Under the pieces are notes generated by a model that saw nothing but the letters and a program-made list of their open reading frames with translations, searched no databases and was not told the origin of the DNA. Shown piece after piece: positions 1 to 42,495 of a stretch of 42,495 nucleotides of DNA. The DNA is from a virus. Where the stretch lies: the IMG/VR virus record IMGVR_UViG_3300038678_000258, positions 1 through 42,495 of that record. One strand, 5' to 3'. Within the stretch, counting starts at the first letter, position 1. Every line of letters starts with the position of its first letter. Both the position numbers and the translations under genes were made by a program.

Positions 1-700
1 CTTTCACAAACGCCAGGGCCGCTGCCAGCACCGACTCCAGCGTCGAGCCGGGGTCCTTGCCCTTGTCTTCCAGCGCGGCTTGCAGGCGACCGACCAGCAT
101 TTCTGCGCTGGCGGCCTCCGGCGAACCATCTTCCTGCGCGAGCAATAGTGCGATCGGTCCAGTCGCCTTTGTCTCACCCATGTCAGATCCTTTCCTGTTG
201 GAAGCGGTGAGAGGCTCCATCCCGACCATCGCCGGGTTATGCACCAATCCCGCAGAAACCAACGAGAGCACGTGCCTCGTCTTCTTGTCCAGATAGACCG
301 CCGGGCTCAGGTAGCGGTACTCTTTGTTACGGATGTACTCGCGCGCCCGGTCCGTCCATTTCACCATGGCAATGAGGCCGACTCCGACCTCGTGTACCAG
401 CTTCGTGATCCAGCCCGCCGCCGGGTTGGGTGTGCCCGGGGGCATGACGCCCGGTGCCGATGCGTGTTCGTAGTCGATCGGCAAGTCAACCCCCTGCGAT
501 TCGAAGGCTGCGATGACCCGCGCCGCGTCCTCGGACGTCAGGTGGTAGTCGCCGTGCGAGCACTTCGCGACGCCATCCTCGTTTGCCGGCACCACTACCA
601 CCCGCGACGTATGCTCTGCGCCCGCGTCAGCCGCGATTGTCAGCTCCACGGGCTGACCATACATTGCGCTCCATGTCAGCGGACGACTGTCCAGATTCAT
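1..700 (-). CDS. Mu gpI-like prohead protease/scaffold, N-terminal part (gene continues at the other window edge)
   Basis: The frame opens at ATG 700, overlapping the TGA of the upstream MuF gene (ATGA), and stays open for 233 codons to the window edge. The translation has the features of Mu gpI-type proteases: LPIDYEHAS near residue 80, then GWITKL, MVKWTDRAREYIRNKEYRYLSP and LVHNPAMVGM. In this family the N-terminal protease matures the prohead and the C-terminal part acts as scaffold. The leftover base at position 1 plus the two unread bases at 42494-42495 make one codon, so the gene continues in frame at 42495. The combined product is about 407 aa, close to Mu gpI in size. Family assignment is by motif. 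Confidence 0.85.
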   Translation of the reverse strand, partial: MNLDSRPLTWSAMYGQPVELTIAADAGAEHTSRVVVVPANEDGVAKCSHGDYHLTSEDAARVIAAFESQGVDLPIDYEHASAPGVMPPGTPNPAAGWITKLVHEVGVGLIAMVKWTDRAREYIRNKEYRYLSPAVYLDKKTRHVLSLVSAGLVHNPAMVGMEPLTASNRKGSDMGETKATGPIALLLAQEDGSPEAASAEMLVGRLQAALEDKGKDPGSTLESVLAAALAFVK

Positions 701-1455
701 TTCGTGATCTCCTTTGCGATCCGCTGCAAAGCAGCGTCGAGCCCCTTCAGATCAAACTGCTTTCCGTCGAACGAGTCGCGGGGGAAGTCGAAGTCGGGGT
801 GCGGCTTGGCCTTGAGTCGTTTGGGCTTGCCCTTGCCCGCCCCGGCGACGGGTACGAGCGCGCCGCCCTTGTACGTCCAGACGGTCTTCCGCCCGACCTG
901 CCCTGCGGTCAGCGCGACGACGAAGCACCGGCAACCCCACTCCCAGGGGGGTGAGAAGTGAGCCCAGAACGGATCGTCATGGCGGAATATCTTGGCGTGG
1001 AATCCGGCGTGCACGTCACGCACGTTGTTGACGCCAGGACGTCCGTTGCCCACGGAGAGGTACTGCCTGAAGGGGAAGCCCCGGACCACCTCCGGATCGT
1101 TCAGGACCTCGTTACGCGCCACCGCGTACGCGTGCAGCGTGTTGGAGCGGTAGACGGTCCGCAGGCGGGCCAGGCTCGGCTTGGGGACACCCGCCGTGCC
1201 GAACAGCGCCTCCATCTTGTTGAGCACGTCGCGCCACGGCGTGCCGTCCTCGATCGCTTTCTTGATGAAGTTGCGGACCTGCTGGACCAACCGCAGCCGC
1301 TCCACCCCAGCGATCCGGAACGCCCGGGCACGGTTGGCCGCGGAGAGCTGCTCGAATTGCCACGACTTCAGCGCGGTCTTCTTGCCAAAGAACCTCGCCG
1401 CCTCGACGTGGCCTTTGACCTTGAAGTCGTCCTTTACTAGTGCGGTTACCGCCAT
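697..1455 (-). CDS. MuF-type minor head protein
   Basis: This is a 252-aa protein with the C-terminal signature of the phage Mu F (SPP1 gp7) family. An arginine/tyrosine-rich segment (RTVYRSNTLHAYAVARNE, about residues 98-115) is followed by VRDVHAGFHAKIF and by PPWEWGCRCFVVAL, the cysteine-containing end of the domain. MuF proteins sit inside the head near the portal and take part in head assembly or DNA injection. The gene lies between portal and protease, as in Mu, and overlaps the protease start by four bases. The ATG at 1455 has only a weak AGG upstream and follows a 186-nt gap that contains a strong hairpin. Confidence 0.85.
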   Translation of the reverse strand: MAVTALVKDDFKVKGHVEAARFFGKKTALKSWQFEQLSAANRARAFRIAGVERLRLVQQVRNFIKKAIEDGTPWRDVLNKMEALFGTAGVPKPSLARLRTVYRSNTLHAYAVARNEVLNDPEVVRGFPFRQYLSVGNGRPGVNNVRDVHAGFHAKIFRHDDPFWAHFSPPWEWGCRCFVVALTAGQVGRKTVWTYKGGALVPVAGAGKGKPKRLKAKPHPDFDFPRDSFDGKQFDLKGLDAALQRIAKEITK

Positions 1456-1478
1456 TGCCTATCTTGCCCAGCTTAAAC

Positions 1479-1517
1479 GCGACAAACGCGATGTCGCGGC
1501 AATGTCGCGTAGCGACA
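1479..1517. repeat. cluster of GCGACA/TGTCGC sites in the gap before the MuF gene
   Basis: GCGACA occurs at 1479-1484 and 1512-1517, and its inverse TGTCGC at 1492-1497 and 1503-1508, with a related ACGACA at 1524-1529. The copies form overlapping inverted repeats in a gap that otherwise separates tightly packed head genes. No convincing promoter was found here. A protein-binding site or an RNA fold upstream of MuF are both possible. Confidence 0.45.
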
Positions 1518-1530
1518 AGCGCAACGACAA

Positions 1531-1564
1531 AGGGGCGTGACAGTCCGAAGACCGCCACGCCCCT
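1531..1564 (-). terminator. 15-bp hairpin with cUUCGg loop between head genes (terminator or attenuator candidate)
   Basis: AGGGGCGTG (1531-1539) pairs with CACGCCCCT (1556-1564). The stem continues inward with six more pairs, two of them G-T. Read on the minus strand it closes on a TTCG tetraloop flanked by C and G. The minus-strand sequence after the stem has only a short run of T (TTTG), so full termination is uncertain. The hairpin sits between the 96-aa gene and MuF and could instead tune expression or protect mRNA ends. Confidence 0.5.
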
Positions 1565-1641
1565 GTTCAGCGCTACGGGATCAACAGGCGTTTCGGGCGT
1601 GATCACCCGCCCGCAACCCTGTGTCGTTGCTACAGTCTAGC

Positions 1642-1932
1642 TTACATCATTTGCCGTGCATCTCGGGAGCGTCTAGGCCCATCCCTCAATGATTGCAATA
1701 GCCTGCGAACCTCATCTAATTGCGCCTCGCTGTCTGGCAGCTTGCGAATGTCATCCGCCGCTGCCCGCTCTGTCTGTCCAGACCACCAAAGTGCCTCTCC
1801 GATCTTCGTGACCACCTGCCGCATTTCAGGGTATGGGCTGGGCAAGCATTTATTGCCTGCATCAAACGCCACCCCCAGTTTGTCCTGGAGCAACCAGATG
1901 TTGAGTAACTCTGTAGCCGCCGGTCCAGCCAT
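1642..1932 (-). CDS. hypothetical head-operon protein, 96 aa
   Basis: The ATG at 1932 overlaps the upstream TGA (TGATG) and has GGAGGAG just before it; a GTG one codon earlier is a less likely start. The protein has an N-terminal helix (AATELLNIWLLQDKLGVAFDAG) and a charged C-terminal half (SEAQLDEVRRLLQSLRDGPRRSRD). No cysteine motif, membrane segment or known family was recognised. It lies in the portal-to-MuF interval of a translationally coupled set of small genes, where Mu-like phages often carry poorly conserved accessory head genes. Function unknown. Confidence 0.75.
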   Translation of the reverse strand: MAGPAATELLNIWLLQDKLGVAFDAGNKCLPSPYPEMRQVVTKIGEALWWSGQTERAAADDIRKLPDSEAQLDEVRRLLQSLRDGPRRSRDARQMM

Positions 1933-2216
1933 CACTCCTCCGTTTCGCGTGGAATCGCGGAGACCATCCCGATCCCCGCAGCCTGGTCCAGTGCGTTTCC
2001 GACGTCTTTGACCAGCGCGTCGTCGTCCATCTTGCGGATCAGTCCGGGCCCCAACGTCTTCAGCGCCGCTTTGCTTCCACTCGCTGCACGTAGCGCCTTG
2101 AGCATCGGGGCGACCAGACCGTCGTGGTACGCCTTCCCCACCCCGCTCACCCGCCGCTCGGACAGGCTGTCGAGGCCCACCATCACCTGTTTATGGTCAC
2201 GAAGGGGCATCGGCAT
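1932..2216 (-). CDS. hypothetical head-operon protein, 94 aa
   Basis: A small, mostly helical protein beginning MPMPLRDHKQVMVGLDSLSERRVSG and rich in alanine and lysine, with no motif that I recognise. It is preceded by the 70-aa gene ending at 2223 and overlaps the next gene through TGATG, so translation is coupled. Position between portal and MuF suggests a head-assembly accessory role, but the sequence itself gives no function. Confidence 0.75.
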   Translation of the reverse strand: MPMPLRDHKQVMVGLDSLSERRVSGVGKAYHDGLVAPMLKALRAASGSKAALKTLGPGLIRKMDDDALVKDVGNALDQAAGIGMVSAIPRETEE

Positions 2217-2222
2217 ATTCTC

Positions 2223-2435
2223 CTAATATTCTCCTATCGCTTCAAGTAACACTTGGATATCCTGTCGCTGATTCTGGGTTGTACCACCCCATGCCCACAT
2301 AGCCCCTTCGATGAAGTCCGCCAATCTCCCGTGCTTGAAGCCCGCTTTGATGGCCGCATCCTTCGCGTCAGTGAATGCCTTGCCCCGCAATACGGCCATC
2401 TCCTCTTCCGTCAAATCAAGCTGAATGATATTCAC
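2223..2435 (-). CDS. hypothetical protein, 70 aa
   Basis: The ATG at 2435 overlaps the stop of the upstream gene (ATGA). The protein starts MNIIQLDLTEEEMAVLRGKAF, has a central lysine-containing helix (DAKDAAIKAGFKHGRL) and ends in an acidic helix. No family was recognised. It is very likely real because it is embedded in an unbroken chain of overlapping genes between the portal and MuF genes. Confidence 0.7.
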   Translation of the reverse strand: MNIIQLDLTEEEMAVLRGKAFTDAKDAAIKAGFKHGRLADFIEGAMWAWGGTTQNQRQDIQVLLEAIGEY

Positions 2436-2644
2436 AACCCCTCCTCCATGCGACGCAGGTATTCCTCTGCTGATTCGGACGGACCGCGGGTCTCCGCGGC
2501 GATCCTCAGGTTCAAATTCTCTTGGTCACGGAGAGCCGTAACAAGCGTCACATGCGCCTTCCGCTGAAGAATCCCAGAGACCATCACCAAGACACAGGAA
2601 ACCACCACTAAGGCCGATGACAGGCCGATCAACCCGAATACCAT
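2432..2644 (-). CDS. small protein with N-terminal membrane helix, 70 aa
   Basis: The ATG at 2644 directly abuts the portal stop. Residues 3-27 form one strongly hydrophobic segment (FGLIGLSSALVVVSCVLVMVSGI). A charged helical tail follows (LRDQENLNLRIAAETRG, then EEYLRRMEEGL), giving a type III-like membrane protein with a cytoplasmic or periplasmic coil. It sits among late head genes. A lysis role (holin-like or spanin-like) is conceivable because no lysis gene is otherwise recognised, but a single helix and this position are not diagnostic. Confidence 0.7.
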   Translation of the reverse strand: MVFGLIGLSSALVVVSCVLVMVSGILQRKAHVTLVTALRDQENLNLRIAAETRGPSESAEEYLRRMEEGL

Positions 2645-3937
2645 CTATAGTCCCTCCTCGAATGGGTCCTGCGGCTGCGGGGGCTGGAGCACTTCCTCGT
2701 CCTTCTGCGGTATGGGGATGCCGAGCGCATCGTGAGCCCAGTCGCGCCCGACTCGCAGGCCCGCAGCCTGAGCCTTGCCGAGCATGTCGGCCAGCAGGTT
2801 CTGGTCTACCAGCTCATCGACGTAGTGCTCGAAGGTCGGCATCGCTGGACGACGGGCCGGAAACTGGTAGAGGACCATCGGCTTGATTAGGTCCCGGCCT
2901 ACAGTCCTGCTTTCCTTACGGATGTCGTCTGCCGTCAGGTCGGCTCTCACCTGATTGTGTACGTTCGCCGCTGCGAACGTCCCCGTTGCCCCCGTTGTGT
3001 CCGCAGTCAGTGTGCCACCGAGGATGGCTATCACCATCTCCCGGTTGCACCACTCGACGATTGCTTCGTGCGGGCTGATCCCACGTGATGCGCTCTCGAC
3101 GAGCCCGATTTCGACGCCCTTTTTGAAGTGGGCCCAGCCCGCGGTACCCCACCGCCCCAGCATATCCTCGAGGGCAGCCTTTTCGGCGCTACTCACATCA
3201 CCGTCAGTGGTGGCGTGGATGAAGGGGATGCCGAAGCGCTCGACGAACATCGCCCAATCCGCCTTGGCCAGCAGTTTAGTGACGTACGCCATCGCCAACG
3301 CGTGCGATAGCGACCGCGTCCATATGAACCCCGTCCGCGCCGACGGGGCGTGCACGATCCACTTGGCCGCCTCCAGCGGGATGCCCATCTGCTCGTCGGC
3401 TGTGATCACGCGGAGCTGGCCGTCATTCTGAGTATCGGCCTGAATCCGGGACGACGGTAGGGGTTGGAGGGCATGGACGTCAATCCCGTTCCAGACGATT
3501 TCGATCATCGCCAGGCCGGGGCCGATCGCTGTTGCTAGATGCTCGAGTGCCTCCGGGAAATCCTCGAGGCCGTCCAGCTTCTCGCCCACCATCGCCGCCG
3601 CTTCGTCGGCCAACACCTTGTCACCGCGGAACCACTGCGACTCGGAGGCCGACACGACCCGCCAGGGCAGCCCGGTCAATCCCATCCGCCGGGTCTGGAG
3701 CAGGCCGTAGAGGCGCGGGTCTTTGGATTCGATTTCTTCAAATGCCTGGAGCGTCTCGGCAACGTCCCCGTCGTCCGCGGCCCGAATCAGCCGCTGGATC
3801 TTCGCGTAATCGATGCCATCCGTGACCCAATCGCCGATGTCGTCGAGGCTGTGCTCGTGGCGGAAGACGGGCTGCTGCGGTGGCTTGCCGCGATATCGCA
3901 GCCAGTCGGGGATTCTCAGCAGATTACGGATACCCAC
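2645..3937 (-). CDS. portal protein, Mu gp29-like (DUF935 family)
   Basis: About 430 aa, typical of DUF935 portals, which form the dodecameric DNA gate of the head vertex. Recognisable segments are the N-terminal IRNLLRIPDWLRYRGKPP, then DGDVAETLQAFEEIESKDPRL, RMGLTGLPWRV, a central GFIWTRSLSHALAMAYVTKLLAKADW and FVERFGIPFIHA. The frame is open further upstream to 4078, but that extension is arginine-rich and overlaps the 62-aa gene. The GTG at 3937, preceded by AGGTGATGAG and immediately after the stop of that gene, is preferred. It precedes MuF and follows TerL, as in Mu-type head modules. Confidence 0.88.
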   Translation of the reverse strand: MGIRNLLRIPDWLRYRGKPPQQPVFRHEHSLDDIGDWVTDGIDYAKIQRLIRAADDGDVAETLQAFEEIESKDPRLYGLLQTRRMGLTGLPWRVVSASESQWFRGDKVLADEAAAMVGEKLDGLEDFPEALEHLATAIGPGLAMIEIVWNGIDVHALQPLPSSRIQADTQNDGQLRVITADEQMGIPLEAAKWIVHAPSARTGFIWTRSLSHALAMAYVTKLLAKADWAMFVERFGIPFIHATTDGDVSSAEKAALEDMLGRWGTAGWAHFKKGVEIGLVESASRGISPHEAIVEWCNREMVIAILGGTLTADTTGATGTFAAANVHNQVRADLTADDIRKESRTVGRDLIKPMVLYQFPARRPAMPTFEHYVDELVDQNLLADMLGKAQAAGLRVGRDWAHDALGIPIPQKDEEVLQPPQPQDPFEEGL

Positions 3938-3945
3938 CTCATCAC

Positions 3946-4134
3946 CTACGTCACCGCGCCCAGATCGCTCTCGCGGATGTATTGCTCGTGCACCTGCCCG
4001 GTTGTGTCGGCGTACTGGACGACCGCGTACTTGCTTTCGTCGCGATCGTAGTGGAGCCCGACCACGGTGCCGGTCCAATCGGCCTTGCAGAATTCCACCT
4101 TGGCCTCAAGCCCAAACTTAAATTTCACGCCCAT
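3946..4134 (-). CDS. small beta-barrel-like protein, 62 aa
   Basis: The start at 4134 has a strong AAAGGAG six bases upstream. The sequence (MGVKFKFGLEAKVEF, WTGTVVGLHYDRDESKYAVVQYAD) alternates hydrophobic and polar residues like a small SH3- or KOW-type barrel. It lies between TerL and portal. Similar compact barrel-like proteins are encoded in the early operon (13514, 16272, 16496, 23096), though the sequence relation to those is not clear. Function unknown; an accessory head or packaging role is only inferred from position. Confidence 0.7.
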   Translation of the reverse strand: MGVKFKFGLEAKVEFCKADWTGTVVGLHYDRDESKYAVVQYADTTGQVHEQYIRESDLGAVT

Positions 4135-4159
4135 GATTTCTCCTTTCGTCGCATAACAG

Positions 4160-5503
4160 TCACCACGCTCTCGCGCCATACGCGACGGACTTCGGTCCAA
4201 GCGTCGCTGTAAACGTTATATGCTGTCGCCGCGCCGCACGCAAGGCCAGGGTCGCAGCCCAGAACCGGTCGGCGTGCCCGTCTGCCGAGAACGCCGCGTG
4301 ATACTGCACCACGCCCCGCCCGGTGACCGTCCGTTTGACCGAGTGGAAGTCGGCGACCACCGACTCGGACTCGGGTATCCGCAGCCGGCCATCTTGTGCG
4401 GCCGCTATCAGCCCTTGGGCCAGCTCCACCTTGTTCTGCGATGTGAACTGGACCCCCTCGATCACGTGTGCCCCCCATTTGTTTATCGCATCTTCGGCTG
4501 TGGCTGGGTTGAACGACGAGTCGATAGCCATCCGGCTGAACCCGGGCAGCCTCACGATCATCTCAAGCATTGCGAACTGTTCTCGGAACGTCGCCTGACG
4601 CATCTCGACGACGGCCTCGGTTATCCATTGGTCGTTCGGGCCGGGCGACACAATCCAGAACACCGTGAGCGATTGCGTCCTGCCGATGTCCATGCCCACG
4701 CTGAGCGGGCCGGGATGCTCCGTGAGCCGTCGCCAGTCGGGTTCCGCCGTGCACCGGTGGTCTTGCAATCCGACGATTATGCTGTACGGAATCGCCGCCA
4801 GCGACGACTCGATGGCGTACCCGTCGACGTACTGCCGGGCTAGCTCAGGACCGTAGATCTGCTCGAGCCTTTTGGCGTATTCGGCAATCCCCGGGCTTTT
4901 GTTGTCGGTCGTTTTCCCGCGATACAGCACGTGCCCGGGCAGAGGATCACGCTCCCATCGATCGTGGAACCACGTGCCGACGCCCTCGTGGGTACCCGTC
5001 ACGCACACGCCCCGCTCCTCCGGCGTTACCCGCGGATCTCGCACGCGGGCGATCACGTTGGTGTAACAGTCGCGGGTCGGATCCGAAGGGAACCCCTGGA
5101 TACGGGCCGGTTCGTCAATCCACGCGTAGCCGACCTCGATGCCGGTGATTCGCTCCGCCTTCATGCCAGACTTGAAAATGATCTTAGAGGCGAGCGAGGG
5201 GATACGCATCTCCATCGTTTGATGGTTCATCTCGCCAATCATACCGAACGCCTTGAGGTGCAAGCGGATCGCGGGGACGGCAATCTGGTTAATCAGGTCG
5301 TACGTGGGTTCGACAACAAGTGCGTCGACGCCCGGGTGCCGTATCATCCACAGCAGCAGACGGAGCGAGCCGGCCCATGTTTTGCCACCGCCCAGCCCCG
5401 TAGTGATCGCTGGATATGGGGCTGTGGATTTCAGGAAGTCCGATTGCGCGCCCTTGTTGGGGCGTATGTGACACTGGCGGGTTTCGAGGGGCACGACCGA
5501 CAT
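4160..5503 (-). CDS. terL: terminase large subunit (ATPase and nuclease)
   Basis: A 447-aa packaging motor. The Walker A loop is GLGGGKT (residues 36-42) and Walker B is YAWIDE (126-131). The C-terminal RNase H-like nuclease shows its acidic residues in VGMDIGRTQS (Asp 272), MAIDSS (Asp 328) and SADGHADRFW (Asp 408/412). The motor pumps DNA into the prohead through the portal and cuts the concatemer. It lies directly after the small terminase and before the portal, the standard order. The ATG at 5503 lacks a perfect Shine-Dalgarno but has GGCGGGGCGA nearby. Confidence 0.93.
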   Translation of the reverse strand: MSVVPLETRQCHIRPNKGAQSDFLKSTAPYPAITTGLGGGKTWAGSLRLLLWMIRHPGVDALVVEPTYDLINQIAVPAIRLHLKAFGMIGEMNHQTMEMRIPSLASKIIFKSGMKAERITGIEVGYAWIDEPARIQGFPSDPTRDCYTNVIARVRDPRVTPEERGVCVTGTHEGVGTWFHDRWERDPLPGHVLYRGKTTDNKSPGIAEYAKRLEQIYGPELARQYVDGYAIESSLAAIPYSIIVGLQDHRCTAEPDWRRLTEHPGPLSVGMDIGRTQSLTVFWIVSPGPNDQWITEAVVEMRQATFREQFAMLEMIVRLPGFSRMAIDSSFNPATAEDAINKWGAHVIEGVQFTSQNKVELAQGLIAAAQDGRLRIPESESVVADFHSVKRTVTGRGVVQYHAAFSADGHADRFWAATLALRAARRQHITFTATLGPKSVAYGARAW

Positions 5504-5518
5504 GCGAACATCGCCCCG

Positions 5519-5538
5519 CCGCCGGGTTAACCCGGCGG
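5519..5538. other. 20-bp perfect palindrome at the terS/terL junction
   Basis: CCGCCGGGTTAACCCGGCGG reads identically on both strands. It contains the TAA stop of the small terminase gene and lies 15 bases upstream of the TerL start. It could form an RNA hairpin modulating TerL translation, act as a weak terminator, or be a protein-binding site such as a packaging-initiation (pac) element, which phages often keep in or beside terS. The palindrome is seen directly; the role is inference. Confidence 0.6.
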
Positions 5539-5856
5539 CTCCTCGACCTCGGTCCGGTCCGGCCCGAACGAGATCTCTATGCGTTGCGGCGCCGCCTGCT
5601 CCTGGAGCTTCACGGTGAGGCCTGCGATAATCCGCAGGTACATGCCGTTGTCGTCGCGTTTCAGCTGCTCAAGCCGGTCATCGATATCATGAGTGGATCG
5701 GATGAACGCCTGCTGGACATCGGCAATCGTCCGCGGCTGATTGGGGTGCGGGACACCCTTGCCCAGCCGTCCGACTTTGTTCCCTTTTTTGAACAGCCTG
5801 CCGTTCAGCTTCCGCTTCGCTTTTGGCTTTTTGCAGCTCGACTTCTTTTCGGTCAT
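5527..5856 (-). CDS. terS: terminase small subunit (candidate)
   Basis: About 109 aa. The N-terminus is basic (TEKKSSCKKPKAKRKLNGRLFKKGNKVGR), followed by a helical middle (TIADVQQAFIRSTHDIDDRLEQLK) and an acidic tail ending EVEEPPG. This composition, and its place immediately before TerL, fits a small terminase that recognises the packaging site and loads TerL. A start at 5883 is possible, but the ATG at 5856 has GAGG seven bases upstream and lies just downstream of the predicted promoter -10. No direct sequence signature proves the family. Confidence 0.7.
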   Translation of the reverse strand: MTEKKSSCKKPKAKRKLNGRLFKKGNKVGRLGKGVPHPNQPRTIADVQQAFIRSTHDIDDRLEQLKRDDNGMYLRIIAGLTVKLQEQAAPQRIEISFGPDRTEVEEPPG

Positions 5857-5871
5857 CGCTACCTCGCCCAT

Positions 5872-5900
5872 AGTGTACACCATTGTCCTGGCTGGGGCAA
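5872..5900 (-). promoter_or_regulatory. promoter for the terminase/head operon
   Basis: On the minus strand TTGCCC (5900-5895) is followed by a 17-bp spacer and TACACT (5877-5872). The predicted start lies about 10 bases before the terS ATG at 5856, which still leaves room for its ribosome-binding site. It is the only good promoter seen upstream of the long late block, so it probably drives the structural genes unless internal promoters were missed. Confidence 0.6.
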
Positions 5901-6139
5901 GTTCAGTGGGGCTGAAAAGTGGCTCTCCTACTAACGAGTGCCAATCTGCCCTAATTTAGTAGGGTAGCGAGTTCCACCCCGGCGGTCGCGGGGGTGGCGG
6001 GTTTGCCGTGCCCGGCAAAACTGACATGCGGACTCGAGTTCGAGTGAGCTTTGGCGGAGGGCAAAGAGGGAAGGTGGGAGGCAAATAAGACAAGTAAGGC
6101 ATGGGAGCTATGAACTGATCAACCGCAAGGGCGCATAAA
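5901..6139. other. non-coding gap upstream of the late promoter with two inverted repeats
   Basis: No credible gene is seen. CCTACTAA (5927-5934) pairs with TTAGTAGG (5956-5963) upstream of the terS promoter and may be an activator or repressor site. TTTGCCG (6002-6008) and CGGCAAA (6013-6019) form a compact hairpin. From about 6045 the plus strand is purine-rich. The minus-strand frame through this stretch encodes a proline-rich shadow and runs across the terminator, so it was not called. Confidence 0.5.
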
Positions 6140-6178
6140 AAACCCGGCCCCCTAATACCAAAGGACAAAGCCGGGTTT
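6140..6178 (-). terminator. Rho-independent terminator of the 7541-6260 operon
   Basis: AAACCCGGC (6140-6148) and GCCGGGTTT (6170-6178) form a 9-bp perfect stem with a 21-nt loop. On the minus strand the stem runs into a T tract (GGGTTTTTTA), giving a good intrinsic terminator for leftward transcription. It follows the last small gene of the 6297-7421 group and precedes the terminase promoter. Confidence 0.75.
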
Positions 6179-6182
6179 CGAT

Positions 6183-6238
6183 AGACCGTTCCACGGGGTC
6201 CCCGAAACGCCACTCGGGACGACTCACGTGGACGGTCT
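6183..6238 (-). ncRNA. structured element just before the terminator (small-RNA or 3'-UTR candidate)
   Basis: AGACCGT (6183-6189) pairs with ACGGTCT (6232-6238). The stem continues, after a one-base bulge, with CCACG (6191-6195) against CGTGG (6227-6231), and GTCCC/GGGAC can close further inside. Twelve outer pairs plus an inner helix, directly followed by an intrinsic terminator, give the architecture of a stable 3'-end RNA. Expression is not shown. Confidence 0.4.
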
Positions 6239-6259
6239 GCTCTTTTACTCTACTCGTCG

Positions 6260-6292
6260 TTACATCGCAAGGCCTGCGAAAAGATTGGCCAT
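6260..6292 (-). CDS. 10-codon mini-ORF with a full initiation signal
   Basis: The frame encodes MANLFAGLAM followed by TAA. Its start carries the same GGAGCTGAGACGATG leader as the preceding gene at 6509, with the TGA of that gene embedded in the leader. It may be a leader peptide, a tiny hydrophobic peptide, or the stump of a deleted gene. The initiation signal is seen directly; translation is unproven. Confidence 0.35.
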   Translation of the reverse strand: MANLFAGLAM

Positions 6293-6296
6293 CGTC

Positions 6297-6509
6297 TCAG
6301 CTCCGTTCCTCGTTGGCGGCTTGGACTTTTGCGCAGGCGGCGAAACCCTCCAGCCACGTATTTTGGCGTTCGACCGACCACTTCCAGTCGGGTGCAGTGA
6401 TTTGCCGGTGGCCATCCCTGTTGCCGGCGCCGTATAGGATGTACGGTCGGCCCAGGCCTGTGCATCCTCGACCCCATCGCACGCGGGGTTTGTCCGTTGT
6501 CGTCGTCAT
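6297..6509 (-). CDS. hypothetical protein, 70 aa
   Basis: The start at 6509 is preceded by ATAGGAGCTGAGACG, the leader shared with its neighbours. The protein begins MTTTTDKPRVRWGRGCTGLG and contains a tryptophan-rich middle (DWKWSVERQNTWLEGFAACAK). No known domain was recognised. It is the third gene of the operon running from the promoter at 7472-7499 to the terminator at 6140. Unknown function. Confidence 0.65.
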   Translation of the reverse strand: MTTTTDKPRVRWGRGCTGLGRPYILYGAGNRDGHRQITAPDWKWSVERQNTWLEGFAACAKVQAANEERS

Positions 6510-6513
6510 CGTC

Positions 6514-7041
6514 TCAGCTCCTATTTCGGACCATCACATCCCCCACAGCCATAGACCGCGGCCCATAGGTGTTCTGTCCTTCCCCCGCCGCATAGATCCG
6601 CTTGAGAGCTGTGGCCACGTCACGGACTATAATCTCGACACCGCTAGGCAGCGTGATCGTCATCCGCCCGCGGCCTCCCACCTGCGCTGTAGTGGTCGGC
6701 GAGATGACAATTTCGAACTGGATTTGCCCGCCACACACAGCCCATACGGTGAGGTGATAGCCGCCAACCACGGGTCCACCCCAGAGGTCGGGGCGTCCCG
6801 ACAAGCCGCCACGATACACCGAGAGCGTCCAGTCGCTGGGGAGCCGGGCAGCCATCCGGCTGAGGAATCGCCATACGGACCGTAATGGCCATTGCGCCGC
6901 GCGTCGTCCTTGATACGCAGGCGAATGGCTCATTCGGCGGACCGTCTCATAACGTACCGCCGTATCACAGCCAGCCAACACGTCCTGCACACATGACACC
7001 TGACTATTGCCTTGGCCCCATTTGATCGTTGCTGTCGTCAT
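6514..7041 (-). CDS. hypothetical protein, 175 aa
   Basis: The start at 7041 has GAAAGGACGAGACG upstream. The N-terminal half is basic and aromatic (RYETVRRMSHSPAYQGRRAAQW, then VWRFLSRMAARLPSDWTLSVYRGG). The C-terminal half is more beta-like (GGYHLTVWAVCGGQIQFEIVIS, then MTITLPSGVEIIVRDVATALKRI). I do not recognise a family. It is co-transcribed with the genes at 7421 and 6509. Confidence 0.7.
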   Translation of the reverse strand: MTTATIKWGQGNSQVSCVQDVLAGCDTAVRYETVRRMSHSPAYQGRRAAQWPLRSVWRFLSRMAARLPSDWTLSVYRGGLSGRPDLWGGPVVGGYHLTVWAVCGGQIQFEIVISPTTTAQVGGRGRMTITLPSGVEIIVRDVATALKRIYAAGEGQNTYGPRSMAVGDVMVRNRS

Positions 7042-7088
7042 CGTCTCGTCCTTTCAGAAGGGCCCCTGAAGGGCCCGGGGATTGTCGA

Positions 7089-7421
7089 TTAGATCTGGTA
7101 GATCGCCCGGACATCGCCGAAATCGATCACCCACAGCTCATAACGCTGCTGGCCCTTGGCCGCTTGGACCTGCGCAAAATGGCGTGCGGGATAACCCTCG
7201 CGGACCTCGTCTTCCGGCGAGCTGGCCTCGCGCCAGACTCTCCCGTCGTAACGATCGAATGCGTCACGTGTGGTCTCAATCACTTCTGCGACTTCTTGGA
7301 TATCGTCGGCATAATGTACTGCATGGGCGGGGTTCCCTGCTTCGATCCCCACGATGAATTCCGCCATTATCCGGATCTGCTCGTCAGTCAGCTCGCGCGT
7401 GTCAGTAGTTGCCGTCGTCAT
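7089..7421 (-). CDS. hypothetical acidic protein, 110 aa
   Basis: The frame opens upstream at 7541, but the ATG at 7421 is chosen. It has GAAAGGGTGAGACG before it and lies downstream of a good promoter, and the extension would cover that promoter. The protein starts MTTATTDTRELTDEQIRIMAEFIVG, is acidic (ADDIQEVAEVIETTRDAFDRYDG) and ends ELWVIDFGDVRAIYQI. No family recognised. As first gene of an operator-controlled operon it may be an early host-interaction or regulatory protein, which is inference. Confidence 0.7.
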   Translation of the reverse strand: MTTATTDTRELTDEQIRIMAEFIVGIEAGNPAHAVHYADDIQEVAEVIETTRDAFDRYDGRVWREASSPEDEVREGYPARHFAQVQAAKGQQRYELWVIDFGDVRAIYQI

Positions 7422-7471
7422 CGTCTCACCCTTTCGTGTTTTGGTTCCCACTCTCATCATCTCACTACTAT

Positions 7472-7499
7472 AGTGTACCACACGGTGGTACGATGTCAA
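7472..7499 (-). promoter_or_regulatory. leftward promoter with palindromic operator
   Basis: On the minus strand TTGACA (7499-7494), a 16-bp spacer and TACACT (7477-7472) form a near-consensus promoter for the 7421 gene. The spacer is occupied by a perfect inverted repeat, GTACCAC-ACG-GTGGTAC (7475-7491), a 17-bp operator candidate that would block RNA polymerase. The divergent ribbon-helix-helix gene at 7561 is the obvious candidate binder. Confidence 0.7.
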
Positions 7500-7527
7500 A
7501 GGGAATCCGAGAAAAATCTCAAAAATG

Positions 7528-7555
7528 TTGCCGCGGCCCACGGATGGGGTATACT
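7528..7555 (+). promoter_or_regulatory. rightward promoter giving a leaderless mRNA
   Basis: TTGCCG (7528-7533), a 16-bp spacer and TATACT (7550-7555) precede the ATG at 7561 by only five bases. Transcription would begin at or next to the start codon, and no Shine-Dalgarno exists upstream, so a leaderless message is expected. It is back-to-back with the leftward promoter at 7472-7499. Confidence 0.65.
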
Positions 7556-7560
7556 ATAGC

Positions 7561-7788
7561 ATGATGACCACGAAAAAGCACCCGAAACGACCAGGACCAG
7601 GCCGCCCCCGGTCGACGACCGCGGGCCGGGCCAATGGCCATATCAGCGTCCGGCTCACCGATGGACAGCGCGAGTGGGTGGAGGCGTTTATGCGCGACGA
7701 CGCCAGCCCGCAGGCTAGCTTTTCGGCGACCCTCCGCTGGCTCATCGATCGCGGGATTCAGGCAGCCGAGGCCGATCGGGCGAGTTAG
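7561..7788 (+). CDS. ribbon-helix-helix transcriptional regulator, 75 aa
   Basis: Residues 28-70 have the short-strand and two-helix pattern of ribbon-helix-helix (CopG/Arc-like) DNA-binding proteins: GHISVRLT, then DGQREWVEAFMRDD, then SFSATLRWLIDRGIQAAE. The N-terminal arm is basic and contains a GRPR core like an AT hook. The dimeric strand would read an inverted repeat, such as the 17-bp palindrome 70 bp upstream that overlaps the divergent promoter. Start at 7561 (or the next ATG, 7564) is chosen because the promoter ends five bases before it. The 3' end overlaps the methyltransferase gene convergently by 47 bases. Confidence 0.7.
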   Translation: MMTTKKHPKRPGPGRPRSTTAGRANGHISVRLTDGQREWVEAFMRDDASPQASFSATLRWLIDRGIQAAEADRAS

Positions 7789-8530
7789 CTCCCCCCCGCT
7801 CGAACAGCATCCGCTGTCCGGCCTTCACTTCGCCTACGGTCATGCCGCGCTCGGCGGCATCCAGCCTGCCGGCGGCAATCTCGCAGTACGCCTCTGATAT
7901 CTCAATACCGATGCCACGGCGACCGAGCTGGTGTGCGGCTACGAGCGTCGTACCGGAGCCGAGGAACGGATCGAGGATCAGATGTCCGTCGCGCGACCCG
8001 AGCTGGACGGCCCATGTCATCCAATGCAACGGTTTCGGGCAGGGGTGTCCCATGGGTGCGCTCTTGGCCGTGCTCAGCTGCGATGTCGGGAAAGCGCCTT
8101 TCTCCAATTCCGGCGCCACACCATACAGCAGACAATGGGACATGCACGTAAAACCCCAGCACGTGCGCCCGCATCCGGACGGGACAAACACGCCCCCGAG
8201 CGCATCTGGGGCTGGGAAACGCCACGCCAGTGGGACAGCACTAAACACCATGCAGCGGACTGCCAGCTCCACGCATCGTTGAACCACAGGCACTACCACC
8301 GCCCGAAAGTTTTCGGGAGTGTCGTCATACTGATCGTACGCTCCCTTGCATAAATAGTTAGCCCTCCGCTCGCTGGATGCCCCATGGGACCCCAGCCGCA
8401 CCCCGTACGGCGGGTCGGTCAAAACCAGGTCGATCGACCCCGCGGTGATCAGGGGCAACAGCTCCCGACAATCGCCGTGATAGACCGCGATGCCATCGCG
8501 CTCGTAGTACGGGGTAACGCCGGGGATCAT
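7742..8530 (-). CDS. DNA methyltransferase (N4/N6 type, beta-class motif order)
   Basis: A 262-aa protein. The catalytic motif is DPPY at about residues 39-42, and the S-adenosylmethionine-binding motif DPFLGSGTT lies about 165 residues later, followed by LGRRGIGIEIS. The order, catalytic motif first, is that of beta-class amino-methyltransferases, which methylate adenine N6 or cytosine N4. No partner restriction gene is adjacent, so an orphan methylase protecting phage DNA or altering regulation is likely. The ATG at 8530 overlaps the previous stop (ATGA); an open frame extends to 8836 but is covered by other genes. Confidence 0.9.
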   Translation of the reverse strand: MIPGVTPYYERDGIAVYHGDCRELLPLITAGSIDLVLTDPPYGVRLGSHGASSERRANYLCKGAYDQYDDTPENFRAVVVPVVQRCVELAVRCMVFSAVPLAWRFPAPDALGGVFVPSGCGRTCWGFTCMSHCLLYGVAPELEKGAFPTSQLSTAKSAPMGHPCPKPLHWMTWAVQLGSRDGHLILDPFLGSGTTLVAAHQLGRRGIGIEISEAYCEIAAGRLDAAERGMTVGEVKAGQRMLFERGGANSPDRPRLPESRDR

Positions 8531-8718
8531 GCACGCGCCCCCTGGAGGGTCTCGAGGTGCACCCACACGCGCGCCGGCGTGATCCCGGGCCCCGGCGTAA
8601 TGGCAATCTCCCGCCACCGCGGGTCCGGGTAGAACACGGCGACGACCTCGGCCTCCAATGTTACGCGCGAGCCGATCGCGGTGTGGTCGGGGGTCGCTGT
8701 CGTCGCACTGTCGGTCAC
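8527..8718 (-). CDS. hypothetical protein, 63 aa
   Basis: The GTG at 8718 overlaps the TGA of the upstream gene (GTGA), so translation is coupled, and the stop overlaps the methylase start. The sequence (SRVTLEAEVVAVFYPDPRWREIAITPGPG, ending ARVWVHLETLQGARA) looks like a small beta-strand-rich protein. No family recognised. It is one of several short genes feeding into the methyltransferase. Confidence 0.6.
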   Translation of the reverse strand: MTDSATTATPDHTAIGSRVTLEAEVVAVFYPDPRWREIAITPGPGITPARVWVHLETLQGARA

Positions 8719-8975
8719 CCGTCGCGCCCCATCTCCGCGGCCAGGTCCTCGTCGGCGATCTTGTCCCACGCGTTGCCCCCGGCCTTGCTAGATTTACGGA
8801 GAGCCTCCTGGATTGTGCCCCGCGGTGGGGCTGCACCTTCAGCTTCCACGTGTGCCTTGATCTCTTGCCAGCAGTCGCGGAGGATCCTCATCCGCAGGTC
8901 GTCATCCGCCCATTGCGGATCTGAGATGACGCGATCCAAGTGCTTGTACTTCTCCCACACCTTACGGAGCGTCAT
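8715..8975 (-). CDS. hypothetical helical protein, 86 aa
   Basis: The start at 8975 has GGAG ten bases upstream. The protein is charged and helical (MTLRKVWEKYKHLDRVISDPQWADDD, then RDCWQEIKAHVEAE) and ends in an acidic stretch (IADEDLAAEMGRDG). No known domain was recognised. It overlaps its upstream neighbour by 14 bases and its downstream neighbour by four, as expected for one polycistronic message. Confidence 0.7.
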   Translation of the reverse strand: MTLRKVWEKYKHLDRVISDPQWADDDLRMRILRDCWQEIKAHVEAEGAAPPRGTIQEALRKSSKAGGNAWDKIADEDLAAEMGRDG

Positions 8976-9183
8976 GGGTGGTCTCCATTCGGACGTCGAT
9001 AGCCTGTCGGAGTGCCCGCGCCATGGGGCACTGGACTCCCATCGCCTGCTGCACAGACGACAGGTGGATCACCAGCTGGGCTGTCGGCATGGCAGCAAAG
9101 GCTCTAGCAAGCATCGGAGGTAGATCGACCACGTTCACCTCAGGCACGACTGTCCCCATTGTGCATGGGTTGATATTCAACAT
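8962..9183 (-). CDS. hypothetical protein, 73 aa
   Basis: The ATG at 9183 is preferred because GGAG stands seven bases before it, although this gives a 44-base overlap with the upstream gene; an internal ATG at 9159 would reduce the overlap. The product runs MLNINPCTMGTVVPEVNVVDLPP and then a helix (MLARAFAAMPTAQLVIHLSSVQQAMG). Unknown function. Confidence 0.6.
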   Translation of the reverse strand: MLNINPCTMGTVVPEVNVVDLPPMLARAFAAMPTAQLVIHLSSVQQAMGVQCPMARALRQAIDVRMETTHDAP

Positions 9184-9409
9184 AGGTTGCTCCGCCCTTA
9201 TCGACGTCCTCGACGTCCTCGTCGATCCGGGCGCCGGACTGCTTGAGAAGTTCGTCGGCACAATCTACCGCTCGGGCTGCCATCGTGTGGGGCCTGTCAT
9301 CCCAATCCTCAATCCCGAACATCGCCACCATCATCTTCGCCGCCAGCTCCAGCCTCAGCCGCATGTACTCGGTCAGCTTGATCGTCCAGGTGTTGCCGTC
9401 TCCTGCCAT
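9140..9409 (-). CDS. hypothetical protein, 89 aa
   Basis: The start at 9409 is preceded by GAGGAGATGAG. The sequence (NTWTIKLTEYMRLRLELAAKMMVAMFG, then AARAVDCADELLKQSGARIDEDVEDVD) is helical with an acidic patch. Unrecognised. It lies ten bases downstream of the 77-aa gene and upstream of the other short genes of the methylase operon. Confidence 0.7.
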   Translation of the reverse strand: MAGDGNTWTIKLTEYMRLRLELAAKMMVAMFGIEDWDDRPHTMAARAVDCADELLKQSGARIDEDVEDVDKGGATYVEYQPMHNGDSRA

Positions 9410-9418
9410 CTCATCTCC

Positions 9419-9652
9419 TCAAAACGGCGCCCTGATCTCAGTGGTAGCCAGGACCGCCACGGCTTGCTCGAGATTGGTCTGCGCAGCGTCCAGGGACGCT
9501 ACTATGTACGCCAGGTCATACTGCTGAGAGGTGACGCTGAAGTCCGATTTCCTCGCGGGTCTTGCCGGCGCCTCCTGCGCAGCCTTCCAGCATTCCTGCC
9601 GAGCGCGGTAGATCGCCTCCACGATGTCGTCTAATTCCTCCGCCGTTACCAT
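9419..9652 (-). CDS. hypothetical helical protein, 77 aa
   Basis: The start at 9652 (MVTAEELDDIVEAIYRARQEC) is chosen over the longer frame from 9853, whose extension is arginine/alanine-rich and passes through a strongly structured RNA-like stretch. The protein is predicted helical (SQQYDLAYIVASLDAAQTNLEQAVAVLA). It appears to be the first protein gene of the leftward operon that begins at the promoter 10273-10301 and ends with the methyltransferase. Function unknown. Confidence 0.65.
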   Translation of the reverse strand: MVTAEELDDIVEAIYRARQECWKAAQEAPARPARKSDFSVTSQQYDLAYIVASLDAAQTNLEQAVAVLATTEIRAPF

Positions 9653-9673
9653 TCCGTCATCACCGTGAAAAGT

Positions 9674-9782
9674 GTCTCTGGTAGCCCTCCAGGCCAACCG
9701 GCAGCACCATGAGGCTCCAGCGCACGCGAGCCGGGCCCCGCCCATCCAATCTCGCGCTGCCGTTCGAACCGCCGCCAGAGAC
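9674..9782 (-). ncRNA. nested stem structure (structured RNA candidate)
   Basis: GTCTCTGG (9674-9681) pairs perfectly with CCAGAGAC (9775-9782). Inside it GGCAGC (9700-9705) pairs with GCTGCC (9756-9761), and GCGAG (9726-9730) with CTCGC (9751-9755). A GTTCGAAC palindrome lies between the outer and middle stems. The region belongs to the leader of the leftward operon and has no convincing protein in any frame. Whether it folds or is processed is unknown. Confidence 0.4.
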
Positions 9783-9958
9783 ACCGGCGGTCCTACATCC
9801 CAGGCCAATGCCCGTCTTAACGATCGTCGGGTTCCCCCGACACCTCCGAGCATCGCCTAGACCAGGCTGTCGCGCCCGCATGGTCTGGGCACGGGCGGAT
9901 ACTTCGACCAATCTTCCGATCTGTCGTGTCATCCTGCGACGTCGCCTCTACAGCCATA

Positions 9959-10024
9959 CACGGTGGCGGGAGTCGAACCCGCACCAACGGGCAAGCCCAT
10001 TATCTGCCATTGAACTACACCGTG
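9959..10024 (-). tRNA. tRNA-like element, degenerate (Gly-like)
   Basis: On the minus strand CACGGTG (10024-10018) and CACCGTG (9965-9959) form a perfect 7-bp acceptor stem. The T arm is perfect, GCGGG-TTCGACT-CCCGC, and the segment after the acceptor (TAGTTCAATGGCAGA) is a typical D-arm sequence. However, the whole is 66 nt, about six short. The D stem pairs only partly and the anticodon arm (AATGG/CCGTT) has no standard 7-nt loop, although CTTGCC resembles a glycine GCC loop. It is therefore a tRNA-like RNA or a decayed tRNA rather than a confident functional tRNA. Confidence 0.45.
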
Positions 10025-10099
10025 CCGGCGTCAAGCCCCGACGGTCACGGGGCTCCACCTAGGTACAAGGGCGACACAAGCCGCCCGGTAACCATCATC

Positions 10100-10190
10100 A
10101 GCCGGGCCGGGAATCGGACCCGGTTGCGATCGCTGACCGGGAATCGAACCCAGCTACCACCGCTACACCCCCCTTTCGGGTAACCCGGCT
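10100..10190 (-). tRNA. tRNA-like element with long variable region (Ser CGA-like)
   Basis: On the minus strand AGCCGGG (10190-10184) pairs with CCCGGCT (10106-10100), a perfect 7-bp acceptor, and the T arm is perfect (CCGGG-TCCGATT-CCCGG, 10123-10107). A second arm, CTGGG-TTCGATT-CCCGG (10153-10137), has a 7-nt loop that would read as anticodon CGA. It is separated by 13 nt, as in class II tRNAs. Total length is 91 nt. The 5' half is about ten bases too long and holds an extra ACCC/GGGT hairpin. The putative anticodon arm itself resembles a T arm, so two fused 3' halves are an alternative. Confidence 0.4.
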
Positions 10191-10272
10191 GCACTCTGTC
10201 CCGTCCTGGAGGTGGCCCGTAGCCCTAGCGAGCTATCTGGACCACGGACTCGCAGTCGCGTAGGACACCTTC

Positions 10273-10301
10273 AGTATATCCCACCCCGGGGGGTGATGCA
10301 A
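10273..10301 (-). promoter_or_regulatory. leftward promoter of the divergent hub
   Basis: On the minus strand TTGCAT (10301-10296), a 17-bp spacer and TATACT (10278-10273) form a strong promoter. The spacer contains a CACCCC/GGGGTG inverted repeat. The transcript would begin near 10266 and run through the tRNA-like elements, the nested stem at 9674-9782 and the 9652-7742 genes. Its -35 element coincides with the first TGCAA unit of the 12-bp array. Confidence 0.65.
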
Positions 10302-10356
10302 ACTTTCTTGCAACTTTTTTTGCAAACCTATTTGCAACGCCCGTTGCAATGTGGTA
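10297..10356. repeat. five TGCAA repeats at exact 12-bp spacing (operator array)
   Basis: TGCAA begins at 10297, 10309, 10321, 10333 and 10345, each exactly 12 bp apart with unrelated 7-bp fillers; four of the five are TTGCAA, itself palindromic. The array covers the -35 elements of both divergent promoters. It is not a CRISPR, because the units are far too short. The most natural reading is a cooperative regulator-binding array; an iteron-type replication element is an alternative. Confidence 0.8.
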
Positions 10357-10360
10357 TAGT
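10332..10360 (+). promoter_or_regulatory. rightward (early) promoter of the divergent hub
   Basis: TTGCAA (10332-10337), a 17-bp spacer and TATAGT (10355-10360) precede the ATG at 10367 by six bases, so a leaderless first gene is expected. The -35 element is the fourth unit of the TGCAA array. It probably initiates the long rightward operon, including the hairpin chain 10680-11168. Confidence 0.7.
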
Positions 10361-10366
10361 TGAGGC

Positions 10367-10645
10367 ATGATCAACGAACCAACCCCGAGACTCCAGTCTC
10401 TGTCGTCCACGCGACCAAGCCCGAATCGCATCGGTTGCAGGCTGACAGATGCCAGCGGGAATGCGAAACCAACGCACCGGATGTTCTACGTGAATAACGT
10501 CACGCCTGGGAATATGGACCGACTGTTCGACCAGGTCGTCAAGGTCTGCGATCAGTACACGACGATCGACGATTTTCTTGCCTGGCTCCTGGAGGCCGAC
10601 GCCGATTATGTGGGCACCGCCATAGAAAGCGCGAGAAAAGGATGA
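10367..10645 (+). CDS. first early gene, hypothetical, probably leaderless, 92 aa
   Basis: The ATG follows the -10 box by six bases and has no Shine-Dalgarno. The N-terminal third looks disordered (INEPTPRLQSLSSTRPSPNR). The C-terminal half is helical (PGNMDRLFDQVVKVCDQYTTIDDFLAWLLEADADYVGTAIESA). It sits directly beside the TGCAA array, so a regulator acting on its own promoter is a reasonable guess, but no DNA-binding motif is evident. Confidence 0.7.
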   Translation: MINEPTPRLQSLSSTRPSPNRIGCRLTDASGNAKPTHRMFYVNNVTPGNMDRLFDQVVKVCDQYTTIDDFLAWLLEADADYVGTAIESARKG

Positions 10646-10679
10646 ACGAGACGAGGGGCTTAGTCGGGCGACAACGCCA

Positions 10680-11168
10680 CGTGGCGGGTGCCGCCGCACG
10701 AATTTGCGAGACCGCGTTTCACGACGCTTCTTTCCCCTCCTGGAGACACCGGGTAGCTTCGGTTAGTCGGTGTCTCCTTGCTTCGCGGATTCTTCATCGT
10801 ACGCCCAGCGCATCCATGTGGGAGCGCACCATCGGGTGCGTGGCTGGGATACTCCAAGCGGGCGCGGGGAAAACCAAGAAACCCGCGCCCGCAGGTTACC
10901 TCCATCGGGACGGCCGACCGCGCATTGCCGGCCGTCCCCACGAAATCACCCCCCGCCCAGTATGCGAGGCATCGCGATGGCAGGATCAGGGCGGGGGGTG
11001 CCTGCCACGGATTACCCGACCCCACTTGACCCCGGCGCGTAGCCGGTGGGGTCGGTGGATCGAGCACGGTTGAGGTCCGACAGGCACAGGCCGGACACGT
11101 GGAACGCCGTGCGAACCTGCCCGGGGGGCGGGACCTTCTTCGGGATGCTATGGCGGCGCCCGCTCCCC
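10680..11168 (+). ncRNA. chain of about eight to nine consecutive strong hairpins, no protein (structured RNA candidate)
   Basis: Near-perfect stems follow one another with little space between: 10680-10700, 10742-10751/10768-10777, 10804-10809/10843-10848 (with CGCACC/GGTGCG inside), 10858-10868/10882-10892 (11 bp), 10907-10916/10929-10938 (10 bp), 10947-10958/10989-11000 (12 bp), 11016-11025/11046-11055 (10 bp), 11064-11069/11107-11112 and 11123-11132/11159-11168. None has a U tract, so they are not ordinary terminators. Frames across the region on both strands give arginine-rich, domain-free translations. It lies on the early transcript between the first gene and the rest of the operon. 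Confidence 0.65.
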
Positions 11169-11182
11169 GTGGCCTATTGCTC

Positions 11183-11545
11183 ATGGATGCCATCATGCGA
11201 AAAACATGGGAAGAGGAATTCCAGAAACAGCTCAAAGAAGTGAAGCGCATTAACGCCGCTTGGCAGCAGCGACTTGCCCAAGAACGGGGAAGGGATCTCT
11301 CGGCAAGGTCGAGGTCGAAATTACGAGAGACGAGGACGAGCCAGTATCACGACGAAGACGCACTGGACGCCCGCGGGCCGCGCACTACATCTGTCCGGCC
11401 CGAACACGAGCCCGCGTGGCGTCCACCTTATTCTCCGCCCTCCACCGAGCGCACGGCCAAGGCCATAGTGCTGTTGGTTTGCCTCGCCGGAGGTGTGGTC
11501 CTTGCGGGCATTCTGATCGTCTGGGGGTGGGTAACTTATGGATGA
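11183..11545 (+). CDS. tail-anchored membrane protein, 120 aa
   Basis: The frame is open from 11099, but its first 28 codons overlap the hairpin chain, so the ATG at 11183 (or 11195) is preferred; neither has a strong ribosome-binding site. The N-terminal part is a charged helix (MRKTWEEEFQKQLKEVKRINAAW). The middle is polar and the C-terminus is one membrane helix (KAIVLLVCLAGGVVLAGILIVWGW, about residues 92-115). Together with the next 35-aa membrane protein it forms a pair of small membrane genes. A lysis or membrane-remodelling role is possible but unproven. Confidence 0.65.
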   Translation: MDAIMRKTWEEEFQKQLKEVKRINAAWQQRLAQERGRDLSARSRSKLRETRTSQYHDEDALDARGPRTTSVRPEHEPAWRPPYSPPSTERTAKAIVLLVCLAGGVVLAGILIVWGWVTYG

Positions 11546-11645
11546 AATCGACAAGATACGTTCCGGCTTCATCTTCGGATGCTTGTTTGCCAGCGTGATC
11601 TGGCTGATTACGATCGTGATCTGCCTGCTCTGGGGAGGTGACTAG
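11538..11645 (+). CDS. 35-aa single-helix membrane protein
   Basis: The ATG at 11538 overlaps the previous stop within ATGGATGA, and the TAG overlaps the next GTG start. The product begins MDEIDKIRSGFIFGC and continues with one hydrophobic helix (FASVIWLITIVICLLW), a topology seen in tiny phage membrane proteins. The gene is below usual length cut-offs but is framed on both sides by coupled starts and stops, which supports it. Candidate partner of the upstream tail-anchored protein. Confidence 0.6.
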   Translation: MDEIDKIRSGFIFGCLFASVIWLITIVICLLWGGD

Positions 11646-12058
11646 TGGTTGACATCAATGACACGCCGAATCCTACGCGGCCCGACCACGTAAATGCCGC
11701 ACTCTCGGTCCTCTGGGCGCGGCAGGATTACGACGCAGACGAGCCGAGTAGTGCCGAGATAGTAGACGCGATCCACACCCTCGGATTACACTGCGATGGC
11801 ATTGACCGTATTGACGTCCTACTGGATTCTGTCGACATTATTGCCGACGCCGTGCGCCGCGACTTCGCGTATAAGCCAGAGATAGCAATGCGCGACCCCG
11901 AAGACGAGGGACGTGAAAACCCCGACAAGGTCGCGCGGCAACTCGAGGCCATTGTTGGCGAAGTGCGACCGATCTGCGCACAACGGGCCGCGGCAATCGA
12001 CCAGCTACAAGCCGCCTTAGAGGCCATAGCGAGGCTGGGGAAGGTGACTTATGGCTGA
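11645..12058 (+). CDS. hypothetical acidic protein, 137 aa
   Basis: The GTG at 11645 has GGAGGTGA five bases upstream, inside the preceding gene. The protein (NAALSVLWARQDYDADEPS, then DAIHTLGLHCDGIDRIDVLLDSVDIIADAV) is acidic and helical, ending in an alanine-rich helix. No family recognised. Its 3' end shares the GTGACTTATGG coupling sequence with the start of the next gene. Confidence 0.75.
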   Translation: MVDINDTPNPTRPDHVNAALSVLWARQDYDADEPSSAEIVDAIHTLGLHCDGIDRIDVLLDSVDIIADAVRRDFAYKPEIAMRDPEDEGRENPDKVARQLEAIVGEVRPICAQRAAAIDQLQAALEAIARLGKVTYG

Positions 12059-12356
12059 GGCCGCTGACCTAATCGACGTAATCCGCGAAGCCCATCGCAC
12101 CCTATTTATGCACCGCGCGAGTTGCACCGCCGCCCAGAGGCACAGCCTCCACGATGACGTCAGACAGGGCCTCGACCGCCTGGAGGCCGCGATCGCGGAG
12201 AAGGAACTCGCCTACCAGTCACTGCTACGATTCGACGCGGAAAATCTGCGGGAGATTGACAGCTTGCGGGCCGCGATCGCGGAGACGAAACGTCACGAGG
12301 CCGAGAAAACCGAGGATTTCCTCCGCTCCCTAGGCCGTGGTGGGAGCTCCAAATGA
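12051..12356 (+). CDS. hypothetical coiled-coil-like protein, 101 aa
   Basis: The ATG at 12051 overlaps the previous stop (ATGGCTGA). The sequence is helical with repeated heptad-like stretches (QGLDRLEAAIAEKELAYQSLLRF, then AENLREIDSLRAAIAETKRHEAEK). Unrecognised. It is followed by another helical protein, and the two may be partners. Confidence 0.75.
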   Translation: MAEAADLIDVIREAHRTLFMHRASCTAAQRHSLHDDVRQGLDRLEAAIAEKELAYQSLLRFDAENLREIDSLRAAIAETKRHEAEKTEDFLRSLGRGGSSK

Positions 12357-12841
12357 CCCCCGCCCAGCGCCAACAGCACGAGGAAGACGAGGCCGCCCGC
12401 CGGGCCGCCGAACACTCAGCCGAGGAGGGCCGGATGATGGACCCGACTGTGCAGCTCCAGTGTATCCGCGACGCGGTAATATTATTCCGGAGGATCTCGG
12501 GAATTCGCGACTGGGCGCGCGAGAAGATTGGCGAGGTCCTTGCCGCCACCTCCGCCCTCGAAGATATCATCGAAGAGCGGCGCGGTGAGGATGACGCTCT
12601 CCGTCATCGCCTGGCTGCGTACCAGGCGATTGTGAGGCGCCGTGACGCAGAGTGCACCGCCTACCGCGACGAAAACGAGCGGATGATGCGAAGGATTGTC
12701 GCACTCGTGAAGGGGCGCAGAGAGCATCGCGACAAAGACCGCGCTAAGATAACGGAACTACGGGGCATGAACGCGAGCTTGAAACGTGAACGGCAGCTAG
12801 TGCTTGAATGCTCCGAACGATTGGAGTCGATTCTCGAATAG
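12353..12841 (+). CDS. hypothetical coiled-coil protein, 162 aa
   Basis: The ATGA overlap with the previous gene sets the start at 12353. The protein is highly charged and helical. It has an N-terminal QRQQHEEDEAARRAAEHSA, a central domain (IRDAVILFRRISGIRDWAREKIG) and a long C-terminal coil (RRREHRDKDRAKITELRGMNAS, LKRERQLVLECSERLESIL). No known family. It sits immediately upstream of the exonuclease-like gene. Confidence 0.75.
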   Translation: MTPAQRQQHEEDEAARRAAEHSAEEGRMMDPTVQLQCIRDAVILFRRISGIRDWAREKIGEVLAATSALEDIIEERRGEDDALRHRLAAYQAIVRRRDAECTAYRDENERMMRRIVALVKGRREHRDKDRAKITELRGMNASLKRERQLVLECSERLESILE

Positions 12842-12843
12842 AC

Positions 12844-13524
12844 ATGAACGTTACCTTCGACCCCGCCAAGCACACGTACACGACCGACCAGGGCCGTATT
12901 CTGCCGAGCGTGACCGAGATTCTCGGGGACGTCGGCGCCTACGGGCCGGACGCCGACCGGTACTGGACCGACGAGGCCCGCAATCGCGGCACGGCGGTTC
13001 ACAACTTGTGCGCCGAGTACAATTGCGGCCTACCGCTCGGCATGCTGTGGGAACGCTGTAGCGAAGTGCCCGCGTACGCTGAGCACCCCACGCTACCGCT
13101 CTACCTGGCGGGATGGGTGTCGTTCTGTCTGAAATATGCGGTCAAGTGCCGCCCCGATGGCATCGAGGCTGTGGTGTGGCATGAGGCGCTGGGGTACGCG
13201 GGCACTGCCGATCTGATCACTAGCCATATGTTTGACTGGCATTGCCCCGGGGCGTATCACCAGTGCATCATCGACATCAAGACCGGCCAACGGCACCCCG
13301 CACATCGGCTCCAGACCGAGGCGTACCGTCTCGCTTGGCGATCGGCGCACCCCGGGGAAGTGGCGTTCACCTCTCGCGCATGCGTCTATCTGTCGGCGGA
13401 CGGGACCTACGAGCTGGTCCGTCACACCAAGCACGAAGACACCAGCGCATGGATGTGCGCCTTCGGATGGCGCAACTGGAGATTCAATAACGGCCTACTC
13501 GAAAGGAGGGACGATGAAGCTTGA
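12844..13524 (+). CDS. PD-(D/E)XK family nuclease
   Basis: A 226-aa protein with the core pattern of Cas4/AddB-like PD-(D/E)XK exonucleases. LPSVTEIL lies near residue 20, GTAVHN near 50, GTAD at 120-123, IDIKTG at 143-148 (Asp 144, Lys 146) and QTEAYRLAWR from 157. The Asp-IDIK pair is the metal-binding catalytic core. Such enzymes resect double-strand ends and are often paired with a RecT annealase, which is encoded downstream. The ATG at 12844, three bases after the previous stop, is chosen over an upstream start at 12808. Confidence 0.8.
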   Translation: MNVTFDPAKHTYTTDQGRILPSVTEILGDVGAYGPDADRYWTDEARNRGTAVHNLCAEYNCGLPLGMLWERCSEVPAYAEHPTLPLYLAGWVSFCLKYAVKCRPDGIEAVVWHEALGYAGTADLITSHMFDWHCPGAYHQCIIDIKTGQRHPAHRLQTEAYRLAWRSAHPGEVAFTSRACVYLSADGTYELVRHTKHEDTSAWMCAFGWRNWRFNNGLLERRDDEA

Positions 13525-13714
13525 AGACATCGAGGTCGGGCAAACCGTTGCAATCTATGGGACCGTCGAGGAGACGATCCCGGGGGAGACCAGGGGCGCT
13601 GTGAAATTACGGTTGCCAGCATGCGCCTGGCCCCACACAATCGTGGCCCTGCCTGAAGAGTTACACCCAATCGAAAGGAAAGATGATGGAGAGTCCGATA
13701 CCGCTCGGTCATAG
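13514..13714 (+). CDS. small barrel-like protein, 66 aa
   Basis: A strong AAAGGAGGG precedes the ATG at 13514. The product (MKLEDIEVGQTVAIYGTVEETIPG, then RGAVKLRLPACAW) resembles the MKLSEA and MAIKLEELDVGQ proteins encoded at 16272, 16496 and 23096. It is a compact, beta-rich fold opening with a KL-E-I-VGQ-V-type segment. It overlaps both neighbours slightly. Function unknown. Confidence 0.65.
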   Translation: MKLEDIEVGQTVAIYGTVEETIPGETRGAVKLRLPACAWPHTIVALPEELHPIERKDDGESDTARS

Positions 13715-14552
13715 GCCACCACAACCCGGGGACCCCGAGCTGCCGATGCCGGAGGGTGAGCCCCGCGGCGAATTAGCCGAGTACCGCGCCCGGAATGCGT
13801 CGCCCACCATGGAGCTGGCGACCAAGCCGGAGGTGCTCGAAGACCCGTACAAGGACGCCGCCGCGCTGATCACCGACGAACAGTACGACCTGGCGGACAG
13901 GTACGTCGCCGCCGCCAACGAGATGGTCATCCGCGATGAGCGTGACGACGAGGATGCAGGCAAGCTGGAATTGGATATCCGGAGCCTCGACGACAAGCTC
14001 GACAAGCTCTTTACGCCGCTCAAGAAATTCGCCAACACGCGACACAAGGCGCTCACCACGGCTGAGACCGCAATCCGCAAGAAAAAACTAAACGTCGCGA
14101 TGAGGCTGATCCAGCAAAAACGCGGTGAGCGCGTCCGTCGCATCAAGGCCGCCGAGGCCGCCGAAAATGCTCGGGTACAGCGCGAGCTACAGAAGCGGGA
14201 GGAAGACGCACGACTGGCCCATGCGGTAGACCTGGACGAAAGCGGGCAGCCCGAGGCCGCCCAAGAGGTTCTCGAGCGCCCGGCCCCGCTATCCCAGCCA
14301 GTCATACTCCAAACGGCGGCTCCCAAGCTTTCCGGCACGGCCAGGAGGGCGACCTGGAAGCATCAGACAATCAAACCCGAGTTGCTGCCGCGCAAATACC
14401 TCATGCCGAATGAACCCCTGATTCGGGACACCGTCAAAGGGATCGGTAAGTCCGCCGGCGATCCGCCGGCAGTCGTCAAGGCAATAGCGCAGGAGATGAA
14501 TGGGGCAATCGAGGTGTACGAAGACGTCACCGTGAGAGAACAAAGGAGATAG
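13683..14552 (+). CDS. conserved phage protein of the recombination region, 289 aa
   Basis: The N-terminus is proline-rich. A long helical middle follows (DEDAGKLELDIRSLDDKLDKLFTPLKKF, then AAEAAENARVQRELQKREEDA). The C-terminal domain contains ARRATWKHQTIKPELLPRKYLMPNE and ends IEVYEDVTVREQRR. Phage proteins with this W-K, L-P-R-(E/K)-Y-L, I-Y-E ending commonly sit next to RecT genes, but their activity is not established. Start at 13683 (ATGATG) follows AAAGGAAAG. Confidence 0.75.
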   Translation: MMESPIPLGHRPPQPGDPELPMPEGEPRGELAEYRARNASPTMELATKPEVLEDPYKDAAALITDEQYDLADRYVAAANEMVIRDERDDEDAGKLELDIRSLDDKLDKLFTPLKKFANTRHKALTTAETAIRKKKLNVAMRLIQQKRGERVRRIKAAEAAENARVQRELQKREEDARLAHAVDLDESGQPEAAQEVLERPAPLSQPVILQTAAPKLSGTARRATWKHQTIKPELLPRKYLMPNEPLIRDTVKGIGKSAGDPPAVVKAIAQEMNGAIEVYEDVTVREQRR

Positions 14553-14553
14553 C

Positions 14554-14979
14554 ATGACAGAGAGCGAGATGGCAGAACAGACGACCCCCGACCCCCTCGA
14601 TTTTTGCCGCGACGGGCTCGGGTGGCTGGAACGCACATACCCGATGTGGTTTCGCGCCCCGGGGGGAATAAGGATGCCCAAATGGGTAGAGCTGATGCAC
14701 GATTGGGTGCGCGCCGAAGAAAAGCGCCGAGCCGGGCCGACTGCCGACGTGCCTGGGCCGCCAGCGCGCGGCGGCAACGTCACGTGGCCGGGCAAGCAAG
14801 ATGTTCTTGATTCAATCGCCAGCGAGGTCCGCAAATACCTCAGCGACCATGCAGGGCGGATCAATGCACTGGCCGGAGAGGCTGCCAAAGCCGCGTTCTA
14901 TGACGCTGTCCAGAGCGCAGTAGCGGAGTGGCTGACCGGCGTTTGCCTGGCACATCACTCCCAAACAGAGGAGAGTTGA
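14554..14979 (+). CDS. hypothetical protein, 141 aa
   Basis: AAAGGAGATAGC precedes the ATG. The protein has a tryptophan-rich first half (CRDGLGWLERTYPMWFRAPGG, PKWVELMHDWVRAEE) and a helical second half (LDSIASEVRKYLSDHAGRINALAGE). No family recognised. It lies directly before recT and probably belongs to the recombination functions. Confidence 0.75.
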   Translation: MTESEMAEQTTPDPLDFCRDGLGWLERTYPMWFRAPGGIRMPKWVELMHDWVRAEEKRRAGPTADVPGPPARGGNVTWPGKQDVLDSIASEVRKYLSDHAGRINALAGEAAKAAFYDAVQSAVAEWLTGVCLAHHSQTEES

Positions 14980-14980
14980 T

Positions 14981-15988
14981 ATGGCCAATGGAAGCGCCAT
15001 CGTAACAGCAGTGACACAGATGTTTCGCGACCCCGCCAGGGCACGCGCGGTGACGAGCCTGTTGCCGCCGCATATACCCTACGCCCGGATGGCCCGCTCG
15101 GCTATGGCCGTGTTCGAGCGCAATCCGAAAGCGTGGGAAGGCTGTAACCTGCCATCCATTGCCCATTGCGTGGCGACGTGCGCGCAACTGGGGCTGGAGA
15201 TCGACAGCGTGGCTCAGATGGCCCACTTGATTCCGCGAAAGCTCAAGGCACAGCTCACATGCACGCTGCTCGTGGGCTACCGGGGACTCACCGAGTTGGC
15301 CGCCCGGGCTAGGGTACACATCCGAACACCGCAAGTGGTCCACGAGAACGACGAGTACACGTTGCACCAGGGCACTGCGCCGATGATCCTGCACCGACCG
15401 ACCGCGGCCGCCGACCGCGGTGAAATCATCGCGTTCTACGCCGTGTCCATTGACGATGATGGACATGAGAACTTTGCGTGGCTGTGGAATCACGAGGTCG
15501 AGGCTATCCGCAACAGCGTCTATAAATGGAAGGATGGGCCCTGGGCCAACTACTACGATCAGATGGGCCTGAAGACGGCTATTCGGCGCCTTTGCAAGTA
15601 TGTCCGGGCCCGCGCCGATCGACCCGAACTATCGCGGGCCGTCACGCTCGATGAGCAGGCCGACGCCAACGTGCCCCAGTCGCATACGCCGTTGCTCGAC
15701 CCGCATAGTGGACAGCCGGTCGACACGGATTTTCTGCAATCCCCGACAGCCACGGACCCCGCCGATGCGATGAAGCGGGCGAAGTCGCGGGTAGACGAGG
15801 CCGTCGCCGCAGCCCAGCAGGCCGATCCGCCGACGCCCGCGGAGTCACCGCCCGATGCGGCCGCCGTCCGCGACGAGGCACGTAAGGCGGCGGGGCTCGC
15901 CCCGCTACAGGAGCCCGACAAGCGGAGGCCCGGGGCGACCGAGCCGGCGCCATCGACTGAGCCGCCGGACGAGGGAGGCGAGGCATGA
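14981..15988 (+). CDS. recT: RecT-family single-strand annealing protein
   Basis: A 335-aa protein with the conserved RecT core. The sequence ARMARSAMAVFERNPKAWE is followed by SIAHCVATCAQLGLEID, AHLIPRKLKAQLTCTLLVGYRGLTELA, a middle EIIAFYAVSIDDDG and WANYYDQMGLKTAIRRLCKYV. RecT anneals single strands and pairs with an exonuclease, here probably the PD-(D/E)XK protein. The C-terminal 90 residues are a proline/alanine-rich disordered tail. GAGGAGAG precedes the start. Confidence 0.92.
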   Translation: MANGSAIVTAVTQMFRDPARARAVTSLLPPHIPYARMARSAMAVFERNPKAWEGCNLPSIAHCVATCAQLGLEIDSVAQMAHLIPRKLKAQLTCTLLVGYRGLTELAARARVHIRTPQVVHENDEYTLHQGTAPMILHRPTAAADRGEIIAFYAVSIDDDGHENFAWLWNHEVEAIRNSVYKWKDGPWANYYDQMGLKTAIRRLCKYVRARADRPELSRAVTLDEQADANVPQSHTPLLDPHSGQPVDTDFLQSPTATDPADAMKRAKSRVDEAVAAAQQADPPTPAESPPDAAAVRDEARKAAGLAPLQEPDKRRPGATEPAPSTEPPDEGGEA

Positions 15989-16275
15989 AAGCCGAGGATG
16001 CGCGCAAGGACACAACAGCCCTCCTGCCCGTCACGATCGCCAGCGGACCCGGCCATGACACCGGTATGCCCCGCAACTGTTGGGTGCGGCTGCCCAGGGC
16101 ATTGTTGCTGGTCAGCGCGGTAAATCCTCACGACGTGGAGATTCTCGTCCCCATCGATAGCCTGCTGGCGGCGTTGCCCGCCCCGGCCCCGGCGGACAAA
16201 ACGGACTATGGCTGGTGTCCGCGGTGCGAGCAGCGCCTCGAATGGCGATCCCCCGCGCTCGAGGATTGCGAATGA
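15985..16275 (+). CDS. hypothetical protein with C-terminal CxxC, 96 aa
   Basis: The ATGA overlap with recT fixes the start. The protein begins MKAEDARKDTTALLPVTIASGPG, has a hydrophobic middle (NCWVRLPRALLLVSAVN) and ends with one CPRC pair, half of a zinc ribbon. Unrecognised. It starts a series of short, overlapping genes downstream of recT. Confidence 0.7.
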   Translation: MKAEDARKDTTALLPVTIASGPGHDTGMPRNCWVRLPRALLLVSAVNPHDVEILVPIDSLLAALPAPAPADKTDYGWCPRCEQRLEWRSPALEDCE

Positions 16276-16499
16276 AACTCTCCGAGGCGAAGAGAGGCAC
16301 GCGGGTGATCGTCGACATGGGTTTCGGTCGCGGACCGACTCGCCGAGGCATCATCCGCCGAGTGCACAAGCCTGACGCGATCCATCCGTCCGGCAACATC
16401 GTGGTCTACGTCCCGCACTGGCAGGGCGAACCGTTGCTGGGCAATTTTCGCCCCGACGACGTACAGCCTGTCGATGCACCAGAGGAGGCCCCCGAATGA
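16272..16499 (+). CDS. small barrel-like protein, copy 1 of a tandem duplication, 75 aa
   Basis: The ATG at 16272 overlaps the previous stop (AATGA). The product starts MKLSEAKRGTRVIVDM and shares TRRGIIR, PDAIHPSG and PDDVQPVDAPEE segments with the next gene. It looks like a small beta-rich fold (KOW/SH3-like) with a disordered acidic tail. The last codons (GGAGGCCCCCGAATGA) provide the ribosome-binding site and start of the next gene. Confidence 0.75.
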   Translation: MKLSEAKRGTRVIVDMGFGRGPTRRGIIRRVHKPDAIHPSGNIVVYVPHWQGEPLLGNFRPDDVQPVDAPEEAPE

Positions 16500-16729
16500 A
16501 ACTCTCCGAGGCGCAGATAGACAAGCAGGTGATCGTCCAGATGGCCCGCAGAACGACCCGTCGAGGCATTATCCGCGGAGTGCGATGGCCTGACGCGATC
16601 CACCCGTCAGGCTACATCCACGTCTATGTCGCGCATTGGCTCGGCGAATCGTTTCTGGCCAATTTTCACCCCGACGACGTCGAGCCTGTCGATGCCCCAG
16701 AGGAGGACCCAGAGGAGGCCCCCGAATGA
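16496..16729 (+). CDS. small barrel-like protein, copy 2 of a tandem duplication, 77 aa
   Basis: It is clearly homologous to the 16272 gene. It starts MKLSEAQIDKQVIVQM and has TTRRGIIRGVRWPDAIHPSG, HVYVAHWLGE and FHPDDVEPVDAPEE. The two differ by scattered substitutions and a two-residue gap, so the duplication is not recent. The start cassette GAATGAAACTCTCCGAGGCG is repeated at DNA level. Function unknown. Confidence 0.75.
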   Translation: MKLSEAQIDKQVIVQMARRTTRRGIIRGVRWPDAIHPSGYIHVYVAHWLGESFLANFHPDDVEPVDAPEEDPEEAPE

Positions 16730-16974
16730 GCCCAGAGGAAATCCGGAAACTACAGCCAGGCGAAAGGGTTGCGGTGATCGTGGAGGTCGTGGCAGTCGAT
16801 CCGCCTCACGACTCACAGGCCTACTTGACTTCGTTCGGAGCAGCTTGCCTCGTCCCTGGTACTATCGGCGTCACCGTGGAGGTCCCGGCGGAGTCGCGCT
16901 CCGGCCATCCGTTCCGTATCATGTGCCCGCACACCGCACTAATCCAGCCCCCCCCCCTGGAGGCCCCCGAATGA
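16726..16974 (+). CDS. hypothetical protein, 82 aa
   Basis: The ATG at 16726 overlaps the preceding stop within GGAGGCCCCCGAATGAG. The product (MSPEEIRKLQPGERVAVIVEVVAVDPP) is again a compact, valine-rich beta protein and ends in the same EAPE tail as its neighbours. It may be a divergent third member of the same small-protein family or only share the start and stop cassette. Confidence 0.7.
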   Translation: MSPEEIRKLQPGERVAVIVEVVAVDPPHDSQAYLTSFGAACLVPGTIGVTVEVPAESRSGHPFRIMCPHTALIQPPPLEAPE

Positions 16975-18200
16975 GCCCAGAAGCCGTAGACCCCTGGATT
17001 GCGGTTCGCGTGTGTTTGGCGGACACCGCCAAGGTCGCGCGCATTCGTCGAGCCGTGCCCGCGATCGCCAAGGTCGACGCGGTAGTAGGCGCGCAGGCGG
17101 CGGTCGGGGCCCTCGTTGGTGTTTGGGGCCGGGTCGACAGCGAAATCGACCTGCTGCGCACAGACCTCTGGGAGGGCGCGGACTTAGATCTGGTCGATAG
17201 CATCGCACACCATCAGGGGTTTGGGCAGGCGATGGTTGGGGTCGGTTGGCTCAAAGTCGTCGAAACTGGCCTGCGATTCGTGGGACTCAGGAGATACCAT
17301 CCACAGTCATACAAGAAACGCCAGGACAACCAGCGCCGTCAACAGGCCAAGCGTGACAGGATGCGTGACGGAGACCGTGACGCGGGGCGTGACGAACCCC
17401 GTGACCAAAACCGTGACGTCACGGAACAACAGATACAGTTACAGACTACAGATACAAATACAACAACAACAACAGCAACAAGGGACACTGCTGCTGGTGT
17501 ACACACCTGCTTCGAAGAAAACGAGACGCCAGCAAATCGCAGCGCGCAAGAAGAGCTGGCCAAGGCTGGCTTTGATTCCGACGTTGCCGCTGACCTTGCC
17601 GTCAAGGTCGTCGCGCATGGCCGGCCTGAGGGCACGCTCCAGTACATCCGCGACATGATTCTCAGCTCGGAGCGATTGAACACGCTTGGGCGGCTGACTA
17701 ACCCGCGAGGGTGGCTCAGGACCATGATAGAGGCGGGTGGTGAGCCGACGGCCTCCGTCGTGTCCGACCGGCAGGCCCGATCGCGCCACGACGCCCAGAT
17801 GGACTCCTCGGCCAAACAGGAGGCCGAGTGGATCGAGAGAGAGGCGACGCGATTACAAGGACGACTTGGCGAATTACCGGCAAACGATAAGTCCTGGATC
17901 TTGGATCGCGTGCGGGAAATCGTAAAGCCGATCCGGGTATATGACGCTCGGGCAAAGCGGATCAGTCTACTGACGCTCATCAACAGCCTATCGCCTGAGC
18001 AGCGACTACGCGACCCCTACCTGCAGGACGCCTGCGCCAAGGCTCTTGCGGAGCACGCCAAGGCGAAGCTGTCGTCGGTCGACGAGATGTTCCCGGATCA
18101 TGCGAAGCCGAACGATTCGAAAACCCCAGAGGGTTCGCAACCGCCGCCCGATCAAGCCGAGCTGGAATTAGAACACAAAGGAGAATCAAATGAACCATGA
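16971..18200 (+). CDS. replication initiator candidate (DnaD-like C-terminal region) carrying the origin in its linker
   Basis: A 409-aa protein; the start at 16971 (ATGAGCCCAGAAG) overlaps the previous stop and follows the GGAGG cassette. The N-terminal region (VVGALVGVWGRVDSE, LVDSIAHHQGFGQAMVGVGWLKV) resembles winged-helix domains of phage replication proteins. The linker has six RDxx units (residues 128-151) and a Q/T-rich stretch. The C-terminal region (GTLQYIRDMILSSERLNTLGR, NPRGWLRTMIEAG) resembles primosomal DnaD-type modules. Lambda O has the same plan of DNA-binding domain, origin-encoding linker and interaction domain. No helicase gene was recognised, so a host helicase is presumably recruited. 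Role by analogy. Confidence 0.65.
   Translation: MSPEAVDPWIAVRVCLADTAKVARIRRAVPAIAKVDAVVGAQAAVGALVGVWGRVDSEIDLLRTDLWEGADLDLVDSIAHHQGFGQAMVGVGWLKVVETGLRFVGLRRYHPQSYKKRQDNQRRQQAKRDRMRDGDRDAGRDEPRDQNRDVTEQQIQLQTTDTNTTTTTATRDTAAGVHTCFEENETPANRSAQEELAKAGFDSDVAADLAVKVVAHGRPEGTLQYIRDMILSSERLNTLGRLTNPRGWLRTMIEAGGEPTASVVSDRQARSRHDAQMDSSAKQEAEWIEREATRLQGRLGELPANDKSWILDRVREIVKPIRVYDARAKRISLLTLINSLSPEQRLRDPYLQDACAKALAEHAKAKLSSVDEMFPDHAKPNDSKTPEGSQPPPDQAELELEHKGESNEP
17352..17490. other. candidate replication origin: six CGTGAC iterons at 12-bp spacing plus A-rich stretch
   Basis: CGTGAC starts at 17352, 17364, 17376, 17388, 17400 and 17412, exactly 12 bp apart, and the last copy is followed by its inverse to give CGTGACGTCACG. 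From about 17421 to 17488 the plus strand is A-rich with many ACA/ACAA steps, in a GC-rich genome, and could serve as the unwinding region. All six arginine and aspartate codons are identical (CGT GAC) while other arginines nearby use other codons, which suggests DNA-level selection. Confidence 0.75.
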
Positions 18201-18465
18201 ACGAGCTCCACGCCGGAGGCTGTACGCACGCTGGATCATATGCTTGGACATCGAGCTGGAGCGAGTCTGCACGATCGCGCGCGGTGCAGGCATGGACGTG
18301 TTGCGGGCCTGGAAACCGGACTGGAATTGCTACCACCATATGCTGCTCCGTGGGACCGCCGAACAGATTCGCAGGGTAGAGCGCGAGTACCCGCAAATCA
18401 TGCACAACCGCTGCCCGTCGGGTGGGCAGCAGATCAGGCGAGTCCCGACGAGCCCCGAGGTATAA
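18190..18465 (+). CDS. hypothetical protein, 91 aa, paralogue of the next gene's C-terminus
   Basis: AAAGGAGAATCAA precedes the ATG at 18190. Its core (YARWIICLDIELERVCTIARGAG, then LRAWKPDWNCYHHMLLRGTAEQIRRVE) matches the C-terminal 60 residues of the next gene in pattern: RW....LDLEL...C..AR.AG......KP.W......RGT.EQ. No known family. A compact domain used alone here and fused to a zinc finger in the neighbour. Confidence 0.75.
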   Translation: MNHERAPRRRLYARWIICLDIELERVCTIARGAGMDVLRAWKPDWNCYHHMLLRGTAEQIRRVEREYPQIMHNRCPSGGQQIRRVPTSPEV

Positions 18466-18485
18466 ATCGCTAGGAGCCCGTTGGG

Positions 18486-19076
18486 ATGAGCCCGATGAAC
18501 CCTGACCTCGGCGCCGTCTGCCGGAACGACAGATGTACGAACCCGATCCCTGACAGGCCTCCAGGCAGTCGAGGCCGACCCCCGCAGTATTGTGGTGCTA
18601 CGTGTCGTTTGGACGCCCACCGGCGATATTGCCGAAACTACGTGAGGGACGTCCGGGCAAGCCCCGAGGGGGCGAAATACCTCAACGAACAGGCTCGTCG
18701 CCAGAGGCGCGTCCATCGTGCGAGTTATCGGGAGACGGAGGCTCGGTACCGCGCGCGAAATCGTGTCCAGATACGGACGTACAACACCGCGTACGTACGG
18801 CGCCGCCGAGCGCAGGTCAAGGTGGGACGAGCGCGACGGCACAAATACACGCGATGGGTGCGCGTCCTGGACCTTGAGTTGACGACCGCGTGCAACCGGG
18901 CCCGCCGCGCCGGCCTCGAGGTAATCAGCGGGCTGAAACCCGAATGGTGTGCCTGGGCCCGCATCGTCGTACGAGGCACGCCCGAGCAGATGGCGCGCGC
19001 CGATCAGTCTTTGCGTGGCCGGCGCAAACGACCGAATGACGTGCGCCGTGGACAACCAGTAGGATCACCGATCTGA
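18486..19076 (+). CDS. zinc-finger protein fused to the 18190-type domain, 196 aa
   Basis: TAGGAG lies nine bases before the ATG. Residues 12-41 hold a cysteine cluster (CRNDRC, then YCGATCR) likely to bind zinc. The middle is very arginine-rich (RRQRRVHRASYRETEARYRARNRV) and could bind nucleic acid. The C-terminus is the domain shared with the 18190 protein. The combination suggests a DNA- or RNA-binding factor made by fusion of a finger to a duplicated module. Function unknown. Confidence 0.75.
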   Translation: MSPMNPDLGAVCRNDRCTNPIPDRPPGSRGRPPQYCGATCRLDAHRRYCRNYVRDVRASPEGAKYLNEQARRQRRVHRASYRETEARYRARNRVQIRTYNTAYVRRRRAQVKVGRARRHKYTRWVRVLDLELTTACNRARRAGLEVISGLKPEWCAWARIVVRGTPEQMARADQSLRGRRKRPNDVRRGQPVGSPI

Positions 19077-19087
19077 GAGGAGACGAG

Positions 19088-20362
19088 ATGAACAGCAACA
19101 GCAACGGCAACCCGCCACCCGATGGGCCGACCCCCTGTTCGCCTACGACCGATGGCAGCCGCCCGCTGTCCGAGGCGATGAAGGAATCGGCGAAGGACAT
19201 GGCCCAACAACCGCTCCAGATTATTGAGACTCTGGAGGTGTATCTGAAGCGCCTTGAGGTGGCCAGTGCCAATCCTCTGTGGATGCGAGTCTGGAGCTGC
19301 ATCCGGGTTCTCCGCGAGGCCGTCGAGGGGCCCGAGGGCGCTCGCGTCGCTGACGTGCTGTCGGGGCGCGTGGCGCGATGGTGGTATTGGTGTCCGGATT
19401 GCAGGCGCGGTGGAATCCACACAGTTGAGCCTAAACCGACGCCACGCTGCCTGAACTGCGATCAAACTCTCATTTGGAACTGGTGCCGATTCCCCTTCGA
19501 GGCCGTCGAGGAGCCGGAACGCAATCCCGGCACCGCGTACGACGACCTCCCCCCGATCAATATCACGGGCGGGCTGTCCTCGGAAGAGTACATCCAGCGG
19601 CAGCGCGAGGGGTCACTGTACGACGAGGATGGGAGCATGAATTTAGCGCCCTGCCCAACCCATACGGAGGCCCTCGACGAACTGGACACGCTCCTAGGTG
19701 ACCTGCAATCCAGCGACGGGGACAACCCTAAGTGGCTCGCCATCTGGGGCTGCGCCAACCGCCTCCGCAGGGCCGCCGAAGGGCTGGACGGCGATCGTCT
19801 CACCGACGACGATGCGACGACTGCGAAGGGCTACCAGAGGTACCCCTATTGGTGCCCGCAATGCGGTCGCGTCGAAACCCGCATCTATACGACCGGAGGG
19901 CCGGCTGTATGCCAGACGTGTGGGACCCGTGTGATGTCCCAATTCAAGCCACGGCTGTCCGACGTCACCAACGAGCCCCCCGAAGTGACGATCGCCCGGC
20001 TGCGAGGCCACACGGAGACCAACGCACAGCTCGCGGCCGGCCCGGGGCACTGGAAGTGCGACAGGATGGACTGCCACACGATGGACTGCGGCGGGCCCGC
20101 GGAGGGGGTTATTCGGTGCGCCGTGTGCGGCGGGGACATGACATGGATGCCATCCCCCCAAGGATACCGTCGGGTTCCGGCCGACCCGGAGACCTACGCA
20201 CAGGCCGCGGCTTCGCCGTCCGCAACCGTCGGCCACTGGCGATGCGGCTGCGAGGATTGCAACCATGCCAACCCTCGCCAGTGCGACTTCGGCGGGACTG
20301 GCGATTGCCGCGGGCCCTTCGCGTGGGTACCAGACGCCCCGGGAGAAACCGATGATGGCTAA
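19088..20362 (+). CDS. four-zinc-ribbon protein built from internal duplications, 424 aa
   Basis: After a disordered N-terminus come two copies of a helical module plus ribbon: LWMRVWSCIRVLREAVEG to YWCPDCR and PRCLNCDQ, and again KWLAIWGCANRLRRAAEG to YWCPQCG and AVCQTCG. Two further ribbons follow, GHWKCDRMDC to IRCAVCGGD and GHWRCGCEDC to GDCRG. The repeated order shows duplication within the gene. Such ribbons usually bind nucleic acids or proteins. No catalytic motif seen; unknown role in the early region. Confidence 0.8.
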   Translation: MNSNSNGNPPPDGPTPCSPTTDGSRPLSEAMKESAKDMAQQPLQIIETLEVYLKRLEVASANPLWMRVWSCIRVLREAVEGPEGARVADVLSGRVARWWYWCPDCRRGGIHTVEPKPTPRCLNCDQTLIWNWCRFPFEAVEEPERNPGTAYDDLPPINITGGLSSEEYIQRQREGSLYDEDGSMNLAPCPTHTEALDELDTLLGDLQSSDGDNPKWLAIWGCANRLRRAAEGLDGDRLTDDDATTAKGYQRYPYWCPQCGRVETRIYTTGGPAVCQTCGTRVMSQFKPRLSDVTNEPPEVTIARLRGHTETNAQLAAGPGHWKCDRMDCHTMDCGGPAEGVIRCAVCGGDMTWMPSPQGYRRVPADPETYAQAAASPSATVGHWRCGCEDCNHANPRQCDFGGTGDCRGPFAWVPDAPGETDDG

Positions 20363-20564
20363 GAAACTCGAGCTCCCCATATGCCCGTGGTGCCGGAAGA
20401 CGCCGACAGTCTATTTCAACTGGTTCGCCGACGTCAACCTTCGGTGTGACACTCCATCGTGTCTGGTGTCACCTCGATTGCAACGTTTTTATCGTCGCCA
20501 TTACGACGCCGTGCGAGCCTGGGCTCGCTGGCTCCGACCGCTGGGAGACGCCGATGCCACCTAG
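20352..20564 (+). CDS. small zinc-ribbon protein, 70 aa
   Basis: GGGAG stands before the ATGATG at 20352, which overlaps the end of the four-ribbon gene. The product has CPWC near residue 11 and CDTPSC near residue 33, a CxxC...CxxxxC ribbon, followed by a basic aromatic helix (RLQRFYRRHYDAVRAWARWLR). It probably binds nucleic acid. It overlaps the RusA start by 11 bases. Confidence 0.7.
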   Translation: MMAKKLELPICPWCRKTPTVYFNWFADVNLRCDTPSCLVSPRLQRFYRRHYDAVRAWARWLRPLGDADAT

Positions 20565-21018
20565 CCCGCTGAAGGAAATCACATTTACGGTCGATGGGCT
20601 GCCAGTCTCGAAAGGGTCGATGATACCCGGTCGCTCGAAAATGCGAGCCTACCGCGCCAAGGACCTCAAGGCCTGGCAGTCGTCGGTTGCATTCGCCGCC
20701 AAGCAAGCCGGCTGGGGAAACATCTGCCTGGGACCAGTGGCCGTCAAGGTGACGTTCTACCTCAAGCGCCCGGCGTGTCACTACAACACGAAGGGGCTTG
20801 CGAAGGGGTTTGGGGCGCCGCTCCGCAACGACGCCCCGCAATTGCCGTACCGCAAGCCCCATCCCGACCTGGATAAGGTGGAACGAGCGCTTGGCGACGC
20901 GCTGCAGGGGGTGTGCTACATCGACGACGTGCAGATATGCGCGTGGGATGTGGACAAGGTGTTTGCGGACGATCGCCCGCCCGGAGTGAAAGTCCGAGTT
21001 GCGACCATAGGAGGATGA
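20554..21018 (+). CDS. rusA: RusA-family Holliday junction resolvase
   Basis: A 154-aa protein. FTVDGLPVSKGS near the N-terminus and PDLDKVERALGDALQGVCYIDD (residues 104-125) match the RusA catalytic region, with Asp 105/107, Lys 108, Asp 115 and the Asp 124/125 pair. RusA resolves four-way junctions and branched DNA before packaging. It lies downstream of recT and the initiator candidate, a common placement. GGGAG precedes the start; a longer frame from 20446 overlaps the ribbon gene and is rejected. Confidence 0.88.
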   Translation: MPPSPLKEITFTVDGLPVSKGSMIPGRSKMRAYRAKDLKAWQSSVAFAAKQAGWGNICLGPVAVKVTFYLKRPACHYNTKGLAKGFGAPLRNDAPQLPYRKPHPDLDKVERALGDALQGVCYIDDVQICAWDVDKVFADDRPPGVKVRVATIGG

Positions 21019-21032
21019 GAGGAGGATCAGGC

Positions 21033-21266
21033 ATGAAGCGAGAAGAGCCCGGGCACTGCCCGTTCTGCGGACACCGGATGGAGGTGAGGCGATGGAAACA
21101 GGACAGCCGTGGCCTCGCCTTGTCGTATCGCGGCTGGCGTTATATGGCCGGTTGCGGTCGGAGGGAATGCCCGATCCGACCGTGCACGGAAGATCGTAGT
21201 AGTCGCGCACGAGTCGTCCGCGAAATCAACACACGGACAGAACCAAAAAAGGAGAATCAGACATGA
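21033..21266 (+). CDS. Lar-like zinc-finger protein, 77 aa
   Basis: The start at 21033 has GGAGGATCAG upstream. CPFCGHRMEV at residues 9-18 and CGRREC later form a C4 finger. The CPFCG opening is typical of Lar-type restriction-alleviation proteins and related phage zinc fingers, but the rest is too short to assign anti-restriction activity. It overlaps the start of the glycoside-hydrolase-like gene (ATGA). Confidence 0.6.
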   Translation: MKREEPGHCPFCGHRMEVRRWKQDSRGLALSYRGWRYMAGCGRRECPIRPCTEDRSSRARVVREINTRTEPKKENQT

Positions 21267-22405
21267 ATGGACTAGCCCGAACGTTTCTGCGCGACAGCGA
21301 ACTGCGCTTGCCGACAAGCAAGCAGGCGCTGCCCGAGACGCACGTCACGGCCCAGCTGGGCCCGTACGAGGCTATCTGGGCAGCGCCGCCGCTCGCCAGC
21401 AAACACGGCAACCATGCGGCCTACGAGCTCCTGCGCCGCCACCGCCCGGATACGATGCTCTGCTGCGCCTACTGGGCGATCTCGCTCACCCGGCAGGCGG
21501 ACTACGGGTGGTACAGGTGGGAGCCGATGCTGCGACATCCGGAGTGGTTTCTGGAGCGTGATGAAAAGTGGGCCCTGTACGATGCCGACGATAAGTATCC
21601 GGCATACTACGTGGACGTAACCAACCCCGAATTCCGTGCATTCGCCCTGGCCGAGATGGTCGCATGGGTCCGCGGCGAGAAGCACGAGCCCCTGCTGGCC
21701 GCCCCGGGCCTGTCGTTCGACGCACTTGGCGCGGACATTACGTGCATGGGGATGGGGCGGATGGGCCACGTTGTGGGCGGGAAGGTCGCTAGGGTTCGTG
21801 AGGATCGTGTCGCGGACTGGGACCGGGGAATGTGTTTGCTGCTCGCTGACCTCAGCAGTGCCCTCAACAGCCTCGGCAAGTGCGTGATCGCGAATCACAC
21901 GTACGACTACCGGCTCGATTCGTGGGGGTCCAAGGACTGGACACGGCTTACAGATGCCGTGTCTGGCGGGGGCCTGATGACCGAGAACCCGCTATCGGAG
22001 AGGGGGAAAGATACATATTTCGGCGGGCACGACTGGCTGAAGGCCATGCGATGGCACGAGCAGCTCACGCGCGCACACGGGCTCCGCGATTGGTGGGTGG
22101 GGTATCCCAAGACCGAGCAGGAATTCTGGTACCTGTACTGCTCGTACTTGCTCACCTACAAGCCGGGGCTGAGCCTCATCACCCTCGACTGGCCAAGCGG
22201 CGAATCTCATCCGCAGGGCCGTCGCTGGCATGAGGCATACGACATGATGATCGGCAAACCGCTGGGCGAGCGGAAACAGTTCAGCACGTGCTTTGAGCGG
22301 CATTTCGAGAACGAGGCCCTGGTCATCGTCAACCCGACGGAATTCCCGGCGCGGATATGCCGCGGCGAGGTGATGCCGCCGATGTCGGGGAGGATCTTGC
22401 AGTGA
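21263..22405 (+). CDS. TIM-barrel glycoside-hydrolase-like protein (GHL15/DUF4015 type)
   Basis: A 380-aa protein preceded by AAGGAGAATCAGAC. Features fit the putative glycosyl-hydrolase superfamily: CAYWAISLTRQADYGWYRWEPM, HPEWFL, then YYVDVTNPEFRAFALAEMVAWV and LSFDALGAD, where the aspartates lie at barrel strand ends. These are followed by CVIANHTYDYR and LMTENPLSERG. There is no signal peptide or membrane segment. The gene lies in the early region, not with tail genes. It might act on the host envelope (no endolysin is otherwise found), on capsule, or on intracellular sugar. Substrate unknown. Confidence 0.6.
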   Translation: MNGLARTFLRDSELRLPTSKQALPETHVTAQLGPYEAIWAAPPLASKHGNHAAYELLRRHRPDTMLCCAYWAISLTRQADYGWYRWEPMLRHPEWFLERDEKWALYDADDKYPAYYVDVTNPEFRAFALAEMVAWVRGEKHEPLLAAPGLSFDALGADITCMGMGRMGHVVGGKVARVREDRVADWDRGMCLLLADLSSALNSLGKCVIANHTYDYRLDSWGSKDWTRLTDAVSGGGLMTENPLSERGKDTYFGGHDWLKAMRWHEQLTRAHGLRDWWVGYPKTEQEFWYLYCSYLLTYKPGLSLITLDWPSGESHPQGRRWHEAYDMMIGKPLGERKQFSTCFERHFENEALVIVNPTEFPARICRGEVMPPMSGRILQ

Positions 22406-22461
22406 ACCCGCGACTAAAACTGCTATGGTGGGCCTACCGGCGGAAGGGCAATGCAGCGTAA
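22402..22461 (+). CDS. possible 19-aa peptide
   Basis: The GTG at 22402 overlaps the preceding stop (GTGA) and has GGGGAGG about eight bases before it. The peptide (MNPRLKLLWWAYRRKGNAA) is basic and aromatic. The signals are good but the frame is very short; it may only serve to keep ribosomes moving to the next gene. Confidence 0.35.
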   Translation: MNPRLKLLWWAYRRKGNAA

Positions 22462-22483
22462 CCCCTGGCGAGGACGTAAAAAC

Positions 22484-22801
22484 ATGAACGAACAAACATC
22501 ACGAGAATGGGCAGGCAAGTGCTGGGACGAGGATCGCTCGGAGGTGCCGTTTTGCGAGGTCGTTGCCGAGAAGATCCGCGAGGCGTTTCACGCCGGCTTG
22601 GAGTGTGGCGTCCGCCGCTTTGCTTGGTGGCAGGATGGCTTCCAGCACGTAGGGACATGCGGGACCTCTCTCAGCGAAGCACTGCGAGACATCGATGCGG
22701 AGTTGGACGTAACCTGCCCGCACCGAGCATACCGCGACGAAGACGGAGTGGAATACTGTCGGCGATGCGGGGTGGCCAAGGCCGCGAGGAATGCAACGTG
22801 A
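22484..22801 (+). CDS. hypothetical protein with C-terminal CxxC, 105 aa
   Basis: GCGAGGACG lies eight bases before the ATG, in a leader (TAACCCCTG then GAGGACGTA) repeated before the next gene. The product starts MNEQTSREWAGKCWDEDRSE and ends with a TCPHRAYRDEDGVEYCRRCG cluster, a likely zinc site. No family recognised. Confidence 0.7.
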   Translation: MNEQTSREWAGKCWDEDRSEVPFCEVVAEKIREAFHAGLECGVRRFAWWQDGFQHVGTCGTSLSEALRDIDAELDVTCPHRAYRDEDGVEYCRRCGVAKAARNAT

Positions 22802-22825
22802 CCCCTGTTAGAGGACGTAGATGAA

Positions 22826-23077
22826 ATGTACACCGCCTACTTGATTACGAACGGCAAGAGTGGGGATGGTAGGCTCTATACGTGCTGGCTCGACTATGGA
22901 TTCCAGAAAACACGGAACCCCAAGGAATCCATACATTTCTGCCGACAATCGGACGCGGAGCTGATTGCGTCTGAAAACGAAAACGAGGATGCATGGGGGA
23001 TTGAGGAGTGGGGTTTTGATATAGGAGCGGACAAACGATGCCACTGTTTCGGAGTCCCCGAGGCGGCTAACCCCTGA
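22826..23077 (+). CDS. hypothetical acidic protein, 83 aa
   Basis: The start at 22826 follows GAGGACGTAGATGAA; an ATG five bases earlier is out of frame. The sequence (MYTAYLITNGKSGDGRLYTC, then SENENEDAWGIEEWGFDIG) is acidic and mixed alpha/beta. Unrecognised. Part of the distal early operon of short genes. Confidence 0.65.
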   Translation: MYTAYLITNGKSGDGRLYTCWLDYGFQKTRNPKESIHFCRQSDAELIASENENEDAWGIEEWGFDIGADKRCHCFGVPEAANP

Positions 23078-23095
23078 TATGGAACGAGGAGAAGT

Positions 23096-23401
23096 ATGGC
23101 CATCAAACTGGAAGAGTTAGACGTCGGGCAAGTAGTGGAGGCAGCCGGCGACGATGACCGCTGGCATCCTGCTGAGATCACGCTTATTGAGGAGGGCACG
23201 GGACCAATGACCCGCGGAGTAGTGGTACGGATTGCATATCCGACGGGCCTGCGCACCCAGTTCCGAAACCTGTTTGAACTTCGTAAGCCCCCCGCCCCCG
23301 AGGACGGAGAGAAACAACCCCCGTGCTCGTGGTGCGACGACGACCCCGCGGATCAACCGTGCGCTTGCACCCCGCCCGAGGGCGGAGAGGAGGAGCGATG
23401 A
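23096..23401 (+). CDS. small barrel-like protein with cysteine tail, 101 aa
   Basis: GAGGAGAAGT precedes the ATG. The N-terminus (MAIKLEELDVGQVVEAAGDDDRWH, EITLIEEG) resembles the MKLEDIEVGQ protein at 13514, followed by a C-terminal cysteine cluster (CSWCDDDPADQPCAC). It appears to be another member of the early small-barrel group with an added metal-binding tail. Confidence 0.65.
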   Translation: MAIKLEELDVGQVVEAAGDDDRWHPAEITLIEEGTGPMTRGVVVRIAYPTGLRTQFRNLFELRKPPAPEDGEKQPPCSWCDDDPADQPCACTPPEGGEEER

Positions 23402-23664
23402 GCGTTAATTTCAGCTGCGACGTATGCGGGGCCACCGTGCCTGGGCAGTGGCGCACGAAGGATAATCGCTGGGAGCCGAGCATCCTTGGCGTCAACGGTT
23501 GGTACACTGTTTACCTCACCGGCGCCCAGTTGCCACCGCGCTACTTTTGCAGTGTGGCGTGCCAGAGTCGCCAGTGGTCTGATGGGCCCCCCGAGGGCGG
23601 GAAGGAGGAGGGTCAGGCTGGCGCGACAACGCCGAACGCCGGCGCCGCCCGCGGGCAGGCGTAG
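23398..23664 (+). CDS. zinc-finger protein, 88 aa, last gene of the rightward operon
   Basis: GGAGAGGAGGAGCG precedes the ATG at 23398 (ATGA overlap). The protein has CDVCGATV near the start and YFCSVACQSRQW later, a C4 finger of treble-clef appearance, then a disordered tail. Its 3' end overlaps the convergent late gene ending at 23613 by 52 bases. No terminator is seen between the two converging operons. Confidence 0.7.
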   Translation: MSVNFSCDVCGATVPGQWRTKDNRWEPSILGVNGWYTVYLTGAQLPPRYFCSVACQSRQWSDGPPEGGKEEGQAGATTPNAGAARGQA

Positions 23665-24110
23665 CCGCTGTGACGGATGCGTTCGAGCTGATCATCGCCC
23701 CCTTGGTAATACGCCCATCGATCGCACGGGCAACAGACGCACTCCGCTCGCCCGCCTGCCCAGGTCTGGAGGTGAGGGCATCGCTGGCAGGCTGCGAGAC
23801 GGTGGGCGAACAGCTCGTCGGTGATGATAGGCGATAGCATTACGATGGCCGGGCTGTGTCGCCGCCGGTACTCTGCGAAATCCGAACTCTGTAGGCATCG
23901 GAGGCCCTTGCGGATGAGCCTCGCGGCCTGCAGTGGTTTGGCGCCGCCCCGGCATCGTCGGGGGAACTGCGGACGTTTCGGGGGAGGACCCGGGGCCGCG
24001 AATGCGGCCGCCCGCTCCGCCGCAACCCGCTCACGGGCCCGATGACGCGTCAGGGATCGCGTGGCGCGACGATCTTTCGACGGACGTCTGTTTGGACCGG
24101 GGCACGTCAC
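23613..24110 (-). CDS. cysteine-containing late protein, 165 aa
   Basis: The frame is open from 24728, but upstream of 24110 it is an arginine-rich shadow of the Cys-rich gene. The GTG at 24110 overlaps that gene's TGA (GTGA), fixing a coupled start. The N-terminal half is basic (RRPSKDRRATRSLTRHRARERVA). The C-terminus has CQRCPHLQTW, then CVCCPCDRW, a likely metal site. It is the last gene of the late block. Confidence 0.6.
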   Translation of the reverse strand: MTCPGPNRRPSKDRRATRSLTRHRARERVAAERAAAFAAPGPPPKRPQFPRRCRGGAKPLQAARLIRKGLRCLQSSDFAEYRRRHSPAIVMLSPIITDELFAHRLAACQRCPHLQTWAGGRAECVCCPCDRWAYYQGGDDQLERIRHSGYACPRAAPAFGVVAPA

Positions 24111-25711
24111 GACAGGCAGCCTACGCCGGCGTCCAGGCCCTCGTTGACGCCGAACACGACCTCCCCGACGCAAAACTGCGGTAGCTCGGTCGCGACCCCG
24201 GTCCGCGGGTCCCACTCCCGCGTATCGTTGAGCTGCCCATTGACGACCAGCCCGTTGATCGCGTTGACCGCAGCGCACCCGCTCGGATGACTGCTCCCAC
24301 CGGGTGGCTCGAAGTCGAATCCGAGCCTCACGTTCGTGTGCGGTACCCGGGCATACCGCCGATTCGACCGGACCCCCCGCCAGCTCAGTCGTTCGGGTAC
24401 GCGCTCGCCGTTCGGCCCCCGTGCGATCAGCCGCTCGTGCGGGTGCTCCTGCTCGGCGTCGTCGGGGTCGGCGATCCGCCGGTCGAACAGTGCGTTCAGG
24501 TCGGTAGCGTCCAGCAGCTCGAGTCCCGCGTCGGCCAGCAGGTCGACGGCCTCGGGGAGCAGCCGGACGCGCATCTCGAGACTGATGTCTACCGTCGCGT
24601 GCACCCGGGCCTCGAATGGGTCGGTGCCGCTGACGTGAGCCTCCTCGGGATGGAGCCGGGCAAACATGGTCATATTCCGCAAGGTCAGGACGGCTGGGAC
24701 CTCGACCTTGCTGAGGTAGCCCGTGCACGTGATCGGGATCGGCGTGGTGCGGTACTCGTGGTAGTACCCCTCGGGCGCCACACCATCTATCGCCCGCCCG
24801 CGGACGGGGGGGTTGGGGTCCAGATCGAGGAGGGTGAGCGTATGATTGTGCTCATCGAACCACTCGACCATCGACCACAAGGCCTTGCGCGGGTTGTCGT
24901 AATCCAGACCGGGCTCATGCCCGTCAAGCACGTCGACGATCCGCGACATCTCCCACCAGGCCGCGTTCTCGAGCACCCGTTGGAACGGGTTTCGGGTCGG
25001 GTATACGTCCTGATCGTCGGAAAACCGGACGTCCAGGTCGACCTCGAGCCAGTCGACGACCCGGGCGACATCGCCACCGCACATCAGCCACTCTTCCGTA
25101 CACTGCTCGGTAAACGCGTAGACCTCTTGCGTCGGCCCGAAGCACCCCGGATCGCCCGTCAGCGCGAACGCCAGGAACATCGGACCGTTGGTCAGGAAGT
25201 CGCGCTCCAAGATCATATGCAGCGGCTCGTACAGGTTGGCCGGCGTCACCTCGCTGCAGAACATCCGCCAGCCGGTGTTCAACTCGCCCGTGGCGAATGC
25301 CCGGCAAAGCCAGACGGGCCCCTGCGGACCGCTCAGACAGTAGGGGTTCGGCGCGCACTTGTCCGCGTCGAGATTGAAGGTCGGCAGGATGACGTACCGG
25401 TAGACCCCGCCGCCGCGCCCATCCTCTGTCGTGAAAAACGGGGCCTGACTGTGCGATGCGTCCCACGCATTCGGCCCCCAGCTCAGGCAGACCCACGGGA
25501 CGCTGCCCTCCAGGTTGATGACCGGTGGGCCCTGGAGGCCGCTACACCGGTTCTGCTCGGGCGTGCACGCGTTGGTGGACCCCTGTGAGCCCGGGTTGCA
25601 GTAGATGCAGAGCGTCTCCGGATTCGGACACTCGTACGGTGGCATCGCCGCGTCCTGGCAGCGTGCCGGGATTCCCGGCTGATCGTGGCAGTTGGACCAT
25701 ATGGTTGTCAT
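24107..25711 (-). CDS. cysteine-rich late structural protein, 534 aa
   Basis: The start at 25711 (MTTIWSNCHDQPG) follows AGGTCC and a 128-nt gap without a gene. About 19 cysteines occur, concentrated in the first 200 residues (ECPNPETLCIYCNPG, NACTPEQNRCSG, DKCAPNPYCLSG). A mixed, aspartate/leucine-rich C-terminal half follows. The protein lies at the distal end of the tail-fibre genes, where receptor-binding or virion-surface proteins are common. The cysteines may form disulfides outside the cell or bind metal. No family recognised. Confidence 0.75.
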   Translation of the reverse strand: MTTIWSNCHDQPGIPARCQDAAMPPYECPNPETLCIYCNPGSQGSTNACTPEQNRCSGLQGPPVINLEGSVPWVCLSWGPNAWDASHSQAPFFTTEDGRGGGVYRYVILPTFNLDADKCAPNPYCLSGPQGPVWLCRAFATGELNTGWRMFCSEVTPANLYEPLHMILERDFLTNGPMFLAFALTGDPGCFGPTQEVYAFTEQCTEEWLMCGGDVARVVDWLEVDLDVRFSDDQDVYPTRNPFQRVLENAAWWEMSRIVDVLDGHEPGLDYDNPRKALWSMVEWFDEHNHTLTLLDLDPNPPVRGRAIDGVAPEGYYHEYRTTPIPITCTGYLSKVEVPAVLTLRNMTMFARLHPEEAHVSGTDPFEARVHATVDISLEMRVRLLPEAVDLLADAGLELLDATDLNALFDRRIADPDDAEQEHPHERLIARGPNGERVPERLSWRGVRSNRRYARVPHTNVRLGFDFEPPGGSSHPSGCAAVNAINGLVVNGQLNDTREWDPRTGVATELPQFCVGEVVFGVNEGLDAGVGCLS

Positions 25712-25839
25712 ATAGGACCTACCTGTGCCGCACTCTGACACCACGCTTTATGACGTCGGCAGGGCTGTTTTTCTTGCTTGGGCATCGGTTATCGGCGTTT
25801 CCAGTAACAGAACCACGAACAATTTGCGCCCAAAAGCGC

Positions 25840-28035
25840 TCAAATCGGCTGACACAGCCCGCCTGCAGACACCTGGACGATCGACCCGCGACGCTCATAC
25901 GGGGCCAGGCATTCCGTGACCTTCATCCCGTGGGCGCCCTCGGCATCCTCGGGGCTCGCCCCGCGACCGCCGTAAAAAACTTTCGGGTCGGTCTCGCGCC
26001 CCGCGATCGGCGACTCGACGGCGACGACAAACGCCCCGAGGTGACGATCGAACTTCAGCTTCCCCCACACGTAGCCGAACGAGCCGTCCGCCCGCGGAAC
26101 CATCTCATACGACCGCCACCAGTGCCCGCAATGCGACGGTGGAGCCGGCTCCTGAGTTTCGGCGACCAGATACTCGTACGAAATCCGCATGAATCCATAC
26201 GAGCCCGAGCATAGGGGAACATCGGTCGGAACGAATTTCATGCGTATCGGGTCGGCCAGACCCCCGCTCACCCCACCCCAATCAGCCCAGATGACGTTCC
26301 AATCCGCCGCGGGGATCGTGATCGTCTCGTGCAGGACGCTACCGCACGGAAGCGGTGCCACGAAAAACCGCCCAATGGTACGCCAAAAGCTCGCATCTTC
26401 CGCCCTCGCGAGAAGCCATGTGTAAGCATTCCCGAAATCAGCCCGGGCCGTGACGTCAAAACTGACATCGCTCCCCGCCAGGGCCTCGGGCGCGCCGTAC
26501 AGCCAGAAACGGTATATCCCCGCATGCTCGATCGAGTCAAACGGACTGAATACCGGCGAGTCCGCCGTAAACGTCCGCGTCTCGGTCCCGGGAGGCAACG
26601 GGTCCGGGACGTGGCAAACGGGGACCATCCGGATTCGTTGGCGAAGCTGGAGGATCGATCGGGCGAGGTCGGGTTCGGGGTCTGCCGGTGCGCCCGGGGC
26701 CTGGGACCCACGCTCCGCCCGCCCGTCATCGGGACCGAGGTACTGAATCCAGTGGCTTTGGCGGTACGGCGTCCGCCCGTCGCCGGTCAGCGTTTCCAGC
26801 CATGCGTCCTCGGTCGCATTTTGCGCGTCGGTCGATACGGTTTTGCCCCCGTGGTTGTGCCCGAGCGCCGCCGAGGCATCCGCGGGGGTCGAGAATAGCG
26901 AGTTGACGCCGTCGTCGAAGTCGAAAATCGTCAGCGGCGTGTGCGTGTGGACGCCGGGGATCGGATGATTGTGCGGCGAGGTCGCCGTGTGGTCGTGGTC
27001 CTCGGCATAGGCCGACAGACCGGGATCGCCGATGCTGCCCGGCGTGTCCGTGGCCTCGATCCAACAGCCGCGCAGGTCCAGCGTTCCGCTCGTGCCGTTG
27101 CACAGCACCCATCCGGCAGGCATCCGACCGGGCTCACCCTCGAATGCGACGATGGTCCCGATCGGCGTCGCCGCCACCCCCTCGTTAAGTAGGGCCAGCA
27201 AGCGCTGGAACGTAGGACGATTGTCCTGTGCGTCAAAATCACCGCCGCCCGCCGCCGCCCCGACCACTTGCGCACCACCGGGGCCCAATGCCATCTCGTG
27301 ATAGTGCGAACCCTGACTCCACCCGGGGCTGGCCTGAATGATCACGTTCAGAGTGGTGCCTGTCGGATTCATCGCGTGCACACCACCCTCGTGATCGCCC
27401 ATCGCGTGCGTGTGATTCGCATCGCTGCGCGTGTGCGTATGATTGGCCGCCCCGTCGAGTGCCCCACCGGCCTCCCGGCCATCCGGGCAGCCCAGGATGA
27501 ACAGGGCTTCGAGGTTCGGGCGCCCCCCGTTGCCGTCGCAAACATCGTACCCGGCCAAGCCGTCGGGGTTGTCGGTGAATATGACGGCGTCGGTCGGAAC
27601 ATCCGGAAAGGTGACGCCGTCCGGCTTGATCACGAACGCCTCGCGGCTGAGGGGCATCGTGTCGGAGTAGTCGTCGGACGTAACCGCATTGACCGTCGTC
27701 TCTCCCGTGTCGGCACTATCGTGCACGGCGGTCCCCGCGTGCACATGGGGCCCCTGCACCGCGGAGGCCGCCCCCGGCGTCTTCTCTTGTTTTTTAAAGT
27801 TCAGCCCGGTGGTCTGGGAGTTCACGGCAATATCATGCTCGTGTTCCGTGCCGGCGTGCAAGTGAGGCAGGCCGTCGTGCCCGTGATGCCCGCCACCCGT
27901 ATCACCGGCAGTCCCACCTATGGGCACACCGGCCAGGTGTCGGTCTTGGTAGTTGGTGTCTTCGGACCACCCCGCGGGGATGTCTACCGCGTTCCCGAAC
28001 CAGAAAACCCGGCACTTGTCATTGAGCGCGCCCAT
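25840..28035 (-). CDS. His-rich tail fibre with three collar-like units, 731 aa
   Basis: Three segments resemble phage tail-collar domains: IPAGWSEDTNYQDRHLAG near residue 20, GYDVCDGNGGRPNLEALFILG near 165, and PAGWVLCNGTSGTLDLRGCWI near 310, closing with SHWIQYLG. Between and after them are about eleven HxH pairs (HGH, HLH, HEH, HVH, HTH twice, HYH, HDH, HNH, HTH, HNH). In T4 gp12-type fibres such histidines bind an iron in the trimer axis. The C-terminal 280 residues form a different, beta-rich domain, presumably receptor-binding. ATG 28035 overlaps the previous gene by 17 bases. Confidence 0.75.
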   Translation of the reverse strand: MGALNDKCRVFWFGNAVDIPAGWSEDTNYQDRHLAGVPIGGTAGDTGGGHHGHDGLPHLHAGTEHEHDIAVNSQTTGLNFKKQEKTPGAASAVQGPHVHAGTAVHDSADTGETTVNAVTSDDYSDTMPLSREAFVIKPDGVTFPDVPTDAVIFTDNPDGLAGYDVCDGNGGRPNLEALFILGCPDGREAGGALDGAANHTHTRSDANHTHAMGDHEGGVHAMNPTGTTLNVIIQASPGWSQGSHYHEMALGPGGAQVVGAAAGGGDFDAQDNRPTFQRLLALLNEGVAATPIGTIVAFEGEPGRMPAGWVLCNGTSGTLDLRGCWIEATDTPGSIGDPGLSAYAEDHDHTATSPHNHPIPGVHTHTPLTIFDFDDGVNSLFSTPADASAALGHNHGGKTVSTDAQNATEDAWLETLTGDGRTPYRQSHWIQYLGPDDGRAERGSQAPGAPADPEPDLARSILQLRQRIRMVPVCHVPDPLPPGTETRTFTADSPVFSPFDSIEHAGIYRFWLYGAPEALAGSDVSFDVTARADFGNAYTWLLARAEDASFWRTIGRFFVAPLPCGSVLHETITIPAADWNVIWADWGGVSGGLADPIRMKFVPTDVPLCSGSYGFMRISYEYLVAETQEPAPPSHCGHWWRSYEMVPRADGSFGYVWGKLKFDRHLGAFVVAVESPIAGRETDPKVFYGGRGASPEDAEGAHGMKVTECLAPYERRGSIVQVSAGGLCQPI

Positions 28036-28369
28036 CCACAGGGGTCTCCACCGTTTTTGCGGTCTGCTCGGGTTTCGGTTTCGGTTCCAGCAGCTCTTTG
28101 ACGATGCCGCGCGTCACCAACCTGTGATATTGATGCTCCAGGTGGACGATTAGTGAACGCATGGCCGCGATTATGGTACTCAGGTCTCCGCGGCTGAAGC
28201 GAATGGGCATAGTCCCACCCCCCGGGGACTCGCTATCGCCGGCGATAGCGCAATTGATTACGCCGTGGATCACGATTTTGTCCTGGGCGGGTGGGTCGCC
28301 CGGCTGGGCTATTGTCGGGCCCTTGGTCAACTGCTCACCATCCCGGTCGGGTTCAAGTGTGATTCTCAT
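28019..28369 (-). CDS. hypothetical late protein, 116 aa
   Basis: AGGAG lies ten bases before the ATG at 28369. The protein starts MRITLEPDRDGEQLTKGPTIA and has a beta-like middle (DKIVIHGVINCAIAG). A helical segment follows (RGDLSTIIAAMRSLIVHLEHQYHRL) before a lysine/proline-rich tail. It may be a small fibre-associated or assembly protein next to the His-rich fibre. Unrecognised. Confidence 0.7.
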   Translation of the reverse strand: MRITLEPDRDGEQLTKGPTIAQPGDPPAQDKIVIHGVINCAIAGDSESPGGGTMPIRFSRGDLSTIIAAMRSLIVHLEHQYHRLVTRGIVKELLEPKPKPEQTAKTVETPVDGRAQ

Positions 28370-28389
28370 ACTCGGTCTCCTATAAGGTC

Positions 28390-28620
28390 TCATTCGGTCG
28401 TCAAGGCCGTAGCGAGCACGGTGGCATGTCCGGCCAGCCGGGTAGCCATCGCGCGCACTTTGGCCATCGTGATGTCCGCCTGAAACGGACTCTCGTTGTC
28501 GACATCCTGGTCGAGCAGGACGTTAAATCGGGTTCCGAACCGGGAGAATGCCACCTGGGCTGCGGCAATCGCCGTCTGCATCCCCTCGGCTTCGCGCCGC
28601 TCTTCGATGTTCAGCGCCAT
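28390..28620 (-). CDS. hypothetical late protein, 76 aa
   Basis: GAGGAGGTG precedes the ATG at 28620. The product is helical (ALNIEERREAEGMQTAIAAAQ, then ITMAKVRAMATRLAGHATVLATA) with no known family. It sits between tail genes and is probably a small virion or assembly protein. Confidence 0.7.
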   Translation of the reverse strand: MALNIEERREAEGMQTAIAAAQVAFSRFGTRFNVLLDQDVDNESPFQADITMAKVRAMATRLAGHATVLATALTTE

Positions 28621-28622
28621 AG

Positions 28623-29048
28623 CTACACCTCCTCTTGGTGCGGGTCGGTATCCGTTGGGTTTTCGATCAGCTTGAGCACGAATTCAACGGTCATGTCCGG
28701 GTTCAGCCGAACCGCAACGAAGTTAATGCCGAGTTCCTCGTCTTCCGGCACCTCCGGCGTCGGGATGATCGCCCCGGGGACGTTGTACATCGCTGTGGTG
28801 TACCCCGGGATCGGACGACCGGTCAGCTCGCTCCCGAACGCTACCGCGGTCGTGCTATCCTCCGGGTCGCTCATGCGCACCTGCTGCACGGTGATCGCGT
28901 TGGTGTCCAGGTCAAGGGCCCGTATGACCGCCCAACGGATGCCCGCCGCCTGGCCGCCCGACTCCTGGCGCTTGGGTTGGGTGAGTTCCGGGGCCGCCGG
29001 CCGCAATCGGGCTTGTCGGATACGTTCCCGGTCTGCGCGTCTGGTCAT
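28623..29048 (-). CDS. hypothetical tail-region protein, 141 aa
   Basis: The ATGA overlap with the preceding gene sets the start at 29048. A basic N-terminus (MTRRADRERIRQARLRPAAPE) leads into a beta-rich body (RALDLDTNAITVQQVRMSD, then NFVAVRLNPDMTVEFVLKLIE). Unrecognised. Probably a tail-tip or fibre component by position. Confidence 0.7.
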   Translation of the reverse strand: MTRRADRERIRQARLRPAAPELTQPKRQESGGQAAGIRWAVIRALDLDTNAITVQQVRMSDPEDSTTAVAFGSELTGRPIPGYTTAMYNVPGAIIPTPEVPEDEELGINFVAVRLNPDMTVEFVLKLIENPTDTDPHQEEV

Positions 29049-29806
29049 CGCAGCCCCCTCTCGTGCAGCCCGCTGCCCAGCCGAATAACGCCGTTCGCAG
29101 GCCCGTCGGCCCGGGCCGTCACGGGCTCGCTTATGAGCTTGTTCAGCTCGGCCTGCGGTAGTGCACTACGCGACCGCACTGCGAACGTCTTGACAGTGCC
29201 GTCGGCGTAACCCTCGCCGGTCGTAAACTCGTAGTCCTCCTGCTCGGGCAGGAAGTCCACGGTATCGAGCGCGCCCCCGTAGTCGATGACCCCCGCCGCG
29301 GTCCCCGCGTAAATCTCGAAATCGTTGGGCCAGTCGCCCTGGCCGGTTGGATCGTAGCGCCAGTAGACGATGAACTCACCATCGACCGTCGGTTCCACCC
29401 ACAAGTCCACGGGCCACGTCGGGAGGCCGGGGACAATGACGTCGTCGGTGCCGTCCATGTCGATGCGCACGGGAGGCGCCGCCTCCGAGACGTACCCGTT
29501 GCCGTCGGTTTTGACCGCAGTGTATTGCCAAGCGGTGTCGTTTCCATGTGGATATGCCGCCCGATGGCGCACCGCGCTCGATGAACTCGGGGCGTGCCTG
29601 ATGCCAACGGGATACCAGGGGCCCGGCTCATTGCCAGCGCCGGTCTCGAGCTGGCGACGGCTGGCGATCACCGTAGGCGCATCGATGAGGGGCCAACGCC
29701 GCCCCAGCGTCGCCATGTAGCCGAGCGTGCGCATCTCTTGCGTCAGGTCCCCGATCAGGAACGGGTCCCTGGTATCGCGCATCATTTGAATGGCTGCCGA
29801 TCCCAC
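29045..29806 (-). CDS. hypothetical tail-region protein, 253 aa
   Basis: The GTG at 29806 lies just after the previous stop, with GAGGG upstream. The centre is beta-strand-rich and tryptophan-containing (DLWVEPTVDGEFIVYWRYDP, then DFEIYAGTAAGVIDYGG), resembling Ig-like or fibronectin-like sandwich proteins of tails, though this is only a visual impression. It ends in a short helical and glycine-rich stretch. Confidence 0.7.
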   Translation of the reverse strand: MGSAAIQMMRDTRDPFLIGDLTQEMRTLGYMATLGRRWPLIDAPTVIASRRQLETGAGNEPGPWYPVGIRHAPSSSSAVRHRAAYPHGNDTAWQYTAVKTDGNGYVSEAAPPVRIDMDGTDDVIVPGLPTWPVDLWVEPTVDGEFIVYWRYDPTGQGDWPNDFEIYAGTAAGVIDYGGALDTVDFLPEQEDYEFTTGEGYADGTVKTFAVRSRSALPQAELNKLISEPVTARADGPANGVIRLGSGLHERGLR

Positions 29807-29809
29807 CTA

Positions 29810-30289
29810 TCAATCCCTCGTCATCGTGTGCACGTCAGCCGTAACGCCGCTATCGCTGATCGTGAATCGCTCGCTCGAGCCGTCGGCCTCTTTGACGGAC
29901 AGCTTACCATCGGCCAGTGTGACCGCCGACGTGTTGGACATCCGGGCCATCATGTCCTGAATGTCGCCGCCGACGATAAGGATGTTGCGCCCCCGGGCCT
30001 CCATCGTGGCCGCAGACTTGAATCGACCGCGGATCTCGCCATAGTTGACGTTGCACGTCGCTTGGGTGACCTCGGCATAATACGCACCCGCCGCCGCGGT
30101 GATCGCTTGCAGCACATCGATACCGGCATCCTGGTAGGCCGCGCCATCGATCGAAATCTGCGGCTGCCCGCCGGCCTCGCCGGCCTCCGGGGTAATGCCG
30201 TCCGCGGCATCGACGAGGTCGAAATAGATGTAGCGCAGGGCCGCCGTGCTCTCGTCTTTGCGGATGTAGCGAGGCCATTCTCCGTACAC
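29810..30289 (-). CDS. hypothetical tail-region protein, 159 aa
   Basis: A GTG start at 30289 is supported by AAGGAGCTGAGACG, the same leader found before the 6292 and 6509 genes. The protein begins MYGEWPRYIRKDESTAALRYI and contains an alanine-rich helix. It ends in a repetitive beta-like segment (ARMSNTSAVTLADGKLSVKEADG). Possible fibre or fibre-assembly protein. No family recognised. Confidence 0.7.
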   Translation of the reverse strand: MYGEWPRYIRKDESTAALRYIYFDLVDAADGITPEAGEAGGQPQISIDGAAYQDAGIDVLQAITAAAGAYYAEVTQATCNVNYGEIRGRFKSAATMEARGRNILIVGGDIQDMMARMSNTSAVTLADGKLSVKEADGSSERFTISDSGVTADVHTMTRD

Positions 30290-30300
30290 GTCTCAGCTCC

Positions 30301-31926
30301 TTACGGCTTGGCCGTGATGCCGACGTAGCCGTTGATGATGACCGTCAAGTCCAATGCGGCGCCCGTCTGTTCGCACTCGATCGTGATGTACGAGCCCGCG
30401 GCCACCGCGTGATCCTTCACGTTCGAGGTATCCTCCCGCGCGGCAGCGGCGATATTGATCATTTCATTCTGCGCGGCGAAGATCGAGAGACCGTCAACCT
30501 GCATGTCGATGATGCACGGGACACCAACGGGAACGCCGGCTGCGGTGACACGACCGGTGATGTTGTGGATCGTGAATGCGACCGGGCAATAGATTTCCTT
30601 CTCGTACACCTGGACGGCCAGGGCGCCTGCCTCGCGGAAAGTGCCCGGGTTGTACGGGATGCACCGGTCCTCGACAGCCGTCGTGACCAGCGAGCGGGCG
30701 GTGATGGGCAACCGGGTCAGCTCCACCCAGTGCGTGCCGTTGTGGATCAGGAAAAGCCGGTGATCCACAGTGTCCATCACGAAGTCGATGCCGTTCTGGA
30801 GATAGAATTCGTCGGCGCCGCCCCCGTGTATGACGTTGATCGTGTCGCCAACATCGGGAGCCAGAATCAGAACGTCGCCTTTAATGGTCCCGGTGCATGT
30901 GTCGAGATCGTCTTCGGCGCCAGCTTGCGCGGCGATCTCCATCATCGCGTTGTTGTAAGCGATCACCCCGGCGTTAATCGTCGTCACGCCAGCAGGCTGA
31001 ACCAGGTTGAACTCTCCTATGCTCTCCAAACGGTTACCGAGGACGTTGAGATCAGATAGGAGGCCCGTCACGTAATTCTGGCTGTCAAACAACACGACCC
31101 AGTTAGTGGCAGTGTGTTGAATGAAGGCGACGATTCCGGCGTTGTCTGCCGCGACGATATCAACCCCTGTGATGGGACATTCGATATTATCGGCGCCATC
31201 TATGAACGTGATAATGTTGAGACACCGGAATATCACGATTTGCCCGATCTTTGCAGCGTCGGGAACAATCGTATCGAGGTCATCGAATACCCCGCCCTGA
31301 CCGGTCAGCGTGTGGAAGCTTTGGGTCGGGGTGACACTCCCCGCTGCAATCGTCAGGTTCGTCGGATCGTTGAAGTCGAGCATCCCGACGTCTTCCAGGT
31401 CCTCGCCCGCCATGTCCACCGCCGCCCCCGCCGCAACGTTGTACCATAGCGACGTCCCCGCCGGGTCCCAGTTTTCCTTGAGCGCCGACACGATGCTCGT
31501 GATCGACCCGCCAACAGTCGTGACCACCGCGAGCTTGATGTGATCGCCCCCCGGCCAGGCCCCGCTGTTCTGCTCGACAACCTCGTTGACGTCGAAGTAC
31601 AGATAGCAGATGTCGTCGTCCGCGCAGACGAACTCCTCGTCGGGCAGCGTCAGCACGGCACCACCGAGCAGGGCGCGCGGCACGCCCTTGACGATGACGG
31701 TCAAGCCGGCCCCCTCCGGGGTCTTGTCGTACACGCACCCCTCGTTCATCGCCGCGAGAGCTTGCGACAGCTGCCACATCTGCTGAGTCAGTCGGGTCTT
31801 CAGCTTCGGGTTGTCGTTGTCGTCGATCTGAAAGGCGATGTAATCGACGCCGCTCCCATCATCCTTCAAACCATCCCGCAGCGCGTCGGCCATCGATTGG
31901 CTGATCGCCGGTAGGTCAACAGCCAT
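30301..31926 (-). CDS. tail protein (fibre or baseplate-like), 541 aa
   Basis: The ATG at 31926 has GGGAGTGCACTT upstream; the frame is open to 32118 but the extension lacks signals. The N-terminal segment (QSMADALRDGLKDDGSGVDYIAFQIDDND) is helical. It is followed by a long beta-rich body typical of fibre proteins, with repeated lines such as GDTINVIHGGGADEFYLQNGIDFVMD and HRLFLIHNGTHWVELT, and GALAVQVYEKEIYCPVAFTIH near the end. No enzymatic motif. Role inferred from composition and position. Confidence 0.65.
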   Translation of the reverse strand: MAVDLPAISQSMADALRDGLKDDGSGVDYIAFQIDDNDNPKLKTRLTQQMWQLSQALAAMNEGCVYDKTPEGAGLTVIVKGVPRALLGGAVLTLPDEEFVCADDDICYLYFDVNEVVEQNSGAWPGGDHIKLAVVTTVGGSITSIVSALKENWDPAGTSLWYNVAAGAAVDMAGEDLEDVGMLDFNDPTNLTIAAGSVTPTQSFHTLTGQGGVFDDLDTIVPDAAKIGQIVIFRCLNIITFIDGADNIECPITGVDIVAADNAGIVAFIQHTATNWVVLFDSQNYVTGLLSDLNVLGNRLESIGEFNLVQPAGVTTINAGVIAYNNAMMEIAAQAGAEDDLDTCTGTIKGDVLILAPDVGDTINVIHGGGADEFYLQNGIDFVMDTVDHRLFLIHNGTHWVELTRLPITARSLVTTAVEDRCIPYNPGTFREAGALAVQVYEKEIYCPVAFTIHNITGRVTAAGVPVGVPCIIDMQVDGLSIFAAQNEMINIAAAAREDTSNVKDHAVAAGSYITIECEQTGAALDLTVIINGYVGITAKP

Positions 31927-31951
31927 AAGTGCACTCCCACATAGTAGAATC

Positions 31952-32452
31952 CTAAAGGTCAAACGAGAAAGACAACTCCGGGCCGCCTCCCGTAATGACC
32001 GTCGAGCTGTATGCGAAATTCCGGACAGGACGCGGCTGAGTCCCGACCACGAAAACAGACTGTTCATCGGCTGCACCTCCCTGAGCGTTCCCGCCCGCGT
32101 CATAAGCCACGACCCCAAACTGGTAGACCCCCGCCCCTTGATTGACGCGCACGGGGACCGTCACGAATCGATTGTTGCCACCATACCCGCCAGGCTCGGC
32201 CCCGTATGGCCCCATGCCGTAGCCACCGGGCTCTGCCGATCGGACCCCGCCACCGTACGGACCCATGCCATAGGGTTCCATGCCGTAGCCGCGATGCTCA
32301 GGCGTGTCGCCGGAGACCTCGAAGCGCTGAGCGAGCAGCGGGCTGTCGTAATCGACGCTCCCATCACCCTGATCGGTGAACAGTTGCAGCGTAGTGCCCC
32401 ACTCCCAGTCGTCATCGACGGCCACCCGGACATTGACGCCGATCGTGCTCAT
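31952..32452 (-). CDS. Gly-Tyr-repeat tail protein, 166 aa
   Basis: The ATG at 32452 overlaps the stop of the 839-aa gene. A normal N-terminal part (NVRVAVDDDWEWGTTLQLFTD) gives way to a Gly/Tyr/Pro repeat (GYGMEPYGMGPYGGG, then GGYGMGPYGAEPGGYGG). A beta-rich C-terminus follows (FVTVPVRVNQGAGVYQFGVVAYD). The repeat resembles flexible or sticky linkers of fibre proteins. Function unknown. Confidence 0.7.
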   Translation of the reverse strand: MSTIGVNVRVAVDDDWEWGTTLQLFTDQGDGSVDYDSPLLAQRFEVSGDTPEHRGYGMEPYGMGPYGGGVRSAEPGGYGMGPYGAEPGGYGGNNRFVTVPVRVNQGAGVYQFGVVAYDAGGNAQGGAADEQSVFVVGTQPRPVRNFAYSSTVITGGGPELSFSFDL

Positions 32453-34968
32453 TCGGCACCGACCTCCGGGCGGTTGCGAAGGTCGCTGAGGATCACGCGC
32501 GTCTGCACGCTGCCCACATTGATCCACTGCACACGGACGACGCCCGGGTAGCGCTTCCAAGTGAACGCGAGCCCGGCGCATCCCGAGAAACTGTCGCCGA
32601 GCCGATACGTATCGGTCCGGAACCACGCGGTAAACGACCCGGCCACGGTCTGGCCCGACAGGTCCTTCACCAGCTGCCCGCCCAGGTCGTCGAGTGCATT
32701 CAGGTCGTCCCGGTTTTCGTACGCCGCCACGTCAGAATGCTGTATGTCCGCGCCCATGAACGAGTTACCGCCGTTCACCCCGCGCCGGAACCGTCTCACG
32801 TACTGATCGTGGCCCGTGTCCAGCGTCCTATGCCGTGTCCGCGGCCACGCGGCGCCCCGCTTGAACCGCATGGACGTCATCCGGCGATCGCCGTATACGC
32901 TGGCGGTCACCTGCACCCAAAAATGCCCGTCGATGAAAGCCCGCGTTGCCAGTCCACCCGTTGCATCGCCGTATGGTTCGTTCGGCCTCTCCCGGAAGGG
33001 CGGCGAATTATGCGGGTTGTCCTCGGTGAGTCTGATCGCCGCCCGGTCCGTGTCGATGATCGGCTGTGCGGCAAACGGGACCCACGCGTCATCGTCAGGC
33101 GCCGGAACCTGCGGATGGCCATCGGTATCGAGCAGCAGCTCGTCGTCATCGTCGCGCACCCCGAAATGGATTCGGACGATCGGACTGACGTCGGCTGTCG
33201 CCGTCGAGAATCGCCCGATCGTATTTTGGAACGGACGCCGTCGCGGCACCCAATCGCCGACGCCCGGAATGCCGAAAGACGCATCGCCGTGCCGTATGAA
33301 CCCGCCCCACGTGTTATCTTCGTACCACAGCCGCCAGTTGGCCGCCTGCGCGGTCTCGCGATTGTGATAGACGTCGTACTTCGCGGCGTCGTAGGGCCCC
33401 GTGGTCCGCCCGTAGCTGGTCGCGTGCGTGTAGTACTCGTCCGAGTCGGGGAAGATCCACAGCCGCATGATGTCCGCGTACAGGGCGTGCAGCAGGTGTT
33501 GGCCGTGGTGCACCGATATCGGGCGCCGCCCGCTGCCCTCATAGGCATCGACCGGGAATTCGTCGTCCCACCAGTCCTTGGCCGTCTGCGCTGCCTCAGA
33601 TCCACGCTCCAGGTTGTCGAGGTGGATGAACGGCAGCCAACCCGGCCGCAACAGGAACGACCCCTCCCACTGCGGCGTGCCCCCGTAGACGTGCACGTTG
33701 CTGACGTCTCGGTTGTCGAGCGTGAGCTGCGCGTTCCTCGCCGCGTTCGCATCGGCAATGTCCGATGTCGCGACGTTAGCGTAATCGGTCCATGGCGCGT
33801 CGCGCGGAAAATCATGCACCGCGGGCGTTCCCATGTTGCGGGCGATCGTCGGTGTTGCCGCGAGCGCCGCCGCATTGTCGATCACCGCCCATATCCGCAC
33901 GTAGTGATTGGCGGCGTAGCGGCTCCACAGCTCGCCGGGAATAGGGTCGGTGTCGATCGCAATCTCATAGTGCAGACCCGCGGTGCCGCACAGAAGGGCC
34001 AGCGCCGCGTCTACCGTCGTGCTCTGCACCGTGATGTCGTTGACGAGTTGCGTCCCGTACTCGATAAACGGGTCGTCAGATGACGTAGGTGGCTTCGTGG
34101 CCATCGATTGCGTGTCAAGCAGGAATTTATGCGCGTCGACTACCGCGTCACCATGCCAGGCACACCAAAAAAACAGCAACGCCCGCAGGGCCTGCCAGTA
34201 CGTCCAGTGCTGGGCCCCGGGCGCACCGTCCGTCGTCCACAGGTGGATCGGCTCGGTCACCACCCCCCCACCGCTGTCCGTCCCCGTCTGCATGTCGTAC
34301 GTCCTGGCCGAGCGGTTGGGCAGGCCGCGCGGGTTGAACGACGGGGACAGCGCGGTCACGAGCTGCGCGTCCGGCTTTTCCGGGTCCCACTCCTCGGTAG
34401 GCCGCCCCCGCATCCACCGGCCCGTCACCTGTGTGTCAGCGTGCGTGCGGAGATACTCCTGGCCCGCCGATAGGCTCTTGAACCGAAGGCCCTGCTGCTT
34501 GTCAGGCCACACGACTGAGTCGACCATCGCATAGCCTTCATGGTAAATCCGCGGCGGCACCCAACTCCCGGGGCCCTTGCCCCGACTGACGGTGCCGATG
34601 ATCCGAATCAGCCGAGATGGCCCAAAGACGGAGAGAAAATATGCCATATGCTGCGGTGCTTGTGGGCGGGGGGGGGCGTTGCCCTGCTGTTTTTGGAGGT
34701 CCAGGACGGGCATGGAGAGCGTAGCCGTGAAATCCTCACCGTCGATCGCCCAATCAATCTGGTTCCAGGTCAGGCCGGGGTACACGCGCCACGCCGGGCG
34801 CCCGCCCTCCCCTTCGACCTGCACGACGAGCCGCGCCGGGGTCGTCTGTAGCTGCCATGGTCCAGTACCGCGCGACTCCATCACCAGCCGCTCGGGGACC
34901 GTGCCCACCCTGTCGGCAGGCTTGGCCCCGCGCGGCGTGTTCAGTGATGTCCGGATTGCCGTCGGCAT
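32449..34968 (-). CDS. large tail-tip or baseplate-hub-like protein, 839 aa
   Basis: The longest gene of the window. It follows the tape-measure region by one gene, the usual place for tail-tip proteins. The sequence is mixed and rich in Trp, Asp and Arg (VYPGLTWNQIDWAIDGEDFTA, then TVDAALALLCGTAGLHYEIAID and WWDDEFPVDAYEGSGRR). No peptidase, lysozyme or known hub motif was seen. The ATG at 34968 has only a distant GGATGA. Assigned by size and position. Confidence 0.6.
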   Translation of the reverse strand: MPTAIRTSLNTPRGAKPADRVGTVPERLVMESRGTGPWQLQTTPARLVVQVEGEGGRPAWRVYPGLTWNQIDWAIDGEDFTATLSMPVLDLQKQQGNAPPRPQAPQHMAYFLSVFGPSRLIRIIGTVSRGKGPGSWVPPRIYHEGYAMVDSVVWPDKQQGLRFKSLSAGQEYLRTHADTQVTGRWMRGRPTEEWDPEKPDAQLVTALSPSFNPRGLPNRSARTYDMQTGTDSGGGVVTEPIHLWTTDGAPGAQHWTYWQALRALLFFWCAWHGDAVVDAHKFLLDTQSMATKPPTSSDDPFIEYGTQLVNDITVQSTTVDAALALLCGTAGLHYEIAIDTDPIPGELWSRYAANHYVRIWAVIDNAAALAATPTIARNMGTPAVHDFPRDAPWTDYANVATSDIADANAARNAQLTLDNRDVSNVHVYGGTPQWEGSFLLRPGWLPFIHLDNLERGSEAAQTAKDWWDDEFPVDAYEGSGRRPISVHHGQHLLHALYADIMRLWIFPDSDEYYTHATSYGRTTGPYDAAKYDVYHNRETAQAANWRLWYEDNTWGGFIRHGDASFGIPGVGDWVPRRRPFQNTIGRFSTATADVSPIVRIHFGVRDDDDELLLDTDGHPQVPAPDDDAWVPFAAQPIIDTDRAAIRLTEDNPHNSPPFRERPNEPYGDATGGLATRAFIDGHFWVQVTASVYGDRRMTSMRFKRGAAWPRTRHRTLDTGHDQYVRRFRRGVNGGNSFMGADIQHSDVAAYENRDDLNALDDLGGQLVKDLSGQTVAGSFTAWFRTDTYRLGDSFSGCAGLAFTWKRYPGVVRVQWINVGSVQTRVILSDLRNRPEVGAE

Positions 34969-34978
34969 TATCTGTGCG

Positions 34979-35464
34979 TCATCCGAGGTTCCTGAAAATG
35001 ACGGTCATGGGCAGTATGATCGTAAACGCCGAATACGACACCCTGCGAGCTTCGCCGAAATGATACCTCCACACCACGACCTTTGTGTGAATGATCGTAC
35101 CCGCCGGGCTGCGCAGTTGCGTCGGGGCCATGAGCGCGGGATTGACGGCGCTGCGTACGCCCGCCGCAATCGTTTGCCCAAATCGGACGCCAGACAGCCT
35201 CGATTGGATCGTCAGTAATCGCCCTTCGTTATCCACCCGCAACCGGCCCGCGTAGACGATGAACTGCCCTCGGTAGCCCAGGTCGTCGACGAATGCCACG
35301 CTCTGCTGAGTGAGTGCATGTTGGATTTTGGCGCCATCGGCAGGGGGGTCGCTTTTGCGGATCACCCAATTGGCCTCCCCCGCCATCCACAGGGCCCCGT
35401 TTTTCTGCCCGAAGTCCTGCACGGCCACGCCGTTGGTCCCACCGAACTCGTACTCGTTCGCCAT
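34979..35464 (-). CDS. tail protein downstream of the tape measure, 161 aa
   Basis: The ATG at 35464 overlaps the tape-measure stop (ATGA). The protein is beta-rich (VAVQDFGQKNGALWMAGEANWVI, then YRGQFIVYAGRLRVDNEGRLLTI) and could occupy the distal-tail slot that links tube and tip. The family was not recognised. Confidence 0.65.
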   Translation of the reverse strand: MANEYEFGGTNGVAVQDFGQKNGALWMAGEANWVIRKSDPPADGAKIQHALTQQSVAFVDDLGYRGQFIVYAGRLRVDNEGRLLTIQSRLSGVRFGQTIAAGVRSAVNPALMAPTQLRSPAGTIIHTKVVVWRYHFGEARRVSYSAFTIILPMTVIFRNLG

Positions 35465-36852
35465 CAGAACGCCCCCGCCCCCGTCGTTTCGCCATTGCTG
35501 CGAGCCGCTTCCTGGCTGGACAGGTCCGGGTACGTATTCTGGGAGTTGTCGATGTACTGGCCGATGTTTACGCCGCCGCGAGGCTCAACGGTGCCGCCCA
35601 GATCCCTGGTCAACGCATCCAACACCGGGTCGTCACTCGGGAGGTTCAACCGCGGCATCGGACCGAGGCTGCTGCTTCGTATGCCGGGGAGCGGGCCGCC
35701 GATCGTCTCGCCACCGCCGGATTGCAGACCCTCTATCGCCCGCTCCAACTCCACCTGCTCCACGGCTGTCATTTTCTCAGGACGGCCCTCGATTGTGCGG
35801 ATCTTGCGCGTTCCCTCCCATCCACGCCACGGATTCCACTGCCATGCGCCGCGCCGCGCCGCCCTGAACGTGTCTAAATCACCGCCCTGTTGCTGGATGC
35901 GTTGGGCTATCTGGGCGACATCCTCTTCTGATCGCCCAGGAAACTGAATGCGCAACTCAGCCCGCAAGTTCGCAGTCGTCCCCCCCACCTGCCGGGACTC
36001 CTGTCTCGCAGCCTCGCGTTGCTGCTTTTGGTACATCCGCTCCGCGCGGATGCGACTGGCCACCTTTTCCTGGTTCTGCCTGTTGACCCCAGCGATATAT
36101 TGCTCGCGCTGTCGCTCGCTCATCCGCGGGTCTAGGCCACCGCCGGCCAATCCCAGATCCATAGCTAAGCCAAAGCGGGCCTGAGTCTCAAGGTCAAGAC
36201 CAAGCCCGGCCGTCCCACCCGCTACAGCCGTAGCCGCCCCCGGGGAAACCCCATACTGGGCAACCATACCCCGCCGCCGCTTGGTCGCCCGCTCTACCTC
36301 TTGCGGAGTGAGCGCCGCGAACTGGCGACGGGCATCAGCTACCGCCCGGACGGCCTTGGCCTGCTCAGCAAACTCCTCCTTTTGTCGCCTGAGCTCATCG
36401 AGCAGTTTCTTCGCCGCCTCGGTAGCATCGTCGAACGCCTTGCCCATTGCCCGGACCGCCGCAACGATCGCCCAGAGGCCAAAGGCTAGCGCACCGCCAG
36501 CGCCGAGCAATTTAAGGGCGCGGGCGTTGCGCAAAACCGCGGCCCTTAGACGCCCAAAATGCTTGGTCAAGCTAGTAGCGGATGAGCCCAGCCCCTCGAC
36601 GATTTTGCGCGCGTGTATCCCCGCTGCTGCAAACTGGCCTAACCGCGGGCTGACGTTTGCGAGGATAGCAGCATAGGCCTCCGTGTTTGAATTGAGACCC
36701 TCCTGGGCCTCCGTGGCCTTGTCGGCAACCTTCGTCTGTCCCTCCGTCCCCTTCGTCAGATCCTTCTGCGCCGACTCGACGGACTTGAGGTCCTGGGCGG
36801 TTTTCTTCGCGCCCTTGGCTTGTACGTTGACGGTGAGGTCTTGCTTGGCCAT
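35464..36852 (-). CDS. tape measure protein (short)
   Basis: A 462-aa protein with the expected composition. The N-terminus (MAKQDLTVNVQAKGAKKTAQDL) is followed by long alanine/lysine/glutamine-rich helices and one hydrophobic segment (LLGAGGALAFGLWAIVAAVRAM, about residues 117-138). Charged coils (REQYIAGVNRQNQEKVASRIRAE) and a glycine-rich end come next. It is the only protein of this kind between tube and tip genes. Length predicts a tail of roughly 70 nm at 1.5 angstrom per residue, short for a siphovirus. Confidence 0.8.
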   Translation of the reverse strand: MAKQDLTVNVQAKGAKKTAQDLKSVESAQKDLTKGTEGQTKVADKATEAQEGLNSNTEAYAAILANVSPRLGQFAAAGIHARKIVEGLGSSATSLTKHFGRLRAAVLRNARALKLLGAGGALAFGLWAIVAAVRAMGKAFDDATEAAKKLLDELRRQKEEFAEQAKAVRAVADARRQFAALTPQEVERATKRRRGMVAQYGVSPGAATAVAGGTAGLGLDLETQARFGLAMDLGLAGGGLDPRMSERQREQYIAGVNRQNQEKVASRIRAERMYQKQQREAARQESRQVGGTTANLRAELRIQFPGRSEEDVAQIAQRIQQQGGDLDTFRAARRGAWQWNPWRGWEGTRKIRTIEGRPEKMTAVEQVELERAIEGLQSGGGETIGGPLPGIRSSSLGPMPRLNLPSDDPVLDALTRDLGGTVEPRGGVNIGQYIDNSQNTYPDLSSQEAARSNGETTGAGAF

Positions 36853-36857
36853 CGGTC

Positions 36858-37805
36858 CTACGCGGCTGCGAAGTTGATCAAGCGGTTCGCCGGGGTTGCA
36901 TCGTCAAGTGTCCGCAGCGCCCATGGGTCAGTTGCGTCTCGCCACTGACACTCGAAATCAAAGCTGTTCTCGGTGTACCCCCGGCCCGCGGTGCGTTGAC
37001 GGTTCAACAGTTTCACATTCTGGAGCGTCAATATCTGGTCAGCCGTATTCCCCGCGCCGTCGAGGGTGACCGCCAGCGTGTCCGTCGAAACACCGAACAC
37101 TACCTCGAGCGCCTTTGTGGCCAGGTCGTAGGTGAGTTCGGCGCTTTCGTCCTGCTCGTGCGTCACCAAACTACCGGTCACCGTAGACCAGCCGGTAAAG
37201 TCAGCCACGACCCCAACCGAATCGCCGTCCCAATCCTGGACCAGCCGCCCCCCCAGATTCAGATTCATCGACATCAAATGCCCGATGGATACCGCGTTGA
37301 GCATGACCGTGGTAGGTTTCCACAGTCGCGTGGGGAGATTGGCCGCGGGCGCGGCTTGGGTATTCAGGTAATTGACGTAATCGCTCCAAGACTCGTCTCC
37401 GTCCGTCCCGACAATCGCATCGAACGTCATTAGCCCGTAGGCCGACCGGGAAAAAGCCAACGACGCGGCATGGATGATAACCTTGGAGTTGGCGCCCCCC
37501 ACCGTGGTCTGGCCAAACGTAGCCAGACCCGACTCGTGTCCAAGCCATACGGCAGCAGCGGGCGCCGCGACCAAGAGCGGGACAAGTTGGGTCACGTCTG
37601 TCGAGACTGCCGACAATGTCGTACGCTCGCCGAGCCGGTCTACCGCTTCCGCACCCTGGGCCGCACCGGTCGTGCCTTCTCCGCTCGCCTCGTCGCGTAC
37701 GACCTCGGCATACTCCTGGACCAGGGTGATCGCGGACGCACCGCCGATGTCTTCCCCGTTGACTACCAGGGCCTCCACTTCCTCAAATATGCGTATGTTC
37801 GCCAT
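36858..37805 (-). CDS. tail tube protein (candidate)
   Basis: A 315-aa protein upstream of the tape measure. It is beta-rich with ALVVNGEDIGGASAITLVQEY at the start, KPTTVMLNAVSIGHLMSMNLNLGG in the middle and NSFDFECQWRDATDPWALRTLDDAT near the end. The position after the gp37-type protein and before the tape measure is that of major tail or tube proteins. No sheath gene accompanies it, which argues for a non-contractile tail. AAGGAATAGGCA precedes the start. Confidence 0.65.
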   Translation of the reverse strand: MANIRIFEEVEALVVNGEDIGGASAITLVQEYAEVVRDEASGEGTTGAAQGAEAVDRLGERTTLSAVSTDVTQLVPLLVAAPAAAVWLGHESGLATFGQTTVGGANSKVIIHAASLAFSRSAYGLMTFDAIVGTDGDESWSDYVNYLNTQAAPAANLPTRLWKPTTVMLNAVSIGHLMSMNLNLGGRLVQDWDGDSVGVVADFTGWSTVTGSLVTHEQDESAELTYDLATKALEVVFGVSTDTLAVTLDGAGNTADQILTLQNVKLLNRQRTAGRGYTENSFDFECQWRDATDPWALRTLDDATPANRLINFAAA

Positions 37806-37822
37806 TGCCTATTCCTTCACTC

Positions 37823-38329
37823 TCAGGCCGCCGCCGGCACATCGTCGATGTTGACACGGCATACCATGATTACAGACTTCGTCGCGTCCCAGGGCTGTTG
37901 TACGCCACCCCATACTGCCGGTTCGGTCGCCCGCCCGTTCGCAACCTGTGCGGGCTGCTTGTTGTGTATTGCGATATACAGCAGGTCTCGCAACCCGTTC
38001 GTACCGAGGGCCGTACCATCACCACGTCGCGTCTCGCCCTTGCCCCTGAGGTGTTGCACGCCGACGTAAATCTCGTAGACCGAACGGCGCTTCTGGTCTC
38101 CTGCCTCCAGATGCTCCGTGGTGTCATCGAGGAAACGGACGCGCGCAACGGGAGTGCGCTGACCGCCAATAATGTCTTCGGCTAGACTCGCCGCATTCTC
38201 GGCAATGCTTCCGTACCAGGGGACCGCGTCGGCACTGGCGAACACCGGGGAGGGGGCACCGATCGCCTGGATGGTCGTAACCAGCCAGTTCTCGGTTTTC
38301 GTGGCAATCGATTGATCGTCAGTCGCCAT
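37823..38329 (-). CDS. Mu gp37-like tail terminator (DUF1834-type)
   Basis: A 168-aa protein whose start overlaps the gpG-like stop (ATGA). The early part (TENWLVTTIQAIG) and the beta-rich middle (ARVRFLDDTTEHLEAGDQKRRSVYEIYVGVQHL) fit the small proteins encoded after gp36/gpG in Mu-like head-tail modules. These cap the tail or join it to the head. Assignment is mainly by order and size. Confidence 0.6.
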   Translation of the reverse strand: MATDDQSIATKTENWLVTTIQAIGAPSPVFASADAVPWYGSIAENAASLAEDIIGGQRTPVARVRFLDDTTEHLEAGDQKRRSVYEIYVGVQHLRGKGETRRGDGTALGTNGLRDLLYIAIHNKQPAQVANGRATEPAVWGGVQQPWDATKSVIMVCRVNIDDVPAAA

Positions 38330-38991
38330 CAGCCGGCCCTCCGTTCGTCGAGGTAGATCGGGTACAGCTCGTCGCGGATGGTCCGTTGGTCATCGTCCGA
38401 GATGAACAGGTAGGGCCGCGCCTTTATGTCGACCGATTGCTTGAGCGCGTAGAGCACGCCCTTGCCGAAGCCGAGCGTGCCTTCCTCATCGACGAGCACC
38501 GCCTCGGCCTTGCCCCCCTTCGTCGGGATGAACCGGAGATGTTCGCGCCGCGGGTCCAGGTCTCGAGGCCAGCGACCGGAGCGTTTCAATCTGGTAGGGA
38601 TTGGGATTGCGAGATACTTCCCGCTCGTCGGGCGAATGCCACCCGGTGGCGAGCCGAAGTGTACGGTGGCCGCGTACACCAGATTCGATCCGACCTCCAC
38701 GTGATCCTTGGAATCATGCCAGACCGTGTGCGGTGACTGAACCGACGGACGGCCGAAACCACCCTGCCCGCTCCCCCCAACCCGCAGCGAGGCCGTCAGG
38801 TTGCCCGAGCGCACCGCCGACTCGGCCGGGTTCTGCGCAAGGACGCTGGTCAGCCTCGTCAGTGACGACGACATGACCAGCACGCCCACCGCGCGCATGA
38901 ACGACGCGAAATCCTCGTGACGCTCCGCGGTCCGGATGAACATCTTCCGGTCACCCTCGACGGTTATCGTTGTGCGTACCGCGTACGCCAT
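38329..38991 (-). CDS. Mu gpG-like virion morphogenesis protein
   Basis: About 220 aa. It shows the pattern of the phage virion morphogenesis family: FASFMRAVGVLVMSSSLTRL, then LVYAATVHFGSPPGGIRPTSGKYLAIPI (the A-x-x-H-x-G-type segment) and ARPYLFISDDDQRTIRDELYPIYL at the end. In Mu-like phages it completes head or tail joining. AGGTGG precedes the ATG at 38991, which is preferred over the GTG at 39000. Confidence 0.75.
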   Translation of the reverse strand: MAYAVRTTITVEGDRKMFIRTAERHEDFASFMRAVGVLVMSSSLTRLTSVLAQNPAESAVRSGNLTASLRVGGSGQGGFGRPSVQSPHTVWHDSKDHVEVGSNLVYAATVHFGSPPGGIRPTSGKYLAIPIPTRLKRSGRWPRDLDPRREHLRFIPTKGGKAEAVLVDEEGTLGFGKGVLYALKQSVDIKARPYLFISDDDQRTIRDELYPIYLDERRAG

Positions 38992-39021
38992 TCGCGCCAC
39001 CTACTCATTGCGGACGGGCGA

Positions 39022-39051
39022 GTGGCCGAGAACCGAGTTAAAACCGGCCAC
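39022..39051 (-). other. hairpin in the gap between gp36-like and gpG-like genes
   Basis: GTGGCCG (39022-39028) pairs with CGGCCAC (39045-39051) around a 16-nt loop, in one of the few gaps of the late block. No T tract follows on the minus strand, so it is more likely an mRNA-stability or attenuation element than a full terminator. Confidence 0.35.
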
Positions 39052-39063
39052 CCACCACGCCCG

Positions 39064-39516
39064 CTATATCATGTCCTGGGGCCCGCTGTAATCGCTATCG
39101 CCCCCACGCGCAAAGGCGAAGCTGCCCGACGGTTCGTCCAACACCGTGGGCTCCGGCGCGACTTCCGCGGGGAGCACGGCCTTGCCCGCGACAAACTTAT
39201 CAAGCCACGCAATCGCATCGTCTCGCGCCTTCGTCACGTCCTCGGGAACCGAAGGCCGCAGCAAATGAACCGCGTGCACCGCCAAATCAAGCGTCAGGTC
39301 GCGAAGTATGGGGGCCGCAGCCGTGTGCGCCCCCACATCGACGGGCACCGCAAGGCGCGCACCGATGTAACTGTCAACCATGCCCTGCGCCTGATTGAGG
39401 ATGCGCGTGATCGTCGCCTCGGTCACCGTCGTCGCTGTTGCCTCGGTCAGCTTGGCCAGCGACGCCTCGTCATGGAACCGCTCGATGAGCTGCGCTTGCG
39501 TGGCGTACGTGGCCAT
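39064..39516 (-). CDS. Mu gp36-like head-tail connector (DUF1320-type)
   Basis: A 150-aa protein opening MATYATQAQLIERFHDEASLAKLTE, typical of this family (a start like Y-x-T-x-x-x-L-x-x-R-F). It continues with TEATITRILNQAQGMVDSYIGARLAVPV and LRDLTLDLAVHAVHLLRP. It is an all-helical adaptor between portal or capsid and tail. It lies two genes downstream of the capsid, as in Mu. Confidence 0.85.
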   Translation of the reverse strand: MATYATQAQLIERFHDEASLAKLTEATATTVTEATITRILNQAQGMVDSYIGARLAVPVDVGAHTAAAPILRDLTLDLAVHAVHLLRPSVPEDVTKARDDAIAWLDKFVAGKAVLPAEVAPEPTVLDEPSGSFAFARGGDSDYSGPQDMI

Positions 39517-39518
39517 CG

Positions 39519-39878
39519 CTACACCGCCTTACGCCCGCGACCGGCTTTCGGGTGTGCGATCCGCCCCGCGGACGACCCCCCGATCCCCGCCGGGTCGTCA
39601 GGCATCTTGATCGGCCCCTCAGCAATGGGCCCCGTGTACTCGACAGGTTTGGCCTGCGGTACCTCGCCCATCGCCGGTTCGGCCTGTTCACGGATCTCAA
39701 TAGTCCGCGCCGCATCCTCGCATACTTGGTCCACCGACACATCCCCCGATAATCGCAGGACCGCCCGCAAGTGGACTACCCCACGAAGCGGATACGGGGG
39801 GGGTGATGCAGGGCCATGGCCTTTCCGGTCGGATACGACGCCCGGAGGGGATTCTCGTCTTAGACGCCCGTGCGCCAT
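39519..39878 (-). CDS. hypothetical protein at the Mu gp35 position, 119 aa
   Basis: AAAGGCGGTGACTT precedes the ATG at 39878. The sequence is basic and proline-rich (RRESPPGVVSDRKGHGPASPPP) with a central EDAARTIEIREQAEPAMGEV and a disordered C-terminus. It sits between capsid and gp36-like genes, equivalent to Mu gp35. No family was recognised and the function is unknown. Confidence 0.65.
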   Translation of the reverse strand: MAHGRLRRESPPGVVSDRKGHGPASPPPYPLRGVVHLRAVLRLSGDVSVDQVCEDAARTIEIREQAEPAMGEVPQAKPVEYTGPIAEGPIKMPDDPAGIGGSSAGRIAHPKAGRGRKAV

Positions 39879-39895
39879 AAGTCACCGCCTTTCTT

Positions 39896-40813
39896 CTAGG
39901 TGAAGTCGCAGCTCACCGCGGCATACCACGCGCCGTAAGTCACACGATACCGAGCCCGGATGCCGTACAGGTACACCTCTCGCAGGAAGCCTTGCTCTGA
40001 CTTGCCTTCCAGCGACCCGAACTCGATCGGCTCGCGATCCTGGAAGATGAACGGACGGACGGACAAGTCCGTCTTCAACAGATACCACTGCGACACGTCG
40101 GTCAGCCACGGCATGGCCAGCACGCGCACGTTGAATTGCTTCAGGATGTTATCCGAGTTGCTGATCAACGCGCTCGTCATGGTCTCCATCCATGTGAGCA
40201 TTACCGTCGGGTGACATACGACGACCAGGCCGGTTGCCCCATGTCCATACGGCTCGCCTTGATCATCCTTGAAGTTCATCAGGGCGTTCAGGACCTGGCC
40301 GAACGCGATACGACATTCGGCGATCGTCGGCACATCTGGAAGGGTCGCGTCGTACGTCAGCTTGTTGTCGTTGCTACCGCTGTCGCCGTAAGAATGCGCG
40401 TCGTTAAAAAACGTCACGCCGTCGTAGCTCTCGAATCCGGCCGTCTGCCCGTTGATCAGGAGCTGCGAAACGAGGAAGTCCTTGTGCGTCGCCGCCCGCG
40501 TGGCCAGCTCGCTGATCCGGGGCTTGATCTGGTTCAACTGCGCGTCCGAGACTTCGTCACGATCCACCTCCAGCGTAGCCTCGTACTTGAGGTTGGCCAC
40601 GCTGTACGATTCAGCCCGGAGCCCCTTTGCGATACGCCCGGTCCCCCATTCGCGGACCTGTGGGACCTGGCCGAGAAACTTGTACGTCTCGGAGTCGCCG
40701 TCCGATGCAATCCGGGTAGTCAGGTCCGCGAAGAAAGTCTGCACCCCGTCGAACGTCTTGTAGAAGTCGTTTCTGATGCCTTTCGTCAAGAGGCCTGTAT
40801 TGATCACTGCCAT
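39896..40813 (-). CDS. major capsid protein, Mu gpT-like
   Basis: A 305-aa protein with hallmark gpT segments: GIRNDFYKTFDGVQTFFADLTTRI at the start, then VREWGTGRIAKGLRAESYSVANLKYEATLEVDRDEVSDAQ, DGVTFFNDAHSYGDSGSNDN and LVVVCHPTVMLTWMET. The fold is HK97-like. It follows protease and decoration genes in Mu order. GGGAGACAGATAG precedes the start. Confidence 0.92.
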   Translation of the reverse strand: MAVINTGLLTKGIRNDFYKTFDGVQTFFADLTTRIASDGDSETYKFLGQVPQVREWGTGRIAKGLRAESYSVANLKYEATLEVDRDEVSDAQLNQIKPRISELATRAATHKDFLVSQLLINGQTAGFESYDGVTFFNDAHSYGDSGSNDNKLTYDATLPDVPTIAECRIAFGQVLNALMNFKDDQGEPYGHGATGLVVVCHPTVMLTWMETMTSALISNSDNILKQFNVRVLAMPWLTDVSQWYLLKTDLSVRPFIFQDREPIEFGSLEGKSEQGFLREVYLYGIRARYRVTYGAWYAAVSCDFT

Positions 40814-40846
40814 CTATCTGTCTCCCAAAAGAGGGTTCACCCTGCC

Positions 40847-41959
40847 CTAGATGCCGCCCGCCATGCGCATGCGAATCATCCGCAGGGCCGCGGTGGTATT
40901 GTCGCTAGGTTTCGACACGTTGACGAAACCGCAGAGCTGTTCCGCCGCCGCCAACATGAGAAAGGCTGTCGATGACAACACCCGGGCAGAATCAATCCAG
41001 GCCTCGACAGTCCCCGCCGGTCGGACGATGATCTTGAAGTTCTTGGTGGCCGCCGCGGTCGTGACGTTAACGATCGTCGTATCGACCAGGCCCGTGTCGG
41101 TTGTCCGATCGTCCGACTGGAAAAGGATCGCCGCCGCATTGCCGTCCATGTGGAAGCACGCCAAGTCTACCATGTCCGCATGGTCAATGCTCAGAATGCT
41201 GTTCGTGGTCAACGCCGTTCCAATGCCCCAGTCGGTGTTGAGCAGTGCGGCGCCGCCGGCATCACCGATGTCCGTCATATGCAGCGTAGCCTCGAACGTG
41301 ATGCCCTTGGCCACGCTAAGGAGGGCGCCGCTTTCCAGAGTCGCGGAAGCCTCTTCGTCCACCGCGTCGAGCGCGAAATCGATACCCTGCGGTGCGTCGG
41401 TGACCATCAAGATACCGAGCCCCAAAGCACTCTGGTACACGAAGCCCTCGTCTGAGTAGTAGTGAGCCGCCGCCCCCGCAACTCCGGTGGCCACAATCTC
41501 GTGAGCGAAATTGGACACCGTCTCCTGCGCCCCGCCGATCGCTTGCGTCCACTTGTCGTGTGGATTCCGCAGCTTGATCACGGCATAGCCGCTCTTCTCG
41601 TAGTGCAGGACGGTGCCCACCCACGCGTCGGGGTGCCCGGTGCGCGCCAGCGTGTTGTCGTTGGTGGCAAACACCGGACTACCGACGTCGGTGAGCGCTG
41701 CGCTCGTCAGGACAAGGTTGAAGGTGCCGCCAACGTATACCCGGCAATCGACGTCGCCAGCATCCCCCCCCGAGTTCAGCGCCTCCTCGTAGGCGATGCC
41801 GATAAACATGTCGCCGACCTCGAACGGCTTGACGTAGCCCGCCGGGTCCATGCCCACATAAGCGCCGCGGTAGATGATGTCCGCCGCGACAACCGGAAAC
41901 TCACGAATCCCCTCATCGGGGAGTATCTCTCGTAGTGCGTTTGCACTCAAAATTGCCAT
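40847..41959 (-). CDS. decoration protein: DUF2190-like N-terminus fused to a lectin-like domain
   Basis: A 370-aa protein at the Mu gp33 position, where Mu itself has a much smaller gene. Residues 20-135 (ADIIYRGAYVGMDPAGYVKPF, FIGIAYEEAL, DCRVYVGGTFNLVL) fit DUF2190 capsid-decoration proteins. Residues about 190-365 look like a concanavalin-type jelly roll (ATLESGALLSVAKGITFEATLHMTD, FHMDGNAAAILFQSDDR, NFKIIVRPAGTVEAWIDSARV). The fusion would display a carbohydrate- or surface-binding domain on the head. AGGAGGTAACAGAC precedes the ATG. Confidence 0.75.
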   Translation of the reverse strand: MAILSANALREILPDEGIREFPVVAADIIYRGAYVGMDPAGYVKPFEVGDMFIGIAYEEALNSGGDAGDVDCRVYVGGTFNLVLTSAALTDVGSPVFATNDNTLARTGHPDAWVGTVLHYEKSGYAVIKLRNPHDKWTQAIGGAQETVSNFAHEIVATGVAGAAAHYYSDEGFVYQSALGLGILMVTDAPQGIDFALDAVDEEASATLESGALLSVAKGITFEATLHMTDIGDAGGAALLNTDWGIGTALTTNSILSIDHADMVDLACFHMDGNAAAILFQSDDRTTDTGLVDTTIVNVTTAAATKNFKIIVRPAGTVEAWIDSARVLSSTAFLMLAAAEQLCGFVNVSKPSDNTTAALRMIRMRMAGGI

Positions 41960-41971
41960 GTCTGTTACCTC

Positions 41972-42495
41972 CTAGACCGTGGCCAGCTCTTCGGTGGTCA
42001 GCGGCGCCAGCTTCATCTCGCTCAGCGCCCCATTTATCCAAGTCTCCGCGTCGTTCAGCTTGGCAAGCTGGGGCTCGCCCTTGAACACGGCTTTCGCCGT
42101 GGCGATCACGCCCGCGCGCCCACCGTCAACGCCCTTCGGTGCTGTGGTCGTACCCTGCGGTGGGATCGCATCGGGCAACGTCGCAAACAGCTTCTCGAAT
42201 TCGCCCGGGTCACGCTTCGCCATGGATAGCGCAGCCTCCCGCTGACCTGGGCTGTTCGGGTTGATCTTGCTATCGTACTTCGCGACCAGCATCCGGGCAG
42301 CCCGATCGGCCTCCGCAGCGTCGAGCACGTCGAGCCGCGACTTCATGGCCGCGACTTCTTTGTTCGGAGTGTGTCCAAGATGCACGTTGAGCTCCTTTAT
42401 TTTGGCCGCGACGAGCGTTGCGTCCGCGTCGCCAGGCAACCCCAGGGCCGTCCGGGCAGCCGCGGCAACCTCGCCACCTTCACCCCCCCCTTCAC
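41972..42495 (-). CDS. Mu gpI-like prohead protease/scaffold, C-terminal part
   Basis: The frame is open from the right window edge and reads EGGGEGGEVAAAARTALGLP, then helical scaffold-like sequence (ATLVAAKIKELNVHLGHTPNKE, then AEADRAARMLVAKYDSKINPNSPGQ and AKRDPGEFEKLFATLPDA) to a stop at 41972. The TTG at 42439 is not the real start. The two unread bases at 42494-42495 complete a glycine codon with base 1 of the window, joining this part to the N-terminal protease at 1-700. The gene lies directly before the decoration protein. Confidence 0.85.
   Translation of the reverse strand, partial: EGGGEGGEVAAAARTALGLPGDADATLVAAKIKELNVHLGHTPNKEVAAMKSRLDVLDAAEADRAARMLVAKYDSKINPNSPGQREAALSMAKRDPGEFEKLFATLPDAIPPQGTTTAPKGVDGGRAGVIATAKAVFKGEPQLAKLNDAETWINGALSEMKLAPLTTEELATV

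Follow-up and report, generated by a model that had tools for sequence, protein, structure and literature searches.

A phage early region carries a member of an apparently undescribed RNA family widespread in Phycisphaerae

Background

The early operons of phages lambda and HK022 contain antitermination sites, named nut and put, respectively. The locus described here is similarly placed, between the first gene of an early promoter and the recombination genes, and would likewise form hairpins in the nascent transcript, but its RNA family is also found free-standing in host chromosomes and there is no evidence of an antitermination factor. A second point of comparison comes from bacterial small RNAs (sRNAs), in which the binding of Shine-Dalgarno (SD) sequences by C-rich motifs is an established mechanism (PMC3053349). 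Staphylococcus aureus RsaE and RNAIII have, like the present element, a C-rich motif that is conserved, lies in a loop or an unpaired stretch and is able to bind an SD sequence (PMC3053349); they differ in belonging to another phylum and in showing no sequence homology to the element (no Rfam match was obtained), whose anti-SD role is putative. AgvB, an anti-sRNA of E. coli O157, is likewise encoded by a phage and has been proposed to disturb a small-RNA circuit of its host; it mimics the target of a host sRNA (PMC4104026), whereas the RNA described here is homologous to the host RNA. GOLLD and ROOL are, like this locus, large hairpin-rich noncoding phage regions near a tRNA-like gene, but their covariance models do not match it and the part conserved here is only about 60-95 nt long (PMC12286853).

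The DNA analyzed (the window) is the 42,495-nucleotide IMG/VR virus record IMGVR_UViG_3300038678_000258. The original prediction was that a chain of about eight to nine strong hairpins behind its first early gene is a candidate novel structured phage RNA. Here, we report that part of this chain, positions 10725-10784 of the plus strand, belongs to an RNA family found widely in Phycisphaerae (Planctomycetota) and absent from Rfam 15.

Results and discussion

The phage and its early region

The window encodes a large terminase subunit (TerL), a Mu-type portal protein, a Mu-like capsid protein (gpT), RecT, an exonuclease and a replication initiator. Structural genes lie mostly on the minus strand, while the early genes are read from a promoter on the plus strand (Table 1). 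TTGCAA repeats at 10308-10349 lie around this promoter and opposite a promoter-like site on the minus strand, and look like operators of the kind used by a phage repressor. The 92-aa product of the first early gene matched no PHROG and no Pfam family above the cut-off; this gene is the probable carrier transcript of the RNA. The exonuclease gene is the first of a block that continues with e13683, RecT and RusA. A 380-aa protein encoded at 21263-22405 (+) matches the hypothetical glycosyl hydrolase family GHL15, just over the curated cut-off.

A tRNA-like element had been noticed close to the hairpins, and a tRNA-like gene is indeed present at 9958-10024 (-). It scores 43.6 bits with the Rfam tRNA model, while ARAGORN names no anticodon (reported as 'tt'); its anticodon arm looks shortened. 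A second tRNA-like fold at 10095-10200 (-), with an 8-bp acceptor-like stem and two T-arm-like hairpins (GGGTTCGATTCCC and GGGTCCGATTCCC), was not called as a tRNA.

The best match to TerL (39%) is in a Phycisphaerae metagenome-assembled genome. Portal homologues (E ≤ 1e-40, up to 44% identity) were found in 58 genomes of a sample of 298, whose class name, Phycisphaerae, was taken from one locus (L083, the source of G001); some genomes carry up to four copies, and these Mu-type portal relatives apparently make up a large, little-studied prophage group. Phycisphaerae are the likely host class of the phage. In tblastn comparisons, no early region was common to the window and the relatives of its TerL and portal protein (up to 44% identity), and searches of viral contigs with the 92-aa protein, RecT, the exonuclease, e13683 and RusA found no relatives. 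At the DNA level, the whole region gave no useful match in phage and plasmid collections, and three short matches to Planctomycetota genomes (L182-L184) were rejected as being of chance size.

Table 1. Positions of the early-region features and of other genes referred to in the text
Feature	Position	Strand	Details
Methyltransferase gene, 264 aa	7742-8536		among the mostly minus-strand structural genes
Early promoter	10332-10360	+	TTGCAA-17-TATAGT, TG preceding the -10 box; consensus scan
First early gene, 92 aa	10367-10645	+	coding score 0.16
GAGGGG, complementary to CCCCUC of the seed (10734-10739)	10653-10658	+	paired when the local sequence is folded at minimum energy
Pair of small hairpins, of 4 bp and 7 bp	10667-10697	+	base-pair probabilities
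RNA subdomain: 11-bp closing helix, small hairpin (10714-10727), seed, terminator-type hairpin	10700-10792	+	
Homologue of the host RNA family	10725-10784	+	host-only model R3, 53.3 bits, E = 1e-12
Seed CUUCUUUCCCCUCC, putative anti-Shine-Dalgarno	10727-10740	+	14 of 14 nt identical to most host copies
Terminator-type hairpin, 10 bp plus 4-bp inner helix, C(UUCG)G cap	10742-10777	+	
Further hairpins, and weaker ones	10799-11132	+	10858-10892 (11 bp), 10907-10938 (10 bp), 10947-11000 (12 bp), 11016-11055 (10 bp), 11116-11132
PD-(D/E)XK exonuclease gene	12844-13524	+	PHROG 298

The hairpin chain

A chain of hairpins without a credible gene spans 10667-11132. Five perfect Watson-Crick stems of 10-12 bp (that of the terminator-type hairpin and the four whose lengths are given in Table 1) are packed into 315 nt, and of the seven perfect hairpins in the window that reach 10 bp, five are in this region. 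In composition-matched Markov sequence, a 537-nt region contained a mean of 0.05 such hairpins, with a maximum of two in 500 trials. Together with shorter helices at 10667-10678, 10681-10697, 10714-10727, 11032-11046 and 11116-11132, about nine or ten hairpins were counted, and the fold of the whole region is more stable than expected on both strands (z = -4.25 on the plus strand and -4.1 on the minus strand). The chain foreseen from the letters is thus real, and several of its details were borne out: a UUCG loop is present at 10758-10761, and no plus-strand stem is followed by a good U tract. The same is true of the reported lack of a plausible protein. Coding on either strand was rejected, as the open reading frames score like wrong frames (-0.16 and -0.24 log2 units per codon versus approximately +0.12 to +0.42 in confident genes) and match no PHROG or phage protein. 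As anticipated, the region matched no named class, and it is not a large RNA of the GOLLD or ROOL type: Rfam covariance models, including those of GOLLD, ROOL and OLE, gave no match.

The strands differ in one part of the chain. The subdomain at 10700-10792, in which flank 10700-10710 pairs with 10782-10792, folds at -42.0 kcal/mol (z = -4.97 against shuffled sequences) on the plus strand versus -29.0 kcal/mol (z = -1.42) on the minus strand, and the hairpin at 10742-10777 at -25.3 versus -17.1 kcal/mol. This bias is due to G-U pairs and the C(UUCG)G cap. Because the fold is strand-specific, the acting molecule is most likely an RNA read from the early promoter.

An RNA family of Phycisphaerae

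As the TerL and portal matches pointed to Phycisphaerae, a covariance model (R1) built from one sequence, 10700-10792, was searched against the 298 genomes of this sample, where it matched 29 (E ≤ 0.01; best E-value 3.8e-7). These matches have in common CUUCUUUCCCCUCC, a motif that had not been picked out beforehand, followed by a stem GGAAAGCACCG...CGGUGCUUUCU, frequently capped by CUUCGG, and a U tract. A second model (R3) was built from an alignment (A4) of 20 host copies with the window excluded; since it was a model of the window sequence that first retrieved the host copies, this sample leans towards that sequence. At E ≤ 10, the sole match to R3 in the 42.5-kb window was the element listed in Table 1. 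The exact seed did not occur in any of 150 shuffled windows. On this sequence comparison, there is little doubt that 10725-10784 is homologous to the host family.

Members of the family consist of the nearly invariant, unpaired CUUCUUUCCCCUCC and a covarying hairpin of the terminator type. With R3 at E ≤ 1e-5, the family was found in 140 of the 298 genomes, mostly in one to three copies and at most in five. Across a phylum-wide sample it was found in 14 of 392 genomes, all of which were from the Phycisphaerae sample except for one marginal match (7.5e-4). Among 52 distinct aligned sequences, seven of the 11 stem pairs show changes on both sides and 98.8% of cells are paired; none of 500 shuffles was as good and slid controls came nowhere near. 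Covarying stems in homologues, which the original prediction had named as its check, were therefore found for 10725-10784.

The host copies occur in varied contexts (gene names were assigned by eye from translations): downstream of nrdJ, often with rpsP-trmD next, downstream of mnmE, and elsewhere. For several copies the next gene is convergent, and for two (L280 and L281) both neighbors are on the opposite strand. Of 55 copies, 27 have a TATAAT-like -10 box with no more than one mismatch in the stretch 40-115 nt upstream, versus 8% of control windows. With a -10 box of their own in about half of the cases, and with neighbors that vary and in some cases both lie on the opposite strand, the host copies look like free-standing small-RNA genes. 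A U tract typically follows the stem, and host copies qualify as intrinsic terminators (GC-rich hairpin plus U tract). In one host copy (L217, around 4001-4095), the flanks GGUUCCGC and GCGGAACC form a closing helix much like that of the window copy. Eleven host loci gave no Rfam match at the gathering score, and a permissive scan of a typical copy (L258) returned only chance-level matches. A literature search found no small-RNA work on Phycisphaerae, and the family is apparently an undescribed small RNA.

The window copy and its surroundings

Compared with the family majority, the stem of the window copy has 10 of 11 pairs intact and three double changes; its G-C pair 20-73 is unique within the aligned set. 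The U tract is replaced by the tail UUGCUUCG, and the terminator scan of the plus strand did not list the hairpin at 10742-10777. A consensus promoter scan detected no promoter-like site from 10360 to the element. The window copy thus seems to be constrained as an RNA while no longer being a stand-alone gene or a good terminator. It is transcribed, if at all, from the early promoter and, lacking a promoter and U tract of its own, would need processing to yield a discrete small RNA. GAGGGG at 10653-10658 may sequester the seed, as judged from the predicted fold. G-rich complements of the seed are also found upstream of 24 of 55 family copies, versus 14% of controls.

The remainder of the chain is different. 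For 10799-11132, model R2 produced one weak match in the 298 genomes and blastn found no relative beyond chance. Counting hairpins of 9 bp or more in the downstream stretch, the window has four and family members elsewhere at most two; when 2.4 Mb of TerL-related loci were scanned for hairpin density, no stretch with five hairpins turned up. The hairpins at 10799-11132 could form an additional RNA domain, act as a stability element or do something different. The prediction of a novel structured phage RNA holds in that the region is a structured, non-protein RNA region, but the first third does not stand as a new, independent ornate RNA: the homologous part is a single small-RNA module of about 60-95 nt common to the host class, and not an architecture that takes in all of the hairpins. 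The stretch 10799-11132, which has no homologue, may or may not belong to a novel large RNA.

Copies in other viral contigs

A pattern scan of IMG/VR viral contigs detected the element in L253, L254, L256 and L257, and R3 confirmed each of these (51-69 bits); a fifth candidate, L255, was rejected as a family member. L254 and L256 bear clear phage early genes (RecT, RusA, methyltransferase; helicase), while the viral nature of L253 and L257 was unconfirmed by the few proteins tested. The element is also found in contigs of 216 kb and 548 kb. The copies in L254, L256 and L257 have the terminator U tract, and small CxxC (zinc-ribbon-like) proteins begin approximately 90-130 nt past the element in these three contigs. 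L254 shares the exonuclease (tblastn, 30% identity, E-value 2.6e-19), e13683, RusA and a methyltransferase with the window. Its element lies on the same strand as, and directly before, a small zinc-ribbon-like gene and the exonuclease gene, and the exonuclease-RecT-RusA block follows the element in both phages. The head of the early recombination block is therefore a common site of the element in two strongly diverged phages.

Proposed function and alternatives

Our preferred reading, to which we assign a probability of roughly one half, is that the phage element is a host-derived anti-SD RNA acting as a mimic or decoy. The C-rich stretch would be an anti-SD seed that pairs with ribosome-binding sites of the GGAGGGG type, and the early transcript would supply a mimic or decoy of the host RNA that, early in infection, either reinforces the repression exerted by that RNA or soaks up its partners. 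The hairpins would fold and stabilize this transcript and, because the hairpin has lost its terminal U tract, RNA polymerase would read through into the exonuclease-RecT-RusA operon. Both the anti-SD seed and a phage action on host translation are suggested by precedent (RsaE and RNAIII; AgvB). In 12 Phycisphaerae genomes, GGAGGGGAA is four times as common before ATG as the reversed pattern (52 versus 13), an excess that may reflect only SD sequences. A search for conserved targets found a gene family in common at only two of 30 loci and no target emerged; seed matches elsewhere in the phage were not above chance.

The main rival to an anti-SD mimic or decoy is a regulated terminator in the early operon, which is possible but on the unlikely side. 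GGAAAG would pair either downstream, forming the terminator, or upstream with CUUUCC, forming a hairpin that displays a CCUCC loop, and a factor would decide on read-through. All 54 members allow an alternative hairpin of 4-7 bp, pair 6-23 covaries (CG in 33, UA in 13), and the L254 terminator lies about 75 nt ahead of downstream early genes. Only one of the six alternative pairs shows double changes, however, and pair 8-21 is unpaired in 14 cells. In many hosts the gene that follows is convergent or far away, leaving nothing to switch, and the window copy has no U tract, so that there is little to antiterminate; the free-standing host copies also argue against switching as the ancestral role. 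A broader version, which we regard as doubtful, combines the two ideas: a class-wide RNA, repeatedly acquired by Phycisphaerae phages, that switches between a terminator and an anti-SD loop, heads the early recombination operon, controls read-through and, once released, reprograms host translation, and that is here built into a longer hairpin chain with further parts.

Loss of the U tract and promoter, and downstream hairpins without homologues, would also be expected of a host small-RNA gene that is losing its function after acquisition by the phage, with the chain as stable filler or an mRNA-stability element. Such decay is unlikely given the compensatory double changes and intact 14-nt seed, which imply selection on the RNA, and the intact copies in four other viral contigs, one of them at the same place. 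Unlikely, too, is a new large ornate RNA (approximately 10610-11163) that has swallowed the host module. Complementary arms at 10610-10625 and 11148-11163 bracket the chain and pair at 15 of 16 bases with a predicted probability of 1.0, and the z-score of the whole region is low (-4.25), but about 40 independent 15-of-16 helices (G-U allowed) occur in the window, so the closing helix was judged not significant alone; moreover, one arm lies inside the first gene and the whole has no homologue. Finally, it is common for temperate phages to integrate at the 3' ends of RNA genes, and the shared stretch is such an end, which the phage could bear as an attP site through integrating there. This is highly improbable: no integrase was found among the window proteins scanned (part of the open reading frames), the window copy lacks the U tract, carries compensatory changes and is identical to no host copy seen, and the element is also present in the 216-kb and 548-kb contigs.

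Conclusions

The locus represents an apparently undescribed RNA family that most likely works like known anti-SD sRNAs and appears here in an unusual, phage-embedded form, which suggests that phages carry and reuse a host regulatory RNA. Phycisphaerae thereby gain a conserved, apparently undescribed RNA family of which phages carry members, and the element links an orphan phage to this host class. It also raises a testable question: do phages, as infection begins, redirect translation by means of a copied anti-SD RNA of the host?
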